Of a stretch of 64,000 nt of DNA, positions 1 through 64,000 are shown piece by piece. Position numbers and translations under genes: made by a program. Under the pieces are notes generated by a model. The model saw nothing but the letters and a program-made list of their open reading frames with translations. It searched no databases and was not told the origin of the DNA. The stretch comes from Bacillota bacterium. Its GTDB lineage: Bacteria; Bacillota; Desulfotomaculia; Desulfotomaculales; Pelotomaculaceae. The stretch covers positions 62,001 to 126,000 of the forward strand of contig JAKPTB010000080.1 in NCBI GenBank assembly GCA_029555205.1, in the 5' to 3' direction. Every line of letters starts with the position of its first letter. Within the stretch, counting starts at the first letter, position 1.

Positions 1-116
1 GCCATGGCAGCTATTACCGGTTCAGGCAGCGGCCTGTTCAAATTAAACTCTGTCGCAATTAACGCTGCCAGGATTATTACCAGACCCAGGACCCTACCTT
101 TCCGGAAAGTGCGCAT
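1..116 (-). CDS. N-terminus of probable polysaccharide deacetylase (partial)
   Basis: An open minus-strand frame starts with ATG at 114-116 and runs off the window after 38 codons. The translation has a short basic start (MRTFRKGR) followed by a hydrophobic stretch of about 15 residues (LGLVIILAALIA), which fits a signal anchor. An AAGGGGG sequence lies about 13 nt upstream of the ATG, a rather long spacing. In spore-forming Firmicutes the gene after pnp is often a membrane-anchored polysaccharide deacetylase (YlxY family); that assignment rests on position only, because no catalytic part lies inside the window. Confidence 0.45.
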   Translation of the reverse strand, partial: MRTFRKGRVLGLVIILAALIATEFNLNRPLPEPVIAAM

Positions 117-214
117 GGATAAAGAAAAACCCCCTTCACTGCATCCTCAGTAAAACCTATGTCGCGCCGGCCGGATTTATATTAAAAATTCTCAGAGCCT
201 AACGCATCAAAAAG

Positions 215-233
215 GCAGCGTTATCCTCGCTGC
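215..233. other. Small inverted repeat in the pnp downstream gap
   Basis: GCAGCG (215-220) and CGCTGC (228-233) form a 6-bp stem around a 7-nt loop. No T-run follows on either strand, so it is only a hairpin candidate. Apart from it and the terminator at 342-367, nothing coding is visible in the 117-415 gap. Confidence 0.35.
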
Positions 234-341
234 TGTTAATCTAATAAAAAACGGCGTAAAACTCTATTTTGAGGGTAGTGGATCACTTCCCTTGAGTAAT
301 TAAAACAGGCATTTGAACGCGTATGCTGGAGAGGGTAAATA

Positions 342-367
342 AAAAAACCTCTACTACGAGGTTTTTT
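342..367 (-). terminator. Intrinsic terminator after pnp
   Basis: A perfect 10-bp inverted repeat (AAAAAACCTC / GAGGTTTTTT) encloses a 6-nt loop. It sits 49 bp past the pnp stop and ends in six T on the minus strand. The repeat is symmetric, so it could also act on the plus strand. It probably ends the rpsO-pnp transcript before the deacetylase gene. Confidence 0.85.
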
Positions 368-415
368 GTGTATTGTTTCTGATCCTGAGTGGAAAAACAG
401 GATTATGACTTGTGT

Positions 416-2620
416 TTAATGAGTTGAATTCCTGCGCCTGTGCGGCCTTCCAGGCCTGTCTTCTTTGTGAGTTGCGCCCTCCGGAGGTGCTGAAGCTTCT
501 TTTTTGGAGAGCTTTAAGCGGCCCTGGTTATCGTACCCAAGCACTTTTACCAGGATATAATCTCCTTCCTTAACTACATCTTCAACTTTATTGACCCTGT
601 GGTGGGCTAACTGGGATATGTGGACGAGGCCTTCTTTTCCGGACAGTCCCATTACACCGGGGATGATTTCCACAAAACATCCGAAATCCGTTATTTTAAC
701 AACCTTGCCGTTGTACAGTTCGCCGGCCTGGACTTCTTTAGTAAGAGTTTCGATAATCTCAAGGGCCCTTTTCCCCTTTTCCTGGTCCACTGCTGCGATA
801 AAGACCCTGCCGTCATCCTCGATGTCGATGTCTGCGCCTGTTTCCTCAACGATTTTTTTGATAATCTTACCGCCGGGTCCAATGACATCCCTGATCTTAT
901 CCGGATCAATGGTGGTGTGAATAATCCGGGGGGCGTGGGGGGATAATTCCGGCCTGGGTGAGGGAATAACGTCCAGCATTTTCTTCATGATCAGCATGCG
1001 GCCCTCATGAGCCTGAGCCAAAGCCTGCTCAAACACTTCCAGAGCAATGCCCGGGATTTTTATATCCATCTGAAGAGCAGTAATTCCTTTTTTGGTGCCG
1101 GCCACTTTGAAGTCCATATCTCCCAGGTGGTCTTCATAACCCTGGATATCTGTAAGGACCTTGTATTGTTCATTTTCTTTAATGAGTCCCATCGCTACAC
1201 CGGCCACCGGCGCACTGATGGGAACACCGGCATCCATCAAGGCCAGGCAACTGCCGCAAACGCTCCCCATTGATGTGGAACCGTTGGATTCCAGGGCTTC
1301 AGATACGATTCTGATGGTGTAAGGGAAGGCTTCTTCACCGGGAATAACAGCTGATAATGCCCGCTCTGCAAGGGCCCCATGGCCGATCTCCCTGCGTCCG
1401 GGGGAGCGGATGGGCCTTGTCTCGCCAACACTGAAAGGAGGAAAGTTATAATGGTGCATGAATCTCTTTGATTCCTCTACGCCCAAGCCGTCCAGGATCT
1501 GTTCCTCGGATATGGTGCCCAGGGTTACTGCTGAGAGTATTTGCGTCTGGCCGCGGGTGAAAAGACCGCTGCCGTGGGGACGGGGAAGTACTCCCACTTC
1601 CACTGTGATGGGCCGGACCTCATTCAAGGAGCGGCCGTCGATGCGCAGACCTTCTTGTACAATCATCTGCCGCACAAGATTCTTTTCGATGGCGTTTAAC
1701 TGTTGTCTGATAGCGCTTTCTTCTTCCGGATACTGTTCCAGGAACTGCTCAACAATCTCGTCCTTGAGACTATCCAGATAGTTATCCCTGTCATGTTTGG
1801 AAAGTCTCTCAAGGGTGCAGCGCCGCAGTGCCGCATCTATTTTCCCGGTGGCAACGGCTGTTATGGCCTCAAGCATGGCCGGATCAGGAAGGGGTACCTC
1901 GAAAAGCATTTTCTCCCTGGCCAATCCCAGGCGAAGGGCTTCTTCACGGTATTCTTCGATAAACTCCACAATTTCCTTAACTACAACATGGCCGTAGGCA
2001 ATGGCTTCAAGTATAACCTGCTCCGGCACCTCTTTTGCGCCTGCCTCGACCATCATAACGGCTTCTTTGGTTCCCGCAACCACAAGGTGCATGTCGCTTT
2101 TTTCCGTTTGAGCCAGGTTGGGATTGATCACAAACTGCCCGTCAACCCGGCCGACAATAACACCGCCGATTGGATATTGAAGGGGTATTTCCGAAATATG
2201 CAGCGCAGCGGATGCGCCGACCATAGCGGCAATTTCAGGGGCGTGGTCCTGGTCTACCGACATGACCGTGGCGATGACCTGGACTTCATTGCGCATTTCT
2301 TTTGGAAACAATGGTCTGATTGGCCTGTCGATGAGCCTTCCGGATAAAATGGCCTTCTCGCTGGGGCGGGCTTCCCTTTTGATAAACCCCCCGGGGATTT
2401 TACCAACAGCATAAAACCTTTCTTCGTAGTCTACAGTCAAGGGAAAAAAGTCTATACCCGCCCTGATATTACTGGCCATAGTAGCAGTCACCAAAACTGC
2501 GGTATCCCCGTACCGGACGAAAACCGCACCACCCGCCTGTTTTGCGAGCCTTCCGGTTTCAAGAACCATAGGGCGGCCACCAATTATTATTTCCTTTGTT
2601 AATACGGGAGAAGCAGACAT
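416..2620 (-). CDS. pnp: Polyribonucleotide nucleotidyltransferase (PNPase)
   Basis: This 734-residue protein has full PNPase length and layout. Two RNase PH domains lie at about 10-140 and 320-550 with a helical domain between them, followed by a KH domain (GPGG loop near residue 577) and an S1 domain ending near 700. The tail is basic and rich in Pro, Arg and His. PNPase degrades RNA 3' to 5' by phosphorolysis and is a cytoplasmic trimer. The ATG start has AGGAGG about 12 nt upstream. It follows rpsO, as in most bacteria. A TATAAT-like element lies about 60 bp upstream in the AT-rich rpsO-pnp gap, so an own promoter is possible. Confidence 0.97.
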
Positions 2621-2731
2621 TTAAGGGTTATACCTCCTAATAGAAAAAAATCCATAAATATAATCAATTCTACATTTTAATATTATATCCTTCTATTATT
2701 CTAAAAAATACGTAGATCCCCCGGACATGAC

Positions 2732-2756
2732 AAGAAGCGGGTCATACCCGCTTCTT
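2732..2756 (-). terminator. Strong hairpin between rpsO and pnp
   Basis: A perfect 11-bp stem (AAGAAGCGGGT / ACCCGCTTCTT) with a 3-nt loop begins 8 bp past the rpsO stop. No T-run follows on the minus strand, so full termination is doubtful. Its position resembles the partial terminator and processing site known between rpsO and pnp in other bacteria. Confidence 0.6.
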
Positions 2757-2763
2757 CGCAAAG

Positions 2764-3033
2764 TTATTTGCGCAAGCCAAGCTTTTCAATTAAAGCACGG
2801 TATCTGTCAAAGTGCCGGTCTCTCAAATAATTGAGCATAGACCTGCGCTGACCAACCATTTTTAACAACCCCCGGCGGGAATGATGATCGCCCTTATGAA
2901 GCTTCAGATGTTGTGTAAGGGTGTTGATTCTTTCCGTCAAAATTGCCACTTGAACTTCCGGGGAACCCGTATCGTTTTCGTGAAGCTTGTATTTGGTTAT
3001 GACGTTATGTTTTTGTTCCGTGGTTAGAGCCAT
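2764..3033 (-). CDS. rpsO: Ribosomal protein S15
   Basis: This is an 89-residue S15 of usual length beginning MALTTEQK, with the conserved [15 protein letters not shown] core (here [11 protein letters not shown]). The frame is open three codons further to a GTG, but that codon overlaps the Shine-Dalgarno sequence AGGAGG; the ATG at 3031-3033 has 8-nt spacing and is preferred. S15 binds the central domain of 16S rRNA early in 30S assembly. It is followed by pnp and preceded by a structured leader that may mediate autoregulation. Confidence 0.96.
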
Positions 3034-3049
3034 AGTGCTCACCTCCTTT

Positions 3050-3110
3050 TCTAAGCATAAGCGCTGTAAGCCAAGTTAACCGCCGGAGAACGCATTCCCT
3101 AGCTTACAGT
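3050..3110 (-). promoter_or_regulatory. Candidate S15 autoregulatory leader RNA
   Basis: An 8-bp perfect inverted repeat (3064-3071 and 3102-3109) closes a 30-nt region just upstream of the rpsO ribosome-binding site. Read on the minus strand, the inside contains a second stem, GGGAA / TTCTC, capped by TGCG. A nested, branched structure directly before rpsO is the layout of known S15 leader RNAs, which imitate the 16S rRNA site. The structure is seen; the regulatory role is inferred. Confidence 0.5.
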
Positions 3111-3121
3111 TTGAACAACAT

Positions 3122-3343
3122 TCATTTTCCAATGATAGTTATAACCAGGCGCCCGCCAGGTATATCCTTGGCAACAATATCAAAAACCCGGCCTGATTTT
3201 GCCAGGAATCCCCTAAAACGGGTGGCCGTGGGAATACGCCCGGGAATTCCACTGGCTGCATTAATTATATCTGAAACCAGGATCTTATCCTGTCTCATGT
3301 CCCGTAAGCGCTTGCGAGCATGCTCAGTGATAATTACCCTCAT
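3122..3343 (-). CDS. Small DUF4258-like protein
   Basis: The product has 73 residues and starts at an ATG with AGGAG about 9 nt upstream. The N-terminus carries the TEHARKRLRDM-type motif typical of DUF4258 proteins, and the C-terminus is a beta-rich segment (FDIVAKDIPGGRLVITII). DUF4258 proteins resemble small RelE/BrnT-like folds and sometimes occur in toxin-antitoxin pairs. It is the second gene of a pair: the upstream gene ends 11 bp before it, and rpsO follows. Function is unknown; a toxin role is only a hypothesis. Confidence 0.7.
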   Translation of the reverse strand: MRVIITEHARKRLRDMRQDKILVSDIINAASGIPGRIPTATRFRGFLAKSGRVFDIVAKDIPGGRLVITIIGK

Positions 3344-3354
3344 CTGGTTAACTC

Positions 3355-3582
3355 CTAGTGGGCATGGATCGCGCAGACCCGTTCATCTTCCTCCTGGGCT
3401 ATAAAGGCATACAGGGCATCTTGAAAGGCAGTCAACCTGAAGTTTTCCACATTCGACTGGCAATAAATAGTTTCTAATTCTGTTTTTAAGGTTTGGAATT
3501 CTTCGCTCAAGCAGATCAGGGCAATGTGGTTGAGCCATTTTTTTATTTCTTCTTCATTGAAGTCGAACTTGGGAACTCCCAC
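3355..3582 (-). CDS. Small hypothetical protein, upstream partner of the DUF4258-like gene
   Basis: I do not recognise this 75-residue protein. It is acidic and helical in character (many Glu, Leu, Ile), with two Cys in the middle, one near the C-terminus and a His-rich tail. It starts with GTG 9 nt downstream of AAAGGAG. It is the first gene after a good sigma-A promoter (3700-3728) and is followed after 11 bp by the DUF4258-like gene. The small-first, DUF4258-second layout resembles an antitoxin-toxin operon, but no DNA-binding motif is evident. Confidence 0.65.
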   Translation of the reverse strand: MGVPKFDFNEEEIKKWLNHIALICLSEEFQTLKTELETIYCQSNVENFRLTAFQDALYAFIAQEEDERVCAIHAH

Positions 3583-3699
3583 GGGTGAATTCTCCTTTCA
3601 AAGATTTAAGGACAATTGAGAAATATCTGGGAAGTTGTGATCATGCCTTAAATAAAACCTTGATCTAATAATAGTTTTTTATAGACGTTTAACTTAATC

Positions 3700-3728
3700 A
3701 TTGTAGCATAATCTGGTGTGTGTGTAAA
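3700..3728 (-). promoter_or_regulatory. Sigma-A-type promoter for the small gene pair (and rpsO-pnp)
   Basis: On the minus strand, TTTACA (3723-3728) and TACAAT (3700-3705) are separated by exactly 17 bp. The start of the 75-residue gene lies about 115 bp downstream. It is one of the best promoter matches in the window. Confidence 0.7.
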
Positions 3729-3766
3729 CGCTGCCTACTCAAAATTATATTGGGGTCCTTTTTGTT

Positions 3767-4705
3767 TTATTCTTTTATTTTCGACCAGGTTACCCTTGCT
3801 TCCAGGACATCCCTTTCAATTTGTTTAATCAGCTCCGCGGGAGTTTGAAATCTTTTTTCTTCTCTAATTTTTCGGATAAAGCTAACTTTTATAGTTTCTC
3901 CGTAGAGATCCTGACAAAAATCTAAAAGGTGCACCTCAATATTTCTTTTCTGTACCTGAAATGTCGGCTTTACACCAATGTTTGCCAAACCGAGATAGGA
4001 TTCCCTGTGGATCTGTGCTTTAGCTAGATATACACCGTTGGTAGGAACCAGGATTGAATCATCAATATCTATATTGGCCGTTGGAAATCCCAGCAGGCTG
4101 CTGCCCCGTTTATCACCTGTTACCACGGGTCCTTCCACAAATGGATAATATCCCAGGAATTTGGCGGCCTCCGCAACTTCCCCTCTTAATAAGAGATTCC
4201 TGATCAGAGTGCTGCTTACAATTTTTCCATCAACCATGATGGGTGGAATGACTTTGACCTGGTATCCATATGTTTTTGAAAGATTTTGCAGCAATTCCGG
4301 TGTTCCCCGGCCGCGGTAACCAAATGTATAGTTATAACCCACTACAACAGCGCTGGCCCCCAGTCCCCCGTAAAGAACGTTTCGGACGAAATCTGTGGGG
4401 GACATGCCGGCAAAGGCCAGGTCAAAGGGTACCATCAGGAGCAGGTCGATGCCCAGCCCGGCCAAAAGCTTTTGCTTTGATTCTTGTGACAACAGAAGCG
4501 GGGGACTGTTGTCCGGATTCAACACAGCAAGGGGGTGTGGATGGAAGGTAAAGATTGATGTTGTCCCCCCAATTTGTTCCGCCATAGTGACCACTTCGGA
4601 AATCAGCTTTTGGTGTCCCAGATGCAGTCCGTCGAAATTTCCCAGGCCAACCACAAGGTTTTTGTGTTTGTCTTTGAGGTTGTGCCAGTGCTGATAAAGG
4701 TACAT
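3767..4705 (-). CDS. ribF: Bifunctional riboflavin kinase / FAD synthetase
   Basis: This 312-residue protein makes FMN from riboflavin and then FAD from FMN. The N-terminal nucleotidylyltransferase domain has GNFDGLHLGH (residues 22-31), and the C-terminal flavokinase domain has a GxxxxxSxLGFPTANI-type motif. Length is normal for the family. ATG start with AGGAGG 9 nt upstream; truB ends 22 bp before it, so the two are cotranscribed, as in Bacillus. Confidence 0.96.
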   Translation of the reverse strand: MYLYQHWHNLKDKHKNLVVGLGNFDGLHLGHQKLISEVVTMAEQIGGTTSIFTFHPHPLAVLNPDNSPPLLLSQESKQKLLAGLGIDLLLMVPFDLAFAGMSPTDFVRNVLYGGLGASAVVVGYNYTFGYRGRGTPELLQNLSKTYGYQVKVIPPIMVDGKIVSSTLIRNLLLRGEVAEAAKFLGYYPFVEGPVVTGDKRGSSLLGFPTANIDIDDSILVPTNGVYLAKAQIHRESYLGLANIGVKPTFQVQKRNIEVHLLDFCQDLYGETIKVSFIRKIREEKRFQTPAELIKQIERDVLEARVTWSKIKE

Positions 4706-4727
4706 TTAAACAGTCCTCCTACTTACC

Positions 4728-5651
4728 TTACAATACGCAAACTGGTTTAAAGAAAAATTTTACCGGATTCTCCGGATCAATCAGCGTTTCAGCTACTGCC
4801 AGGAGACCCTCCGGTCCCATGATCCGGACCATAGTTCCTTCTTCAAGGCCGGCGGGTAGCTTGTCAACCCCCGGCAGATATAGTTTTGAGCCGGATTTAA
4901 CAGATTTTACCGCCCCATTTTTTACAGTTACGGGTAAAAGGACCGCCAGCGCTTCTTCATTTTTGACGATGAATCTTTCAATGGTGCCAGCAGAAACAGC
5001 GCTGTTTATTTCTTCTAAGGTAAGGGAATCCTCAATTCTAAAGCGACCTGCACGGGTTCGCACCAGAAAAGACATATAGGCACCACAGCCCAGGTGCTGG
5101 CCCAGATCGGCACAAAGAGTCCGGATATAGGTGCCTTTGGAGCAGGTAATATGAAGAAGGGCTTTGGGGCGCGGCTTGCCCCATCCTGTGCCCCAAATAT
5201 ATTTTAGTGAATGCACCCTGACGTTCCGGGCGGGGCGTTCTACGACCCGGCCGGAACGGGCCAGTTCATATAATTTCCGGCCCTGCCATTTCAAGGCTGA
5301 GGTCATGGGTGGAACCTGGCTGACAACTCCTGTAAAATGCTTTAGAGCATTCCGGATCTTAGTTTCTGTAAGCTGCCGGGCATCTCCTGCGGCGACTATC
5401 GGGCCAAAGGAATCTCCTGAGGAGGTTGTCAGGCCAAAAGTTATTTCTGCGCGATACTCCTTATCGTCGTTATGTAAAAATCTGCTCAGACGTGTGGATG
5501 ATCCCAGGCAAACTACCAGAACACCCGCTGCACCGGGGTCCAGAGTACCTGTGTGTCCTGCTTTTTTGATTCCGAGAACTCTGCGGATATAATCAATGAC
5601 ATCGTGGGAGGTCATTCCAGGGGGTTTTAAGACATTTAAAATCCCCTTCAA
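4728..5651 (-). CDS. truB: tRNA pseudouridine-55 synthase
   Basis: TruB converts U55 of the tRNA T-loop to pseudouridine. The 307-residue protein contains the family motif GHTGTLDPGA (residues 32-41) with catalytic Asp38, and a C-terminal PUA-like region. Its start overlaps the end of nrnA by 4 nt, showing translational coupling within the nrnA-truB-ribF run. Confidence 0.97.
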   Translation of the reverse strand: MKGILNVLKPPGMTSHDVIDYIRRVLGIKKAGHTGTLDPGAAGVLVVCLGSSTRLSRFLHNDDKEYRAEITFGLTTSSGDSFGPIVAAGDARQLTETKIRNALKHFTGVVSQVPPMTSALKWQGRKLYELARSGRVVERPARNVRVHSLKYIWGTGWGKPRPKALLHITCSKGTYIRTLCADLGQHLGCGAYMSFLVRTRAGRFRIEDSLTLEEINSAVSAGTIERFIVKNEEALAVLLPVTVKNGAVKSVKSGSKLYLPGVDKLPAGLEEGTMVRIMGPEGLLAVAETLIDPENPVKFFFKPVCVL

Positions 5652-6637
5652 TTGCCGGCACCCCCGGCGGCCAGTATAGCTGCGGTTATTATTTGTTCCT
5701 GGATAGTTTTGAGGTCACCCTGCAGAACACAACCTGCAGCCCGCGTATGTCCGCCACCGCCAAATGAAGCAGCCAGTTTATTTACATCCACAGAGTTCTT
5801 GGAACGAAAACTAATTTTATAGAGATCATTCGAAATCTCGCGAAAAAGCAGTCCAACCTCAACGCCCTTTATTGATCTTGCATAATTTATCAGGCCATCA
5901 GTATGTTCATCAAGAGCTCCTGCTTTGTGCAGGATTTCCCGGGTTATAGTCATCCAGCAGACCCTGCCGCAGGGGCTTGCGGTTAAGGTGTCAAGTGCAG
6001 CACCCAGGATTTTCAAAGCAGCCAAGGGTTTTTCCTCGTAAAGATGGATATTGATATCTGTGGCTGGTATACCCATCTCAAGGAGTAATGCTACCCGGCG
6101 GTGAGTACCGGGTGTTGTATTGTCATATCGAAATGAACCTGTATCTGTGATAATGGCTGTATAAAGGTTTACTGCAGCTTCAATTGTTATTTGAACCTTC
6201 ATCACGTCCAGGAGATCAAGGATAATCTCCCCCACTGCTGCTGCTTTAGGATCTGTGTACTGATAATCCCCAAAAGGCTGGGAACCTTCATGGTGATCTA
6301 TATTGATCAGCACCAGATCCTTGTTGAGGAACTCCTGGTATCCTTGACCCAGTCTTTCCGGGATAGAGCAATCCAGAACGATGAAGGTATCGTATTCATA
6401 TTCGGGTGGTTTACCAACAATAAAACGATCCAGGCCTGGCAAATAGTGGTATATTTCGGGGATGGGGTCGGGTCCGCCCATGATGACCTTCTTACCAAGC
6501 CTTTCCAGAGTTAGCCCCAGGGCAAGCACCGACCCCAAACAGTCGCCATCCGGCATTACATGACCGCATAATAGAACCCGGTTTGACCTCTTGATGGCTT
6601 CACCAATTTCTACCAGATTATTCATTGCCGCTGCCAT
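5648..6637 (-). CDS. nrnA: DHH-family bifunctional oligoribonuclease / PAP phosphatase
   Basis: NrnA degrades nano-RNA and dephosphorylates 3'-phosphoadenosine 5'-phosphate. Motifs are [12 protein letters not shown] (about residues 25-36), a central DHHEG, and C-terminal DHHA1 [10 protein letters not shown]. The frame is open much further upstream (to 6832), but that part overlaps rbfA and reads as non-conserved sequence. The ATG at 6637 has AGGGG 5 nt upstream and gives 329 residues, normal for the family; the ATG at 6625 is the alternative. It overlaps rbfA by 20 nt (or 8 nt). Confidence 0.92.
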
Positions 6638-6977
6638 CCTTACCCCTGACTTTTTCCATAAGTGCCAGTAATCTTGAGCCGCGTTCGATTGATTCATCCA
6701 ATTTAAAGGTGATTTCAGGTGTATGACGCAGACGGATTCTCTTGCCCAGTTCACTGCGAATATAGCCCTGGGCCTTCTGAAGGGCTTCAATGGTTGCCTT
6801 TTGTTCGGCAGGACTGCCATAAACACTGGCAAAGATTACTGCATAGCGTAAGTCCTTGGAGACCTCTACAGAAGTAATAGATACAAAACCAATTCTGGGA
6901 TCTTTTAATTCCCCTCTCAACAGGTCCGAAACTTCTTTTTTGATGGCTTCTGCCAACCGTTCAGGACGGAAGGACAT
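6618..6977 (-). CDS. rbfA: Ribosome-binding factor A
   Basis: RbfA is a small KH-type factor for 30S maturation and cold adaptation. The 119-residue protein begins [10 protein letters not shown] and contains the conserved [11 protein letters not shown] and a TPEITF segment. The frame is open two codons further to a TTG, but AGGTGG has 9-nt spacing to the ATG and only 3 nt to the TTG. It follows infB after about 43 bp and overlaps nrnA. Confidence 0.95.
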
Positions 6978-7020
6978 TACCAAACACCACCTTTAAAGGT
7001 TCAATGATGGGCAGACATGC

Positions 7021-9978
7021 TCAGGATAACTCACGTTTTATGGTTTCAGTGGTAAACGCCTCAATCACGTCACCTTCCTGAATTTCGTTGAATTTTTCCA
7101 GTGCCAGGCCGCATTCATATCCCTGAACAACTTCCTTGACATCATCTTTAAAACGTTTAAGGGAATCCAGTTTGCCCTCATGGATGACTATACCGTCACG
7201 CACCACACGGATTCCGGCGTCTCTTTCAATTTTTCCTTCCACAACGTAGCAACCGGCAATGGTTCCAATCTTGGATGCCTTGAAGATTTTGCGTATTTCA
7301 GCCCGGCCCAGGGTAACCTCCCGGTATTCAGGATCCAAAAGGCCGCTCATGGCTGCTTTGACGTCTTCAATTGCATCGTAAATGACCCGGTAGAGGCGGA
7401 CGTCCACCTTCTCATTTTCGGCGGCTTTTCTGGCGTTTACATCCGGACGTACGTTAAAACCGATAACGATGGCATTGGAGGCTGAGGCAAGCATGATATC
7501 GGTCTCTGAAATAGCGCCTACACCACCGTGAATAATGTTTACTTTAACCTCTCCTGTATTCAATCTTTCCAGGGCCTGGCGCAAAGCTTCCACAGAACCC
7601 TGGACATCTCCTTTGATGATAATCCCCAGCTCTTTAATCTGACCCTCTTTAATATGCTTGAATAAGTCTTCCAGGGAAACCCTGGCGTTTGTCTTCAGTT
7701 CATCTTCACGTTTTTTGGTTTGTCTCCGGGCGGCAATATGCCGGGCAAGTTTTTCATCTTCCACTACGATAAATATATCTCCTGCCTGTGGTACTTCTGA
7801 AAAACCAAGCACTTCCACCGGGGTTGAAGGTCCTGCTTTTTTTATGCGCTGCCCTTTGTCGTCCATCATAGCCCGGACTCTTCCGAAGGCCGGCCCGGCT
7901 ATAATCATATCGCCAATATTGAGTGTGCCGTTCTGTACCAGGACCGTGGCGACAGGGCCGCGTCCTTTATCCAGTTCCGCTTCGATCACCGTACCTCTGG
8001 CCGGACGATCCGGATTTGCCTTGAATTCGCTAACTTCAGCCACAAGAAGGATCATCTCCAGAAGCTCTTTCAGTCCTTCTCTTTTTAACGCGGAAACATT
8101 GACACAGATGGTTTCTCCACCCCACTCCTCGGGAACAAGGGAGTGTTCGGTCAGTTCCTGTTTGACTCTCTCCGGGTTGGCACCGGGTTTATCAATTTTG
8201 TTAATTGCTACGATTATGGGAACATTTGCTTCCTTGGCGTGGTTGATGGCTTCCACAGTTTGGGGCATAACCCCGTCATCTGCTGCTACTACCAGGATCG
8301 CAATGTCAGTTACCTGGGCGCCCCTGGCGCGCATGGCTGTAAATGCCTCGTGACCAGGTGTATCCACAAAGGTGATTTTTTTGCCGGCGTGCTCAACCTG
8401 GTAGGCGCCGATATGCTGAGTTATCCCTCCCGCTTCGGTTGCGATAACATTTGTTTCCCGGATTGCATCCAGCAGGGAGGTTTTGCCGTGGTCCACGTGA
8501 CCCATTACAGTAACTACACAGGGCCTGGGCTGGAGCAGCGCAGGGTCTTCCTCCGGTTCCTGCATCAGCATGGCCTCGATGTCCACCGGCAGCTTGACTA
8601 TAACCTCGTAGCCGAATTCGCCTGCCAGAATAGTGGCGGTGTCACTATCGATTTCCTGGTTGATAGTGGCCAGCACGCCTAATTGCATCAATTTTTTAAT
8701 GAGTTCCGCCGGACTTTTATGCATCTTTAAAGCCAGTTCCTGGACGGTTATAGATTCGCCAAGGGTAATGGGCTTTTTCTCTACCGGTTGGGCCGGTTTT
8801 TGAATCTCCTGTGATTTGCCGGTTCCCTTTTTGCGTCCCTGGGGCGGTCTCAGCCGCAGTCTTCCCTCAGCATGTTCAGCTATGGCGCTGCGCTTTTCAC
8901 TGCGGCCCTTGGAAGCCAGTCTCTGGGGGCCGGACTTCTGCGGTTTTGGACCTCCCGTCTTAGTTCTTTCACCTGGTCTCACCTTCTCATCCAGAAGCTG
9001 GACGGGTTTTTTCAAAGCAGCCTGATCAGACCGCAGTTTTGCCGCCTGACCCGGGGCAGGTGAAGCCGGGCGTTCAAAGGGTCTAACTTTATCACCGGCT
9101 GCGGTTCTCGGGGTGCGTTCACCTGCTTTGGGAGACCTTGGGGAAGCGACGGAGGTACCATCCCTTGCGACGGCGCCTGGTTTTGCAGGTCCTCCCTGTT
9201 GCTGTTCCTGAGTCTTCGGGCCTGTAACCCTGTCCTGACGCGGATAGTGCTGGGAAGCGCCCGGGGCGGCGGGTGGTTTTGCCGGCTTGCTCTGGGTCCT
9301 GCCCTGCGGTGCCCGCTCCTGCTGAGCTCGTTCCTCTTCCGGTTTTCCCTGAAACTGGCGGTCCCGGGCGATTTTTTCCTTTAGAGGCGATTCACTCTGA
9401 GATTCCTGCCGTGCCTTGGGCAGGCGTTCATGCTGGGACCGGTCAGGTTTTATCCGTTCACCTGTACTATCAGGTGTTTTTGGTTTCGCCTTTTGCTCGG
9501 TCCGGGGTTGACCCCAGGACCTTGCAGGTTTTTCAGATTGTCTGGGTTTTTCTTGAAAACGCCTGTCCGGAGGTCTTGCAGGTACCCGGTCGACCAAACC
9601 AGGCCCCTTGTAGTAGTCAGCCCTGGCTCCCTGGGATTCCCTTTTGGTTCCGGACTGTGTACCCCTGCCCTTTTCAGTTTTTTTGATTTCGCCAGGGGCC
9701 GTTTCTTTTGTTCTGGATGTAGTCTCTTCATGTTCCATGCCCGTGTCCGGCGTAGCTGCTTTTTTTTGCGCAGCAGCCGGCTGCGGTTTAACAGAACTTG
9801 GTTTTTCCCCGGTCAGGGTGCTTTTTTTGTAGAGCTGCACCAGGCTTTGTACTTCACTGTCCTCCAGCGTACTCATGTGAGATTTTACATTAATGCCCAT
9901 TTGCTTCAATTTGTTGATGATCTCTCTACTTTCTATGTTAAGTTCTTTGGCAAGTTCATGTACGCGTTTTTTTACCAT
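7021..9978 (-). CDS. infB: Translation initiation factor IF-2
   Basis: IF-2 is the GTPase that places fMet-tRNA on the 30S subunit. Of 985 residues, about 1-55 form an N-terminal IF2N module. A very long low-complexity linker rich in Pro, Arg, Lys, Gln and Glu covers about 60-400. A second IF2N module (from about 405) is followed by the G domain, with the [10 protein letters not shown]-loop at about 493-501 and NKID further on, and then the beta-barrel and C-terminal domains. ATG start with GGAGG 7 nt upstream. It follows nusA, rnpM and ylxQ as in Bacillus. The long linker is the only oddity. Confidence 0.98.
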
Positions 9979-9994
9979 ATAAACACCTCCAAGA

Positions 9995-10315
9995 TTAAGT
10001 CATTGTTCGGTCGGCCTCTCCCCTTTCCATTTTCCTTAAGATACCGCAGACCATTTTTTCATCTGTGAAAGCCACCGCCGAACGAGGTGATTTTCCAATT
10101 AGTCTGCCCAGTTCTTCTTTGGAGCCGTAAGTTACAACGGGTATATTTTTGAATGCGGCAAGCCCTGTTAATTCCATTTGTGTACGTTTGGCGGCGTCAA
10201 GGGCGACGAGCAGAAGCTTAACCTTGCCCCTGTTGATTGCGTTCTTAACCGCGATGTCCCCGGATATTAGTTTGCCTGCCCGCTGTCCCAGACCAAGCAT
10301 TTTAGCTATAGTCAA
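9995..10315 (-). CDS. ylxQ: L7Ae-family RNA-binding protein YlxQ
   Basis: This 106-residue L7Ae/L30e/Gadd45-fold protein has the [13 protein letters not shown]-terminus typical of YlxQ. It binds kink-turn RNA; its exact role in Firmicutes is not settled. The start is a TTG that overlaps the end of rnpM by 4 nt. It is cotranscribed with nusA and infB. Confidence 0.9.
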
Positions 10316-10581
10316 TTTTGTCCCAGCCTCTGTTTCAAAGTATCCAGTAATTCCTCGGTGATCGCACGCTGTAACGCTTTCTCCAGGCGTTTTCCTTTGA
10401 GTGCCTTATTCAGACAATCCTGATCAGGGCAGATATAGGCGCCGCGTCCGGAACGCTTACCGGTTGAGTCGATCTCGATGGTTTCATCCGGCCTCCGGAC
10501 TACACGGATTAAAAGCTTCTTTGGTTTCATCTGCTGGCATCCGACACACATGCGCTGGGGTATCTTTTTTATTTTTGGCAT
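10312..10581 (-). CDS. rnpM: YlxR family RNA-binding protein (RNase P modulator RnpM)
   Basis: This 89-residue DUF448 protein has the N-terminal CVGCQQMKPKKLLIR motif and the signature GRGAYIC, with a CxxC pair near the start and a further Cys pair (C-PDQDC) in the signature region. In Bacillus the protein was reported to bind and modulate RNase P. ATG start with AGGAGG upstream; 11 bp separate it from nusA. Confidence 0.9.
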   Translation of the reverse strand: MPKIKKIPQRMCVGCQQMKPKKLLIRVVRRPDETIEIDSTGKRSGRGAYICPDQDCLNKALKGKRLEKALQRAITEELLDTLKQRLGQN

Positions 10582-10592
10582 CGGATTACCTC

Positions 10593-11678
10593 CTATTCAT
10601 ACTCGTCTTCAAAAAGCTCACTATATTCATCAGGATACATTTCACGCATCTGTGATTCACTCTTAATATCTATTTTCCACCCCGTCAATTTTGCGGCCAG
10701 GCGCGCATTTTGCCCCTCCTTGCCGATGGCCAGGGAAAGCTGGTAATCAGGTACAATCACTCTGGCAACCTTTTCTTCTTCCCAGATTTCAACTGCCACA
10801 ACTTTGGCCGGACTTAAAGAACTGGCCACAAATTTGGAGGGATCAGGGTTCCACTTGATAATATCGATTTTCTCTCCATTTAGTTCATTGACAATATTTT
10901 GAACTCGCATACCCTTTGGTCCCACACAGGCCCCCACAGGGTCCACGTTTTCATCTTTAGAATAGACAGCGATCTTTGAGCGGGCGCCAGCTTCTCTGGC
11001 TATTCCCTTTAATTCCACAACACCTTCATGAAGCTCGGGTACTTCCAGTTCGAACAGACGCTTCAAGAGTCCCGGATGTGTACGCGATACCAGTATTTGC
11101 GGACCTTTTGTCGTCTTTCTTACTTCAATTATATAGGTCTTGATCCTGCTCCCCTGCCGGTATTCCTCACCGGGCATCTGTTCCGAGGGAGATAAAATGG
11201 CTTCGGTTTTTCCCAATTCAATATAAACGTTTTTTTGTTCTATTCGCTGAATAACTCCCGTTACAATATCTCCTTCGCGGTTTGCAAATTCTTCAAAAAT
11301 AATATTTCTCTCTGCTTCCCGAATGCGCTGAACCACCACCTGTTTTGCTGTTTGGGCGGCAATTCTGCCGAAATTCCTGGGTGTTACTTCACTTTCGACA
11401 ATATCTCCATGGTTGTAATTGGGATTTATTTTTTGAGCTTCTTCCAGTGTAATCTCCTGGCGGGGGTCCTCAACATGTTCACTGACAGTTAACTGGGTGA
11501 AAACCTTAAAGTCCCCGGTATCACGGTCGATATGGACCCGGGCGTTTTGGAGTGAGCCGAAGTTGCGTTTGTATGCGGAAAGCAAGGCTGCCTCAATAGC
11601 CTCCAGCAGTACATTTACCGAAATGCCCTTTTCCTTTTCCAGGTCCCTGAGGGCCTCTAAAAATTCGGTATTCATCAT
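10593..11678 (-). CDS. nusA: Transcription termination/antitermination factor NusA
   Basis: The 361-residue protein has the Firmicute layout: an N-terminal RNA-polymerase-binding domain, an S1 domain (about 135-200) and two KH domains (DPVGACVGPKGMRVQ near 245 and LAIGKEGQNARLA near 315). It lacks the acidic repeats of Proteobacteria. It modulates pausing and termination. The start has two adjacent ATG codons; GGAGG is 4 nt from the first and 7 nt from the second, so the protein may be one residue shorter. Confidence 0.97.
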   Translation of the reverse strand: MMNTEFLEALRDLEKEKGISVNVLLEAIEAALLSAYKRNFGSLQNARVHIDRDTGDFKVFTQLTVSEHVEDPRQEITLEEAQKINPNYNHGDIVESEVTPRNFGRIAAQTAKQVVVQRIREAERNIIFEEFANREGDIVTGVIQRIEQKNVYIELGKTEAILSPSEQMPGEEYRQGSRIKTYIIEVRKTTKGPQILVSRTHPGLLKRLFELEVPELHEGVVELKGIAREAGARSKIAVYSKDENVDPVGACVGPKGMRVQNIVNELNGEKIDIIKWNPDPSKFVASSLSPAKVVAVEIWEEEKVARVIVPDYQLSLAIGKEGQNARLAAKLTGWKIDIKSESQMREMYPDEYSELFEDEYE

Positions 11679-11706
11679 TCTTCCTCCCTGAACAATTAGA
11701 ATTACA

Positions 11707-12171
11707 CTAAAATTCTATATCCAGTTGCGCCAGGGCAACCTGTGCCATGGGGATAAGCAACTGCCCGGACTCATCCGTATCTAAAACTACACTGTCAGCC
11801 GATACGCCCTCCAGCCGGCCTGAAAACTCCTTTTTGCCGTTAATGGGCTGATAAGTTTTAATGATTGCCTTCCGTCCTTTATAACGGTTAAAATCGGCCG
11901 GCTTTCTTAAGGGCCTGTCAATACCCGGCGATGAGACTTCAAGGGAGTAGGCCTGGGGTATCGGGTCCTTTTCATCCAACAGTTTATCTATTTTTAAAGA
12001 AACAAACCGGCAGTCCTCAATTCCGACACCACCGGGCTTATCGATAAAAATCCGGAGGTACCAGTGACCACCTTCCTTTACGTATTCTACATCTACCAGC
12101 TCAAGGCCGGCTTCCTGGACAACCGGCCGGGCAATTTCCTCGACTATTTCAGCAATTTTTTTCTTGGACAT
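11707..12171 (-). CDS. rimP: Ribosome maturation factor RimP
   Basis: RimP helps assemble the 30S subunit. The 154 residues include the conserved VSSPGIDRPL motif near residue 80 and a C-terminal SH3-like domain. ATG start with GGGGG 8 nt upstream. It is the first gene of the rimP-nusA-rnpM-ylxQ-infB-rbfA operon; its upstream gap carries hairpins. Confidence 0.96.
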   Translation of the reverse strand: MSKKKIAEIVEEIARPVVQEAGLELVDVEYVKEGGHWYLRIFIDKPGGVGIEDCRFVSLKIDKLLDEKDPIPQAYSLEVSSPGIDRPLRKPADFNRYKGRKAIIKTYQPINGKKEFSGRLEGVSADSVVLDTDESGQLLIPMAQVALAQLDIEF

Positions 12172-12248
12172 TAAAGGTACCCCCGTTTTGAAATCTTATA
12201 ATATTAGCTTTACATGAAAAAGACATTTGTATCCATGATAAGACGAAA

Positions 12249-12267
12249 GAGTGGGCATTACCCACTC
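12249..12267 (-). other. Hairpin in the rimP leader region
   Basis: GAGTGGG and CCCACTC form a 7-bp stem with a 5-nt loop. On the minus strand it is followed by a weakly T-rich tail (TTTCGTC). It may end incoming transcripts or belong to the rimP leader. The 12172-12536 gap holds this hairpin, the one at 12478-12527, and no coding sequence that I can support. Confidence 0.4.
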
Positions 12268-12477
12268 CTTGGAATCGAACAAATTCCCCAGCTGTAAACC
12301 AGAACAAGTATACCACAGAAGAATATAGTTGACAAGGGCCTTTTAAGGCAAATGAACGGTTTAAAGTGGTTATCAGGCATCCGGGAAATAATCAGGAAGA
12401 AGAGGAAAAGGTTTACTTCGGCTTTAACCTGCCGTTATTGTTTATCCTTTTGTTCTGAATTTATAATTTTGGAGAGC

Positions 12478-12527
12478 TTTCCCGGTATATAACCCTGCTG
12501 ATCTTCTCCCTTGAAGATGCCGGGAAA
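12478..12527 (-). other. Nested hairpin after the glycosyltransferase gene
   Basis: An 8-bp outer repeat (TTTCCCGG at 12478-12485, CCGGGAAA at 12520-12527) encloses a 6-bp inner stem (ATCTTC 12501-12506, GAAGAT 12513-12518). It begins 10 bp past the stop at 12537. There is no clear T-run, so termination is possible but not shown. Confidence 0.4.
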
Positions 12528-12536
12528 TGATTATCT

Positions 12537-13646
12537 TTAGGGCAAGTTTTTGACCATAAACCTGAGAGCGTTGCTGGCAGCTCCAGGTTTGCCCAAATGC
12601 AAGGCATTATTGGCCATTCTTGCCATTTTTCCCGGCTCAAAGAGGCAGGACCGGATCAGTCCGGCCAGGTTCCTTTGGTTTACTCTGTACCCTGCTCCCA
12701 GGTTGATTAAAAACTCAGTATTTCTTTCTTCATGCCCCGGCAAGGGATCCAGTATAAACACAGGCAGGCCTGCGGCTAAAGCTTCGGCACAAGTAAGCCC
12801 GCCTGCTTTACCCACAATGAGATCGGAAGCATGCATGAGCTCATGGATATTATCGACAAAGCCCAAAACTTTTATTTTACAGGAAAGTCCGTGGGCAAGC
12901 CTGTTCAATTTTTCAAATAAGGCTTTATTCTTTCCTGTAACAACGATGACCTGGCAGCTGTTGCCCAGCTGGTCCAGAGTCTGGACCGCCTCCAGCAGGG
13001 GTCCCAGGCCAAGGCCGCCGCCCATGATCAGTATAGTCGCAAGCCCTGATTGAATACCCAGGCGTTGCCTTAAAGTCTTTTTCTCAGGGTTTTCTTCAAA
13101 GGCAGGGTCAATTGGAATTCCTGTGGCAAGTATTTGTCCTTTCCCGATCCCTGTTTTCTCACATTGTTCCATTAAATGCTCTGATGCGACGATGTAATAG
13201 TCAACTTCAGGAAAGACCCATAAAGAATGGATCGTAAAATCTGTGATAGCTGCGTAGAGCGCTCCTTTAAAAACCCCTCTTTTTCTCATCCCCGCTACAA
13301 TTCCAAGGGGGAAAGGGTGGGTACTGACAATTATTTGCGGACCGAAATTCTTAATATAATCACTTAGTTTGGGTGCTGTGAGCGCATTAATTAACCTGTT
13401 AAACCCCAGTTTGCTAGAGCTGGAGAGGGCATTTCCATGCTCGGACCGGCGGTAAAGATAACCGTAAAAGGAAGGGGCCATCTTTAATATTCTCATATAG
13501 GTACCGAACATGGCTTGATCCAGAAAAGGATTGGTATAGCGGAAGGTATCCAGAATCACAACTTTTGCTTCGGGGTAAAGGATCTTCGCTGCTTTTTTCA
13601 GCGCTTCCGCAGAGCGCATGTGCCCGGTACCCACCGATACGGACAA
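12537..13646 (-). CDS. MGDG synthase / UgtP-like diacylglycerol glycosyltransferase family
   Basis: The protein belongs to the monogalactosyldiacylglycerol synthase family (GT28-type), which transfers sugars to diacylglycerol or related acceptors at the membrane. It has the N-terminal SVGTGH motif, a central MGGGLGLG, and C-terminal VGKAGGLTCAEALA and PGHEERN donor-site motifs. The annotated TTG at 13646 has no ribosome-binding site. The in-frame residues LNRLLI just upstream match the family's first strand, so the true start is probably earlier. The only early candidate is an ATA at 13671-13673, after AGGAAC. It occupies the place of polC relative to proS-rimP in Bacillus. Confidence 0.8.
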   Translation of the reverse strand: MSVSVGTGHMRSAEALKKAAKILYPEAKVVILDTFRYTNPFLDQAMFGTYMRILKMAPSFYGYLYRRSEHGNALSSSSKLGFNRLINALTAPKLSDYIKNFGPQIIVSTHPFPLGIVAGMRKRGVFKGALYAAITDFTIHSLWVFPEVDYYIVASEHLMEQCEKTGIGKGQILATGIPIDPAFEENPEKKTLRQRLGIQSGLATILIMGGGLGLGPLLEAVQTLDQLGNSCQVIVVTGKNKALFEKLNRLAHGLSCKIKVLGFVDNIHELMHASDLIVGKAGGLTCAEALAAGLPVFILDPLPGHEERNTEFLINLGAGYRVNQRNLAGLIRSCLFEPGKMARMANNALHLGKPGAASNALRFMVKNLP

Positions 13647-13856
13647 AATCAGGAGTCTGTTGAGATTGCCTATAAATAAACCGTTCCTTTCTCATTCCGG
13701 AGAATACGGGTTATCAAGATGGAAGCTGTCTTTCCTAAAACATTGGAGCACAGAAAAGGTAAATTCTAGAGGCGGCGCCAGTCTAAACCGGTCCGGGATT
13801 GCCTTGCCGCCGGCCGGAACGGTGAGGCTAAAAGCCAGTTATTCAGTTCTGCCCCA

Positions 13857-13944
13857 AACACATGGCAGGAGGTGTTTAAAGCCTTTTTCAAAGATTTCCT
13901 CACATATTAAACATGACTCGAACACATGGCAGGGAGGTGTTTAA
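13857..13944. repeat. Two near-identical 23/24-bp direct repeats downstream of proS
   Basis: Copies at 13857-13879 and 13921-13944 share AACACATGGCAGG followed by AGGTGTTTAA and differ by one inserted G. Each copy has AACAC / GTGTT arms, so it is itself an imperfect palindrome. The start-to-start distance is 64 bp. They lie in the 306-bp gap between proS and the glycosyltransferase, which otherwise shows no gene. Confidence 0.75.
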
Positions 13945-13979
13945 GAAGCAAATCCCCGTGTCAGTGGCCGGCTACCGTG

Positions 13980-15692
13980 CTAGAGTGAGGCAAGCAGTTC
14001 CCTGACCCTTATTTCCAGGTCGTTTATAGCTGTAACTGTGACTTCCCCTGTCTTGCGGACACGCACTTCGACCTTCTTTTCAGCGGCGGTTCTGGAGCCC
14101 ACGGTGAGACGCAGGGGGTAGCCGATGAGGTCCGCGTCTTTAAACTTTACGCCGGCCCGCTCCGGACGGTCGTCCAGGAGTACATCGAGTCCGGCTGCGG
14201 AAAGGTTGTTGTAGATCTCTTCGGCCAGGTTAACCTGGGCTTCATCCTTTGTGCTCACCGGTATTATGACTGCGTAAAAGGGTGCGATGGAGGCCGGCCA
14301 GATGATCCCGTCCTTGTCGTGGTTCTGCTCAATGGCTGCCGCCATGGTACGGGTCACTCCGATACCGTAGCAGCCCATAATTATGGGCTGACTCCGGCCA
14401 TTCTCGTCCAGATAGTTGGCGCCCAGTACTTTGCTGTATTTATCTCCCAGTTTAAAGATCTGTCCCACTTCAATTCCCTTTGCTTCCACCAGGGGGGAAC
14501 CGCAGCGCGGACAGGGTTCTCCGGCCTGGACCATCCGGATATCGCTTACGGTCTGAACATGGTAGTCCCGTTCTATATTGACATTTAAAAAATGATAGTT
14601 GTTCTTGTTTGCGCCGGTTACAGCGTTTGCAACCAGGATAACTTCCGGGTCGGCTACTATTTTACAGTTTTTTAAACCCACCGGTCCGGCGAAGCCAACG
14701 GGTGCGCCGGAAACCCGCAGAACCGTATTCGCCCCGGCCAGTTCCAGCCGGAGGCAACCCAGGGTATTTTGCAACTTTATTTCGTTAATCTCACGATCTC
14801 CCCGGACCAGGGCAGCCACAACTTCTTTTTCGGTTTCATAAAGTAAGGTTTTGATAATTTTTTGCGGGGGTATTCCCAAAAACCTTGTTACTTCCTCTAC
14901 TGTACGGCAGCCGGGGGTTTCCTTTTCCATTAAGGGCTTCAAGTCTTCCTTTGCCCCGGGTTCCCCTACAACCTGGGCGGCTTTTTCGACGTTGGAGGCA
15001 TAGTCGCATTTTGTCTCCCGGCAATAGAGCACGGTAGCTTCGCCTGATTCCGCCAGCACCATGAATTCATGGGTGTCGCTGCCCCCAATGGCCCCCGAAT
15101 CAGCCTCCACCGTACGGAAAGCGAGACCGCAGCGCTGGAAAATCCGGTTATATGCTTCATGCATCTTCATATAGCTGACGTGCAGGCCCTTTTCGTCCCG
15201 GTCAAAGGAATAAAGGTCCTTCATGATAAATTCCCTGCCGCGCATCAAGCCGAAGCGAGGCCGGCGTTCATCCCGGTATTTGTTTTGGATCTGGTAGAGC
15301 ATCAGGGGAAGCTGTTTGTAGGAATTCACCTCTCCCCTGACCAGGGCTGTCACAATTTCTTCATGGGTGGGTCCCAGGGCGAAACTACGCTCGTGCCTGT
15401 CCTTCAAGCGGAAAAGTTCCGGCCCGTAGACATCCCAGCGGCCTGATTCCTGCCAGAGCTCGGCCGGTTGAATAATGGGCATCAGGATCTCCTGACCTCC
15501 CTGACGGTCCATTTCTTCCCGGATAATCTGTTTGATTTTTTTTAATACGCGCAGGGCAAGGGGCAGGTGGGTGTATACGCCTGCTGCCGTTCGCCTGATA
15601 AACCCGGCTCTCAGCAATAGCTGGTGACTGATCACTTCTGCTTCCGCAGGCACTTCTCGCAAAGTCGGCGCAAAGAATTCGGTTGCACGCAT
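13980..15692 (-). CDS. proS: Prolyl-tRNA synthetase
   Basis: This class II synthetase charges tRNA-Pro. The 570-residue bacterial-type enzyme has the catalytic core with LGPTHEE (motif 2 region) and [16 protein letters not shown]. The editing insertion domain spans about 220-400, and a C-terminal anticodon-binding domain follows. ATG start with GGAGGGG about 6 nt upstream. It follows ispG after 45 bp. Confidence 0.97.
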
Positions 15693-15737
15693 GAAAACCC
15701 CTCCGGTATATAGATAAAATGTCTATCTTAAATATCC

Positions 15738-16796
15738 TTAAATTGTCTCGATTTCCTTCATCAGCTCGTCCACCAGTTCAGCCTCGGGTACCTTTCTGAT
15801 TACTACCCCTTTGCGGAAAACAAGCCCCTCCCCGTTTCCGCCGGCTATACCCACGTCGGCTTCCCTGGCTTCCCCGGGGCCGTTAACCACGCAGCCCATA
15901 ACGGCAACCCTGATGTTTTTTTTAAGGTTCTTTAACCTTTCTTCAACTTTTCCGGCAAGTTTGATCAGATCTATTTGAGTGCGGCCGCAGGTGGGGCAGG
16001 AGATCAGTTCCACGCCCCTTTGGCGCAGGCCCAGGGACTTTAATATTTCATAGGCGACTCTGACTTCATGAACCGGGTGGCCGGTAAGGGAAACCCGGAT
16101 TGTATCACCGATTCCTTCATTTAAGAGGATACCAATGCCCACGGCTGATTTGACGGCACCTGAACTTAAGGTTCCAGCTTCGGTTACACCAACATGGAAA
16201 GGGTAATCCACTTTTTCCGCCAATTGACGGTAGGCCGCAAGCATTAATGGAACACTGGATGCTTTCAGGGAAATTTTGATCTCCCTAAAAGAGAGTTCCT
16301 CAAAGAGCTTAATCTGGTCCAGGGCGCTTTCAACCATGGCTTCGGGGGTAACCCCATTGTATTTTTCCAGAAGCCTCTTTTCCAGGGATCCTGCATTTAC
16401 GCCAATCCTGATGGGAATATTTTGTTCCTTTGCAGCAGCTACCACCTCAGCCACCCGGTTCCGCCCGCCGATATTACCGGGATTGATCCGGAGACCGCTT
16501 ACGCCTGCTTTGATGGATTCCAGCGCGAGACGGTAATCGAAGTGAATATCCGCTATGACGGGTATTTCAAGAGCCTTGATGATTTGCGGTAGTGCTGCGG
16601 CGGCTTGCTGGTCCGGGACGGCCACACGAATAATTTCACAGCCTTCCGCCACCAGCTCTTCAATTTGCCCCAGGGTGGCCCGGACATCTCTGGTATCGGT
16701 ATTGGTCATTGACTGGACACTCACCGGAGCTCCTCCGCCCACCTGCACCCTGCCAAGGAAAACGGGCCGGGTTATTCTTCTCTTAATATAAACCAC
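15738..16796 (-). CDS. ispG: 4-hydroxy-3-methylbut-2-enyl diphosphate synthase
   Basis: IspG (GcpE) catalyses the penultimate step of the MEP isoprenoid pathway with a [4Fe-4S] cluster. The 352-residue protein has SVQSMTNTDT near the start, INPGNIG in the barrel, and the cluster cysteines in SCPTCGR (about 265) and GCVVNGPGEA (about 300). The start is GTG with a weak AGGCAGG upstream. It lies beside dxr, another MEP-pathway gene, with rseP between. Confidence 0.96.
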   Translation of the reverse strand: MVYIKRRITRPVFLGRVQVGGGAPVSVQSMTNTDTRDVRATLGQIEELVAEGCEIIRVAVPDQQAAAALPQIIKALEIPVIADIHFDYRLALESIKAGVSGLRINPGNIGGRNRVAEVVAAAKEQNIPIRIGVNAGSLEKRLLEKYNGVTPEAMVESALDQIKLFEELSFREIKISLKASSVPLMLAAYRQLAEKVDYPFHVGVTEAGTLSSGAVKSAVGIGILLNEGIGDTIRVSLTGHPVHEVRVAYEILKSLGLRQRGVELISCPTCGRTQIDLIKLAGKVEERLKNLKKNIRVAVMGCVVNGPGEAREADVGIAGGNGEGLVFRKGVVIRKVPEAELVDELMKEIETI

Positions 16797-16879
16797 CTGC
16801 CTGTCCTGGTTTACGGGTTGCTATTTTTATCCCTTGTCCAGCAAGAAATTGCAATTGAAATTACAATTGGTAAAGAGCC

Positions 16880-17929
16880 TCAACGCTGGGTAGGCATTCT
16901 CCCGGACAGGAAAACCTGGAGAATGTCATTGTAAGTAATAATCACAATCAGCAGCAACAGCAGGCCGAAACCAATCAGATGAATAAAGTTTTCTTTCACA
17001 GGGTCAACCGGCCGCCCCCTCACCTTTTCCCAGAACAGAAAAAGAATCCGGCTGCCGTCCAGGGCGGGGATCGGGAAGAGATTAAACAGCCCCAGGTTTA
17101 TACTCAGGAAAGCAGCAAGCTGCAGCAGGAAGAAGAACCCCACCTGGGCAGCCTTGCCTATCTCGCTGACCACGCGTACCGGTCCCCCCACGTCAGCGGG
17201 GGTTTGTCCTAAAATCATTTTTGCAACAAAGTCAAGGATCATCCAGGTAATCCTTGCGGTATAGTCCGCACCCAGAGCCAGGGCCTGAAAAATATTCCCC
17301 TTACTCAGACCCTGTTCAGGATAGATGCCGAGCTTCCCGGTGTTATTCTCGTCCCTTGCGGTGAACACCCGGAAGTGTTTCTCGACCCCGTCCCTGAGCA
17401 CTGTAACTTCGATTTCTTGCTCCGGTTTCTGGCTGATTAATCCGGACAGTTCCTCCCAGCTGTCAACGGGCTGGCCGTCGACTGCCAGGATTCTGTCACC
17501 TGCCATGATGCCGGACTTTGCTGCGGGAAAATCCGGTATGACTTCGCTGATTACGGTAGTAGCTACCGGGATTCCCTGAAAAATAAAAATGGTTGAAAAA
17601 AGCAGGACAGCCAGTAAGAAGTTCATTAAAGGTCCCGCAAAAATTACCGCTATGCGCTGCCCGACGGTTTTACTGTTAAACCCGCGTACGTCATCTTCTT
17701 CGTCTTTTTCGTTGGGGTCCATGCCCGCCATGCGGACAAAGCCGCCTAGAGGGAAGATGCGTAAGATATAGCTCGTTTCACCCCTGGGAAGGGTAAGAAG
17801 TTTTGGTCCAAAACCCAGACTGAACTCGTGAACCTTGATCCCCACGAACTTTGCCACAGTAAAATGGCCCAGTTCATGGAAAAAGATCAATATCCCGAAG
17901 ACAAAAACAGAAGCTACAAAGGTCAACAT
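16880..17929 (-). CDS. rseP: Site-2 zinc metalloprotease RseP/RasP
   Basis: This intramembrane protease cleaves anti-sigma factors and signal-peptide remnants. From the chosen ATG the 349 residues carry HELGH (18-22), one PDZ domain (about 115-200, with AGDRILAVDG), and the second metal motif NLFPIPALDG near the C-terminus, in four predicted membrane segments. The frame is open 30 codons further upstream, but that part runs into dxr. GAGGTGG lies 5 nt before the ATG at 17929. The gene follows dxr by 28 bp. Confidence 0.95.
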   Translation of the reverse strand: MLTFVASVFVFGILIFFHELGHFTVAKFVGIKVHEFSLGFGPKLLTLPRGETSYILRIFPLGGFVRMAGMDPNEKDEEDDVRGFNSKTVGQRIAVIFAGPLMNFLLAVLLFSTIFIFQGIPVATTVISEVIPDFPAAKSGIMAGDRILAVDGQPVDSWEELSGLISQKPEQEIEVTVLRDGVEKHFRVFTARDENNTGKLGIYPEQGLSKGNIFQALALGADYTARITWMILDFVAKMILGQTPADVGGPVRVVSEIGKAAQVGFFFLLQLAAFLSINLGLFNLFPIPALDGSRILFLFWEKVRGRPVDPVKENFIHLIGFGLLLLLIVIITYNDILQVFLSGRMPTQR

Positions 17930-17957
17930 CCAATCCACCTCAAATAGAGAGCGTAAA

Positions 17958-19109
17958 TTAAACACCTGATTGCAGGGCTGTTTCCCTGGCCCAACGGTCT
18001 GCCTCCATAATTTCAGCAAGCCCGGGATTGTTAATTATCTTATGTTTCTCCATAACGCCGCCCACTAAAACCGGGATACCCGTGAAGGATATTTTACCCT
18101 TGAGGAACAACTCAACGGCCACTTCATTGGCGGCATTGAGCACGGCGGGCATTGTACCGCCGGCTTTTCCTGCTTCAAAGGCAAGGCCGAGGGCTGGAAA
18201 TCTTACAAGGTCCGGCTCTTCAAAGGTCAGCCCCTTCAGATCCGTCCACTTCAGCCTGGGCACATGCCCGGTCAGGCGGTTGGGATAAGTAAGGGCATAC
18301 TGGATGGGCAGGCGCATATCGGGTACTCCCATCTGGGCAAGCACTGAGCCGTCCCGGAACTCAACTGCTGAGTGAACAATGCTCTGGGGGTGAACAATTA
18401 CTTCAATATGGGAATAGTTTACCCCAAACAGCCACTTTGCTTCAATTACTTCCAGTCCTTTATTCATTAAAGTTGCTGAATCAATGGTTATTTTATTGCC
18501 CATAACCCAGTTGGGGTGGTGCAGGGCCATATCAACAGTCACTTTTTCCAGCTCTTCCTTTCCCAGGTGGCGGAAAGGCCCGCCGGAAGCGGTGAGGATA
18601 ATTTTCTCAATCAGTTCCGGATTCTGGCCGTTCAGGCACTGCCAGACGGCAGAATGTTCGCTGTCCACCGGTAGGATCAGGATATTTTTTTGCCTGGCCA
18701 GGCTCATCACCAGTTGTCCTGCGGCAACCAGGGTTTCTTTGTTGGCCAGGGCCACATCCTTGCCGGCGTTAATGGCCGCCAGGGTCGGATAAATTCCTGC
18801 TGCGCCGGTGATTGCCACAACGACAAGATCGGCCTCTGGTAGTGCGGCTAGATCTTCCATGCCCTTCCGCCCCCAGGCCAGGTCGGGGCATTGGGAAGGG
18901 TCCAGGCTGTTTTTTAGCTCAAGCAATTCCCGTTCTTCTGCCAGTGCTGCAGCAGACGGTCTGAATTCCTTGATCTGTTCCGCTAAAAGGCGCCAATTTC
19001 TCCCGGCGCCAAGGCCTAACAGCTTAAATTTCTCCGGTAAACACCGTATGATTTCGAGGGTTTGCCGGCCAATAGAACCGGTGGAACCAATAACGACAAT
19101 CTTCTTCAT
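17958..19109 (-). CDS. dxr: 1-deoxy-D-xylulose 5-phosphate reductoisomerase
   Basis: Dxr makes MEP from DXP using NADPH. The 383 residues begin with the nucleotide-binding GSTGSIG (8-14). The substrate and metal-binding region includes VDSEHSA near 150, and SGGPF and a Met-rich NKGLEVIEA follow. Length is normal. ATG start with GGAG 8 nt upstream. Confidence 0.97.
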   Translation of the reverse strand: MKKIVVIGSTGSIGRQTLEIIRCLPEKFKLLGLGAGRNWRLLAEQIKEFRPSAAALAEERELLELKNSLDPSQCPDLAWGRKGMEDLAALPEADLVVVAITGAAGIYPTLAAINAGKDVALANKETLVAAGQLVMSLARQKNILILPVDSEHSAVWQCLNGQNPELIEKIILTASGGPFRHLGKEELEKVTVDMALHHPNWVMGNKITIDSATLMNKGLEVIEAKWLFGVNYSHIEVIVHPQSIVHSAVEFRDGSVLAQMGVPDMRLPIQYALTYPNRLTGHVPRLKWTDLKGLTFEEPDLVRFPALGLAFEAGKAGGTMPAVLNAANEVAVELFLKGKISFTGIPVLVGGVMEKHKIINNPGLAEIMEADRWARETALQSGV

Positions 19110-19189
19110 TTAGATTACTCCAATTTGTGTATATGCAAATCTGACCTGGGTGAACGGGGCGGGTAATTCCTGCCGCTTGCCGGAAGGAA

Positions 19190-19224
19190 CCGTAAAAGCT
19201 TGTCCAGTAATAATTATTTTACGG
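19190..19224. other. Inverted repeat between ytvI-like gene and dxr
   Basis: CCGTAAAA (19190-19197) and TTTTACGG (19217-19224) form a perfect 8-bp stem with a 19-nt AT-rich loop. It sits in the 143-bp gap. It could be a leader or protein-binding element; no T-run follows on the minus strand. Confidence 0.4.
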
Positions 19225-19252
19225 GTAAAAAAGTTTGGTTTTTGATTATGAC

Positions 19253-20302
19253 CTACGTCTTGCCTTTAGGCCAGGAGACGGTTGTTTTAATAACAGACTG
19301 CAGGGCGATTAGCAGAATCGGACCCATCAACAGGCCCACCAGCCCCATTGTTCTCAATCCAACATACATTGAAATAAGGGTAGCCAGAGGGTGCAGGCCG
19401 AGATTTAAGGATACAATTTTTGCTTCCGAAAATTGCCTCACAGCCAGCACCAGTCCATACAGTACAGTAAGTTTAATGCCCAGCCCGGTTGCCCCGGTGG
19501 CAAAGGACCAGATCAACCAGGGAATATAAATGGTGGCAGGACCCAGTACCGGGATTATGTCAAAGAAGCCGATTAAGAGACCCATGGTCAGGGAATAATT
19601 GGCTCCAATCAGAAGTAAACCCAGAACACTCAAGATTGTAGTAATTGAAACCAGGATTGCCTGTGCCTTCAGGTAGCCGGTGAAGGCAGTGGCTATTTCC
19701 CGGATAATTGTAACTGTTTTCTCACCCCAGGGGGCGGGAATGGTTTTAAGCAGCAGTTCTGAAATCAGATGACGGTCACGGGCAACAAAATAAGTAGCCA
19801 GAACTGTTACAACAAGTATTGTCAGGGTACCCGGGAGCAGGGATAAAAAGCGAATTATCGAGTCAGCCAAACTGCTGATCAAACCCTGCAGATTTGTGGT
19901 CAGGGTGGTAATGTTTTGTTCCAGGGATGAAACTACCCCCGGCGGAAGTGTTATATAAAAGTCCGTCAGTTTTTCTATAAGATCGGAATAAAGAACTCTT
20001 AACTCCGCCGCAGCAGAGGGTATTGTAAGAGAAAGATGAATCAGTTCTGAAACAAGTTTTAATATTATTAATGAAAATAAAACAGCAATGCCCCCGAAAA
20101 CAAGAAGCATGGAAGCCATAGTGGCCATGCCGCGGTTAAACCTTGCTCTTTTCTGCAGCATTTCTATGAGCGGTTCCATAATTGTACTGACTATAAGAGC
20201 AATGATAAAGGGGAGCAGGATGGGTAAGATGTATTTAGCAGTTGCCAGGATTATTATTATTGCGGCTACTGTATAAATCATGATCAGAAATGGTTTAGGC
20301 AA
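19253..20302 (-). CDS. AI-2E/YtvI-family membrane protein
   Basis: This is an integral membrane protein of about 350 residues with roughly eight hydrophobic segments. It has the family's central FxxYLKAQ (here FTGYLKAQAILVS) and the C-terminal GLRTMGLVGLLMGP motif. The family holds the sporulation protein YtvI and AI-2 exporter-like transporters; the substrate is unknown. The frame opens with a GTG at 20314 that overlaps the GAGGTG Shine-Dalgarno, so I place the start at a TTG (20302) 9 nt after it. It lies between cdsA and dxr, where Bacillus has no gene. Confidence 0.8.
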   Translation of the reverse strand: MPKPFLIMIYTVAAIIIILATAKYILPILLPFIIALIVSTIMEPLIEMLQKRARFNRGMATMASMLLVFGGIAVLFSLIILKLVSELIHLSLTIPSAAAELRVLYSDLIEKLTDFYITLPPGVVSSLEQNITTLTTNLQGLISSLADSIIRFLSLLPGTLTILVVTVLATYFVARDRHLISELLLKTIPAPWGEKTVTIIREIATAFTGYLKAQAILVSITTILSVLGLLLIGANYSLTMGLLIGFFDIIPVLGPATIYIPWLIWSFATGATGLGIKLTVLYGLVLAVRQFSEAKIVSLNLGLHPLATLISMYVGLRTMGLVGLLMGPILLIALQSVIKTTVSWPKGKT

Positions 20303-20315
20303 CGGGACTGTCACC

Positions 20316-21107
20316 TCAGCTTATGATGAATAATACAACAAAATAGTAGACCAGGGGTGCGGTAAACAGGGCGCTGTCGATGCGGTCCAGAATTCCACCG
20401 TGGCCGGGGATCAGCTTGCTGGAATCCTTGATCCCGGCTTCTCTTTTAAAAGCTGATTCCAGCAGGTCACCTACTTCTGCGGCCGCTCCAACCATCAGGC
20501 CCAGTAAAAGCATCTTTGGCATGGATAAAAAAGGGTAAATATAATAAGAAAATAAAAAGCTGACCAGAACACTTCCCAGCAAGCCCCCCAGTGCTCCCTC
20601 CAGCGTTTTCTTTGGGCTCAGTACTGGAGCCAGTCTTCTCCTGCCAAAGCCTTTACCCACAAAGTAAGCTGCTGTATCACAAGCCCAGGTTCCAGCGAGC
20701 ATAAAAATAAGCCAAATCCATCCGTCTGGCAGCATTCTCAGGAGATATACATAACTCAGTAATCCCACGTAAAGCGTGCCCATCAGAGTTCCGGCCCCAT
20801 CAAGCAGTGAATAACGGGGGTAAAAGGTGACCGTGGCAATCAGATGCAGAAACAAAATGATTGTTATGGTCGGACCGGGATATCCGTTACTATAAAGATA
20901 TGCGCCGCCAATGAGGATTAAGCCTCCCGCAGAGGCGAGCCAGAATGATGGCTTTAATCCCAGCTTGGTCAGCAATTCCGTTATTTCCTTGATGCCCAGG
21001 ATGATCAACAGGCTGAGCAGAAGCAACAGGGGAATACCCCCGTACCAAACTGCCAGGATGATCAGCGGGATACCAACCAGGGCACTTAAGACTCTTTGCC
21101 CGAGCAC
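20316..21107 (-). CDS. cdsA: Phosphatidate cytidylyltransferase
   Basis: CdsA makes CDP-diacylglycerol at the membrane. The 263-residue protein has about eight membrane segments and the C-terminal signature SAFKREAGIKDSSKLIPGHG with DRIDS after it. GTG start preceded by GGTG. It follows uppS by 24 bp. Confidence 0.95.
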   Translation of the reverse strand: MLGQRVLSALVGIPLIILAVWYGGIPLLLLLSLLIILGIKEITELLTKLGLKPSFWLASAGGLILIGGAYLYSNGYPGPTITIILFLHLIATVTFYPRYSLLDGAGTLMGTLYVGLLSYVYLLRMLPDGWIWLIFMLAGTWACDTAAYFVGKGFGRRRLAPVLSPKKTLEGALGGLLGSVLVSFLFSYYIYPFLSMPKMLLLGLMVGAAAEVGDLLESAFKREAGIKDSSKLIPGHGGILDRIDSALFTAPLVYYFVVLFIIS

Positions 21108-21131
21108 ATTTTCACCGACCTGTGAAAGGTT

Positions 21132-21935
21132 CTAAGTTCCCTTGTTCAGCCCTCCGAAACGGCGTTCACGCTGCTGATAATCAACCAGTGCCTGCAAGAT
21201 GTGAATCCGTCGAAAGTCAGGCCACATTACGGAAGAAAACCAGAACTCCGTATAAGCCAGCTGCCAGAGCAAAAAATTGCTGATCCGCAAGTCACCAGAG
21301 GGACGGATCAAGAGGTCAGGATCCGGCTGGCCGGCTGTATAAAGATGATCCGAGATAACTTTTTCGCTAATTTGTTCAATTCTGAGCGTGCCATTGACAA
21401 GCTTGGCCGCAATTGCCCGGACGGCGTCTACAATTTCGTTCCGTCCACCGTAGTTAAAGGCAAGATTCATTGTCAGTCCTTTGTTCTCCCTGGTGCGTTG
21501 CACAGCCATGTCGATGGCCTTCCTTGCAGAAGCAGGCAGTTCTGCAAGCCTGCCGATGGGATGCACCCGGACACCGTTTTCACAGAGTTCATCTATTTCC
21601 TTATAAAAATACTCAACAAGCAGATTCATCAAGATATCGATTTCTTCCTGCGGTCTTTTCCAATTTTCTGTGGAAAAGGCGTATAACGTTAAAAAACCGA
21701 TGCCCAGCTCGGAACAGATCCGCACAACATCTCTTAAGGCTTCTATACCTGCCCTGTGTCCATAGGAACGGGTCAAACCCCGGCGCAAGGCCCAGCGTCC
21801 GTTTCCGTCCATAATAATAGCTATGTGGCAGGGCAGTTTATTTTTATCAATTCTTTTGATAAGTTCGTTTACTTCGGCCTCAGCGCAATTTTCCGTGTCT
21901 TTACGGCGCCAGAAGCGGACTATTTGGTTAAACAT
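21132..21935 (-). CDS. uppS: Undecaprenyl diphosphate synthase
   Basis: UppS builds the C55 lipid carrier for cell-wall synthesis. The 267-residue cis-prenyltransferase has the catalytic IIMDGNGRWA motif (about 40-49), NLAFNYGGRNEI and the C-terminal ELWFSSVMWPDF-like region. It carries about 30 extra N-terminal residues before the core. AGGAGG lies about 13 nt before the ATG, an unusually long spacing. Confidence 0.95.
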   Translation of the reverse strand: MFNQIVRFWRRKDTENCAEAEVNELIKRIDKNKLPCHIAIIMDGNGRWALRRGLTRSYGHRAGIEALRDVVRICSELGIGFLTLYAFSTENWKRPQEEIDILMNLLVEYFYKEIDELCENGVRVHPIGRLAELPASARKAIDMAVQRTRENKGLTMNLAFNYGGRNEIVDAVRAIAAKLVNGTLRIEQISEKVISDHLYTAGQPDPDLLIRPSGDLRISNFLLWQLAYTEFWFSSVMWPDFRRIHILQALVDYQQRERRFGGLNKGT

Positions 21936-21986
21936 AAAAAAGTTTTAGCCTCCTCTGGAATCACCCTTGAGACATACCTATGTAAT

Positions 21987-22010
21987 GACCCCCTCAGATG
22001 TGAGGGGGTC
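21987..22010 (-). terminator. Strong hairpin between ferredoxin and uppS
   Basis: A perfect 10-bp stem (GACCCCCTCA / TGAGGGGGTC) with a 4-nt loop starts 6 bp past the ferredoxin stop. No T-run follows, so it may act as an RNA-stability element rather than a terminator. Confidence 0.5.
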
Positions 22011-22016
22011 CACCCA

Positions 22017-22394
22017 TTATTCTTCGACAATGGCTCCGGTGGGGCAGGCGTCAGCGCAAGCACCACAGCTCTCACATTTATCCGGATCAATGTTATAAAT
22101 ATCACCTTCGCTGATTGCTCCAACAGGACAGGCATCCAGGCAGGAACCACAGGCAAGGCATTCCTCTGTAATTTTGTATGCCACTTTATCCACCTCCTTT
22201 CGTTTTTCTTCGAAGGCCACAGTTATCACCCATTTATTATTAGAGACCCTATGAAAGCGTATAACCCTCGGTTTCCCTTCCGGTTGTACCTTATAAGGCC
22301 GGGTGAACATGATTTCTATATCATAGCCGGAGGTTCTGCATAGATCGAGTGCCTTGCTTAATTCAAAGCCGGTAATGTCCGGTACCCCGTCCAT
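22017..22394 (-). CDS. PASTA-like domain fused to 2[4Fe-4S] ferredoxin
   Basis: The 125-residue frame has two parts. Residues 1-66 resemble a PASTA-type module (VPDITGF...ALDLC...GYDIEI). Residues 71-125 are a complete clostridial ferredoxin with CxxCxxCxxxCP at CLACGSCLDACP and CESCGACADACP, binding two [4Fe-4S] clusters for low-potential electron transfer. The ferredoxin part has its own GTG at 22184 (codon 71) with AGGAGG 8 nt upstream, lying inside the frame. Two products are therefore likely: the fusion and a 55-residue ferredoxin. The first ATG directly follows the frr stop and has a weak ribosome-binding site. Confidence 0.85.
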   Translation of the reverse strand: MDGVPDITGFELSKALDLCRTSGYDIEIMFTRPYKVQPEGKPRVIRFHRVSNNKWVITVAFEEKRKEVDKVAYKITEECLACGSCLDACPVGAISEGDIYNIDPDKCESCGACADACPTGAIVEE

Positions 22395-22955
22395 CTATAC
22401 CTGCATTATCTCCTGTTCCTTGTTGGCTAAAAGGGCGTCAATATCCTTGATCATCCGGTCCGTCATTTTCTGAACGTCTTCCTGTTTGCGCTTCAAATCA
22501 TCTTCGGAGATTTTGCCCTCTTTTTGCTGGGATTTCAGCTGATCGTTGGTGTCACGACGGATATTCCGGATGGCCACGCGGCCCTCTTCTGCTTTCTTCT
22601 TGATGACTTTCATCAACTCAACCCGCCTTTCCCGGGTTAGCTGCGGAATTGTCAGGCGGATAACGACACCGTCACTGGCAGGGGTAATCCCCAGGTCCGA
22701 TTTTAAGATGGCCTTCTCAATTTCGGGCAGGGCAGTTTTATCCCAGGGCTGGATTAACAGAAGTCTGGCCTCGGGAACGGAAATATTTGCAAGTTGATTG
22801 ACAGGTGTCGGAGTCCCATAGTAATTAACTGTTATTTTATCGAGGAGAGCCGGAGTGGCTCGTCCTGCACGCATTGAGGCGAACTCCTTTTTAACCACTT
22901 CAACAGTTTTTTTCATATTACTCTCGGCTTCATTAATAATTTCCGTGGTTGTCAT
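22395..22955 (-). CDS. frr: Ribosome recycling factor
   Basis: RRF splits post-termination ribosomes together with EF-G. The 186-residue protein shows the conserved [26 protein letters not shown] and the C-terminal RRDTNDQLK region. ATG start with GGAGG 7 nt upstream. Its first 23 nt overlap the end of pyrH. Confidence 0.97.
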
Positions 22956-23676
22956 TTAACTCACCTCCGATATATGTCCCAATTTTTTCGCCAAACACCG
23001 CTTTCATAATATTACCATCCTGGTTTAAATCAAAAACAATTACGGGAATATTATTATCCATACACAGGGAAGCTGCAGTGGCATCCATAACACCAAGACC
23101 TTTGTTCAACATCTCAATATAGGATAGTTGTTTGAACTTTTTAGCATTGGGATTTTTAAGCGGGTCGCTGTCATAGACACCGTCTACCCGCTTGGCCATT
23201 AAAATAACCTGAGCCTCTATCTCAGCTGCCCTCAGGGCGGCGGTTGTATCGGTGGAAAAATATGGATTACCGGTACCGGCGGCAAAAATGACTACCCTGC
23301 CTTTTTCCATATGTCTTATGGCCCGTCGCCGGATATAAGGTTCAGCTACTTCTTTCATTTCGATTGCAGTCTGGGTCCGGGTATCAACACCATATTTTTG
23401 AAGAGCATCTTGAAGTGCCAGGGAGTTCATTACAGTGGCCAGCATTCCCATGTAGTCCGCTGTTGCCCGGTCCATTCCCTTGGCGCTTCCGGCGACACCC
23501 CGCCAGATATTACCTCCACCAACTACGACGGATATCTGCACCCTGTGCTCTGCCACTTCTTTGATCTGTCTGGCAATTGTGTTTACCACATCGGGATCGA
23601 TTCCATAACCCAGGGAGCCGGCCAGGGCCTCGCCACTCAACTTCAGAACGATTCGCCAGTATTTTGGTGCAATCAT
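22933..23676 (-). CDS. pyrH: UMP kinase
   Basis: PyrH phosphorylates UMP to UDP and is a hexamer of the amino-acid-kinase fold. The 247 residues include [18 protein letters not shown] and a [10 protein letters not shown] segment. It overlaps frr by 23 nt and follows tsf by 69 bp. Confidence 0.96.
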
Positions 23677-23745
23677 AAAGGCAGGAAACCTCCAGTCTTC
23701 CCAGAGTTATTCTACAGTTTGACTCAAAAATCCTTTTATTTAATT

Positions 23746-24405
23746 CTATTTGCAGACATTTCGTGTTGCCTCTTCCACCTCGGCAGCGAGGTCGGACTTT
23801 TTCTTCTCCAAACCTTCACCAAGCTCAAAACGGGCAAACCGCCTGACGCTGATATTCTCACCAATCTTGGCTATTTTTTCAGTCAGGAGCTGTTGTATGG
23901 TTTGATCCGGGTTTTTGATAAAGGGCTGTTCTAAAAGGCATACTTCCTTATAATACTTTTCAATTCTTCCCTCGACCATTTTGTCAACAATCTTTTCTGG
24001 TTTGCCTTCGTTGAGAGCCTGAGCACGCAAAATTGCCTTTTCTTTTTCAATGGTTTCGCTGGAGACTTCCTCCCGCCTGACATATTCCGGCTTCGAAGCA
24101 GCGATTTGCATGGCGATATCACGAACCAGGGTTTTAAATTCATCGGTTTTTGCCACAAAGTCGGTTTCGCAATTCACTTCCACCAGAACCCCAATTTTGC
24201 CGGCGCCGTGTATGTAAGCTTCCACGAGTCCTTCCGCGGCTATTCTGCCGGCTTTTTTAGCTGCTGCAGCCAGGCCTTTCTCTCTCAGGTAATCAGTTGC
24301 TTTTTCAAGATCGCCGCCTGTTTCTGCAAGCGCTCTCTTACAATCCATCATTCCGGCTCCGGTACGCTCCCGGAGTTCCTTGACCAGACTGGCGGGTACA
24401 GACAT
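23746..24405 (-). CDS. tsf: Elongation factor Ts
   Basis: EF-Ts exchanges GDP for GTP on EF-Tu. The 219-residue protein begins [23 protein letters not shown], with the TDFVAK motif near residue 80. The frame is open 24 codons upstream, but the conserved N-terminus begins here and AAAGGAGG lies about 11 nt before the ATG. A terminator-like element separates it from rpsB. Confidence 0.96.
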
Positions 24406-24457
24406 ATTGGATTTGCCCTCCTTTGTATTTACATCATTTTCCTTTAAATTAGTATAT

Positions 24458-24471
24458 CCAGGATTCCCTGG
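24458..24471. other. Small inverted repeat upstream of tsf
   Basis: CCAGG (24458-24462) and CCTGG (24467-24471) flank ATTC. It lies 53 bp before the tsf start and beside a TATACT-like element on the minus strand, so it could be an operator or a short leader stem. Confidence 0.3.
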
Positions 24472-24501
24472 GATCAATCAAGATCTCATTACTCAAGGCA
24501 G

Positions 24502-24543
24502 AAAAAAGGCAGGGGCTACCATGCCGATGACTCACCCCCACCT
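24502..24543 (-). terminator. Terminator or attenuator between rpsB and tsf
   Basis: On the minus strand a 9-bp stem (AGGTGGGGG / CCCCTGCCT, two wobble pairs) with a 19-nt loop is followed by six T. It begins 11 bp past the rpsB stop. Partial termination between rpsB and tsf is known in other bacteria and would lower tsf expression. Confidence 0.65.
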
Positions 24544-24553
24544 GTCTTCTCAA

Positions 24554-25252
24554 TTATTCTGCAAGCTGTTCCCCCTGCCGGCCTTCAAGAACAGCTTCCG
24601 CCATCTTGCCGGTCAAAAGGCGTACCGCCCTGATGGCGTCATCATTACCGGGGATGACGTAGTCCACTTCGTCCGGATCGCAGTTGGTATCAACAATTGC
24701 AACAATGGGAATGCCTAATTTACGTGCTTCAGCTACGGCAATCCGTTCTTTCCGCGGGTCAATCACAAATAAGGCTCCCGGTAGACGCCGCATCTCCTTA
24801 ATGCCGCCCAGAAACTTTTGCAGTTTATCCTTTTCGTGCATTAATTCGGCAACTTCTTTTTTGGGTAAAACTTCAAGGGTGCCTTTTGCCTCCATTTTTT
24901 CCAGCTCTTGCAGACGGTCAATCCGGCGTCTGATGGTCTGGAAATTGGTGAGCATGCCGCCCAGCCAGCGCTGGTTTACATAAAACATACCACAACGTTC
25001 AGCTTCTTCCCGGACAGCTTCCTGGGCCTGTTTCTTTGTACCCACAAAAAGAATCGTATCTCCTTCACTGGAAAGCTGTTTAACAAAATTGTAAGCTTCC
25101 TCAACCTTTTTTACGGTTTTTTGTAAATCTATAATATAGATGCCGTTACGGTCAGTAAAGATGTATGGAGCCATTTTGGGGTTCCAGCGGCGGGTTTGGT
25201 GGCCGAAGTGAACACCAGCTTCCAACAGTTGCTTCATAGATATGACAGCCAA
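24554..25252 (-). CDS. rpsB: Ribosomal protein S2
   Basis: The 232-residue S2 starts with the family N-terminus (Met)[18 protein letters not shown] and includes TRRWNPKM and FVGTKKQAQ. The start is a TTG at 25250-25252 with AGGAGG 9 nt upstream. The downstream ATG is 24 nt away and the longer upstream frame has no conserved sequence. It opens the rpsB-tsf-pyrH-frr run. Confidence 0.96.
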
Positions 25253-25287
25253 GTAATTACACCTCCTCCCCCGTGGTTTTCGTCCTC

Positions 25288-25343
25288 CGCTGCCTTCATT
25301 TTCCGCAAGCCCCGCAGGGAACCTTTGCAAGAATCCAGCAGCG
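25288..25343 (-). promoter_or_regulatory. Candidate rpsB leader RNA
   Basis: CGCTGC (25288-25293) and GCAGCG (25338-25343) are a 6-bp long-range pair about 35 bp upstream of the rpsB start. A second stem, GTGTG/CACAC, lies at 25343-25357. A TAAAAT box about 17 bp from TTGCGC suggests that transcription begins near 25360. A structured S2 leader is plausible; the motif itself is not one I recognise. Confidence 0.35.
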
Positions 25344-25378
25344 TGTGTAATTCACACCATCCTGTATTTTAACACAGT

Positions 25379-25406
25379 TACAGCCCCGGCGCAAGGCGGG
25401 GCTGTA
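25379..25406 (-). terminator. Hairpin after codY
   Basis: A perfect 10-bp GC-rich stem (TACAGCCCCG / CGGGGCTGTA) with an 8-nt loop lies 35 bp past the codY stop. The T-run on the minus strand is poor, but it is the obvious end of the hslU-codY transcript. Confidence 0.6.
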
Positions 25407-25440
25407 AAATTGAGTTCCCGGTTCTTAAAAAAATATAACT

Positions 25441-26223
25441 CTAGTGCTGCTTAATCCTTTCCAGTTCCTCCAGCAAGCGGTCATTTAAAACTCGGATGTA
25501 TGTCCCTTTCATACCCAGGGATTTTGACTCGATCACACCGGCGCTTTCAAACTTTCTCAGGGCATTTACAATTACCGAGCGGGTAATTCCGACACGATCG
25601 GCAATCTTACTTGCTACCAGAAGTCCCTCTTCACCTTCCAGTTGTTCGAAGATGTGTTGTACAGCATCCATCTCTGAATAGGAAAGGGTACCCAGGGCAA
25701 TTTGCACAGCAGCTCTCTTCCTGGCTTCCTCTTCCATCTTTTCAGTCCTTGCCCGCAGGATTTCCATGCCCACAACAGTAGCTCCGTATTCGCCCAGCAC
25801 CAGATCCTCATCTGTGAAAAAATTGTCAAACTTGGCCAGGACCAGCGTACCCAGACGCGTTCCCCCGCCGATTATCGGTACCGTTGTTGTTATTCTATTG
25901 TTAAAAGGGCACCGCTTATTTTCAAAAACACATAAATTCTTTGTTTGACAGTAATTAGCATGCGTTTCGTTGATTTTCAACAGGCTTTCGTTATAGTCCT
26001 CAGGGAAACCTCCCTGGCCTTCAACAATGTCTTTCATAATATCACAGGTCCAGCCTTTGAGATAGGCGTAACCGAAAACTTTTCCCTTGCGATCGAGAAT
26101 ATAAATACTCGCTCCGATGTTTTCGCTCAGAACTTCGGCTACCTCATTAAAATCGACGTTGTGACCTGCTGATTTTTGCAGCAACTTGTTGATGGCCCTT
26201 GTTTTTTCCAGTAATGCTCTCAT
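25441..26223 (-). CDS. codY: GTP- and branched-chain-amino-acid-sensing repressor CodY
   Basis: CodY is the global nutrient regulator of Firmicutes. The 260-residue protein has the N-terminal GAF domain (about 1-150) and a C-terminal winged helix-turn-helix, with the very conserved [20 protein letters not shown] region (here [16 protein letters not shown] near 205-220). It follows hslU by 21 bp, the arrangement found in Bacillus. Confidence 0.97.
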
Positions 26224-26244
26224 TTCAAAACCCTTCCCTCTAGT

Positions 26245-27639
26245 TTACAGTATATAACGACTTAAATCTTCATATTTCACCAAATGACCCAATTTTTCAA
26301 CAATAAACTCTTCGTTAATATCAATTATCTGGCCTGCTAGCTCCGGGGCGTCAAAGGAGATGTCTTCCAGCAACTTTTCCAGAATTGTATGCAGTCGTCG
26401 GGCACCGATGTTCTCTGTTTGTTCATTAACAGTATAAGCGATCTTTGCAATTTCCACAAGTGAATTTTGTGAAAATTTAACCGTGACGCCTTCTGTGGCA
26501 AGTAATTCGGTATATTGCTTAATTAAGGCGTTTCTAGGTTCTGTCAATATTTGTTGAAAATCCTCACGCGTCAGGCTCTCTAGTTCGACACGGATCGGGA
26601 AACGGCCCTGGAGTTCGGGGATCAGGTCAGAGGGTTTCGCTATGTGGAAAGCTCCTGCCGCGATAAAAAGGATGTGGTCGGTTTTTACCGGGCCATATTT
26701 TGTAACTACAGTGGAACCTTCTACAATGGGCAGGATATCGCGCTGTACCCCTCCTCTGGATACATCCGGTCCCTGTCCTTCTTTGCCGGCGATCTTATCA
26801 ATTTCATCCAGAAAAATGATGCCTTCTTCTTCTGCCCTCTTGATCGCCTGGGAAATAACCTCGTCCATATCAATCAACTTCTGAGCTTCCTGCTGGGCAA
26901 GAATATGGCGGGCTTCTTTAACTGTGACCCTGCGTTTGCGTTTTTTCCTGGGAATTAAACCACCCAGCATATCCTGGAGGTTAATTCCCATCTCTTCCAT
27001 GCCGGACCCGGTGAATACTTCAAGCATCGGGGGTTTATTATCTTCAACTTCTATTTCCAGGGTTTCATTTTCCAGTTCTCCCCTGGCCAGTTTTTCCCTT
27101 AACATTTCCCTCTCAAATTCTATCCGCCTGGTCCGCTGTTCATGGGCGGCATCGTGGGGTTCAGAGGTTTTTGTTGTTCCAAAAAGCATTTCCAAAGGAT
27201 TGCGGGGTTGTTTTTCCTGCAAGGGATAAGGCGCCAGTAGTTCAACAATTTTCTCATCAGCAATGATTTTTGCCCTGTCTTCAACTGTTGCCAGCTTTTC
27301 CTGCTTAACCATCCGGATGGACGTTTCAACCAGGTCACGAACCATTCCCTCAACATCCCTGCCCACATAACCCACTTCAGTGAACTTCGTAGCTTCAACC
27401 TTGACAAAGGGCGCTTTAACGAGCCTGGCCAGGCGGCGGGCAATTTCAGTTTTACCCACTCCCGTCGGTCCGATCATCAGAATATTTTTCGGTATTACCT
27501 CGTCCTTAAAATCTTCCGGAAGTTTCTTGCGGCGGTAGCGGTTGCGCAGGGCTACGGCCACTGCTTTCTTGGCGTTTTTCTGCCCCACGATATATTTATC
27601 CAGTTCTTCAACAATACGGCGTGGTGTCAGGTGTTCCAT
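26245..27639 (-). CDS. hslU: HslU (ClpY) ATPase subunit
   Basis: HslU is the AAA+ unfoldase of the HslUV protease. The 464 residues carry Walker [10 protein letters not shown] (57-65), Walker [11 protein letters not shown] (near 270) and the sensor/arginine-finger region, with the variable I-domain between about 120 and 250. It is located between hslV and codY. Confidence 0.97.
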
Positions 27640-27756
27640 GCTAAAACCCCCATGATTTCCGGTATTGATCCGGCATTATTTTATAAAATCTTAAAGTCAA
27701 GGCTTCTTGGTGAAGATGTAAGACTGGCGTTGACGGTCTAAGGCTAAATGTTTGGT

Positions 27757-28287
27757 TTAGAGCTCTTCAACGATGATCTGATTGTTTGTATAGATGCAGA
27801 TCTCTGATGCAATTGCCAGGGCTTCTTGAACAATTTCCTTTGCCTCCATGGAAGTATGCTTGAGTAGCGCCCGGGCCGCTGCCAGGGCGAAAGGCCCGCC
27901 GGAGCCGATAGCGCTAACACCGTCATCAGGCTCAATGACCTCGCCGGATCCGGAAATAATGTAGAAATTATCACTGGAGGCCACAATCATGAGGGCTTCT
28001 AGCCGCCGTAGAATTTTATCGGTGCGCCACTCCTTGGCTAGTTCTACGGCTGCCCTCTGCAGGTTGCCATGGTATTCTTCCAGTTTACTCTCGAATTTCT
28101 CAAAGAGCGTAAAGGCATCAGCAACGGACCCGGCAAATCCGGCAACAATTTTATTTTTATAAAGACGCCTGATTTTTTTGGCGCTCTTTTTAATTATAGT
28201 GTTTTGGGCGAAGGTGACCTGTCCGTCCCCGGCAAGTGCAACTTTCCCGTTTCTTTTCACGGCTACGATGGTAGTGGCGTGAAACAT
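27757..28287 (-). CDS. hslV: HslV (ClpQ) peptidase subunit
   Basis: HslV is the proteasome-like peptidase of HslUV. The preferred start is the ATG at 28287 (6 nt after GGGGG); another ATG two codons upstream abuts the ribosome-binding site. The product begins [10 protein letters not shown], so a short propeptide before the Thr nucleophile is probable. GDGQVT and [10 protein letters not shown] motifs follow. The 176 residues are normal in length. Confidence 0.95.
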
Positions 28288-28333
28288 GTTCATCCCCCTT
28301 CCAGATGAATAAAAATTATTAAATCACAAATAA

Positions 28334-29308
28334 TTACTCCTTAGCACGCGGGTGGGATTTTCTGTAAACCTGTTTCAGCCGCTCACTGCTTACATGGGTG
28401 TACAACTGCGTGCTGGTAAGTCTTGTATGACCTAAAAGTTCCTGCACCAGGCGAAGGTCGGCGCCGGCGTTGAGGAGGTGAGTGGCAAATGAATGACGCA
28501 GGGTATGGGGACTGATTTTTCTCTCCAGGCTGATTTTTTCCACGTATTTATCAATTATTTTGCGGATGCCCCGGCTGGAAAGCCGGGTTCCCCAGCGGTT
28601 CAAGAATACGGCGTTATTCAGTTTTCCCGGCAGGGGCATTGCTGGCAATTCCCCGTGTTGCGGCGCCTGCCGGCCCTTTTTTCTGTTCCGGTTGGCCAAA
28701 AGCCCCGGCCGTGCCTCCCGGAGGTATTTAGTCAGGGCTTCCACGGCCTTGGACCCCAGCGGGACCATTCTTTCTTTGGACCTTTTGCCTGTAATCCTGA
28801 TGTAGCCTGCTGCCAGGTCTAGATTTCCGGTATCCAGGGACACCAGCTCGCTTATCCTCAGACCTCCGGCATAAAGTGTCTCCAAAAGGGCCCTGTCGCG
28901 CAGGCCAAGGGGCTGGCTTAAGTCCGGCGCTTCGACCAGGGCCTGGGCTTCGTCCTCAAAGAGAAATTGAGGCAGTTTCCTGCCCAGCCGGGGGCTTGCT
29001 ATCCTTGTCAGCGGGTTGTCCCCGATGATTCCTTCCCGCAGGAGATAGCGGTAGAGGGAGCGCCAGGCCGCCAGGTGCCTGGCTATGGAAGTCCGGGCCA
29101 GCCCCTGTTCATTTAAAAAGGCCAGGTAATGGCGAAAGACCCGGTGGTCGATCTCAGAGGGAAGGATGGCATGATCTTCTTTATGTAAAAATGCCGCAAA
29201 AAAATCCAGCCCCCTGAAAAAGTCCTTCTGATAGCTTTCAATGGTTTTGGGGGAGGCGTTTTTCTCCACTTTGAGATATATTATATAATTATCAATATGG
29301 GTATACAT
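28334..29308 (-). CDS. xerC: Tyrosine recombinase XerC
   Basis: This site-specific recombinase resolves chromosome dimers at dif with XerD. The catalytic set is complete: R151, K178, H268, R271, H294 and Y303. At 324 residues it is about 20 longer than usual because of a basic, Pro-rich insertion at about 205-230. It sits between trmFO and hslV, the position of xerC (codV) in Bacillus. The second recombinase gene at 61938 is xerD. Confidence 0.93.
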   Translation of the reverse strand: MYTHIDNYIIYLKVEKNASPKTIESYQKDFFRGLDFFAAFLHKEDHAILPSEIDHRVFRHYLAFLNEQGLARTSIARHLAAWRSLYRYLLREGIIGDNPLTRIASPRLGRKLPQFLFEDEAQALVEAPDLSQPLGLRDRALLETLYAGGLRISELVSLDTGNLDLAAGYIRITGKRSKERMVPLGSKAVEALTKYLREARPGLLANRNRKKGRQAPQHGELPAMPLPGKLNNAVFLNRWGTRLSSRGIRKIIDKYVEKISLERKISPHTLRHSFATHLLNAGADLRLVQELLGHTRLTSTQLYTHVSSERLKQVYRKSHPRAKE

Positions 29309-29330
29309 GCTGCCTCAGGATTTACCAGTT

Positions 29331-30692
29331 TTATTTTTCAATCAGGTTTAGCCCTGCCCTAAGCATTAATGATTCAATTGCTTCCAGGGCATTTCTTGCA
29401 ATTCTCCTGTGCTCTTCTTTCTTGTCCTTGACCTTGCCCTCCCGGGGCGGGAAAAGACCGAAATTCACATTCATGGGCTGGAAATGAGCAGGGTCTGCTC
29501 TTGTTATGTAATGGGCCAGGGAACCGTGGGCAGTGTTTTCGGGAAATATCAGCAGTTCTTTCCCCGCCAGTAAACGGGCGGCATTGATTCCTGCCATCAG
29601 CCCGGATGCTGCCGATTCCACATAGCCTTCCACCCCGGTTACCTGGCCGGCAAAAAACAGCCCTTGCTTTTTTTTAGTCTCAAAAGTCGGATTAAGTAAA
29701 ACCGGCGAGTTGATATATGTGTTTCTGTGCATAACCCCCAGCCTGACAAATTCGGCCTTCTCCAAACCAGGGATCAGACGAAAAACACGGGTTTGTTCGC
29801 TCCATTTAAGGCTGGTTTGAAATCCCACCAGATTATAAATGGTACCGGCGGCATTTTCCTGTCTCAGCTGCACCACTGCATAAGGGCGCCTGCCTGTCCG
29901 GGGATCCGTCAGGCCTACAGGTTTTAACGGACCGAAAAGCAGTGTCTTTTCCCCTCGCCGGGCCAGGACCTCAACTGGCATGCAGCCCTCGAAATGCCGC
30001 ACTTCGTCAAACTCTTTCCTGGGTGCTTGTTCTGCCTTACAAAGAGCTTCCCGGAAAATTTCATACTGGGATTTGTCCATGGGGCAGTTTAAATAGGCGG
30101 CTTCTCCCTTGCCGTAACGGGAAGAGCGAAAAACCTTATCCATGTTAATGGATTCAGCGCTAACAACCGGCGCCACAGCATCGTAGAAATATAAATAATT
30201 TTCACCGGTAAAGGAACGGATGTTATCAGCCAGTTCTGCAGAGGTCAGGGGACCGGTGGCAATGATTACCGCCTCGCCCTCCGGAATTCCGGTTACTTCC
30301 TCGCGGTATATTTCAATCCGCTTATGCCGGCTTAATTTTTCCGTTACACAGGCGGCAAAAAGCTCCCTATCCACAGCCAGTGCTCCACCGGCTGGAACCC
30401 TGGTCTGATCCGCACAGGTCATAATCAGGGAACCAAGCAGCCTCATTTCTTCCTTTAATATGCCAACTGCATTATCAAGGGCAGCAGCGCGAAAGGAATT
30501 GCTGCAGACCAGCTCGGCAAATTTTCCGGTGTGGTGGGCGGGTGTCTGTTTTTTCGGTCTCATTTCGTAGAGTCTTACCCGGGCTCCGTTGTGAGCCGCC
30601 TGCCAGGCGGCTTCAGCCCCGGCCAGTCCGGCCCCGACCACTGTTACATATTTTTTTGAGGGGCCTGGAACCGGTTCTGATCTAAGATCCAT
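29331..30692 (-). CDS. trmFO: Methylenetetrahydrofolate-tRNA-(uracil-54) methyltransferase TrmFO
   Basis: TrmFO makes ribothymidine-54 in tRNA with folate and FAD. The 453 residues have the FAD-binding [13 protein letters not shown] motif (about 19-31), CSNSFR near 65 and [18 protein letters not shown] near the C-terminus. A weak GGTGAT precedes the ATG. It lies between topA and xerC as in Bacillus. Confidence 0.96.
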
Positions 30693-30727
30693 TTTGAGTG
30701 CATCACCCGTACTGTAAGGAAAGATTT

Positions 30728-32878
30728 CTAGTGTATTGTAATGGTATTCTCTTTATTGGGTTTTTCAGGAGCCGCCGTAATACTGCCCTGTTTTTTTTCA
30801 TTTGAACGAAGCTTGCAGTTGCAGCCGGCATTAACACACCTGAGGAAAATTGTATTGCCGGCTCCTTTTTTTTCCACCATCAAGTCGCCGCATTCAGGAC
30901 ACCTGGTTTTGGAAGGCGGATCCCAGGTTACAAAGTCGCACTGGGGATAACGGCTACAACCGTAAAACTTCCTGCCCTTCTTGCTGCGCCGGATCACAAT
31001 TTCCCCCTCGCAGCGCGGGCAGGGGACGCCGATAGGTTCTAAGAGGGGTTTCGTGTTACGGCATTCCGGGAAACCCGGACAGGCTAAAAACTTGCCGAAG
31101 CGTCCCATTTTAATAACCATATTGCGGCCACACTGTTCACAGACCTCTTCGGTGACTTCATCCGCTACCTGGACCAGGCCGATTTCATCTTCTGCCTTCT
31201 CCAGGGTGTTCATAAAAGGGTCATAGAAACTATCCAGAACTTTAACCCAGTCCAAATCACCTTCTGCGATACTGTCCAGCTTTTCTTCCATTTCTGCAGT
31301 GAAGGTGACATCAATAATATCCTTGAAGTGTTTCTTTAGCAAGTCCACCACTATTACACCCAGTTCGGTGGGGTAAAGCTGCTTGTTTTCCCTGACGATA
31401 TAGCCCCTCTTGATGATTGTTTCAACAATGGGCGCATAGGTGCTCGGTCTCCCGATACCTTTCTCTTCCAGGGTTTTTACCAGGGTGGCATCCGTATAAC
31501 GGGGCGGAGGCTGGGTAAAATGTTGTTTCTCAGTAAGGGACCTGGCCTCTACCACTTCACCCTCGTTGATATCCGGCAGCAGCTTATCCTCGTCCTTCAT
31601 GCCGTCATCCCGGCTTTCGATATAAACCTTCGTATAGCCCGGGAATTTCAGGATGGATCCGGCGGCGCGGAACAGGTAATCGCCCGCAGATATATCGACG
31701 CTGGTGGTGTCATAAACGGCCGGACTCATCTGACTGGCTAAAAATCTTGACCAGATTAATTTATAGAGCTTATACTGTTCATTTGTCAAGTATTGTTTGA
31801 TCTGGTCAGGTTCCCTGCTGACAGAGGTTGGACGGATAGCCTCATGGGCGTCCTGGACCTTGCCCTTGGCAGAAACTCGCAGGTCATCTTTCCCGACGAA
31901 GGGAACTCCGAAACGCTCTTTAATATATTCCCTGGCCTCATCCCTGGCGGTATCCGAAACCCGGACAGAGTCCGTGCGAATGTATGTTACAAGACCGGAG
32001 GAGCCTTCTTCGCCAAGCTCCAGTCCTTCATAGAGCTGCTGGGCCACGATCATGGTTTTACGTGCGGTAAAATTAAGCTTGCGGTAGGCTTCCTGTTGCA
32101 GCGTACTGGTTGTAAAGGGGGCTGGAGGCCTGCGGCTTTTTTCCTTGCTGGTAACCTTTGTTACGGTATAATGCAACCCTTTAAGGTTTTCCAGTACCTC
32201 CCTCATTTGCTCAGATGTTTTTATGTCAATTTTCCTGTTTTTATACTTATGAAGTTTCCCTTCAAAGGGGGGGTAACCTGTTTTAACAAAACTCCCCGTC
32301 AGGGTCCAGTACTCCTCCGGCACAAAGTTTTGAATTTCCTCTTCCCGGTCGGTGATCAGGCGAACTGCCACGGACTGCACCCTTCCTGCGCTCAGGCCCT
32401 TCTTAACCTTGCGCCAGAGCAGCGGGCTCAAATTGTAACCAACCAGACGGTCAAGGATGCGTCTGGCCTGCTGGGCATTGACCCTGTTGTTGTCAATGGG
32501 CCTGGGGTGCTTAACTGCGTTTTGAATGGCCTGCTTTGTGATTTCGTTAAACTCAATGCGGCAGGGCCTGTCATCGCAAATATCCAGGAGTTTTTGCAGG
32601 TGCCAGGCTATAGCTTCCCCTTCCCGGTCGGGGTCTGAGGCTATCAGTACCTTGTCGCTTTTTTTTACAGCATTTCTCAAGTCCTTGATAGTGTCGCCTT
32701 TGCCCCTGATGGTTATATATTTGGGGTTAAATCCGTTTTTTACATCTACTCCAAACTGGCTCTTGGGCAGATCCCGCACATGTCCCATGGAAGCCTTCAC
32801 AAAGTATTTTTTTCCCAGGAATTTGCTGATTGTCTTCGCTTTGGCCGGTGACTCTACAATAACTAACGTTTTAGACAA
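30728..32878 (-). CDS. topA: DNA topoisomerase I
   Basis: This type IA enzyme relaxes negative supercoils. The 716 residues have an N-terminal TOPRIM domain, the catalytic Tyr in TYIRTDS (about residue 300), and three C-terminal C4 zinc ribbons starting at CEQCGRN, CPRCEGE and CPECGDL. TTG start with GAGGTGG 6 nt upstream. Confidence 0.97.
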
Positions 32879-32964
32879 TACCGTCCACCTCGTTTAGATT
32901 TGCCTGACTTTTTTATGGTCTATATTGCACATTATTTTTATAATCTATCCTATTATCAGTTTCT

Positions 32965-34068
32965 TTAGAACAAGTCGCGCCCTGCCCGGGTATAGAACTT
33001 GCCCGGCAACTGTCTTGTCAGTCCCTTGATTTCCAGGTACATCAAAGCAGCCATAACCCTCTGTGGGGTAAAACCGGACTTGCTGATCAATTCATCAAGG
33101 GAAACCGGATCAAGTGATAATAGACTGTAAAGCGCTTGTTCTTCGCTGCTCATCTTCATTTTCCCTTCCTGACCGGCTTCCGGAACAGGAAAAAGTTTTT
33201 CCAGGCCCATTTCGTCAAGGATATCACCAGCCCCTTCCACAAGCCTGGCCCCCTGTTTAATCAGGCGGTGAGGTCCCCTGCTGAGGGGGTTTGCGACATT
33301 TCCGGGAACGGCCATAACATCACGGCCCTGCTCCAGGGCAAAGTCCGCGGTTATCAGGGCGCCGCTTTTTTCGGAGGCTTCAACAACAACAGTCCCCCTG
33401 GTCAGGCCGCTGATAATCCGGTTGCGGACCGGAAAATGCCAGGCTTCCGGCGGTGAAGCCGGCGGGAATTCACTGATGACAGCACCCCTTTCCACAATTT
33501 GTTCCATAAGTTTGGCGTTTTCCCTCGGGTAAACCACATCAACTCCGCAGCCCAGGACCGCCAGGGTCCGGCCGTTGCCGGCCAGGGCGCCCCTGTGGGC
33601 CTGGGTATCAATCCCTCTGGCCAGGCCGCTGACAATGGTTATACCCAGGGCCGCAAGATCTGTAGCCAGCTTCCCGGCAACTGCCAGTCCGTATGGTGTG
33701 GGCCGCCGGGAACCCACAATGGCGATGGAAAGAGAATCCGCCGGCTTAATTTGACCACGGAGGAAAAGCACCGGGGGAGGATCGTAGATTTGGAGAAGGT
33801 TTTCAGGATAATCAGGGTCAGTGTGACAGGCAAATGTTATGCCCCTGGAGTTCAGCCTTGCGGCTTCGCCGGCCGGGTCAATCCGTTCCCTGCGCCGCAC
33901 CAGATCCCCGGCCCCTTCGGCATCAAAGCCCGGTGCGCCGGCAAGCTCTTTGCTCCCGGCTTCCCAGGCTGCCCGGGGTGAGCCGAAATGCTTCACCAGG
34001 GACCACAGCCTTTTGCCGGCTCCCGGCATCAGCAACTGCCATCCCAACCAGTATATTCTATCTTCCAA
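32965..34068 (-). CDS. dprA: DNA-processing protein DprA
   Basis: DprA loads RecA on incoming single-stranded DNA in natural transformation. The 367-residue protein has an N-terminal HhH-like part, the Rossmann-like core with IVGSRRPTPYG and SGLARGIDTQAH, and a C-terminal winged-helix domain. The frame opens with an ATG at 34101 that has no ribosome-binding site. A TTG at 34068 lies 8 nt after GGAGGGGG and is preferred. Confidence 0.92.
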   Translation of the reverse strand: MEDRIYWLGWQLLMPGAGKRLWSLVKHFGSPRAAWEAGSKELAGAPGFDAEGAGDLVRRRERIDPAGEAARLNSRGITFACHTDPDYPENLLQIYDPPPVLFLRGQIKPADSLSIAIVGSRRPTPYGLAVAGKLATDLAALGITIVSGLARGIDTQAHRGALAGNGRTLAVLGCGVDVVYPRENAKLMEQIVERGAVISEFPPASPPEAWHFPVRNRIISGLTRGTVVVEASEKSGALITADFALEQGRDVMAVPGNVANPLSRGPHRLIKQGARLVEGAGDILDEMGLEKLFPVPEAGQEGKMKMSSEEQALYSLLSLDPVSLDELISKSGFTPQRVMAALMYLEIKGLTRQLPGKFYTRAGRDLF

Positions 34069-34521
34069 GGAAGATGCCCCCTCCCCTATCTTAATCCCCA
34101 TTTTCGGGGTTAAGGTGACATCTTCCTCCCATCTGGCAAAAATTTCTTAAAGATCAGCTTAAAATTCAGTTCCAGGCCAGGCTCAATGTTATTGACCAGT
34201 GCTTCTTAATTGAAGCAAGGATAAGCTGCCCCCGCTTGCCTGGTCCGGCGCCTTATCAAATGCGGGATGACCAGCACCGCTGTTTTTTTGAGCATACTTC
34301 CCGGGGTTTTTTGAGCATGCTCTTCCCGGGGAAAGAAAACCAGCCAGGGATGCAGCTGTCATTTAGGCTCTAGACAGCACCCTTGTTTCCTTGTTTCTTT
34401 TTAAACGTGAATTTCTTACCGGGGGAGGGACATGGATTTATTGCTCTTGTTTAGGTGATGGGTCAGATCTCCCAGGACCTCGAGGGGCAAAAGCAGTTGA
34501 ACTGCGGCCGCTTGCAGGTGA
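34069..34521. other. Gap between dprA and the NHEJ operon
   Basis: This stretch of about 450 bp shows no convincing gene. It holds a TGCTTC/GAAGCA hairpin (34200-34217) and the tandem repeat described separately. Any dprA promoter must lie here, but I see no clear -35/-10 pair. Confidence 0.5.
34284..34331. repeat. Two tandem copies of a 23-25-bp unit
   Basis: TTTTTTGAGCAT plus CTTCCCGGGG is present twice in tandem (34284-34306 and 34307-34331). The second copy has two extra bases in the centre. It looks like a recent local duplication in non-coding DNA. Confidence 0.75.
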
Positions 34522-35421
34522 CTAACGTGCTGCATCCAGCAGGAGATCAAGGGGTTGTTTCAACGATAGCAGATTATGGTAGAGATCCCCGGTATCTTTG
34601 AGGCGGTCAAAAATATTATGGATGGTAAAGGCCCCGGGGACAATCTTCAAGGATTCAACTTCGCTCCAGTCCAGCGGGGTTGACACAGGTGCGCCTGGTA
34701 AGGGCCGCAGGCTGTACTGAAAAGCCATGGTTTTGCCGCGGCCGTTTTGCAAATAATCCAGGTAGACCTTCCCTTTCCTTTTGCTTACCCTTCGTTCTAC
34801 GGTGGTCTGTTCCGGATTGATCTTCACAATCATATCCGCTATATACTGCATGGCTCTGGTGACACCTGGATAGGCATAGACGGGTTTAATAGGCACAAAA
34901 ATATGAAGGCCGCTTGCCCCGGATGTTTTGGGGTATGATTTTAAGTTGAATTGGGCCAGGGCCTCTTTAACCAGCAGGGCTATCTTTAAAACATCACTAA
35001 AGGAAACACCTTCCGCCGGGTCAAGGTCCATGACGGCCAAATCCGGACATTCCACGTTTTCTATCCTGGAAAGCCAGGGGTGCATTTCGATGCAGCCCTG
35101 GTTGGCCAGCCAGATCAGGGTTTGGACATCGTTACAAATAATGTAGTTGACAACCTTTTCGGAGTGTTCTATGGGGTACCTCTTAATCCATGAGGGAGCG
35201 TAATCCGGGCATTCTTTCTGGTAGAACCGTTCACCTGCAAGACCATCCGGGTACCTTTTCATTACTAACGGACGGTTGTAGAGATGGGGCAAAAGATGGG
35301 GGGCAATTTCCCAGTAGTATTTGACCAGATGGGCCTTGGTCAATCCTTCGGGCCAGAGCAACTTATCCAGGTTGGTGAGCTTAACTTCGTGGCCGTTAAC
35401 CGAAACAAGGGAATCCTTCAA
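34522..35421 (-). CDS. ligD: LigD-type primase-polymerase for end joining
   Basis: This is the polymerase domain of bacterial non-homologous end joining as a stand-alone protein (299 residues). The archaeo-eukaryotic primase fold is marked by the catalytic DLD (D132, D134) in VMDLDPAEG and by SGASGLHIFVP with H173. It fills gaps and adds ribonucleotides at breaks. The frame opens with a GTG at 35457, but AGGAGG is 8 nt before a TTG at 35421, which I take as start. It is the third gene of ku-ligase-polymerase. Confidence 0.92.
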   Translation of the reverse strand: MKDSLVSVNGHEVKLTNLDKLLWPEGLTKAHLVKYYWEIAPHLLPHLYNRPLVMKRYPDGLAGERFYQKECPDYAPSWIKRYPIEHSEKVVNYIICNDVQTLIWLANQGCIEMHPWLSRIENVECPDLAVMDLDPAEGVSFSDVLKIALLVKEALAQFNLKSYPKTSGASGLHIFVPIKPVYAYPGVTRAMQYIADMIVKINPEQTTVERRVSKRKGKVYLDYLQNGRGKTMAFQYSLRPLPGAPVSTPLDWSEVESLKIVPGAFTIHNIFDRLKDTGDLYHNLLSLKQPLDLLLDAAR

Positions 35422-35463
35422 GGCGAACACCTCCTTTGCAGTTATTTGCGGGACCACTGCAGA

Positions 35464-36414
35464 CTAAGGAACGGCCGGGCATTCTTCCGGTGCCTTGTCC
35501 CAGCGGATGCCCCTGTAAACGGGATGCCGGAGGCAGCCCTCCCGGGTTGTGGTCAGATAGTCAAGGGAGCAGACTAAAAGGGGACGAACCCAATGGGTAC
35601 GCTTTTTTTCCGGCAGGGGGATTTCTAATGGCGCAACGGGCGTTTCGATCTTACGCAGACCCTCCAGGAGGGCGGCGGCCTCAGCTTCATTGAAACCCGT
35701 GCCCACTTTACCCTGGTAGATCAGTTTTCCCTCCCGGTACCCTCCTAAAACAAGAGAGCCAAGATTTCTCCCGGAGGCGCCGGCCTGGTAACCGCAGATG
35801 ACCAGTTCAGCCTCCAGGGTGTGCCTGAATTTTTGCCAGTAAATAGAGCGCCGGCCCGGAAGGTAAACGCTGTCGAGTTTTTTGGCGACAACTCCTTCCA
35901 GTCCCCGGGATACGCAGGCATCGTAGAAACTGCGGCCGTTCTGCAGGATAAAATCCGGAACAATAATTTCAGCCCCGGGGTTGACCATTTCTGCCAGGAG
36001 CGTTTTACGTTCCCTGAGGGGGTGTTCCATGACGTTTTTTCCATCGGCATATAAAACATCAAAGGCTACGTAAACAGCCGGGCTTTCTACAGAGACCCGG
36101 CTGATTCTCTGGGGATTATTTAATCTGCCCCGGGCTTGGAGCCGGGCAAAGGAGGGTTTTCCTTTTTCAAAGACCACAATTTCGCCGTCCAAAATAGCCG
36201 GTTTCCTTGCTACCTTTTGGTGTAGACGGCCCAGTTCCGGAAACTTTCCGGTCAGGTCAAGCAAGTTGCGGGACCTTAAGGCTGTGTTCCCGTCAAGATA
36301 AAGGAGACCCCGGTAGCCGTCCCATTTTATTTCAAAGAGATGCAGGTCGCTGTCGAAGGGAAGAGAGTTAACGGCCAGCATCGGGCGAATTAGGGGTAAA
36401 GGCTCCTGTCCCAA
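35464..36414 (-). CDS. ATP-dependent DNA ligase (LigD ligase part)
   Basis: The 316-residue ligase has the adenylated lysine K30 in motif I EIKWDGYRG, motif III-like YVAFDVLY, EGVVAKK (motif IV), and a C-terminal OB-fold ending near HPVYRGIRW. It seals double-strand breaks with Ku. TTG start with GGAGG 9 nt upstream; 15 bp downstream of ku. No 3'-phosphoesterase domain is encoded here, and ligase and polymerase are separate, unlike the fused LigD of many bacteria. Confidence 0.93.
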   Translation of the reverse strand: MGQEPLPLIRPMLAVNSLPFDSDLHLFEIKWDGYRGLLYLDGNTALRSRNLLDLTGKFPELGRLHQKVARKPAILDGEIVVFEKGKPSFARLQARGRLNNPQRISRVSVESPAVYVAFDVLYADGKNVMEHPLRERKTLLAEMVNPGAEIIVPDFILQNGRSFYDACVSRGLEGVVAKKLDSVYLPGRRSIYWQKFRHTLEAELVICGYQAGASGRNLGSLVLGGYREGKLIYQGKVGTGFNEAEAAALLEGLRKIETPVAPLEIPLPEKKRTHWVRPLLVCSLDYLTTTREGCLRHPVYRGIRWDKAPEECPAVP

Positions 36415-36429
36415 TTTTATTGGCCTCCG

Positions 36430-37272
36430 TTATGATGTTTTGCGCCGCCCGGCTCTCTTTACTGCAGGGGTTTCAGTTTTTGATCCCGCCGGCCTGCCCC
36501 GTTCCTCCCGGGCCAGATCAATGCTGGCTTTCAGGGCTTCCATCAGGTCAACAACTTTTCCCGCTTCTGGTTTGGCCGGAGCAGCTGTTTCTTCCCCGGC
36601 TATCTTTGCCTGGATTATTTCCATCAGACCCTGCCTATAGGTATCGCTATACTTTTCAGGTTGGAAATTCGACGAGAGACTGTTGATTAGATTGACGGCC
36701 ATCTTTAACTCGTTCTCCTGCAGGTTGACGTTGTAATTCAGTTCCGGCAGGACATTTGCCTGCCTTATCTCGTCGGGGAAATGCATTGTGCTTAAGACAA
36801 GTGTATTTCCGCTTGCCCTGATGGCCGCCAGGGCTTCGCGGCTGCGGATGATAACCCTGGCCACGGCTACCTTGCCTGTCTCAGACATAGCCTGTTTTAA
36901 CAATTCATAGACTCTGGCGCCCCCGTCCCCGGGGGCGAGGTAATAAGCCTTTTCGTAATAAACTGGATCAATTTCGGTCAGATCCACAAAATCCAGGATT
37001 TCTATATTCTTGCCTCCAGCAGTTGCCGGTTTCCCGAAGTCTTCCTCCTGCAAGACTATATATTTACCCTTTTCATATTCATAACCCCGGACAATTTCGT
37101 CCATAGGAACCTCTGTCTCGCAATAAGGACAGAAGCGCCTGTACTGTACCGGTGTTTTGCATTTTTCATGCAGATAATTAAAGCGAATATCCTTTTTTTC
37201 AGTAGCTGCGTATAGTTTCACAGGTACAAAGACCAGGCCGAAGCTGACTGCACCTTTCCATAAAGGCCTCAT
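36430..37272 (-). CDS. ku: End-binding protein Ku
   Basis: The homodimeric Ku ring binds DNA ends and recruits LigD. The 280 residues begin MRPLWKGAVSFGLV, with the Ku core to about 225, followed by a short basic tail rich in Lys and Arg that is typical of bacterial Ku. Two ATG codons are close together; GGAGG favours the second (7-nt spacing). It is the first gene of the end-joining operon. Confidence 0.95.
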   Translation of the reverse strand: MRPLWKGAVSFGLVFVPVKLYAATEKKDIRFNYLHEKCKTPVQYRRFCPYCETEVPMDEIVRGYEYEKGKYIVLQEEDFGKPATAGGKNIEILDFVDLTEIDPVYYEKAYYLAPGDGGARVYELLKQAMSETGKVAVARVIIRSREALAAIRASGNTLVLSTMHFPDEIRQANVLPELNYNVNLQENELKMAVNLINSLSSNFQPEKYSDTYRQGLMEIIQAKIAGEETAAPAKPEAGKVVDLMEALKASIDLAREERGRPAGSKTETPAVKRAGRRKTS

Positions 37273-37438
37273 GCTCATTCCTCCCTCATTTTTTTATTAT
37301 CCCCGCGGCCGGGCAACTGATTCAATTAAGGCCTGTCCGGAGCAGGGCAAATTTTCACCAGGGGGAATCGCCTGTTTATTATAAGATAACAAATAACCCA
37401 CCGGGGGCTTAAAGGACCGCAACAGCGTTTAAATAAAT

Positions 37439-37464
37439 AACCCGGGTAGATTAAGACCCGGGTT
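37439..37464 (-). terminator. Terminator after ytfJ
   Basis: AACCCGGGT and ACCCGGGTT form a perfect 9-bp stem with an 8-nt loop. On the minus strand a T-rich tail follows (TTATTTATTT). It lies about 75 bp past the ytfJ stop and insulates the ku operon. The rest of the 37273-37540 gap shows no gene. Confidence 0.75.
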
Positions 37465-37540
37465 TTGCTGGACCTTTTTGATGTTAAAGTTTTTAAGGCA
37501 GTGCCTGCCATTCCCTTCAGGCCGGCCTGCCCGGGCCCTG

Positions 37541-37999
37541 TCAGGGCGCTGGGGGAGCAGCGTTTGGCGGGGCTTGGGTTGAAACATGAACACTTGTACC
37601 CGGAGGGTAGGCTTCCCTTTTGAGCATTGACTGAATCTGGCTTAGAAGTTGCGGTGCCAGATCAATAATACGGTCTGCCAGCGCGTTTCCATCCACCGGC
37701 AGCATTCTTACCTGCCCGTTACCAACTACCAAAAACCCAATGGGTTTTACTGATACCCCACCCCCGCTACCGCCGCCGAAGGCGGGCATTTGATCCTCCG
37801 CCTGGCCTTCTTTGCCTTCCCCGGATACCTCAAATTCACCCCCTCCGGCAGCAAAGCCGCAGGCAACACGGGAGACAGGGATGATCACGGTCCCGTCCGG
37901 AGTTTCCACCGGATCTCCTACCACCGTATTCACATCGACCATTTCTTTAATACTTTCCATAGCAGTTTTCATTAAACCTTCAATGGGATGTTCGGGCAT
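37541..37999 (-). CDS. ytfJ: Sporulation protein YtfJ (GerW family)
   Basis: GerW/YtfJ is a forespore protein needed for proper germination in Bacillus. The 152 residues match the family: MKTAMESIKEMVDVNTVVGDP-type N-terminus, PVSRVACGFAAGGGEF core and a Gly-rich middle, with PIGFLVVGNGQVRMLPV after it. The tail is rich in Pro and Ala. GGAG is 8 nt before the ATG. It follows ytfI, the order known in Bacillus. Confidence 0.92.
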   Translation of the reverse strand: MPEHPIEGLMKTAMESIKEMVDVNTVVGDPVETPDGTVIIPVSRVACGFAAGGGEFEVSGEGKEGQAEDQMPAFGGGSGGGVSVKPIGFLVVGNGQVRMLPVDGNALADRIIDLAPQLLSQIQSMLKREAYPPGTSVHVSTQAPPNAAPPAP

Positions 38000-38155
38000 T
38001 TATGTCACTCCTTCACCCTGTCCGTTTAATCTTAATTTATCCTGAGAAATATTTAAATATACGAACAAACTGGTATTAACCCCGGCAGTTCCTGCGTCCT
38101 TCAAATAGTCTTCAAGTAAGCCGGCTGTTCTCAAGCCGGGTGTTCGTTTTCCATT

Positions 38156-38842
38156 TTAATTCCGGATTTTCAAAACAATTGCTTTTAACCCGGTACAAAA
38201 CAGGTAACCAAGCCGGAACTCGAGAATGCAGTCAATGCTGACATTAAAACAAGCCCTTTCAAAGGACGGCCTGATTGTCAGATGTGGTTGTACTCCGCCG
38301 GGGGCAAGTAAGGCGTAGAAATAAGACAATAAAGAACCCTTTATTCCCCACAGAGCCCCTGTCAGAACCCCTGTCCGGTCCGGTTCACCGGTACCCAACT
38401 CGGTATGCCAGTCCAGGCGGTGCAGGTGGGTTCTCCCGAGAAGATAGTACAGGGCCGGCTTGTAACGCCGATAGAGGTTAATCTGTTTAATTAATACCCC
38501 CATCATCCGGACTGGACCGGGAAGAGGGATTTTCTTTTTTTCTTCAAGAACCGGCCTGCCATCCTTTCCTTCAAGTTGAGCCCTGATCTTAAAGGCAGGC
38601 CTTAACACGCGCCGGACCAGGCGTCCGGCTCCAGGTGCTTTTGCTCTGAACTCCGGCCTTTTTATTTTGATGAATGGTATTTCGAATCTGGAGCCAAGCA
38701 GGCCACCCCAGAGAAACAATTCCACAGCGAACTCGTCATCCCGGCCCTTCCTGCGGTAACGCAGCCGCAGCCTAATCCGGGACAGGGATAGTATAAGCAA
38801 TAATACTGTAAGAAGAACAATCACCAGGTACAGCCTGCTCAC
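38156..38842 (-). CDS. ytfI: DUF2953 membrane-anchored protein (YtfI-like)
   Basis: The 228-residue DUF2953 protein has an N-terminal membrane segment (LVIVLLTVLLLILSL) and then a basic, mostly beta-type body. Function is unknown; it is linked to sporulation through its partner ytfJ. The start is a GTG with GGGG before it. Confidence 0.75.
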   Translation of the reverse strand: MSRLYLVIVLLTVLLLILSLSRIRLRLRYRRKGRDDEFAVELFLWGGLLGSRFEIPFIKIKRPEFRAKAPGAGRLVRRVLRPAFKIRAQLEGKDGRPVLEEKKKIPLPGPVRMMGVLIKQINLYRRYKPALYYLLGRTHLHRLDWHTELGTGEPDRTGVLTGALWGIKGSLLSYFYALLAPGGVQPHLTIRPSFERACFNVSIDCILEFRLGYLFCTGLKAIVLKIRN

Positions 38843-38915
38843 CTAACCCCACCTCTGCATTATTTTTCCACTCTTCAACTATCCTATACCATCCTGGCCC
38901 CTTTTCCAAATGACG

Positions 38916-38943
38916 TTGCTAAAACGGACTGAAACCATATAAT
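38916..38943 (+). promoter_or_regulatory. Promoter-like pair upstream of the STAS gene
   Basis: TTGCTA (38916-38921) and TATAAT (38938-38943) are separated by 16 bp. The -10 box lies inside a small palindrome, CCATA-TAA-TATGG (38935-38947), that could bind a regulator. The predicted transcript start would be about 200 bp before the STAS gene. Confidence 0.5.
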
Positions 38944-38962
38944 ATGGACTATTGAGTAATCT

Positions 38963-39008
38963 GGTGCCCTACCTGCGGTGGGGCGGTAGATCCGGCTGGC
39001 ACCTTTTT
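38963..39008 (+). promoter_or_regulatory. Attenuator-like hairpin in the STAS leader
   Basis: GGTGCC (38963-38968) and GGCACC (38998-39003) close a structure that contains a second stem CTACC/GGTAG (38969-38973, 38985-38989) and is followed by TTTTT. It begins about 13 nt after the expected transcript start. Transcription could therefore stop early unless the structure is changed. I could not match it to a riboswitch class. It is also the main content of the 38843-39149 gap. Confidence 0.5.
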
Positions 39009-39149
39009 CATGATTGATACAGGGCCGTCCAAAAAATATTCTCATAGAGACGGGAGATTGCAGGATATTCCCTTTTGACCAGGAATACTATTTATTGCTA
39101 TCAATTGGCTTTAAAGTTTAATGATTCTGCAGAATTCAGAGGTGAAAGC

Positions 39150-39461
39150 ATGGAGCTAACATGGACAGATAAAAATGGAAAAATTATTGTCAGCTTATTT
39201 GAACGAATTGACAGCAACACTTCTCCATCATTGGAAAAAGATTTGAATGAGCTGCTTGCTCAGGGATATAGGTCAATTGTTCTTGATTTCATGAAAACGT
39301 CCTATGTCAGTAGTGCTGGTTTGCGGGTCTTTCTGGGGGTGGCCAAAAAGCTGCTTGGGAGTGGAAAGCTGCAACTTATTAACCTTAACAGTAATGTATA
39401 TAAGGTTTTCAAACTTACCGGCTTCACCACCATTTTTGATATCCTGCCTTATTCTGGTTAG
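39150..39461 (+). CDS. STAS-domain protein (anti-sigma-factor-antagonist type)
   Basis: The 103-residue single-domain STAS protein is related to SpoIIAA/RsbV. The phosphorylation-loop region is YVSSAGLRVFL; S55 aligns with the phosphorylated Ser of SpoIIAA (the preceding Asp is replaced by Ser). An ATG with GAGGTG 6 nt upstream gives this length; the frame is open 25 codons further without a ribosome-binding site. It is followed after 14 bp by the metallo-beta-lactamase/kinase-like gene, with which it very likely works. No sigma factor gene is next to it. Confidence 0.85.
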   Translation: MELTWTDKNGKIIVSLFERIDSNTSPSLEKDLNELLAQGYRSIVLDFMKTSYVSSAGLRVFLGVAKKLLGSGKLQLINLNSNVYKVFKLTGFTTIFDILPYSG

Positions 39462-39475
39462 TTAAGGAGATTGTG

Positions 39476-41197
39476 ATGCTGAAAGATAAGAAATGGCAAA
39501 ATATTCCAGGAGCCTTGCAGGCGGATATTTTTCCGGTGCTTCGCAAGCCCGATGTTATTTGTTCCAACTCCTATATCATCAGAACCCCGCAAAAGATAGT
39601 GATTATAGACCCCGGTTCACTACCGGAACAAATGGCGTTGTTGAAAGAGGCTTTAAGGGAGGATTTAAATCAGCAGATTAGACCCATTTATATTTTTTTT
39701 ACACACTGCCATGTTGACCATTGCTACCAGGCCCTGATCGTCAACGAGCTGTCTAAAGTTACCCGGGTATTTCTGGCAGCTCAGGAAAACGGTGTTTCAG
39801 CTCTCCGGAACAGGGATTTGCGGCGGACTGCAGCCGCTTTTCACCGCAAAGAGTTGCCCGTCACAGAGATAGATATTGAACTCCTGTCCAATGAGGATAA
39901 ACTTCACTGCGGAGAAAAGGAACTGATTCTCGCCGGTGGGAACCGTTTACTTATCTTGACTGATTTGTATCCCCTCAAAGAAGGCAGGGTGTTCCCCCGT
40001 CAGAAGATCTCTATCAGTGAAAAGGACGTAATGGAGATTTTTCATACACCGGGGCATAGTGCCGACAGCATTTGCCTTATGATCGGGGATGTTCTTTTCC
40101 TCGGTGACCTGACCTTTGCCGGAAACAGCGGCATCGCCGGCATATCCGGCTGGAATCAAAAGGACCTGGTTAATACTCTGGAAGGCCTGATCGATTTAAT
40201 TAATGAGCGCCGGATCGGGCTAATCTGTCCCGGCCACGGCTGGCTTATTCCGGGAGATAAAGCTGTTGCAATTCTGCAAAAACAGCTTCGTATAGCCGGT
40301 AACCTGACCAATATCCGGGAATGGGATCTGGCGGCGTTCCGGGAGGTTTCCCAGTACGCCCTTGAAATGCTAGCTGATGTCAATGATATGGTCGCAATAA
40401 TAGCAGGCCGCCTGTATTACCTGGCTTATTATCTGGAGGAACTGGGCGAGCCCGCAGAGGCCCAGAAATACCGGGAGTTTATTAGTCTGGAGGCCATTGA
40501 AGAGCTGCTGGACGAGTACGACAACTGTGCCAGTGCTCTGCAAAGGGGTGAAATATATGACAATATCATGGTGCTGAAAACAACCCGGTTGCTGGAGAAG
40601 ATACAGGCACTTTTGAATGAGGGAAAACTGGAATTGATTATGGACAAGTATTTCATGAGGAGGGCAAACCGCCTTTTCTCTGACTTTTTTATCGTATCCA
40701 GTGGACGGTTCCTTGATATAACCCTGACCAACGGCAACATTAATGACTTGCTGGGAGAACTCCTGGCCGAGATTAAAAAGAAACAGTATAATGAAGATTA
40801 TATTTTTGAGGTTCTCGATGATGATGAGCTCTACTTGGAAGCACTGTCCACACGGATTGCCTTTCAACCAGTCCTGCAGGAAGTAAAATGGAGCTTCAAC
40901 CCGGGAGATGTGGCCCCGGTAAGGTTGAATCCCGAAAGGTTTGCAGAGGCTTATACCGGATTGCTGGAGGATATCGCCAGTCTTGAAGTGCCTGATTTAA
41001 GGATTGCCACTGTCCTTCAGGAGCAGGGGGTCGTGGTCCGGACCGACAGCATTAACGGCATCCCTGAAGGAGTATTCAACGAAAAAAGATTCAACGCCCA
41101 CCGGCGTAGAATTGAATTGGCGGGGGGACAGCTTCAAAAAGTAACCGGCGGTGGAAAGGTCCGGTTTGATATTACCTTTTCTGCAGCTGCCCGGTAA
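39476..41197 (+). CDS. Metallo-beta-lactamase-fold protein with helical linker and degenerate HATPase-like C-terminus
   Basis: This 573-residue protein has an N-terminal metallo-hydrolase domain with full metal motifs: THCHVDH (H77, H79, D81, H82), TPGHS (H194), LGD (D211) and PGHG (H254). A helical region spans about 265-400. The last 130 residues look like a worn histidine-kinase ATPase domain: an N-box-like LNPERFAEAYTGLLEDI (N485), DSINGIP (524-530), and GGGKVRFDITF at the end. This is my reading of weak motifs. Start at ATG with AAGGAG 6 nt upstream. It forms an operon with the STAS gene and ends at a terminator. Substrate unknown; a sensor acting on the STAS partner is a reasonable guess. 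Confidence 0.75.
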   Translation: MLKDKKWQNIPGALQADIFPVLRKPDVICSNSYIIRTPQKIVIIDPGSLPEQMALLKEALREDLNQQIRPIYIFFTHCHVDHCYQALIVNELSKVTRVFLAAQENGVSALRNRDLRRTAAAFHRKELPVTEIDIELLSNEDKLHCGEKELILAGGNRLLILTDLYPLKEGRVFPRQKISISEKDVMEIFHTPGHSADSICLMIGDVLFLGDLTFAGNSGIAGISGWNQKDLVNTLEGLIDLINERRIGLICPGHGWLIPGDKAVAILQKQLRIAGNLTNIREWDLAAFREVSQYALEMLADVNDMVAIIAGRLYYLAYYLEELGEPAEAQKYREFISLEAIEELLDEYDNCASALQRGEIYDNIMVLKTTRLLEKIQALLNEGKLELIMDKYFMRRANRLFSDFFIVSSGRFLDITLTNGNINDLLGELLAEIKKKQYNEDYIFEVLDDDELYLEALSTRIAFQPVLQEVKWSFNPGDVAPVRLNPERFAEAYTGLLEDIASLEVPDLRIATVLQEQGVVVRTDSINGIPEGVFNEKRFNAHRRRIELAGGQLQKVTGGGKVRFDITFSAAAR

Positions 41198-41282
41198 CAC
41201 CAGATCAAGGGATAGACTTACCATGCTGCTGAAGCAGAGGAAATTGTACTTCATCAAATTGTATATCGATAAGATACGACGC

Positions 41283-41323
41283 AAAAAACACCTGTTGAGA
41301 GATTAATTCGACAGGTATTTTTT
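41283..41323 (+). terminator. Terminator after the metallo-beta-lactamase-fold gene
   Basis: AAAAAA-C-ACCTGT (41283-41295) pairs with ACAGGT-A-TTTTTT (41311-41323) with one mismatch and a 15-nt loop, ending in a T-run. It ends the STAS operon. Confidence 0.75.
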
Positions 41324-41353
41324 GTGTATTCTTTTCATGGAATTTATAATATA

Positions 41354-41382
41354 TTGATACCTCTAATCAAAAGGTATATAAT
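41354..41382 (+). promoter_or_regulatory. Sigma-A promoter with operator-like dyad before the PadR gene
   Basis: TTGATA (41354-41359) and TATAAT (41377-41382) are 17 bp apart, a near-consensus promoter. An inverted repeat ATACCT (41357-41362) / AGGTAT (41372-41377) lies across the spacer, and AGGTATAT recurs at 41396-41403. Such a dyad is a natural site for the PadR repressor encoded downstream. Confidence 0.75.
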
Positions 41383-41462
41383 ACATCTTAATTGGAGGTA
41401 TATAAGTCTTAAAAGAAGTACTTTCATGACCTTAATGCCTTAAGAAAGGAATGGTTATAATT

Positions 41463-41801
41463 GTGAAAGTAGATAAAGAGCTTTCAAAAGGCAGCCATGA
41501 AATTATTATACTAAAAATGCTTAGTCGAAAAGATATGTATGGTTATCAGTTAATACAAGAGATGGAGATGCTAACTGATGGCGTTTTTAGTATGAGTCAG
41601 GGTAGCCTTTACCCGTTATTGCATTTGTTAGAGAAACGAAAGTTAATCGATTCTTATGAAAAAATGTGCGAAGGCAGAAAGCGCCGTTACTATCGCTTGA
41701 CGAACGAAGGTAAGGCCGCCCTGTTGGTAAAAGAAAAAGAATGGGATAAATTTACAAAGGCAGTGAGACGAGTATTGGAGGGGCCGGCTTATGAGGTTTG
41801 A
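41463..41801 (+). CDS. PadR-family transcriptional regulator
   Basis: The 112-residue winged-helix protein has the PadR pattern: KGSHEIIILKMLSRKDMYGYQL, then GSLYPLLHLLEKRKLI and RRYYRLTNEGKAAL. PadR proteins usually repress nearby membrane or efflux genes. The frame opens at an ATG (41451) that directly abuts the ribosome-binding site. The GTG at 41463 gives the typical KVDKEL N-terminus and is preferred. It overlaps the next gene by 11 nt. Confidence 0.9.
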   Translation: MKVDKELSKGSHEIIILKMLSRKDMYGYQLIQEMEMLTDGVFSMSQGSLYPLLHLLEKRKLIDSYEKMCEGRKRRYYRLTNEGKAALLVKEKEWDKFTKAVRRVLEGPAYEV

Positions 41802-42084
41802 TTGGATGGATGAATATGCTGAATTTGTTCTCTGTGAAATTAAAAACCCTAAATATGCTGAACGTGTAAAGGATGAAATTGTTATACACTTGCAGGATTT
41901 ATATGCTGATTTACTAAAACAAGGTTTGGATCAGAAAGCTGCGCAAGCGCTATCAATACAGAACATGGGGGATTTGAAAGATTTACAAAGACAATATAAA
42001 CAAGCTTCCAGATTTATTGGTGTTCGGTTAAGCCATAAATATACCATTAGTAGACAAATGTGGCTAAGTATCCCTGGAAATTAG
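41791..42084 (+). pseudogene. Permease-prefix-domain protein, probably truncated by the IS
   Basis: These 97 residues show the helical permease prefix (HAAS/DUF1700-like) domain that follows PadR genes in Firmicutes, with a YAERVKDEIVIHLQDLYADL core and an AQALSIQNMGD segment. Such proteins normally continue into membrane segments. Here the frame stops soon after the prefix, about 100 bp before the transposase gene. A membrane-protein fragment appears on the other side of the IS, which suggests one gene split by insertion. The last 20 residues may be IS-derived. Confidence 0.6.
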
Positions 42085-42135
42085 GTTACGAAAAATATCG
42101 AAATTGCTCTATATGAAGAAGGAACAGAACCCTAT

Positions 42136-42183
42136 CATTGTGGAATTCTTCTCCAAATACCTTTATGAGGGGGTTCCACATTG
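42136..42183 (+). promoter_or_regulatory. Fold-back hairpin over the transposase start
   Basis: CATTGTGGAA (42136-42145) and TTCCACATTG (42174-42183) pair at 9 of 10 positions. The right arm contains the TTG start codon and the loop contains the GAGGGGG ribosome-binding site. In a read-through transcript this would hide the start. Similar hairpins limit transposase synthesis in several IS elements. Confidence 0.55.
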
Positions 42184-43560
42184 GCATCAATTCCTAAAAA
42201 TATCAAACCACATGAAATAGAAAACGTCCTGAACAAAATGTTCTCCCCAGAATGGCTTAGAGACACCGCAACCAAAGTCGGCTTTATCCAGCGCAACCGG
42301 AAAATCGACCCGGTCACCTTTTTTTGGGTTGTAGTGCTCGGCTTTGGAGTTGGGATGCAACGCACCCTCGCCTCCTTAAGAAGGGCTTACGAGGCCGCGT
42401 CAGCTGAAACACTCGTGCCATCTTCTTTTTATGACCGCTTCAGTAACGGACTGGTTGCCTTTCTTAAAGAATGTTTGGCACACGGGATCGCAGAGCTTTC
42501 CAGGCACACCAGTCTCTCGCTTTCAGATAAACTAAAGGGATTCAAGGACCTGGTAGTTTCAGACGGTTCAATTATCAGGCTACACGATAAACTAGCCGAA
42601 GAATTCCCAGGAGCAAGGGGCAAGGCCGAACTCAAAATCCATGTTGCTACGGGGATCACTAGCAATACCAAGACCATTGCCATTTATTCCGGCAAAACCG
42701 CCGAAGTCAAGACTATGCGCATCGGGCCTTGGGTGAAGGACAACATTCTTCTATTTGACCTCGGATACTTCAAGTATGAACTATTTAGCAAAATTAGAGA
42801 CAACGGCGGCTACTTTGTAAGCAGGCTTAAAAAATCTGCCAACCCTACCATAGTTTCCGTAGTGCACTCTCACCGGGATGAAACAAGCGACCTTGCTGAC
42901 AAAAAGCTTAAGGATATACTCCCCCAACTGAAGCAGGAAGTAATCGACGTCGAGGTAGAGATCTCCTTCAAAGGAAACGCATCTAAAAACAAAAAAGCCA
43001 AAAAAGAAGATTCGTTCGAGATCTATAATCCCAGGGGCAACGCGCCTAAGGTTAAAGAGACATTCCGGCTAGTAGGAATAATAGATAAGGAAACCAAGAA
43101 ATACCATTTCTATCTCACCAAAATCAGCCCGGAAAAGCTTACGGCAGAAGACGTGGCGCTACTATACAGGGCACGCTGGAGTGTGGAGCTTCTTTTCAAG
43201 GAATTAAAAAGCCTTTATAAGTTGGATGTAATTTCCAGCGGGTCGCCTGCCGTAGTGGAGTCACTGGTGCTGGTGGCCATGCTAACCCTGGTAGTAAGCC
43301 ATCGACTGCTGAACCATATGCGACTTCTGATTCCGGAGAAAAGCTCCCGTTTTACCCCTCTGCGCTGGGCAGAGTCGTTTTACGCTATTGCACCGGTTAT
43401 TATGGGGCGTGTACTCAAACTTGCCGGCATTAATGATGACCCGCTTCAGCTTATTATTTACTTTATGAGCGAGGGTATTGATCCTAACGTCAACAGGGAA
43501 CGACTGTTGTCACCCTGGGTAAAAGCTGCTAATTCCCAGGGACTAATTACCAATAGTTAA
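42181..43560 (+). CDS. IS4-family transposase
   Basis: The 459-residue DDE transposase shows the first Asp in VVSDGS (about residue 122), the second in LFDLGYF, and the Glu in the C-terminal YRARWSVELLFKELKSLY, the Y-R-E-K signature of IS4. It looks intact. A stretch rich in Lys and Asn (KGNASKNKKAKKE) lies in the insertion region between the second Asp and the Glu. TTG start with GAGGGGG upstream. Confidence 0.92.
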   Translation: MASIPKNIKPHEIENVLNKMFSPEWLRDTATKVGFIQRNRKIDPVTFFWVVVLGFGVGMQRTLASLRRAYEAASAETLVPSSFYDRFSNGLVAFLKECLAHGIAELSRHTSLSLSDKLKGFKDLVVSDGSIIRLHDKLAEEFPGARGKAELKIHVATGITSNTKTIAIYSGKTAEVKTMRIGPWVKDNILLFDLGYFKYELFSKIRDNGGYFVSRLKKSANPTIVSVVHSHRDETSDLADKKLKDILPQLKQEVIDVEVEISFKGNASKNKKAKKEDSFEIYNPRGNAPKVKETFRLVGIIDKETKKYHFYLTKISPEKLTAEDVALLYRARWSVELLFKELKSLYKLDVISSGSPAVVESLVLVAMLTLVVSHRLLNHMRLLIPEKSSRFTPLRWAESFYAIAPVIMGRVLKLAGINDDPLQLIIYFMSEGIDPNVNRERLLSPWVKAANSQGLITNS

Positions 43561-43651
43561 CAGATATGGTAAACCGATCACGCATGCTTCCAGATTATAT
43601 TATACAAAACGTGACTGTTTTATAGATTTAAGTAAGCTGTGTTTTGGTTGG

Positions 43652-44113
43652 TTGATTGTTCTATCTATGTATATATTGGTATTTATTATTTTTGGTTTGT
43701 ATGTAAAGTACGATTCTGCGATGCTTTTAGACCAGTTTTATGTTACAAACTTTGTCGAAAGTCCCCACCTGAAACATGTTTTAGGTATCTTATTGATAGT
43801 TTTCCCCTATGCATTTGCTGCATTGTATTATTCATTTTTTTGCAAAGGAAAAAGCAAGCCTTTTTATGCGTTAGGTATTTTATTTCCCTGTATTGCGGAA
43901 AAAATTTTTATATATTTGCTGAGTGCGTTTATTTATGGCATTAATCCTTTATATGTTACTTATGTTATGCAAAATATCAGCGGTATTATCGGCGATCCGA
44001 CAGCTCCTTTTTTTAGTTGGGGCTATGTGTTAGGTGGAGTGATACTATCTTTGATTATAATCATTTTCTTGGATAAATCTGAAAGGCGCACAACGCAAAA
44101 GCAACTCCTTTGA
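43652..44113 (+). pseudogene. Membrane-protein fragment after the IS
   Basis: The frame stays open from the transposase stop (43559) to 44113 and encodes four hydrophobic segments: about WLIVLSMYILVFIIFGL, VLGILLIVFPYAFAALYY, a long one around FIYLLSAFIY, and VLGGVILSLIIIIF. No ribosome-binding site precedes the TTG at 43652 or the first ATG, so it reads as a 5'-truncated gene. It may be the membrane part of the permease-prefix gene on the other side of the IS. I do not recognise the family. Confidence 0.55.
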
Positions 44114-44400
44114 CGCGCCCGACAAAGCAGCGGGAAGCGGAAGCAATTGCTGGAAATCGTCATCAACGGCGCGGGTATCCTGGACATTCCCCGAACTAAC
44201 TGTTGAAATGTTACGCAAGAACAGAAAAACGGCGTGACCCTTAGGCCACACCGTTCCCTGCTAATATACTTCCTTATTGACGCCGGCATTTTAACCGGGC
44301 GGCTATTTATTTCTATTTCCAAAGGGCAGGCAGTTTAAAGAACGGCAGCATTGTCCGGTTATTTGACGGGTTGTCCGGTTGCCTGGTCGCCTGAGCGGGC
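44114..44400. other. Gap with decayed sequence before trpS
   Basis: No gene is supported. The stretch holds an imperfect stem (ACGGCGTG 44229-44236, CACACCGT 44247-44254) and a 10-bp direct repeat TTGTCCGGTT (44351-44360 and 44371-44380). The trpS transcript may end at the stem. The higher GC here marks the return to the backbone. Confidence 0.4.
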
Positions 44401-45375
44401 TTAAATATTCCAGTAATCCAGTCCCACGTTGTGACGGGCCCGCTCCAGGTAGATAGAGGCCACTTCCCTGGCTTTGCGGGCTCCCTTGCGCATAGTTTCT
44501 AAAACAAACTGCTTGTCCTGTGCCAGCCGCTTCCTCTCTTTTCTGTAGGGTTCGAAATATTCCCAGATTAAGCTGAACAGTTCCTTTTTGACAACTCCGT
44601 ATTTAAGGCCCGGGGTAAGGAACCGCTCCTTTAAGGCTATTTTTTCCCTGGGGTCCAGGAAGAGCGAGTAAAGCTTGAAAAGGACATTTCCTTCCAGTGG
44701 CTTGGGCTCATCCACCGGGGTTGAATCAGTAACAATGCGCATCACCTTTTCCCGCAGGGTTTTTTCATCGGCAAAGATTTCAATGGCGTTGCCGTAGGAT
44801 TTAGACATCTTCTGTCCGTCAATGCCCGGCACCACGGCAGAATCTTCCTCAATATCCGCCTCCGGGATGATGAAAGTTTCACCGTAGGTGTGATTGAACC
44901 GTATGGCAATATCCCGGGCTATTTCCAGGTGCTGCTTCTGGTCCTTGCCTACAGGCACCTTTTCTCCGCCGAAAAGCAGGATGTCGGCAGCCATCAGCAC
45001 GGGATAGGAAAACAGGCCGTTGCTGGCGGGGATTCCCTTGGCAGTTTTATCTTTGTAGGAGTGGCTTCGTTCCAGGAGGCCCACTCCAGTTACGTTGGAG
45101 AGCAGCCAGGTCAATTCCGTTACTTCCGGAACATCTGATTGGATCCAGAAAACCGATTTGTCCGGGTCCAGTCCCAGGGCCAGGAAATCACAGGCCGCTT
45201 CATAGGTCTGCCGGCGCAGGGATTCAGCATCGAAGACCGTTGTAAGGGCATGGTAATTGACCAGAAAGCAGAAGAGCTCGTTGTTTTCCTGGTAATCGAT
45301 CATTCTTTTCATCATTCCAAAGTAATTTCCCAGGTGTAAAGAACCAGAAGTTTGAATCCCTGAAAGAATACGCAA
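44401..45375 (-). CDS. trpS: Tryptophanyl-tRNA synthetase
   Basis: This class I synthetase charges tRNA-Trp. The 324-residue protein has the HIGH-like motif SLHLGNYFG (about 12-20) and KMSKS in GQKMSKSYGNAI near 190. TTG start with AGGAGG 9 nt upstream. No T-box leader is visible; only 80 bp separate it from the next gene. Confidence 0.97.
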   Translation of the reverse strand: MRILSGIQTSGSLHLGNYFGMMKRMIDYQENNELFCFLVNYHALTTVFDAESLRRQTYEAACDFLALGLDPDKSVFWIQSDVPEVTELTWLLSNVTGVGLLERSHSYKDKTAKGIPASNGLFSYPVLMAADILLFGGEKVPVGKDQKQHLEIARDIAIRFNHTYGETFIIPEADIEEDSAVVPGIDGQKMSKSYGNAIEIFADEKTLREKVMRIVTDSTPVDEPKPLEGNVLFKLYSLFLDPREKIALKERFLTPGLKYGVVKKELFSLIWEYFEPYRKERKRLAQDKQFVLETMRKGARKAREVASIYLERARHNVGLDYWNI

Positions 45376-45455
45376 TCCCGAAATCCTCCTTTATAACACC
45401 ATATCTGTTAAATATAGTCTTGTTTATTATGACAGGTATTAAGCTTTAAGTTGTT

Positions 45456-46070
45456 CTAATATCCGGCCAGGGCAAAGAAAAAATTGGCAATGGGAGAAAC
45501 GACAAAGCGGAAAAGCACCTGGATTGCCCCGGTGAAGATCAGGATAATTAATATTATAATACCGTAAGTCTCCAAATGATATAGCCATTTTTGTTCTCCG
45601 GGAAGGATCCCTGCCAGAATTTTTGAGCCGTCCAGGGGAGGTATGGGGAGCAGGTTGAATACAGCCAGAACCACATTGATCAGGATCATGTAATACATAA
45701 TCTGGACAAAGTAAGGCAGTCCCAGGTTCCCGAAGGCGCCTAAAAGCAAAGCGGAGAGAAAGGCCAGGAGCAGGTTGGTGGCCGGCCCCGCCAGGGAGAT
45801 CAGGAGCATGCCCTGACGGATGTCTCCTTTCAAATTATACGGGTTGACGGGAACCGGTTTAGCCCAGCCGAAACCGGCTAGGAATAAGAGTAAAAATCCA
45901 ATGGGGTCCACATGGGCCAGGGGGTTGATGGTCAACCGCCCGTGGTACCGGGCGGTATGGTCTCCGAGCCGGTCGGCAACCAAACCGTGAGCGTACTCGT
46001 GAAAGGTAAGTCCGAGAATAATAGCCGGCAGCATCAGAGCCATGCTGTGTAAACTGGGTAAATTAAACAC
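45456..46070 (-). CDS. M50-type site-2 protease family membrane protein
   Basis: The 204-residue integral membrane protein has the zinc-binding HEYAHG (about 24-29) and the second ligand motif in NLLPIPPLDGSKIL. It is a compact M50B protease with no PDZ or CBS domain; the substrate is unknown. It overlaps the preceding gene by 8 nt, so the two are translationally coupled. Confidence 0.9.
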   Translation of the reverse strand: MFNLPSLHSMALMLPAIILGLTFHEYAHGLVADRLGDHTARYHGRLTINPLAHVDPIGFLLLFLAGFGWAKPVPVNPYNLKGDIRQGMLLISLAGPATNLLLAFLSALLLGAFGNLGLPYFVQIMYYMILINVVLAVFNLLPIPPLDGSKILAGILPGEQKWLYHLETYGIIILIILIFTGAIQVLFRFVVSPIANFFFALAGY

Positions 46071-48702
46071 TTTTAATCGCTCCTTCGTACCCCGAAAGGT
46101 ACTCTTTTACATAACTCAGTTCTTCTTGCCGGGTCCGGACCAGTCCGTCCAGGCGGGCCTGCCATAGGGCCTCCATGGCTGCCTTAAAAGATGGACCTGG
46201 TTTAAAACCCAGGGAGAGAAGATCCTTGCCGGTGATGGCAGGCCTGTCGTAGTAAACGGCGCTCAATACCCTGCGGAAGCGTGACCTCGCAGCATAGTCC
46301 GGCAGGTAGGTCAGAAGCAGGGGATAGGCCTCCCGGGGAAGATCGGTCACCTGTTTGACCAGTTCACTCATTGTCCCGCCGTTCCCCTTGCCCAGAGCAT
46401 CAACTGCTTTTCGCCAGCCGGCAATGGTCTTGGCCACTTTCTCCTTCTGCCGGTTGGCAAGGTTGTAGTGGCGGCAGAGGGTTTCCGCCTGCTCCTGCTC
46501 CGTTAAGTGCAGCAGGGCAATTAAATAAGACATCCAGGACTCTCCCTGCTCTACCGGATTCCAGGCATGCAATAAGTTGAGGGACAGGGGCAGTTCCTCT
46601 AGAACCGGTCCCACCGGATTATAATCAACTGCCGGGAACAGGAATTCAAAGATCCCCAGTTCCTGGAGACGGGACAAGGCCAGGCCCGGACGCTGCTCCT
46701 GCAGGATATGTTTCAATTCTTCCCAGATGCGTTCCCGGGAAACCCTGGCCAGCATCTTGCTGTGTACGGCCTCCCTGGCCAGCTTCAGGGTCTGGGGTTC
46801 CAGGTTCATGTAGTAGCGTTTTTCGAACCTGACACCCCTTAACAGCCGGGTGGGGTCCTCGATGAAACTAAGGTTGTGCAGGACCCGGATTAAGCCCCGC
46901 TCGAGATCCTCCCTGCCTCCGAAGAAGTCCACGATCTCGCCGAAGTCGCTCTCGTTTAAGGATACAGCCATGGCATTGATGGTGAAATCCCTTCTATAAA
47001 GGTCCTGATGCAGGGAGGACGTTTCAATTTGAGGCATGGCTGCGGGATACTGATAGAATTCCACCCGGGCCGTGGCTACGTCCACCTGCTGCCCTCCCGG
47101 AAATAAAACAGTTGCCGTATGGAATTTGGGGTGGATCCTGACCCGGCTGTCATAATACTGACCCAGGGCCCGGGCAACTTCAATACCATCTCCTTCCACA
47201 ACAAGGTCGATGTCCAGACATTCCATACCTAAGAGGAGGTCGCGCACCACACCGCCGGCGCCATAAATTTTAAATCCCAGCTTGTTGGCGATAATCCCCG
47301 CCCGCTCCATAATCCCGGTATATTCCTCTGGCAGTCCCCGGTAAATCAGCTCCCTGATGTTTTTATAGCGGATCTCCTGGTTGCAAACGCTGTATACTTT
47401 CTGGTGCCTGTTTTCCACTTCGCCGTGGAGTGTCCGCAACACGTCCGTACGGGAGACAATGCCCACGAGCTTTCCCTCTTTCAGGACCGGAAGACGCCCG
47501 ATGTCGTGCCGGATCATCAGTTCCCGGACCCCTGAGACGGGTACATCGGGGCTTACTGAGACCAGACGGCTGGTCATATAACCCTTTACCGGAGCATGCC
47601 CCAGGCCGTGTTGCAGGGCTTTTTCCACGTCGCGGCGGGATATCACCCCCACCACCTGCTCTCCTTGCAGCACCGGCAGTCCGGAGTGTCCGTAGCGCAG
47701 CATAATCCGCCCGGCTTCTTCAATCTCCGTTGTTGGTGTGATGGTTTTGACCGGGCTGGACATAATTGCCGAGGCTGTGGCCGGGGGTTTAACCCTGGTC
47801 CGGATAATTTCCAGCAAACGATCCGCTACACTTGCCACTTTGGCCTTGCGAAGTATTGCCGATGCAGCCGATGGGTGTCCCCCTCCGCCGAGTTCCTCCA
47901 GAATCTCCTTAACACTGACCTCGGGTATACTGCTCCGGGCCACAATATAAACGTTTTCTTCCATTTCAACAACAGTAAACACCGCGTCAAGGTGGGCAAA
48001 ATCAACGAGTTTGTGGGTTAATAAATCCAGCCCTGCCACAAATTCGTCCACTTTTCCCTTCGCGAGCAGAAATCTGATACCATTTACATCGTGGTACTCG
48101 GCTGATACCAGCAGCGTTTTAAGCAGTAATCTCTGCTTCTCTGAAAGGGGGCGCTCCAGGAAATTTGTCACAACAGCCAGGTTTGCCCCCCGGGCGAGCA
48201 CGAAGGAGACAGCTTCAGCGTCCCTGGAAGTTGTGCCGGAAAAAGTAAGGCAGCCGGTATCTTCGTAGATTCCCAGGGCAAAAACTGTGGCTTCCAGCGG
48301 GGTGACGGGCAGGCGTAATTGCCTGATTTTCTCAATCAGGAGGGTGGTTGTTGCTCCTACCATCCCGGTGACTTCCAGAGTTCCCCTGGCGTCGCCTTCA
48401 CAGGGGGGGTGGTGATCGTAGATATGTACCTCAACACCTGGTTTCTGCAGCAGTCCGGCCAGTTTATCCAGTCTTCCCGGTGTTTTCGTATCCACCAGGA
48501 TTACCTTTTTTACAAGCTCCGGCTTGATCTCCTTAACTGATTTTACATTAAAGGTGTCTTTATGCAGGGCCATGAATTCTTCCACGTTGCGCAAGAGTGG
48601 ACCGGGAAAAACCATGACGGCGCCCGGGTAGAGCCTTTGTGCTGCCACCATCGAAGCCAGGGCGTCCAGGTCGGCATTGGTATGGGTGGTGATGATTTCC
48701 AT
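46063..48702 (-). CDS. DHH phosphoesterase - CBS pair - tRNA nucleotidyltransferase fusion
   Basis: This large protein (879 residues) has three parts. A DHH/DHHA1 phosphoesterase (about 1-310) shows THTNADLDALAS, YDHHPP and GGGGHPSAAS. Two CBS domains follow (about 315-435, around VVGVISRRDVEKAL and LVGIVSRTDVLRTL). The poly(A) polymerase/CCA-transferase domain follows (from about 465, GAGGVVRDLLLG, with DIDLVVEGDG), including RRDFTINAMA and EDPTRLLRGVRF. It probably adds A or CCA to tRNA 3' ends and may also cut oligonucleotides, with CBS sensing of adenylates. This fusion is known in Clostridia and other phyla. Confidence 0.92.
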   Translation of the reverse strand: MEIITTHTNADLDALASMVAAQRLYPGAVMVFPGPLLRNVEEFMALHKDTFNVKSVKEIKPELVKKVILVDTKTPGRLDKLAGLLQKPGVEVHIYDHHPPCEGDARGTLEVTGMVGATTTLLIEKIRQLRLPVTPLEATVFALGIYEDTGCLTFSGTTSRDAEAVSFVLARGANLAVVTNFLERPLSEKQRLLLKTLLVSAEYHDVNGIRFLLAKGKVDEFVAGLDLLTHKLVDFAHLDAVFTVVEMEENVYIVARSSIPEVSVKEILEELGGGGHPSAASAILRKAKVASVADRLLEIIRTRVKPPATASAIMSSPVKTITPTTEIEEAGRIMLRYGHSGLPVLQGEQVVGVISRRDVEKALQHGLGHAPVKGYMTSRLVSVSPDVPVSGVRELMIRHDIGRLPVLKEGKLVGIVSRTDVLRTLHGEVENRHQKVYSVCNQEIRYKNIRELIYRGLPEEYTGIMERAGIIANKLGFKIYGAGGVVRDLLLGMECLDIDLVVEGDGIEVARALGQYYDSRVRIHPKFHTATVLFPGGQQVDVATARVEFYQYPAAMPQIETSSLHQDLYRRDFTINAMAVSLNESDFGEIVDFFGGREDLERGLIRVLHNLSFIEDPTRLLRGVRFEKRYYMNLEPQTLKLAREAVHSKMLARVSRERIWEELKHILQEQRPGLALSRLQELGIFEFLFPAVDYNPVGPVLEELPLSLNLLHAWNPVEQGESWMSYLIALLHLTEQEQAETLCRHYNLANRQKEKVAKTIAGWRKAVDALGKGNGGTMSELVKQVTDLPREAYPLLLTYLPDYAARSRFRRVLSAVYYDRPAITGKDLLSLGFKPGPSFKAAMEALWQARLDGLVRTRQEELSYVKEYLSGYEGAIKSV

Positions 48703-48766
48703 GGCTCGCTCCCTTAAGAAAGTTTAACCAAAATACGAATTATATTATATCATATCAACATGTTGT

Positions 48767-48790
48767 AAAAAAAGCGCCCCTTCGGGCGCT
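48767..48790 (-). terminator. Terminator after trpB2
   Basis: AGCGCCC and GGGCGCT form a 7-bp stem with a CTTC loop (48773-48790), followed on the minus strand by seven T. It lies 42 bp past the trpB2 stop. Confidence 0.9.
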
Positions 48791-48831
48791 CAAGCTAGCT
48801 TCAGGAATTATTAACTCCTATTGGCTGAAAT

Positions 48832-50187
48832 TTATAATTTTGGCAGGTGTTCCAGTGACTTCTTCAGGCTTTCCTCATGCAGGGGCTGATCCTGCAGCTT
48901 GCCCTCCAGGTAGGTGTCGTAGGAAGGCAGATCCAGCAGGCCGTGACCGCTCAGGTTGAAAAGGATGGTTCTGGCTTCACCGGCCTCCCGGGCGGCTAGC
49001 GCTTCCTGCACTGCCGCATGAATGGCGTGGGAAGACTCGGGGGCGGGTACGATTCCCTCACACCTGGCAAAAAGGACGCCTGATTCGAACACTGCGGTTT
49101 GTTCGTAGGCCACCGCCTCCGCTAAGCCATCGTGGACCAACCGGCTCACCAGGGGTGATTCGCCGTGGTAACGCAGGCCGCCGGCATGAATGCCCGGGGG
49201 CATGAATTCACTGCCCAGGGTAAACATCTGGAGCAGAGGGGTTAAGCCGGCCACATCCCCGTAATCATAGCCGAAATGCCCCCGGGTCAAAGTGGGGCAG
49301 GCGGTGGGTTCAACGGCCAGCAGTCTGATTTTGGTTCCCTGAACGATTTTGTCGTGGGCAAAGGGAAAGGCTATTCCCCCGAAGTTGCTGCCGCCGCCGC
49401 AGCAGGCGATGACCACGTCGGGATAGGCGTCAATTTTAGCGAACTGTTCCCTGGCCTCCAGGCCGATGATGGTTTGATGCAGGAGAACATGGTTTAAAAC
49501 ACTGCCCAGGGAATAATTCGTATCGTCGCGGCCGGCTGCGTCCTCCACGGCCTCACTGATGGCAACTCCCAGGCTCCCCGGGGACTCGGGGTTAGCCTGC
49601 AAAATCTTCCTCCCGGAACTGGTCCGCGTACTGGGGCTGGCGATAACCTCGGAGCCATAGACCTGCATCAGGGAGCGTCGGTAGGGCTTCTGGTGATAGC
49701 TGACCTTCACCATATAGACCGTGCACTCCATACCGAAAAAGTTGCAGGCCTGGGAGAGGGCTACGCCCCATTGGCCGGCCCCGGTTTCAGTGGCGATACG
49801 CTTAATCCCTTCCTTTTTATTGTAGTATGCCTGGGGTACGGCGGTGTTCAGCTTGTGACTGCCTGCCGGGCTGACCCCCTCATACTTATAGTAGATTTTG
49901 GCCGGTGTATCCAGGGCTTTCTCCAGACGATGCGCCCTGCAGAGCGGGGAGGGTCTCCAGAGCCGGTAAATCTCCAGCACTTCCTCGGGAATCTCCACCC
50001 AGCGCTCAAGGCTTACCTCTTGCTCAATCAAACTCATGGGAAAAATCGGTGCCAGATCTTCGGGGCTGATAGGTTCCCTGGTGGCGGGATTCAACGGGGG
50101 ACTGGGCAGGTTGGGCAGGTCAGCCTGGATATTGTACCAGGCTTTGGGCATTTCCTTTTCAGTAAGGATAATTTTGGTCTCGCTCAT
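48832..50187 (-). CDS. trpB: TrpB2-type tryptophan synthase beta subunit
   Basis: This PLP enzyme condenses indole with serine. Its length (451 residues) and its extended N-terminus mark the TrpB2 group. The PLP lysine is K112 in [11 protein letters not shown], and the phosphate-binding loop is CGGGSNFGG. No trpA is adjacent, so it may salvage indole. The frame is open 22 codons upstream of the chosen ATG; GGAG lies 11 nt before this ATG and the longer part is not conserved. Confidence 0.92.
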
Positions 50188-50326
50188 CTCTTCTTTGTCT
50201 CCTCTCTTCTCATTAATTAATTGTAAACAACTATTGAAAACAATTAAAGACATTTTAACTTAAAAAGCATTCTTTAGGCAAGCACTCAACAGGTAAAATG
50301 ACGGTATTAATCAGACTAAAACTTTC

Positions 50327-51310
50327 TCAGCTTATTTTTTCTTCACCTCTGACAGCGTTGCTCCACTTGCTGCAGCGGTCGCCCCAGCGGGCTATGACCC
50401 TGTCATTTTCAGAGACTTCCACGACCTCGCACAAATTGGGACAGCCGGAGCACTCGAAGCTGCCGGTTTGATATTCCATTTCTGCCACCTCAAAGCCTTT
50501 AAAGCGGCTGACGCCCCTTCTGGCTACGGCTTCCCGGGCCAGCAGGGCTGCTCCCACCGCCCCCATAACGTCAAAATAGGGAGGCACCTGAACCTTCATC
50601 TCCAGCGCTTTTTCAAAGGCCCTGACCATGCCGGCGTTGGCGGCAACACCGCCCTGGAAAACTACCGGAGCGAGGATTTCTTTGCCTTTGCCGACGTTAT
50701 TCAAGTAATTTCTGACCAGGGCGTCGCAAAGGCCGGCCAGGATGTCCGGAAGGCTGCAGCCCATCTGTTGCTTGTGGATCATGTCGGATTCCGCAAATAC
50801 GGCACATCTTCCGGCAATGCGCACCGGAGACCTGGCTTGCAGGGCCAGTTCACCGAACTTTTCTATGGGAATACCCAGCCTTCCGGCCTGCTGGTCCAGA
50901 AAAGAACCGGTTCCGGCGGCACAGACGGTGTTCATGGCAAAGTCCGAGACAACACCGTTGCGCAGGATAATTATTTTGGAGTCCTGACCGCCGATTTCCA
51001 GGATGGATTGTACTCCGGGTACAAGCAGGGAGGAGGCCACGGCATGGGCGGTTATTTCATTTTTTACAGCATCGGCGCCCACGATAACGCCGGTAAGATG
51101 CCTGCCGCTCCCGGTGGTGCCGACTCCCCTCACCTTTGTGCCTGAAGGCAGGTTAGCGCCAAGCTCCTTCAGGCCTTTTTGGACTGTTTCGATGGGTTTA
51201 CCCCGGGTCCTCAAATAAATAGATTTGCGAATAACTCCACAGTCATCAAAAAAAACCAGGTTGGTGCTGACCGAACCCACGTCGATTCCTAAATAGCCAA
51301 TCACGCTCAA
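50327..51310 (-). CDS. BadF/HgdC-type ATPase (2-hydroxyacyl-CoA dehydratase activase family)
   Basis: The 327-residue ASKHA-fold ATPase has DVGSVSTN and GGQDSK nucleotide-binding motifs. CAAGTGSFLDQQA carries one cysteine of the bridging [4Fe-4S] cluster, and GRCAVFAESDMIH carries the second. Such activases inject a low-potential electron into a partner (dehydratase or double-cubane protein). A Cys-rich C-terminal tail (CSGCPNLC) is extra. Its start overlaps the next gene by 4 nt. No dehydratase subunits lie in the window. Confidence 0.9.
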   Translation of the reverse strand: MSVIGYLGIDVGSVSTNLVFFDDCGVIRKSIYLRTRGKPIETVQKGLKELGANLPSGTKVRGVGTTGSGRHLTGVIVGADAVKNEITAHAVASSLLVPGVQSILEIGGQDSKIIILRNGVVSDFAMNTVCAAGTGSFLDQQAGRLGIPIEKFGELALQARSPVRIAGRCAVFAESDMIHKQQMGCSLPDILAGLCDALVRNYLNNVGKGKEILAPVVFQGGVAANAGMVRAFEKALEMKVQVPPYFDVMGAVGAALLAREAVARRGVSRFKGFEVAEMEYQTGSFECSGCPNLCEVVEVSENDRVIARWGDRCSKWSNAVRGEEKIS

Positions 51311-52401
51311 AGGGCCTCCTTTGTTTCCTTTTTACGTGCCAGTAAGTCTGTAAAAGCCTCCAGGCGGGTAACCAGGCCTGCTTCGCCGGTGTTCTCGTCC
51401 ATAATCAAGGTCAGGGAATGGGTACCATAGTCTTTGCTTATATCCGGCAGAATGCTTTCAGCTACAATCTCCGGCATGCAGGTAAAGGGAAAGACCTGGA
51501 TGATGCCGTCATACCCGCGCCTGGCATAGAGAACAGCTTCTCCTATGGTTTCCTGGCCGTGCCCGCCGACGAAGTGCCGCAGGTAGGGAGATGATGCCTC
51601 ACGGGCTTTTTTACCTGATCCTATTCCCCTGGCCAGCCCGTAAAATAGATGTTCATTGACCCAGCCGCTCAAATAGATGGAGCGGTCAACCTCGACGCCC
51701 AGTCTTCCCAGGTGTCTCTCCAGGTAAAGGTTGGCGAAGGGTTCCAGCAGGGTATAAATCTCTCCTACAACTCCAACCTTCAAGACAGGGCGGTTCATGT
51801 CCACAGCTACTTCGCCCATCAGCGCCAGGGCATGTTCCCGGGCAGCAGGGAGTTCCCCGGGGGGTGCGGCGCTAAAGATCATTTCCAGGGCCCTGCCTAA
51901 GGTAACATCTGTGGAGCCGGGTACTTTTTCCCGGGGCCGGGAAAACAGAGCCGACCTTTCGATTTCATCCACCGCCAGCGCTTTCCGGTAGCCGAAACGG
52001 ATGGCCTGAACAATCTGCCACCAGGAACTCCGCCCTGCAATATGCCTGATTTTTCTAAGCAATTCGGAGATATGGCGTTCCGGGGGCTCGAGGACAATGA
52101 ACTGCAGCTCATAGCCCAGATCTTTTAAGATGGCCTGTTCAATCTGGGCATAATAGCCAAAGCGGCAGGGGCCGCAGCCTCCGGCCATGACAACGGTATC
52201 AGCTCCCAGTTCAGAAGCTTCGATAAAATTACCGAGGTTAAGCTTTAAGGGCAGGCAGGCAAATTCAGGACCGTATTTAGACCCCAGGGTTAGTGTTCTT
52301 TTGCTGGAGGGAGGCGGTACCACCACCTCCACACCCAGGCTTTGCAAGATAGCTGTCAAGGGAATATACAGATTGCCCATATGGGGAAAGGTTATGCGCA
52401 T
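51307..52401 (-). CDS. Activase-related protein (CoA-activase accessory, DUF2229-like)
   Basis: The 364-residue protein is of the acyl-CoA dehydratase activase-related group. Motifs are ACLPLKLNLGN and GGCGPCRFGYYA, with several conserved Cys that suggest Fe-S binding, and a C-terminal DENTGEAGLVTRLEAF. It is coupled to the ATPase gene by a 4-nt overlap and follows a related gene by 21 bp. The three genes correspond to parts of large fused activases in other anaerobes. Function unproven. Confidence 0.82.
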   Translation of the reverse strand: MRITFPHMGNLYIPLTAILQSLGVEVVVPPPSSKRTLTLGSKYGPEFACLPLKLNLGNFIEASELGADTVVMAGGCGPCRFGYYAQIEQAILKDLGYELQFIVLEPPERHISELLRKIRHIAGRSSWWQIVQAIRFGYRKALAVDEIERSALFSRPREKVPGSTDVTLGRALEMIFSAAPPGELPAAREHALALMGEVAVDMNRPVLKVGVVGEIYTLLEPFANLYLERHLGRLGVEVDRSIYLSGWVNEHLFYGLARGIGSGKKAREASSPYLRHFVGGHGQETIGEAVLYARRGYDGIIQVFPFTCMPEIVAESILPDISKDYGTHSLTLIMDENTGEAGLVTRLEAFTDLLARKKETKEAL

Positions 52402-52422
52402 AAAAAGCCCCCCAACGGAGAA

Positions 52423-53409
52423 TTAGATGACCCCAACTGTCCCCGCCATTTTCCAGCGGACCATATCTAAAAAGGCCTCCAGCCGGGTAATAACTCCGGC
52501 TTCTCCTGTATGTTCATCCAGGGTCAGGTTAAGAAACGGCATACCCGCGGCCCGCGCCCTGCGCTCGATAAGCTCTCCGGTCATGGAGTCGGGCCCGCAG
52601 CCGAAAGCAGCTATATGGATCATTCCGTTTACATCGGAACGTTCCAGGTAGTGCAGGGCTGCCCCAATCATGTGCTGGCCCAGGGTCCAGAAGAGTTTTT
52701 TCGGCAGCCTGGCGGCGTAGCTTCCCACTATTTTTTGTTGCAGGTTTTCGGCGGTTATTACATTTGCGCCCATGGCTCTGAGCCGTCCGATTATGTTCAT
52801 GTTGATGAAGGGATCGTAGATGTTATAGGGGTGTCCCAGCAGGGCCACGGTGATTTTTCCAGGGTCGGGCAGGGCTTCGTTTTTTACCCTGTTTTCCAGG
52901 ACAGCCAGGGCATCAGCAGGCATCAAGCCAAGATGCAGCAGCCTGAAATAATGCTTATGCACTTTCAGCGAACGGCGGTAGGCCAGCCAAATTTTCAAGT
53001 GGTTACGGGTAAAAAGCCGCCCAACTTCTTTAATTGCCTGGCAGAGCTCATTATTACCCTTGTACCTGTTAATGTTGACGTCAATTAAGGGAGGGATTCC
53101 CGCCAGCCGGCGAACCATGTCGGGAAGTCCCAGAAATTTTGGGCAAATATATTCATTCTTTCTGATGCTGATCAGCCTGGGCAAGAATATGAGATCAACC
53201 TTTCCAATCAAATCCAGAACATGACCGAAGGCCAGCTTAACCGGCAGGCAAATTTCGTCTACGGCGAATTTTAAGCCATCTGTTAATATCCCCTTTGTAG
53301 ATGGAGATGAAAGGATTACTTGAGCCCCCAGCCCTTCAAAAAATGTTTTCCATAAAGGATAATAATAGTAGTAAAGCAAGGCCCTGGGGATCCCGACTTT
53401 TACGGGCAT
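52423..53409 (-). CDS. Activase-related protein (DUF2229 family)
   Basis: The 328-residue DUF2229-type protein starts MPVKVGIPRALLYYYY and has the DEICLPVKLAFGHV cysteine motif. It ends like its neighbour with DEHTGEAGVITRLEAF, so the two are paralogous at the C-terminus. Start: the ATG at 53409 has AGGAG 8 nt upstream; ATG 53415 is too close, and the longer frame is not supported. First gene of the activase trio, after the spoVAF terminator. Confidence 0.82.
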   Translation of the reverse strand: MPVKVGIPRALLYYYYYPLWKTFFEGLGAQVILSSPSTKGILTDGLKFAVDEICLPVKLAFGHVLDLIGKVDLIFLPRLISIRKNEYICPKFLGLPDMVRRLAGIPPLIDVNINRYKGNNELCQAIKEVGRLFTRNHLKIWLAYRRSLKVHKHYFRLLHLGLMPADALAVLENRVKNEALPDPGKITVALLGHPYNIYDPFINMNIIGRLRAMGANVITAENLQQKIVGSYAARLPKKLFWTLGQHMIGAALHYLERSDVNGMIHIAAFGCGPDSMTGELIERRARAAGMPFLNLTLDEHTGEAGVITRLEAFLDMVRWKMAGTVGVI

Positions 53410-53451
53410 TGGCATCGCTCCTCGCAGCACAGCTACTTTTATTATGGGCAA

Positions 53452-53474
53452 AAACCGGCTTTTCTAGCCGGTTT
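53452..53474 (-). terminator. Terminator after spoVAF
   Basis: AAACCGGCT and AGCCGGTTT form a perfect 9-bp stem with a 5-nt loop; the minus strand continues TT-GCCC after the T-rich arm. It lies 22 bp past the spoVAF stop and separates sporulation from activase genes. Confidence 0.8.
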
Positions 53475-53496
53475 CCTTCTGCGAAAAGTCCGGCTT

Positions 53497-55041
53497 TCAC
53501 TTCTCCGGTTTCTTTCCGGGCTTGCGGGCCGGGGCTGCCAAAACCTGACGGGAAGGGTCCAGGGGTTTCAAGATGCTGGGCCGCGTATTCCGGACAGGTA
53601 CAGGAGTACGGACGATGATTCCTGCCAGGGCCTTCAAGTTAAGGGGTACCAGCGGCCACATGTAGGGAATGCCGAAGGATTTCATAAAAGCAAGGGCGAT
53701 AAAGGTGACGGCTGTACCCAGCACAAAACCCGGCAGGCGGAACAGCGCGGTCGCGACCAAAAGCCCGATCCTTACCAGACGGTGGGCGTTGGCCAGTTCG
53801 ATACTGGGTGTCAGGTAAGTTCCGATGGCCACTACAGCAACATACAGGACCACCTCCTGGGCGAAAAGACCGACCGTGACAGCCAGTTCACCAATAAGCA
53901 GGGCTGCGATAATGCCCGTGGCCGTGGCCAGGGCCGCAGGGGTATGGATGGTGGCCAGGCGGATCATATCCACGGCAATTTCCGCCAGTAAAAACTGGAT
54001 GATCAGGGGCACCACACCGGGTTCCTTGGGTCCGATGAAGGCCAGCCAGGGCGGCAGCAGTTCAGGGTTTTCTGCAAAGAGAAACCACAGCGGTAGCAGG
54101 AAGATGGAAGCAGCCACACCGATAAAGCGCACCCAGCGCAGGTAGGCCCCTATGGTGGGGTTTTGCCTGTATTCCTCCGCGTGCTGGAGGTGATGAAAAT
54201 AGGTTGCAGGGGCAATGATTACGCTTGGTGAAGTATCCACCAGCACCAGCACGTGTCCTTCCAGAAGGTGCATGGCGGCTACATCCGGACGTTCCGTGTA
54301 GCGGACCCTGGGGAAGGGGTTCCAGAATGAACCCGGTGTGATCAGTTCTTCTACGGACTTCTCCGCCATGGGAATCCCGTCAATTTTGATATATTCAATC
54401 TTTCCCTTGATATTTTCGACCAGGTCGGGGTTGGCGATATCCTCGATATAACAGACAACCACATCGGACTTGGAACGGGTGCCCACCTGGACATATTCCA
54501 TTCTCAGTTTGGGATCCCTGATCCGCCTCCGGATCAGGGCCGTGTTGAAAACAAGTGTTTCTACAAAACCGTCCCTGGAGCCCCGCACCACCCTTTCCAG
54601 ATCCGGTTCTTCGGGATTGCGGACGGGGTAGGTTCTGGCATCCAGAATCAAAGCCTTATCTGAACCGTCTACCAGGATGGCCATGGGTCCGGCCAGAACC
54701 TTGTCAACGACGTCCTCCAGGTACTGGACTTCTTCCAGCTCGGTATAACCAAGGTGGGTGTTAAACAGTTTTTTCAGGGCGTCAGGCAGCATTTCAGCCC
54801 TTTCCAGGCGCGTCAGGTTCTGGAGGACCAGGGTAACAACCTGGTCGTTGGTCAGCCCGTCTAAAAATAAAAGCGAGATTTTTGTTCCGCCGATAGATAG
54901 TTCCCTGGTGAGGAGGTCGAAACTTTTTTTGATGCCCATTTCTGCATCCAGTTCTTTGATGTTTTCCTCCAGATTGGTCTTAATCTTAGTTTTATCCGGG
55001 GCTTCACCGGGAGTTTTCTTGTTTTTTCTGCCCCACCACAT
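53497..55041 (-). CDS. spoVAF: Stage V sporulation protein AF (GerA-family)
   Basis: The 514-residue protein of the GerA/SpoVAF family has a soluble N-terminal domain (about 1-290) containing SRDGFVETLVFNTALIRRRI, followed by about five membrane segments and a basic Pro-rich tail. SpoVAF is a spore inner-membrane protein that aids germination. ATG with AAAGGAG upstream. It overlaps spoVAEA by 38 bp. Confidence 0.93.
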   Translation of the reverse strand: MWWGRKNKKTPGEAPDKTKIKTNLEENIKELDAEMGIKKSFDLLTRELSIGGTKISLLFLDGLTNDQVVTLVLQNLTRLERAEMLPDALKKLFNTHLGYTELEEVQYLEDVVDKVLAGPMAILVDGSDKALILDARTYPVRNPEEPDLERVVRGSRDGFVETLVFNTALIRRRIRDPKLRMEYVQVGTRSKSDVVVCYIEDIANPDLVENIKGKIEYIKIDGIPMAEKSVEELITPGSFWNPFPRVRYTERPDVAAMHLLEGHVLVLVDTSPSVIIAPATYFHHLQHAEEYRQNPTIGAYLRWVRFIGVAASIFLLPLWFLFAENPELLPPWLAFIGPKEPGVVPLIIQFLLAEIAVDMIRLATIHTPAALATATGIIAALLIGELAVTVGLFAQEVVLYVAVVAIGTYLTPSIELANAHRLVRIGLLVATALFRLPGFVLGTAVTFIALAFMKSFGIPYMWPLVPLNLKALAGIIVRTPVPVRNTRPSILKPLDPSRQVLAAPARKPGKKPEK

Positions 55042-55609
55042 TGAAACCGCTCCTTTCCAGAATGGTTTGTAAAGCTTTCGTCGTCAGCGGCGCTCCCTTT
55101 TCAGCAGCGTCTGCCCGATCCATCTTGCCGATATCCCCGATGCCAATCACAAAGGGGAGCTTCAGGCTGTCAAGAACCTCCGTTGTATCACCTTTGAGCA
55201 AGTCCTGATCAGGCAAACCCCACTTGTCAACGGGACCCCCGATCACCTCGCCGGTTTTGGTAACCGATGCATTGACCCTGCAGCCACAGTCCGTTTCGGT
55301 ATTGGATGCCACTGCCAGGACGCCGAGGACCTGGATATCGGGGTGGCCGGCTATGTATGCCAGGGCCGACTCGCCCCTTCCGGGACCGTTAAAGCCCCTG
55401 TCATCCAGCATTACAACTACCGGGTCCAGGGGCGCTTCCTTAATCAGTTTAACCAGTTCCCGGCCGGATTGCCTGGTGGGGTTGCCCGCCGAGCGGGAGA
55501 TACAGCGTGCCCCCACATTGCGGGCGGCGATTTCTACCGCCCTTTGGGCAATCCGATCTCCGTCGGTGACGAGGATCACCCTGCGCTTTTTATCCAGCCC
55601 GTCTCCCAT
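55004..55609 (-). CDS. spoVAEA: Stage V sporulation protein AEA
   Basis: The soluble SpoVAE-type protein (201 residues) begins MGDGLDKKRRVILVTDGD, with MLDDRGFNGPGRGE and CGCRVNASVTKTGEV motifs. A longer open frame upstream lacks conserved sequence; the ATG at 55609 has AGGGGG 5-6 nt upstream. It belongs to the spoVA channel locus, but spoVAC, spoVAD and spoVAEB are not present between it and sigF. Confidence 0.93.
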   Translation of the reverse strand: MGDGLDKKRRVILVTDGDRIAQRAVEIAARNVGARCISRSAGNPTRQSGRELVKLIKEAPLDPVVVMLDDRGFNGPGRGESALAYIAGHPDIQVLGVLAVASNTETDCGCRVNASVTKTGEVIGGPVDKWGLPDQDLLKGDTTEVLDSLKLPFVIGIGDIGKMDRADAAEKGAPLTTKALQTILERSGFNVVGQKKQENSR

Positions 55610-55760
55610 ATTAACCCCCTTAAAAGACCGCTTGCGCCGAAGGCGCCTCTTTATCTGTAAACAATCTGTAAACACAGCCGCTATCAGCCGGCCTCGAATT
55701 TTATCCTTTCCCTGCCCCCGGGATATTATGCAAAGGAGGTTTTTTGGTTTTAAAGCCATA

Positions 55761-55787
55761 CAAAAAGGACACCTTAAAGGTGCCCCT
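55761..55787 (-). terminator. Terminator after the dodecin gene
   Basis: On the minus strand AAGGGGCACCT pairs with AGGTGTCCTT (one wobble, one bulge), followed by five T. It begins 13 bp past the dodecin stop. The spoVAEA gene downstream would then need its own promoter. Confidence 0.7.
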
Positions 55788-55799
55788 TCAGCATTACTA

Positions 55800-55994
55800 T
55801 TATTCTGTATGGGCGATTTTTACATTGGCTTTATACTCCACCAGCCGCCCGTTTTCCACATTGGCAGTGAAATTTACAATCTCAACAGCAACAATGTTTT
55901 TCATTGAGCGTGACGCCTCGGATATGGCCGACTGTACGGCGCCCTTCCAGCTATCTGGAGATTCTCCCACAAGTTCGGATACTTTTACGTGCAC
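55800..55994 (-). CDS. Dodecin family flavin-binding protein
   Basis: The 64-residue protein matches dodecins: KVSELVGESPDSWKGAV, then SEASRSMKNI and EIVNFTANVENGRLVEYKANVKI. Dodecins form hollow dodecamers that store riboflavin or FMN. The start is GTG with AGGAGG 8 nt upstream. It stands between sigF and spoVAEA, an unusual place, and has its own terminator. Confidence 0.9.
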   Translation of the reverse strand: MHVKVSELVGESPDSWKGAVQSAISEASRSMKNIVAVEIVNFTANVENGRLVEYKANVKIAHTE

Positions 55995-56074
55995 CCCACA
56001 TACCTCCTTTGGTGTTCAAGTATCTTTATTATGCATCGGAATCGGTTTATTATACCAATTTCTGTTCTTTCAAA

Positions 56075-56105
56075 AATAAAAGCCCTGCTCCGGACTTTAG
56101 GGCTT
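56075..56105 (-). terminator. Terminator at the end of sigF
   Basis: AAGCCCT (56080-56086) and AGGGCTT (56099-56105) form a 7-bp stem with a 12-nt loop, followed on the minus strand by a T-rich tail (TTATTTTTG). The stem overlaps the sigF stop codon. Confidence 0.8.
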
Positions 56106-56886
56106 AACCATTTTCCATTAAGGACTTGATTTTAATCAGGGCCTGTCTTTCCAGACGGGATACTTGAACCTGGGAAAGCCCCAATTTGGCCGCGATAACC
56201 GACTGAGTTTTATCCTCAAAGAAACGCCAGATAATTATTAACCGGTCCCTCTCCGGGAGTTTTTGCAGGATCTCATTGATCGAGATGCTTTCCAGCCACG
56301 GAAGATCTCCATCCTCTTCACCTTTAAGCTGATCCAGGAGATAAATGGGGTCGCCATCGTCCTGATGAAGAGTTTCATAGATAGAAGTGGGTGCCTGGGC
56401 AGCTTCCAGGGCATTCACCACTTCCTCCCGGTTCAGGGAGAGTTCTGCAGCGATCTCCCCCACGGATGGTTCCCTGCCTAGCCGCGCCGTCAGGATTTCC
56501 CGGACCTGCTGAATTTTATATGCAAGTTCCTTCACCGAGCGGCTGACCTTCACCGGGTTATCATCCCTTAAAAATCTCCGGATCTCGCCCACGATCATCG
56601 GCACGGCGTAAGTTGAAAACTTTACGTCATAATTAAGGTCAAATTTATCAATGGCCTTCATCAAACCAATACAGCCTATCTGGAAGAGATCTTCCAGCTC
56701 ATAACCGCGGTTTTGAAACCGTTTAACAAGATTGAACACCAGCTTTAAGTTGCAGTTAACCAGCTTATCCCTGGCCAGAGTATCTCCCGCCTTGGCCTTT
56801 TTCAGCAGTTCTTTGATTTCGGGATCCTTCAACAGGGGAAAGCGGGGCAGGTTCATGTCAACCAACCTGCTGCTCATTTTTTTCAT
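56104..56886 (-). CDS. sigF: Forespore sigma factor SigF
   Basis: The 260-residue sigma-70 family protein contains region 2 (NLVKRFQNRGYELEDLFQIG, near 50-70), region 3 and region 4 with a helix-turn-helix (QSVIAAKLGLSQVQVSRLER). Order after spoIIAA and spoIIAB identifies sigma F, the first forespore-specific sigma. The start used is the first ATG (MKKMSSR); the fourth residue is also Met. spoIIAB ends 7 bp upstream. Confidence 0.96.
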   Translation of the reverse strand: MKKMSSRLVDMNLPRFPLLKDPEIKELLKKAKAGDTLARDKLVNCNLKLVFNLVKRFQNRGYELEDLFQIGCIGLMKAIDKFDLNYDVKFSTYAVPMIVGEIRRFLRDDNPVKVSRSVKELAYKIQQVREILTARLGREPSVGEIAAELSLNREEVVNALEAAQAPTSIYETLHQDDGDPIYLLDQLKGEEDGDLPWLESISINEILQKLPERDRLIIIWRFFEDKTQSVIAAKLGLSQVQVSRLERQALIKIKSLMENG

Positions 56887-56893
56887 CTCCTGA

Positions 56894-57343
56894 CTACTGC
56901 TCCCGATTAATGGGCGCCGTTCCGGAGCCGGCCCGCTTGCTCATGATGATTTTTGTCCCCTGTCCGGGGGTTGAGTCCACCTGGAAGCTGTCCATAAAAG
57001 ACTGGATAAACACAAAGCCCAGGCCGAGGCGTTCGGAGTCTGTGGAAAATGCCGGCTCAAGGGCTTTATTGATATCTTTAATGCCCTTGCCTTCGTCTTC
57101 TATTCTTAATTCCAGGCTGTCAGTGGTTAAAGCGGCCTGGATTCTGATTAACCTGTCTGGAAGATTCCCGTAACCATGAATGATGGAATTGCCCACCGCT
57201 TCGGAAACAGCCACTTTGATTTCCTCCAGGTCGGAAAGGGTAAAGTCAAGCTGGGAGGCAAAAGCCGCCACCGTTACCCTGGCGAAAGCTACATTGGCCG
57301 GAATGCTTAAAAATTCCAGTTTCATCTGGTTAATATATTTCAC
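56894..57343 (-). CDS. spoIIAB: Anti-sigma F factor SpoIIAB
   Basis: SpoIIAB is a serine kinase that holds sigma F and phosphorylates SpoIIAA. The 149 residues show the HATPase motifs: EAVGNSIIHGYG (N box), EDEGKGI (G1) and GLGFVFIQSFMD (G2). GTG start with GGAGG 8 nt upstream, directly joined to the spoIIAA stop (TAAGTG). Confidence 0.96.
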   Translation of the reverse strand: MKYINQMKLEFLSIPANVAFARVTVAAFASQLDFTLSDLEEIKVAVSEAVGNSIIHGYGNLPDRLIRIQAALTTDSLELRIEDEGKGIKDINKALEPAFSTDSERLGLGFVFIQSFMDSFQVDSTPGQGTKIIMSKRAGSGTAPINREQ

Positions 57344-57703
57344 TTAAAGCCCCTCCCTAACCGGTTTCACCATTGCTTCGGACTCGCTTGATAATTCATC
57401 CATAATCCTGAAGAGCCCGGACAATTCTAAAATTCTGCGCACCTGGGGTTGGGGAGAAACAAGCATAACTTTACCGCCGTTTTTTGACACCCGCTTGTAG
57501 CGGCCCAGCAGGACTCCCAGGCCGGAACTGTCGATAAAACTCACCCCGGCCAGGTTGATAACCAGGTTTCTGACCGGTTCCCGGTCCAGGGCCTGCTCAA
57601 GGGCGTTGCGAAGATGTTCGGCAGCGCCAAGATCCAGTTCGCCCCTTAGCCTGATGAAGAGTGTTTCCTGCTTTCTTTCAAGATCCAAGAGCACAGGCGT
57701 CAT
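57344..57703 (-). CDS. spoIIAA: Anti-anti-sigma factor SpoIIAA
   Basis: The 119-residue STAS protein has the phosphorylation loop FIDSSGLGVLLGRYK; S59 aligns with the phosphorylated Ser. Unphosphorylated SpoIIAA frees sigma F after septation. ATG with AAGGAAAGG just upstream. First gene of the operon, with a promoter 38 bp upstream. Confidence 0.96.
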   Translation of the reverse strand: MTPVLLDLERKQETLFIRLRGELDLGAAEHLRNALEQALDREPVRNLVINLAGVSFIDSSGLGVLLGRYKRVSKNGGKVMLVSPQPQVRRILELSGLFRIMDELSSESEAMVKPVREGL

Positions 57704-57740
57704 CCTTTCCTTTTAGTTAATTGTTTATCCATCCTGCTAA

Positions 57741-57769
57741 ATCTTACCAAATTTATGGAAAAAAGGCAA
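57741..57769 (-). promoter_or_regulatory. Promoter of the spoIIA operon
   Basis: On the minus strand TTGCCT (57764-57769) and TAAGAT (57741-57746) are separated by 17 bp, a fair sigma-A-type promoter. In Bacillus this operon is driven by sigma H. A sigma-H -35-like ACAGGATTA lies just upstream but has no matching -10. Confidence 0.5.
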
Positions 57770-57821
57770 GCTTGCAGGAATTAATCCTGTAAAACACCCG
57801 GCAAAAAAAACGACAGGTACA

Positions 57822-57870
57822 GCGGGTCTTGACCGGAACAACACTTAAAGGTCTGTTGTCCCGGTCCCGC
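57822..57870 (-). terminator. Long imperfect hairpin after dacF
   Basis: GACCGGAACAAC (57831-57842) and GTTGTCCCGGTC (57855-57866) pair with one mismatch, and outer GCGGG/CCCGC bases extend the stem. A run of eight T follows about 25 nt further on the minus strand. It lies between dacF and spoIIAA and probably ends dacF transcripts. Confidence 0.5.
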
Positions 57871-57964
57871 AGTTGCGCCTGTTTCCATTTAGCAGTTCTT
57901 TTTCCGGCAGGAAAGCCTTTGTTGCGGGCCTTCTCCCTGTAAAAACGTACAATACCTGAGATGC

Positions 57965-59152
57965 TTAATAGACGCTGTCGATTACTCTTTTCATTTGTTG
58001 AAGAATACTTGACTTTGATACATCCTGTCCGGCAACCAGTTTAACCCTGAGTACTTCCTGCCCTTCCTTTGTTACAATGTAAGCTCCGATTTCCTGTCCT
58101 TTTGTCACCGGTGCATTAATAAAGTCCGGCACTTCAATTACGGGCTCGAATCCTTTTTCTTCACCCCTGGGAACTACAACGCTGACCCTGTCCAGGGTCA
58201 GGGCATCAACGGTTTCTGCTGAACCCTTGCCCACCTTGACGGTACCTACTTTTGCTCCCCGGTCGGCAATATTTACAGCCCTGTAACGGGCAAAGCCAAA
58301 ATCATATATTTTCATGGACTCCCGGAAATGACTTTGGGGTTCCTCAGTGCCAAGAACCACGCAAATTAACCTCAAGCCATCTCTTTCAGCTGAAGAAGCA
58401 AGGCAGTATTTTGCGCTTTCTGTCCACCCGGTTTTGCCTGCATCAGCGCCGTTGTACCACCAGAGCAGTTTGTTGGTGTTCCAGAGTTTAAAGGCGCCCC
58501 CCCGCAAATCGTACTCCTTCATAGCGGTAATCTTCCGGAAGAGCTGGTTTTTCAGCCCCTCCCTCAAGATTATAGCCAGATCATAAGCGCTGGTATAATG
58601 ATTTTCTGCAGTAAGCCCGTGACAATTTACGAAATTAGTGTTTGTCAGGCCCAGTTCCTTTGCTTTATCATTCATGTCCTGAACAAAGGCTTCTTCACTA
58701 CCGGCAATGTGCTCGGCTACAGCCACACTGGCGTCGTTGGCCGACTGCAGGCCGATGGCCAGCAATAAATCCCACAGACTCATCTCTTCACCCGGTTCCA
58801 GATAAATCTGCGAGCCGCCCATTTCCCAGGCGTTTTCACTGGTGACAACGCTGTCGGACAGTTTAAAACTTCCTTCTTCAACTGCTTCCGTAGCAAGCAG
58901 GAGGGTCATCAGTTTTGTAACGCTGGCCATGGGCAGCCGCTTATGTGCTTCCTTTTCATAAATAAGCCTGCCGGTGACCGGTTCCATAAGCACGGCTGCT
59001 TCAGCTGTGGTTTCCGGTGCCCCGGGAGCTTTAATTCTGATCTCTTCCCTTGCCTTTTCCGGCTCCGGAGCGGCCCAGACCCCCTCTACCGGCGCAAAAC
59101 CAAGGAAAAAAACAAACAGGAAGAAAAGGAGCAAGCTTTTTTTCCAAGACAT
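57965..59152 (-). CDS. dacF: D-alanyl-D-alanine carboxypeptidase DacF
   Basis: This low-molecular-weight penicillin-binding protein trims peptidoglycan peptides; DacF adjusts spore cortex cross-linking. The 395 residues have a signal peptide (about 1-28), the SxxK serine S77-K80 (SVTK), SAN at 137-139, KTG at 240-242, and a C-terminal PBP5-like domain with an amphipathic end. The ATG at 59152 has GGAGG 7 nt upstream; the frame is open 8 codons further. It precedes spoIIAA as in Bacillus. Confidence 0.95.
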   Translation of the reverse strand: MSWKKSLLLFFLFVFFLGFAPVEGVWAAPEPEKAREEIRIKAPGAPETTAEAAVLMEPVTGRLIYEKEAHKRLPMASVTKLMTLLLATEAVEEGSFKLSDSVVTSENAWEMGGSQIYLEPGEEMSLWDLLLAIGLQSANDASVAVAEHIAGSEEAFVQDMNDKAKELGLTNTNFVNCHGLTAENHYTSAYDLAIILREGLKNQLFRKITAMKEYDLRGGAFKLWNTNKLLWWYNGADAGKTGWTESAKYCLASSAERDGLRLICVVLGTEEPQSHFRESMKIYDFGFARYRAVNIADRGAKVGTVKVGKGSAETVDALTLDRVSVVVPRGEEKGFEPVIEVPDFINAPVTKGQEIGAYIVTKEGQEVLRVKLVAGQDVSKSSILQQMKRVIDSVY

Positions 59153-59252
59153 TAGAATACCTCCGTTCATTTTCAAACTAAAAAAATAACAGTTGTTTTG
59201 TATTATGTTTCCGAGCTTTAAAGTTATGCATTGGCTGGTTTAATACCAAAAA

Positions 59253-59275
59253 GCGCCTGATCAAAGATCAGGCGC
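59253..59275 (-). terminator. Terminator after pdp
   Basis: GCGCCTGATC and GATCAGGCGC form a perfect 10-bp stem with a 3-nt loop, followed on the minus strand by five T. It lies 62 bp past the pdp stop. Confidence 0.9.
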
Positions 59276-59337
59276 AAAGAGCTTTAGAATTGCTGAAACA
59301 AAAACCTGGCCGGGACGGCCCGGCTGCAGTTTTTTCC

Positions 59338-60639
59338 TTATTGAATTACTTCATGCACGTAAGTAAGCGGGGCCGGCTCGATGTCACTAAAGGTATAGGC
59401 GTTTTGTAAAGCAGCCCCTGCCTCCTGGTGTTCAGCAAGGTTTGTGTGCATGATACAGATTGTCTCCCCCTCCTTGACCCTGTCCCCAATTTTTTTGACT
59501 ACAGTTACGCCGGCAGAGTAATCGACGGGTTCATCTATTCTCTTTCTTCCCGCCCCCAGGAGCATTGAGGCCATTCCTACGGCTTCAGCATTAATGGCTG
59601 TTACGTAGCCTCCGGCAGGGGCTTCAACTGCTACATGGTATTTGGCCCGGGGAAGCCTGCCGGGGTTGTCCAGAACCTCCGGGTCCCCGCCTTGAATTTT
59701 AACCAGCTTCTTAAAGTATTGGAAGGCTGAACCGGAATCAATCAACCTGGTCAGTTCCCGGGAAGCAGTGGGCAGGTCGTTATAAGCCCCGCCCAGGACA
59801 GTCATATGTGCAGCCAGGGTGAGGGCCACAGCGGTTAAGTCCCGGGCCCCCCTGCCCTGCAGGAACTCCGCTGCCTCCCTTACCTCACTGGCATTGCCCA
59901 CCTCATGGCCTAAAGGCTGACTCATATCCGTAATAACGGCAACGGTTTTTTTGTTCAGAGATTTACCGAGCTCAACCATCACCCGGGCCAGTTCCCTGGC
60001 TCTGTCCAGAGACTTCATAAATGCGCCTGAACCGGCCTTAACGTCCAGAACGATAGCGTCAGCTCCCGAGGCAATTTTTTTGCTCATCACCGATGCGGCG
60101 ATCAGGGGCACGCTGTCCACCGTAGCTGTAACATCCCGTAAAGCATAGATCATTTTATCGGCAGGGGTTAAATCTGCGCTCTGTCCTGCAACAGCCATCT
60201 TATAGGTGTTGACATTATGAATAAACTCGGCCCTGGAAAGGTTTGTTCTGAATCCTTCGATGGCTTCCAGTTTATCGATGGTGCCTCCTGTGTGGCCCAG
60301 GCCTTTTCCGGACATTTTAGCCACCGGTATACCGGCGGAGGCAACCAGGGGGATAATAATCAAACTTACCTTATCTCCAACGCCGCCGGTGGAATGCTTG
60401 TCCACCTTAATCCCTTCAATCCCGGATAAATCAATACGTTCACCCGAATTGACGAGGGCAAGGGTCAGGGCGGCTGTTTCTTCCTGGTTCATGCCCTGAA
60501 AGTAGATGGCCATTAACAGGGCCGACATCTGATAATCGGGGATTTGGCCGCAGGTGTATCCTTTGACGATAAAGTCAATTTCAGCACGGCTCAAGGCTAA
60601 GCCCAGCTTTTTCTTTTGGATCAGGTCAACCATTCTCAT
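59338..60639 (-). CDS. pdp: Pyrimidine-nucleoside phosphorylase
   Basis: The enzyme splits thymidine/uridine with phosphate. The 433 residues show KHSTGGVGDK (phosphate loop, about 80-90), the SGKGLGHTGGTIDKLE signature and DVKAGSGAFMK. A GTG upstream overlaps the ribosome-binding site, so the ATG at 60639 is preferred. It forms a nucleoside salvage unit with deoB, whose end overlaps the upstream frame. Confidence 0.95.
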   Translation of the reverse strand: MRMVDLIQKKKLGLALSRAEIDFIVKGYTCGQIPDYQMSALLMAIYFQGMNQEETAALTLALVNSGERIDLSGIEGIKVDKHSTGGVGDKVSLIIIPLVASAGIPVAKMSGKGLGHTGGTIDKLEAIEGFRTNLSRAEFIHNVNTYKMAVAGQSADLTPADKMIYALRDVTATVDSVPLIAASVMSKKIASGADAIVLDVKAGSGAFMKSLDRARELARVMVELGKSLNKKTVAVITDMSQPLGHEVGNASEVREAAEFLQGRGARDLTAVALTLAAHMTVLGGAYNDLPTASRELTRLIDSGSAFQYFKKLVKIQGGDPEVLDNPGRLPRAKYHVAVEAPAGGYVTAINAEAVGMASMLLGAGRKRIDEPVDYSAGVTVVKKIGDRVKEGETICIMHTNLAEHQEAGAALQNAYTFSDIEPAPLTYVHEVIQ

Positions 60640-60640
60640 C

Positions 60641-61846
60641 TTAAGAGTCACCCCTCAAAGATCCGGGGCAGTTCCGGCAAACCTGTGGCCAGAAACTTTT
60701 TCCCGTTGGGAAGCGGAGGCCGAAGCTCTCAGCAATTGTAGCGGCCACATCAGTAAAGGAGTCCCTTGTGCCCAGGTTGCCTCCGGCCTGCAGGGTTTTC
60801 CCGTATACCAGCAGAGGCACGTATTCCCTGGAGTGGTCCGTGGAAGGGGTTGTCGGGTCACAGCCGTGATCCGCCGTGATTATTATAACATCGTTTTTCT
60901 GCAAGGCATCGTTCAGAAGGGGCAGCATCCCGTCAAACTCTTCCAGAGCTTCGGCGTAGCACCGGGGATTGTTACGGTGGCCGTAAAGCATGTCAAAATC
61001 AATGAAATTTACAAAAATCAAGCCCCAGGTTCCGGAGCGTATTTGTTTCAAGGTTTGTTCCATCGTGTCCCGGTTTCCTTTGGTGGGATAGGACGCTGTG
61101 ATCCCTTCCCCGGCGAAAATATCGCTGATTTTACCTATTGCTGTAACGGGAATCCGGTTTTCCTGGAGCAGGCTCAGCACTGTTTGAGCGGGAGGCTTTA
61201 GAGAAAAATCATGACGGTTGCCGGTTCTGTAAAAAGAACCGGGCTCTCCATCGAAAGGCCTGGCAATAACCCTCCCCACGGCATGCTCACCTGTCAGCAT
61301 ATTCCTGGCAATCCGGCATATTTCATACAATTCTTTTAAGGGGATCACCTTTTCATGGGCGGCTACCTGGAACACGCTGTCAGCGGAAGTATAAACAATG
61401 GGGTACCCTGTTTCCATGTGCCTTTCGCCAAGCTCGTCGATAATGGCTGTGCCCGAGGCAGTTTTGTTGCCCAGAACCCTGCGCCCGATTGCTTCTTCAA
61501 AGGGTCGGATGATTTCCGGGGGAAAGCCATGGGGATAGACCGGAAAGGGACGCTCCAGGATCAGTCCCGCCAGCTCCCAGTGGCCTGTTGTGGTGTCCTT
61601 GCCGGCTGACCTCTGGCTCATTTTACCATAAAATGCCATTGGTTTTTGAGCCGGGGCTACCCCTGCCAGAGGCAAAATATTTCCCAGGCCCAGGCTTTCC
61701 AGGTTGGGCAGGTTCAGTCCCCCCACAGCCCGTGCTGTGTTGCCCAGGGTGTTGCTCCCGCTATCCCCGTATTTAGCGGCATCGGGCAGTTCCCCTGCGC
61801 CGACGCTGTCCAGTACTAATAGAATTATCCTTTTGGTATCCAGCAA
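60641..61846 (-). CDS. deoB: Phosphopentomutase
   Basis: DeoB interconverts ribose/deoxyribose 1- and 5-phosphates. The 401-residue alkaline-phosphatase-fold protein has [14 protein letters not shown] at the N-terminus, the metal/phosphate-site [10 protein letters not shown] (about 83-92) and TADHGCDPT near 325. The TTG at 61846 follows AGGAGG by 5 nt; an upstream GTG overlaps that site. A C-terminal extension with two Cys (CRNC) is unusual. Confidence 0.95.
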
Positions 61847-61937
61847 AAGCACCTCCTTGCTGTAGTTGCAGGAAAGGGTCCAAGGTGGGATAACAGGCTT
61901 TCAAACAAAAGAATAGCTTCAGGTAGTCCTAAACCGG

Positions 61938-62825
61938 TTAGGCCCGGGGGTGGGTGCGGTCGTAAACCTCCCTGAGCTTTTTCCGGGTTAAGTGAGTATA
62001 AATCTGTGTTGTACTGATATCGGCATGTCCCAGCAGTTCCTGGACGGAGCGGATATCTGCTCCATTTTCCAGCAGGTGGGTAGCGAAGGAATGCCTCAAG
62101 GTATGCGGTGTTATCCTGGCTTCGATTTTTGCTTTAGCAGCATATTTTTTGATAATTTTCCAAAAACCCTGCCGTGTCAACCTGCCTCCGTGCTGGTTGA
62201 CGAATAGCGCTGGTGTTTTGCCTGGCTTAACTAGTTTACACCTTCCCCGTTCCAGGTATTCGGTGAGGTAACGGGCGGCCACGTCACCAAGGGGCACTAT
62301 CCTCTCTTTGGAACCCTTGCCGGAACATCGAATATATTTGTTTTGCAGGCTGAGCTGCTCCAGGTTTAAGGAGACAAGTTCCGAGACCCTGATTCCCGTA
62401 GCATAGAGCAGTTCCAGCATTGCTTTATCGCGGAGGCCGGCCGGTTCCCCCGGGCGCGGCTGGTTCAGCAAGAGATCAACTTCCTGCACCGACAGCACCC
62501 TGGGTAGCTTTTGGGGCAGTCTTGGTGTGTCCAGATCAGAAGAGGGATCTTTGGAAAGGTTTCCTTCGGCTACGGCATAGCGGTAAAAGGACTTGACGGC
62601 TGCAAGGTGGCGCGCTATGGTTGCAGGTGATTTGCCGCTGACCTGGAGCTGAAAAAGGTAGGACATAATGAAATCCTTGTTCGTCCCTTTTATGTTATGT
62701 AGATTATATTTACGACAGAAGGCTAGATAACCGGTCAGGTCCGTCCGGTAGGAGATAATTGTATTACTGGCAAGCCCCCGCTCCACGGCAAGATGATTCA
62801 GAAAATCATGCAAAATTTTTTCCAT
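61938..62825 (-). CDS. xerD: Tyrosine recombinase XerD
   Basis: The partner of XerC at dif; 295 residues. Catalytic residues are R146, K173, H241, R244, H267 and Y276, all present. Its place between deoB and spoIIM equals that of ripX/xerD in Bacillus. Confidence 0.95.
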   Translation of the reverse strand: MEKILHDFLNHLAVERGLASNTIISYRTDLTGYLAFCRKYNLHNIKGTNKDFIMSYLFQLQVSGKSPATIARHLAAVKSFYRYAVAEGNLSKDPSSDLDTPRLPQKLPRVLSVQEVDLLLNQPRPGEPAGLRDKAMLELLYATGIRVSELVSLNLEQLSLQNKYIRCSGKGSKERIVPLGDVAARYLTEYLERGRCKLVKPGKTPALFVNQHGGRLTRQGFWKIIKKYAAKAKIEARITPHTLRHSFATHLLENGADIRSVQELLGHADISTTQIYTHLTRKKLREVYDRTHPRA

Positions 62826-62918
62826 TCTTTCGGCCTACCTCCCGCTTCAACAAAAAAAGAGCCTGGTTAATAGACTCTACTTCCACATTTAACTAAGGTT
62901 ATCCTTTTTGTTCCTGGA

Positions 62919-63563
62919 CTAAAACACAAAACTGGCGGCCAGCTTGACCAGAAAGGGTGTCAGGTATACTTCCACCAGTCCGGCTAAAAGGGCCATGAGA
63001 GTTAAAAAGGCCATGAAACCACTGTAAATGAGAAAGCTGGGCCAGATTACAACCCTGGAGTTGAAAAACCGTCTGCCCAGGAGCAGGGCAAAGGACAGGG
63101 AAGCCACGCCTCCCAGCAGCAGTGCCGGCATGAAAATAATATTTTGAGGCAGGATTGCCGCGCAGGAAAGGATTACTCCCTGGATGTTTTTTTGCCACCC
63201 CAAAAAAACGATGGAGAATCCGAGCACGAAACCCCGGGTAAAAATCAAAATCAGGATAACCGGGATGCCAATGATGGTAAGACCAAGAAAATATATTGCA
63301 GCAATTAGAAAAAGGTCGTTGTACAGGGCAGATTTCATAGCTGCAGCCGGTTCTGTTTCTATGAGCGCCGCCTGTTCCAGGAAGCGATCCAGATAGAGGC
63401 TGAGTTCCTGGAGTTCACCTGCCTGCAGCTTATATACTTCCAGTGTGCCTGCGGTGAGTCCCAGGGCAAAAACAAACAGGATGATTAAATAAGCAGGCCA
63501 GTTATATCTTAGGGAATTAGCCCAAAAACCTTTAAACCTGTGAGACAACTCCACCCCCCCCAA
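62919..63563 (-). CDS. spoIIM: Stage II sporulation protein M
   Basis: SpoIIM belongs to the DMP machine that thins septal peptidoglycan and drives engulfment. The 214-residue membrane protein has about five hydrophobic segments and a GFVLGFSIVFLGW core. The start is uncertain: TTG (63563), GTG (63554) or TTG (63548) all follow a G-rich stretch. Confidence 0.92.
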   Translation of the reverse strand: MGGVELSHRFKGFWANSLRYNWPAYLIILFVFALGLTAGTLEVYKLQAGELQELSLYLDRFLEQAALIETEPAAAMKSALYNDLFLIAAIYFLGLTIIGIPVILILIFTRGFVLGFSIVFLGWQKNIQGVILSCAAILPQNIIFMPALLLGGVASLSFALLLGRRFFNSRVVIWPSFLIYSGFMAFLTLMALLAGLVEVYLTPFLVKLAASFVF

Positions 63564-63619
63564 CTCCCCCCTCTAATTCTTATGGATTGTCCCCGCCTTT
63601 TATGACTTCCGGTATGATT

Positions 63620-63634
63620 TGTCCAGACTGGACA
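63620..63634. promoter_or_regulatory. Perfect palindrome upstream of the mciZ-like gene
   Basis: TGTCCAG-A-CTGGACA is a perfect 7-bp inverted repeat around one base. It lies 56 bp before the small plus-strand gene and in the upstream region shared with spoIIM. It is followed by an ATATT that matches part of the sigma-E -35 element. The binding protein is unknown. Confidence 0.5.
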
Positions 63635-63689
63635 TATTTTAATGGAGAGGGTAAAAAAGGATGAGTTATAAGGAGGATGGAGATTGAGG

Positions 63690-63821
63690 ATGATCAGAGT
63701 ATATGCCCGGGCGAACGGTATTTTTATCTGCGGGAAAATAAGAGAAGTCCGGCGGCTGCTGCAGTTTTATGCCTGCAGGTACCGGACTGTGCAGGAACTC
63801 ATTGTAAATCAGGTTCATTAA
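63690..63821 (+). CDS. mciZ: MciZ-like inhibitor of FtsZ ring formation
   Basis: A 43-codon ORF starts at ATG with GGAG 7 nt upstream. Its core, NGIFICGKIREVRRLLQFY, aligns with the Bacillus MciZ core (as I recall it) at the G..G K..E.R..L..Y positions, and later V and I also match. The Arg at residue 21 matches the Arg important for FtsZ binding in Bacillus. MciZ is a roughly 40-residue mother-cell peptide that caps FtsZ filaments during sporulation. It lies beside spoIIM, near where mciZ is found in Bacillus. Its stop overlaps that of the convergent peptidase gene. Confidence 0.7.
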   Translation: MIRVYARANGIFICGKIREVRRLLQFYACRYRTVQELIVNQVH

Positions 63822-64000
63822 AGGGCCTGACCCTGGGCTACACGCAGGATCTCGAACAGGTAGCGGGCGTTTTCCACGAGGTCGGCAGTGCTGATATACT
63901 CCTCGCAGGTATGCGCCTTTTTCATGCCGATACCCAGAACAGCCGTGGGAATGCCCCTGTGATTGAAAATGTTGGCGTCACTGCCCCCGCCCGTCTTTTC
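63818..64000 (-). CDS. C-terminal end of M20-family peptidase (partial)
   Basis: The last 60 codons of a minus-strand gene run to the window edge. The sequence GGGSDANIFN, then GIPTAVLGIGMKKAHTCEEY, is the C-terminal metal-site region of M20 peptidases of the PepT-like group, with the metal His in KKAHT. The N-terminus lies outside the window. Confidence 0.9.
   Translation of the reverse strand, partial: EKTGGGSDANIFNHRGIPTAVLGIGMKKAHTCEEYISTADLVENARYLFEILRVAQGQAL

Follow-up and report, generated by a model that had tools for sequence, protein, structure and literature searches.

A putative metallo-beta-lactamase hydrolase and pseudo-histidine-kinase fusion encoded beside an orphan STAS gene in a Bacillota genome

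The two genes at 39150-41197 are read here, with a probability of about 0.5, as an operon encoding an orphan STAS protein and a fusion of a metallo-beta-lactamase (MBL) hydrolase to a pseudo-histidine-kinase. We propose the following scenario to explain this operon. The first gene would encode an orphan STAS antagonist, and the second a GloB-like metal hydrolase carrying a histidine-kinase core that has lost its phosphotransfer and ATP-lid chemistry. If the core has been retained, it would be as a scaffold for dimerisation and protein docking, and the pseudokinase may dimerise and couple the hydrolase to a partner. The operon, located between DUF2953 and trpS, would be decaying in some members of the genus. 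The joining of an enzyme domain to a pseudo-histidine-kinase, which is catalytically dead as judged by its sequence, is a rare and new domain combination, and no report of an MBL-pseudo-histidine-kinase fusion was found in the open-access literature. The features on which the scenario is built are as follows.

39150..39461, + strand: STAS protein of the anti-sigma-factor-antagonist family, 103 aa (Pfam, NCBIfam, PDB relatives)
39476..41197, + strand: fusion protein, 573 aa, with MBL hydrolase, helical linker and degenerate histidine-kinase core (ORF, Pfam)
39476..40261, + strand: GloB-like MBL domain, residues 1-262 (Pfam; NCBIfam GSH_gloB, weak; PDB 7ev5/7l0b)
40400..40450, + strand: most conserved linker motif, IAGRLYYLAYYLEELGE, residues 309-325, helical and faintly TPR-like, partly kept in a distant homologue
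40628..41194, + strand: degenerate histidine-kinase core, residues 385-573 (hhalign, fold search)
41290..41325, + strand: hairpin resembling an intrinsic terminator at the end of the two-gene unit, a 10-bp stem followed by TTTTTT

The gene pair and its setting

The window, that is, the whole stretch of 64,000 nucleotides that was analysed, belongs to contig C145 in a draft assembly (173 contigs, 97.9% complete, 8.5% contamination), and synteny with Pelotomaculum MAGs shows that it is part of the genus's own DNA and not a contaminant. The STAS gene starts at ATG 39150, and 14 bp separate its stop from the start of the fusion gene, for which ATG 39476 is the best start and GTG 39473 an alternative; a ribosome-binding-like AGGAG stands immediately 5' of the fusion gene, which stops at 41197. 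The 308-bp gap upstream of this tight pair holds promoter-like hexamers in a number close to chance. A PadR-type regulator gene and a DDE transposase gene occupy 41451-43560, between the fusion gene and trpS; the segment is absent from both congeners and is thus probably a later insertion. On the minus strand of the same window, spoIIAA, spoIIAB and sigF are clustered at ~56300-57700, ~15 kb from the pair, and the statement of the earlier note that no sigma factor lies nearby is thus contradicted.

The STAS protein matched Pfam STAS PF01740 (E=1.1e-13, 51.3 bits against a cut-off of 22.6) and passed NCBIfam ant_ant_sig TIGR00377 (60.0 against 53.45 bits), its PDB relatives being 4hyl, 6m36 and 1sbo. 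The putative phospho-acceptor Ser55 is present within YVSSAGL, as had been claimed before. The MBL domain of the fusion protein matched Lactamase_B (E=4.1e-14, 53.4 bits against the Pfam cut-off of 22.7) and carries the motifs THCHVDH (76-82), TPGHS (191-195), GDLTF (210-214) and PGHG (252-255). All seven metal ligands that had been named, H77, H79, D81, H82, H194, D211 and H254, were found, and all seven are also kept in a homologue from another class (G409) with 34% identity across the MBL domain, suggesting that the metal site is active. The analysis gave no support to the suggestion that the MBL domain ties the pair to a second-messenger or redox signal. In the linker, TPR-type Pfam matches were weak and sub-threshold.

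Kinase type and catalytic state of the C-terminus

Neither Pfam nor NCBIfam gave a match above cut-off beyond residue 262 of the fusion, and a PDB sequence search with the C-terminus returned a best E of about 0.6 (CpxA), which is not significant. The C-terminal 300 residues of the window fusion, two congeners and the G409 homologue were therefore considered as an alignment, which was compared with five histidine kinases of the window genome. In hhalign, this comparison scored 45.8 at a probability of 85%, against at most 21.7 across 40 column shuffles and 15.6 for the reversed alignment. As a single sequence, the fusion C-terminus ranked first among 39 window ORFs in the histidine-kinase comparison, with 35.6 against 20.6 for the next; true histidine kinases scored >260, indicating that the C-terminus is a remote and degenerate member. 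The distant G409 homologue on its own gave no clear histidine-kinase match, and the alignments of the C-terminus are shallow because the family is rare.

The fold model of the full-length fusion was uninformative (mean pLDDT 38), and that of residues 385-573 had a mean pLDDT of 45, reaching ~79 in blocks near the C-terminus. The latter model has the alpha-beta-beta-alpha-beta-beta order of a CA domain, and the 50 PDB matches listed for it were all histidine kinases or degenerate relatives, including DesK, HK853, VanS, AdeS, RetS and DivL. With a model of such low confidence, the outcome of the fold search is supporting evidence only. Together with the profile comparison, it bears out the description of an MBL domain joined through helices to a worn kinase-like C-terminus. 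The likeness to DHp-CA is remote, coming from profile and fold searches and lying below any curated family cut-off.

The type of kinase proposed earlier did not hold. A remnant of a SpoIIAB/RsbW partner-switching kinase would fit the neighbouring STAS gene and the Bergerat-like order of motifs that can be read by eye in the translation; however, hhalign gave the C-terminus a probability of only 0.13-0.25% against SpoIIAB/RsbW of the genome, whereas histidine kinases matched RsbW at 90%. A family search of the genome listed no match at the pair locus, and a HATPase_c_2-type sequence with N, G1 and G2 boxes was not found there. A SpoIIAB/RsbW-type C-terminus was thus rejected on profile comparison (0.13%, against 85% for histidine kinases, with a clear match that includes the second helix of DHp), and descent from such a kinase is highly improbable.

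The core contains RRANRLFSDFF, resembling the second DHp helix, and a CA-like part; the first DHp helix is assigned with less certainty. Where histidine kinases have the N-box NLIRNA, the aligned sequence reads GLLEDI, the G1 motif DxGxG is reduced to DSING (DSINGI), and the lid and G2 box are missing. H542 is the sole His after residue 254, with none in 255-541, so the helical part has no acceptor His. The combination of acceptor His with N, G1 and G2 boxes that marks a histidine kinase is thus lacking, and phosphotransfer by the fusion protein appears very unlikely.

Distribution, disruption and history of the pair

Three of the 113 genomes of the order carry the fusion, all of them in one genus. 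In a sample of 398 genomes from the phylum, a single further homologue was found, in G409, and 98 genomes of its class contained no other. Searches of plasmids, viral contigs and PADLOC gave nothing for the fusion, and a marginal match in G112 proved to be an ABC transporter. In G409 (L014 8252-9987), the MBL part and the kinase-like part are encoded in two separate frames that overlap near a stretch of seven A, a kind of site prone to sequencing error or slippage. No STAS gene lies upstream of this homologue or within about 8 kb of it, the STAS genes of that genome being far off.

Only in this genus does the pair stand between DUF2953 and trpS. The sister genera examined lack it at this locus, their trpS adjoining DUF2953 and ytfJ or being close to them; most simply, then, the pair entered here in an ancestor of the three genomes. 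The adjacency thus recurs beyond the window genome; since all three pairs share one locus, however, it represents a single origin. In both other congeners the fusion frame is disrupted and the STAS gene whole: the MBL frame of G086 is cut by a TGA ahead of the PGHG motif, and that of G087 has an 8-bp deletion through TPGHS, with PGHS lost. In both copies the C-terminal frames are still open, and as these relatives are MAGs the disruptions could be assembly errors.

Between the window genome (G000) and G086, the longer distance, dN/dS of the fusion was 0.24; between G000 and G087, the closest copies, it was 0.50 overall and 0.97 in the linker, values based on few changes. For the STAS gene, dN/dS was 0.30-0.38. 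Selection on the fusion was thus purifying, as indicated by the value of 0.24, and may have relaxed recently. Furthermore, dS between G000 and G087 was 0.05 in the fusion and 0.34 in the STAS gene. Across 35464-41197, the same two genomes differed by a dS of 0.03-0.05 in the fusion, Ku and LigD genes and of 0.15-0.34 in neighbouring genes. Such sharp differences between neighbouring genes of one genome pair suggest a mosaic formed by recombination.

The pair may instead have been acquired recently and now be decaying without any function, the fusion gene being intact in the window only by chance. The independent disruptions in two of three congeners, the raised dN/dS between the closest copies and the absence of the pair from the sister genera at this locus are all in line with such decay, but the lower dN/dS over the longer distance, the metal ligands kept both here and in another class and the C-terminal frames left open in copies that may themselves contain assembly errors argue against it, and we consider it rather improbable. 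The narrow and decaying distribution argues against a broad importance of the fusion.

STAS partners, meaning and comparison with known systems

Within the order, most relatives of the STAS gene adjoin genes for RsbU/RsbW-type proteins. One of them, on contig C97 of the same genome (L032 702-2847), stands beside a gene for a 592-aa protein that combines membrane helices, an RsbU/SpoIIE phosphatase and an RsbW-type kinase, and similar pairs recur across the order. The window STAS protein is 45% identical to the C97 STAS protein and forms its own long branch in the STAS tree (support 100/99). It may be an orphan using the C97 protein, or its partner may have changed. Phosphorylation in trans by the RsbU-RsbW fusion would be more likely than by its neighbour.

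A true STAS-control module, as the earlier note had it, would require that the MBL-pseudokinase binds the STAS protein and releases or sequesters it in response to the MBL domain's substrate or metal state, in place of the usual RsbW kinase and PP2C phosphatase. The tight operon with 14 bp between the genes and a terminator behind, the pair remaining together in all three congeners that carry it, and the long supported STAS branch expected after a change of partner are consistent with this idea, and the adjacency itself stands. It is nevertheless doubtful: the distant homologue has no STAS gene within about 8 kb, the STAS gene is intact in two genomes with a broken fusion frame, and the C-terminus is unlike the STAS-binding types of known systems. 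As the two genes come apart in this way, an obligate module is disfavoured, though functional coupling of the fusion with the STAS protein is possible. That the pair is a new signalling unit, with the metal hydrolase domain governing the STAS switch protein by way of a dead histidine-kinase scaffold and without phosphorylation, is, in our estimate, distinctly unlikely; if the hydrolase did signal through the scaffold, a phosphorylation-free route into STAS control would exist. In the preferred reading of an MBL-pseudo-histidine-kinase fusion beside an orphan STAS gene, the joining of an enzyme to a dead transmitter core would be an unusual use of such a core.

Like SpoIIAA/RsbV-type antagonists, the window protein belongs to the STAS family and has Ser55 in an SSAGL motif, but neither an RsbW-type kinase nor a PP2C phosphatase nor a sigma factor is encoded next to it. 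The layout of a partner-switching module, in which the STAS gene adjoins genes for a kinase and for a phosphatase or sigma factor, was not found at the locus; spoIIA lies ~15 kb away and the RsbU-RsbW fusion is on C97. The ODP-family MBL-fold oxygen sensors (PF19583) share the MBL fold and a possible signalling context with the fusion, but the match was sub-threshold (12.5 bits against a cut-off of 27.2) and the ligand motif is HxHxDH, of the hydrolase type. Flavodiiron-like proteins have the ligand motif HxExDH. With the DHp-CA cores of histidine kinases (DesK, HK853; degenerate RetS, DivL), the fusion shares a remote profile similarity and the predicted order of secondary-structure elements, but it differs in having no acceptor His, in the change of the N-box Asn to Asp and of DxGxG to DSING, and in the loss of the lid and G2 box. 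The GloB-like/Lactamase_B hydrolases (PDB 7ev5, 7l0b) have in common with it the HxHxDH...H...D...H set and the TPGHS, GDxxF and GHG motifs, whereas the fusion additionally has a spacer of ~100 residues between motifs and a C-terminal extension of 310 residues.
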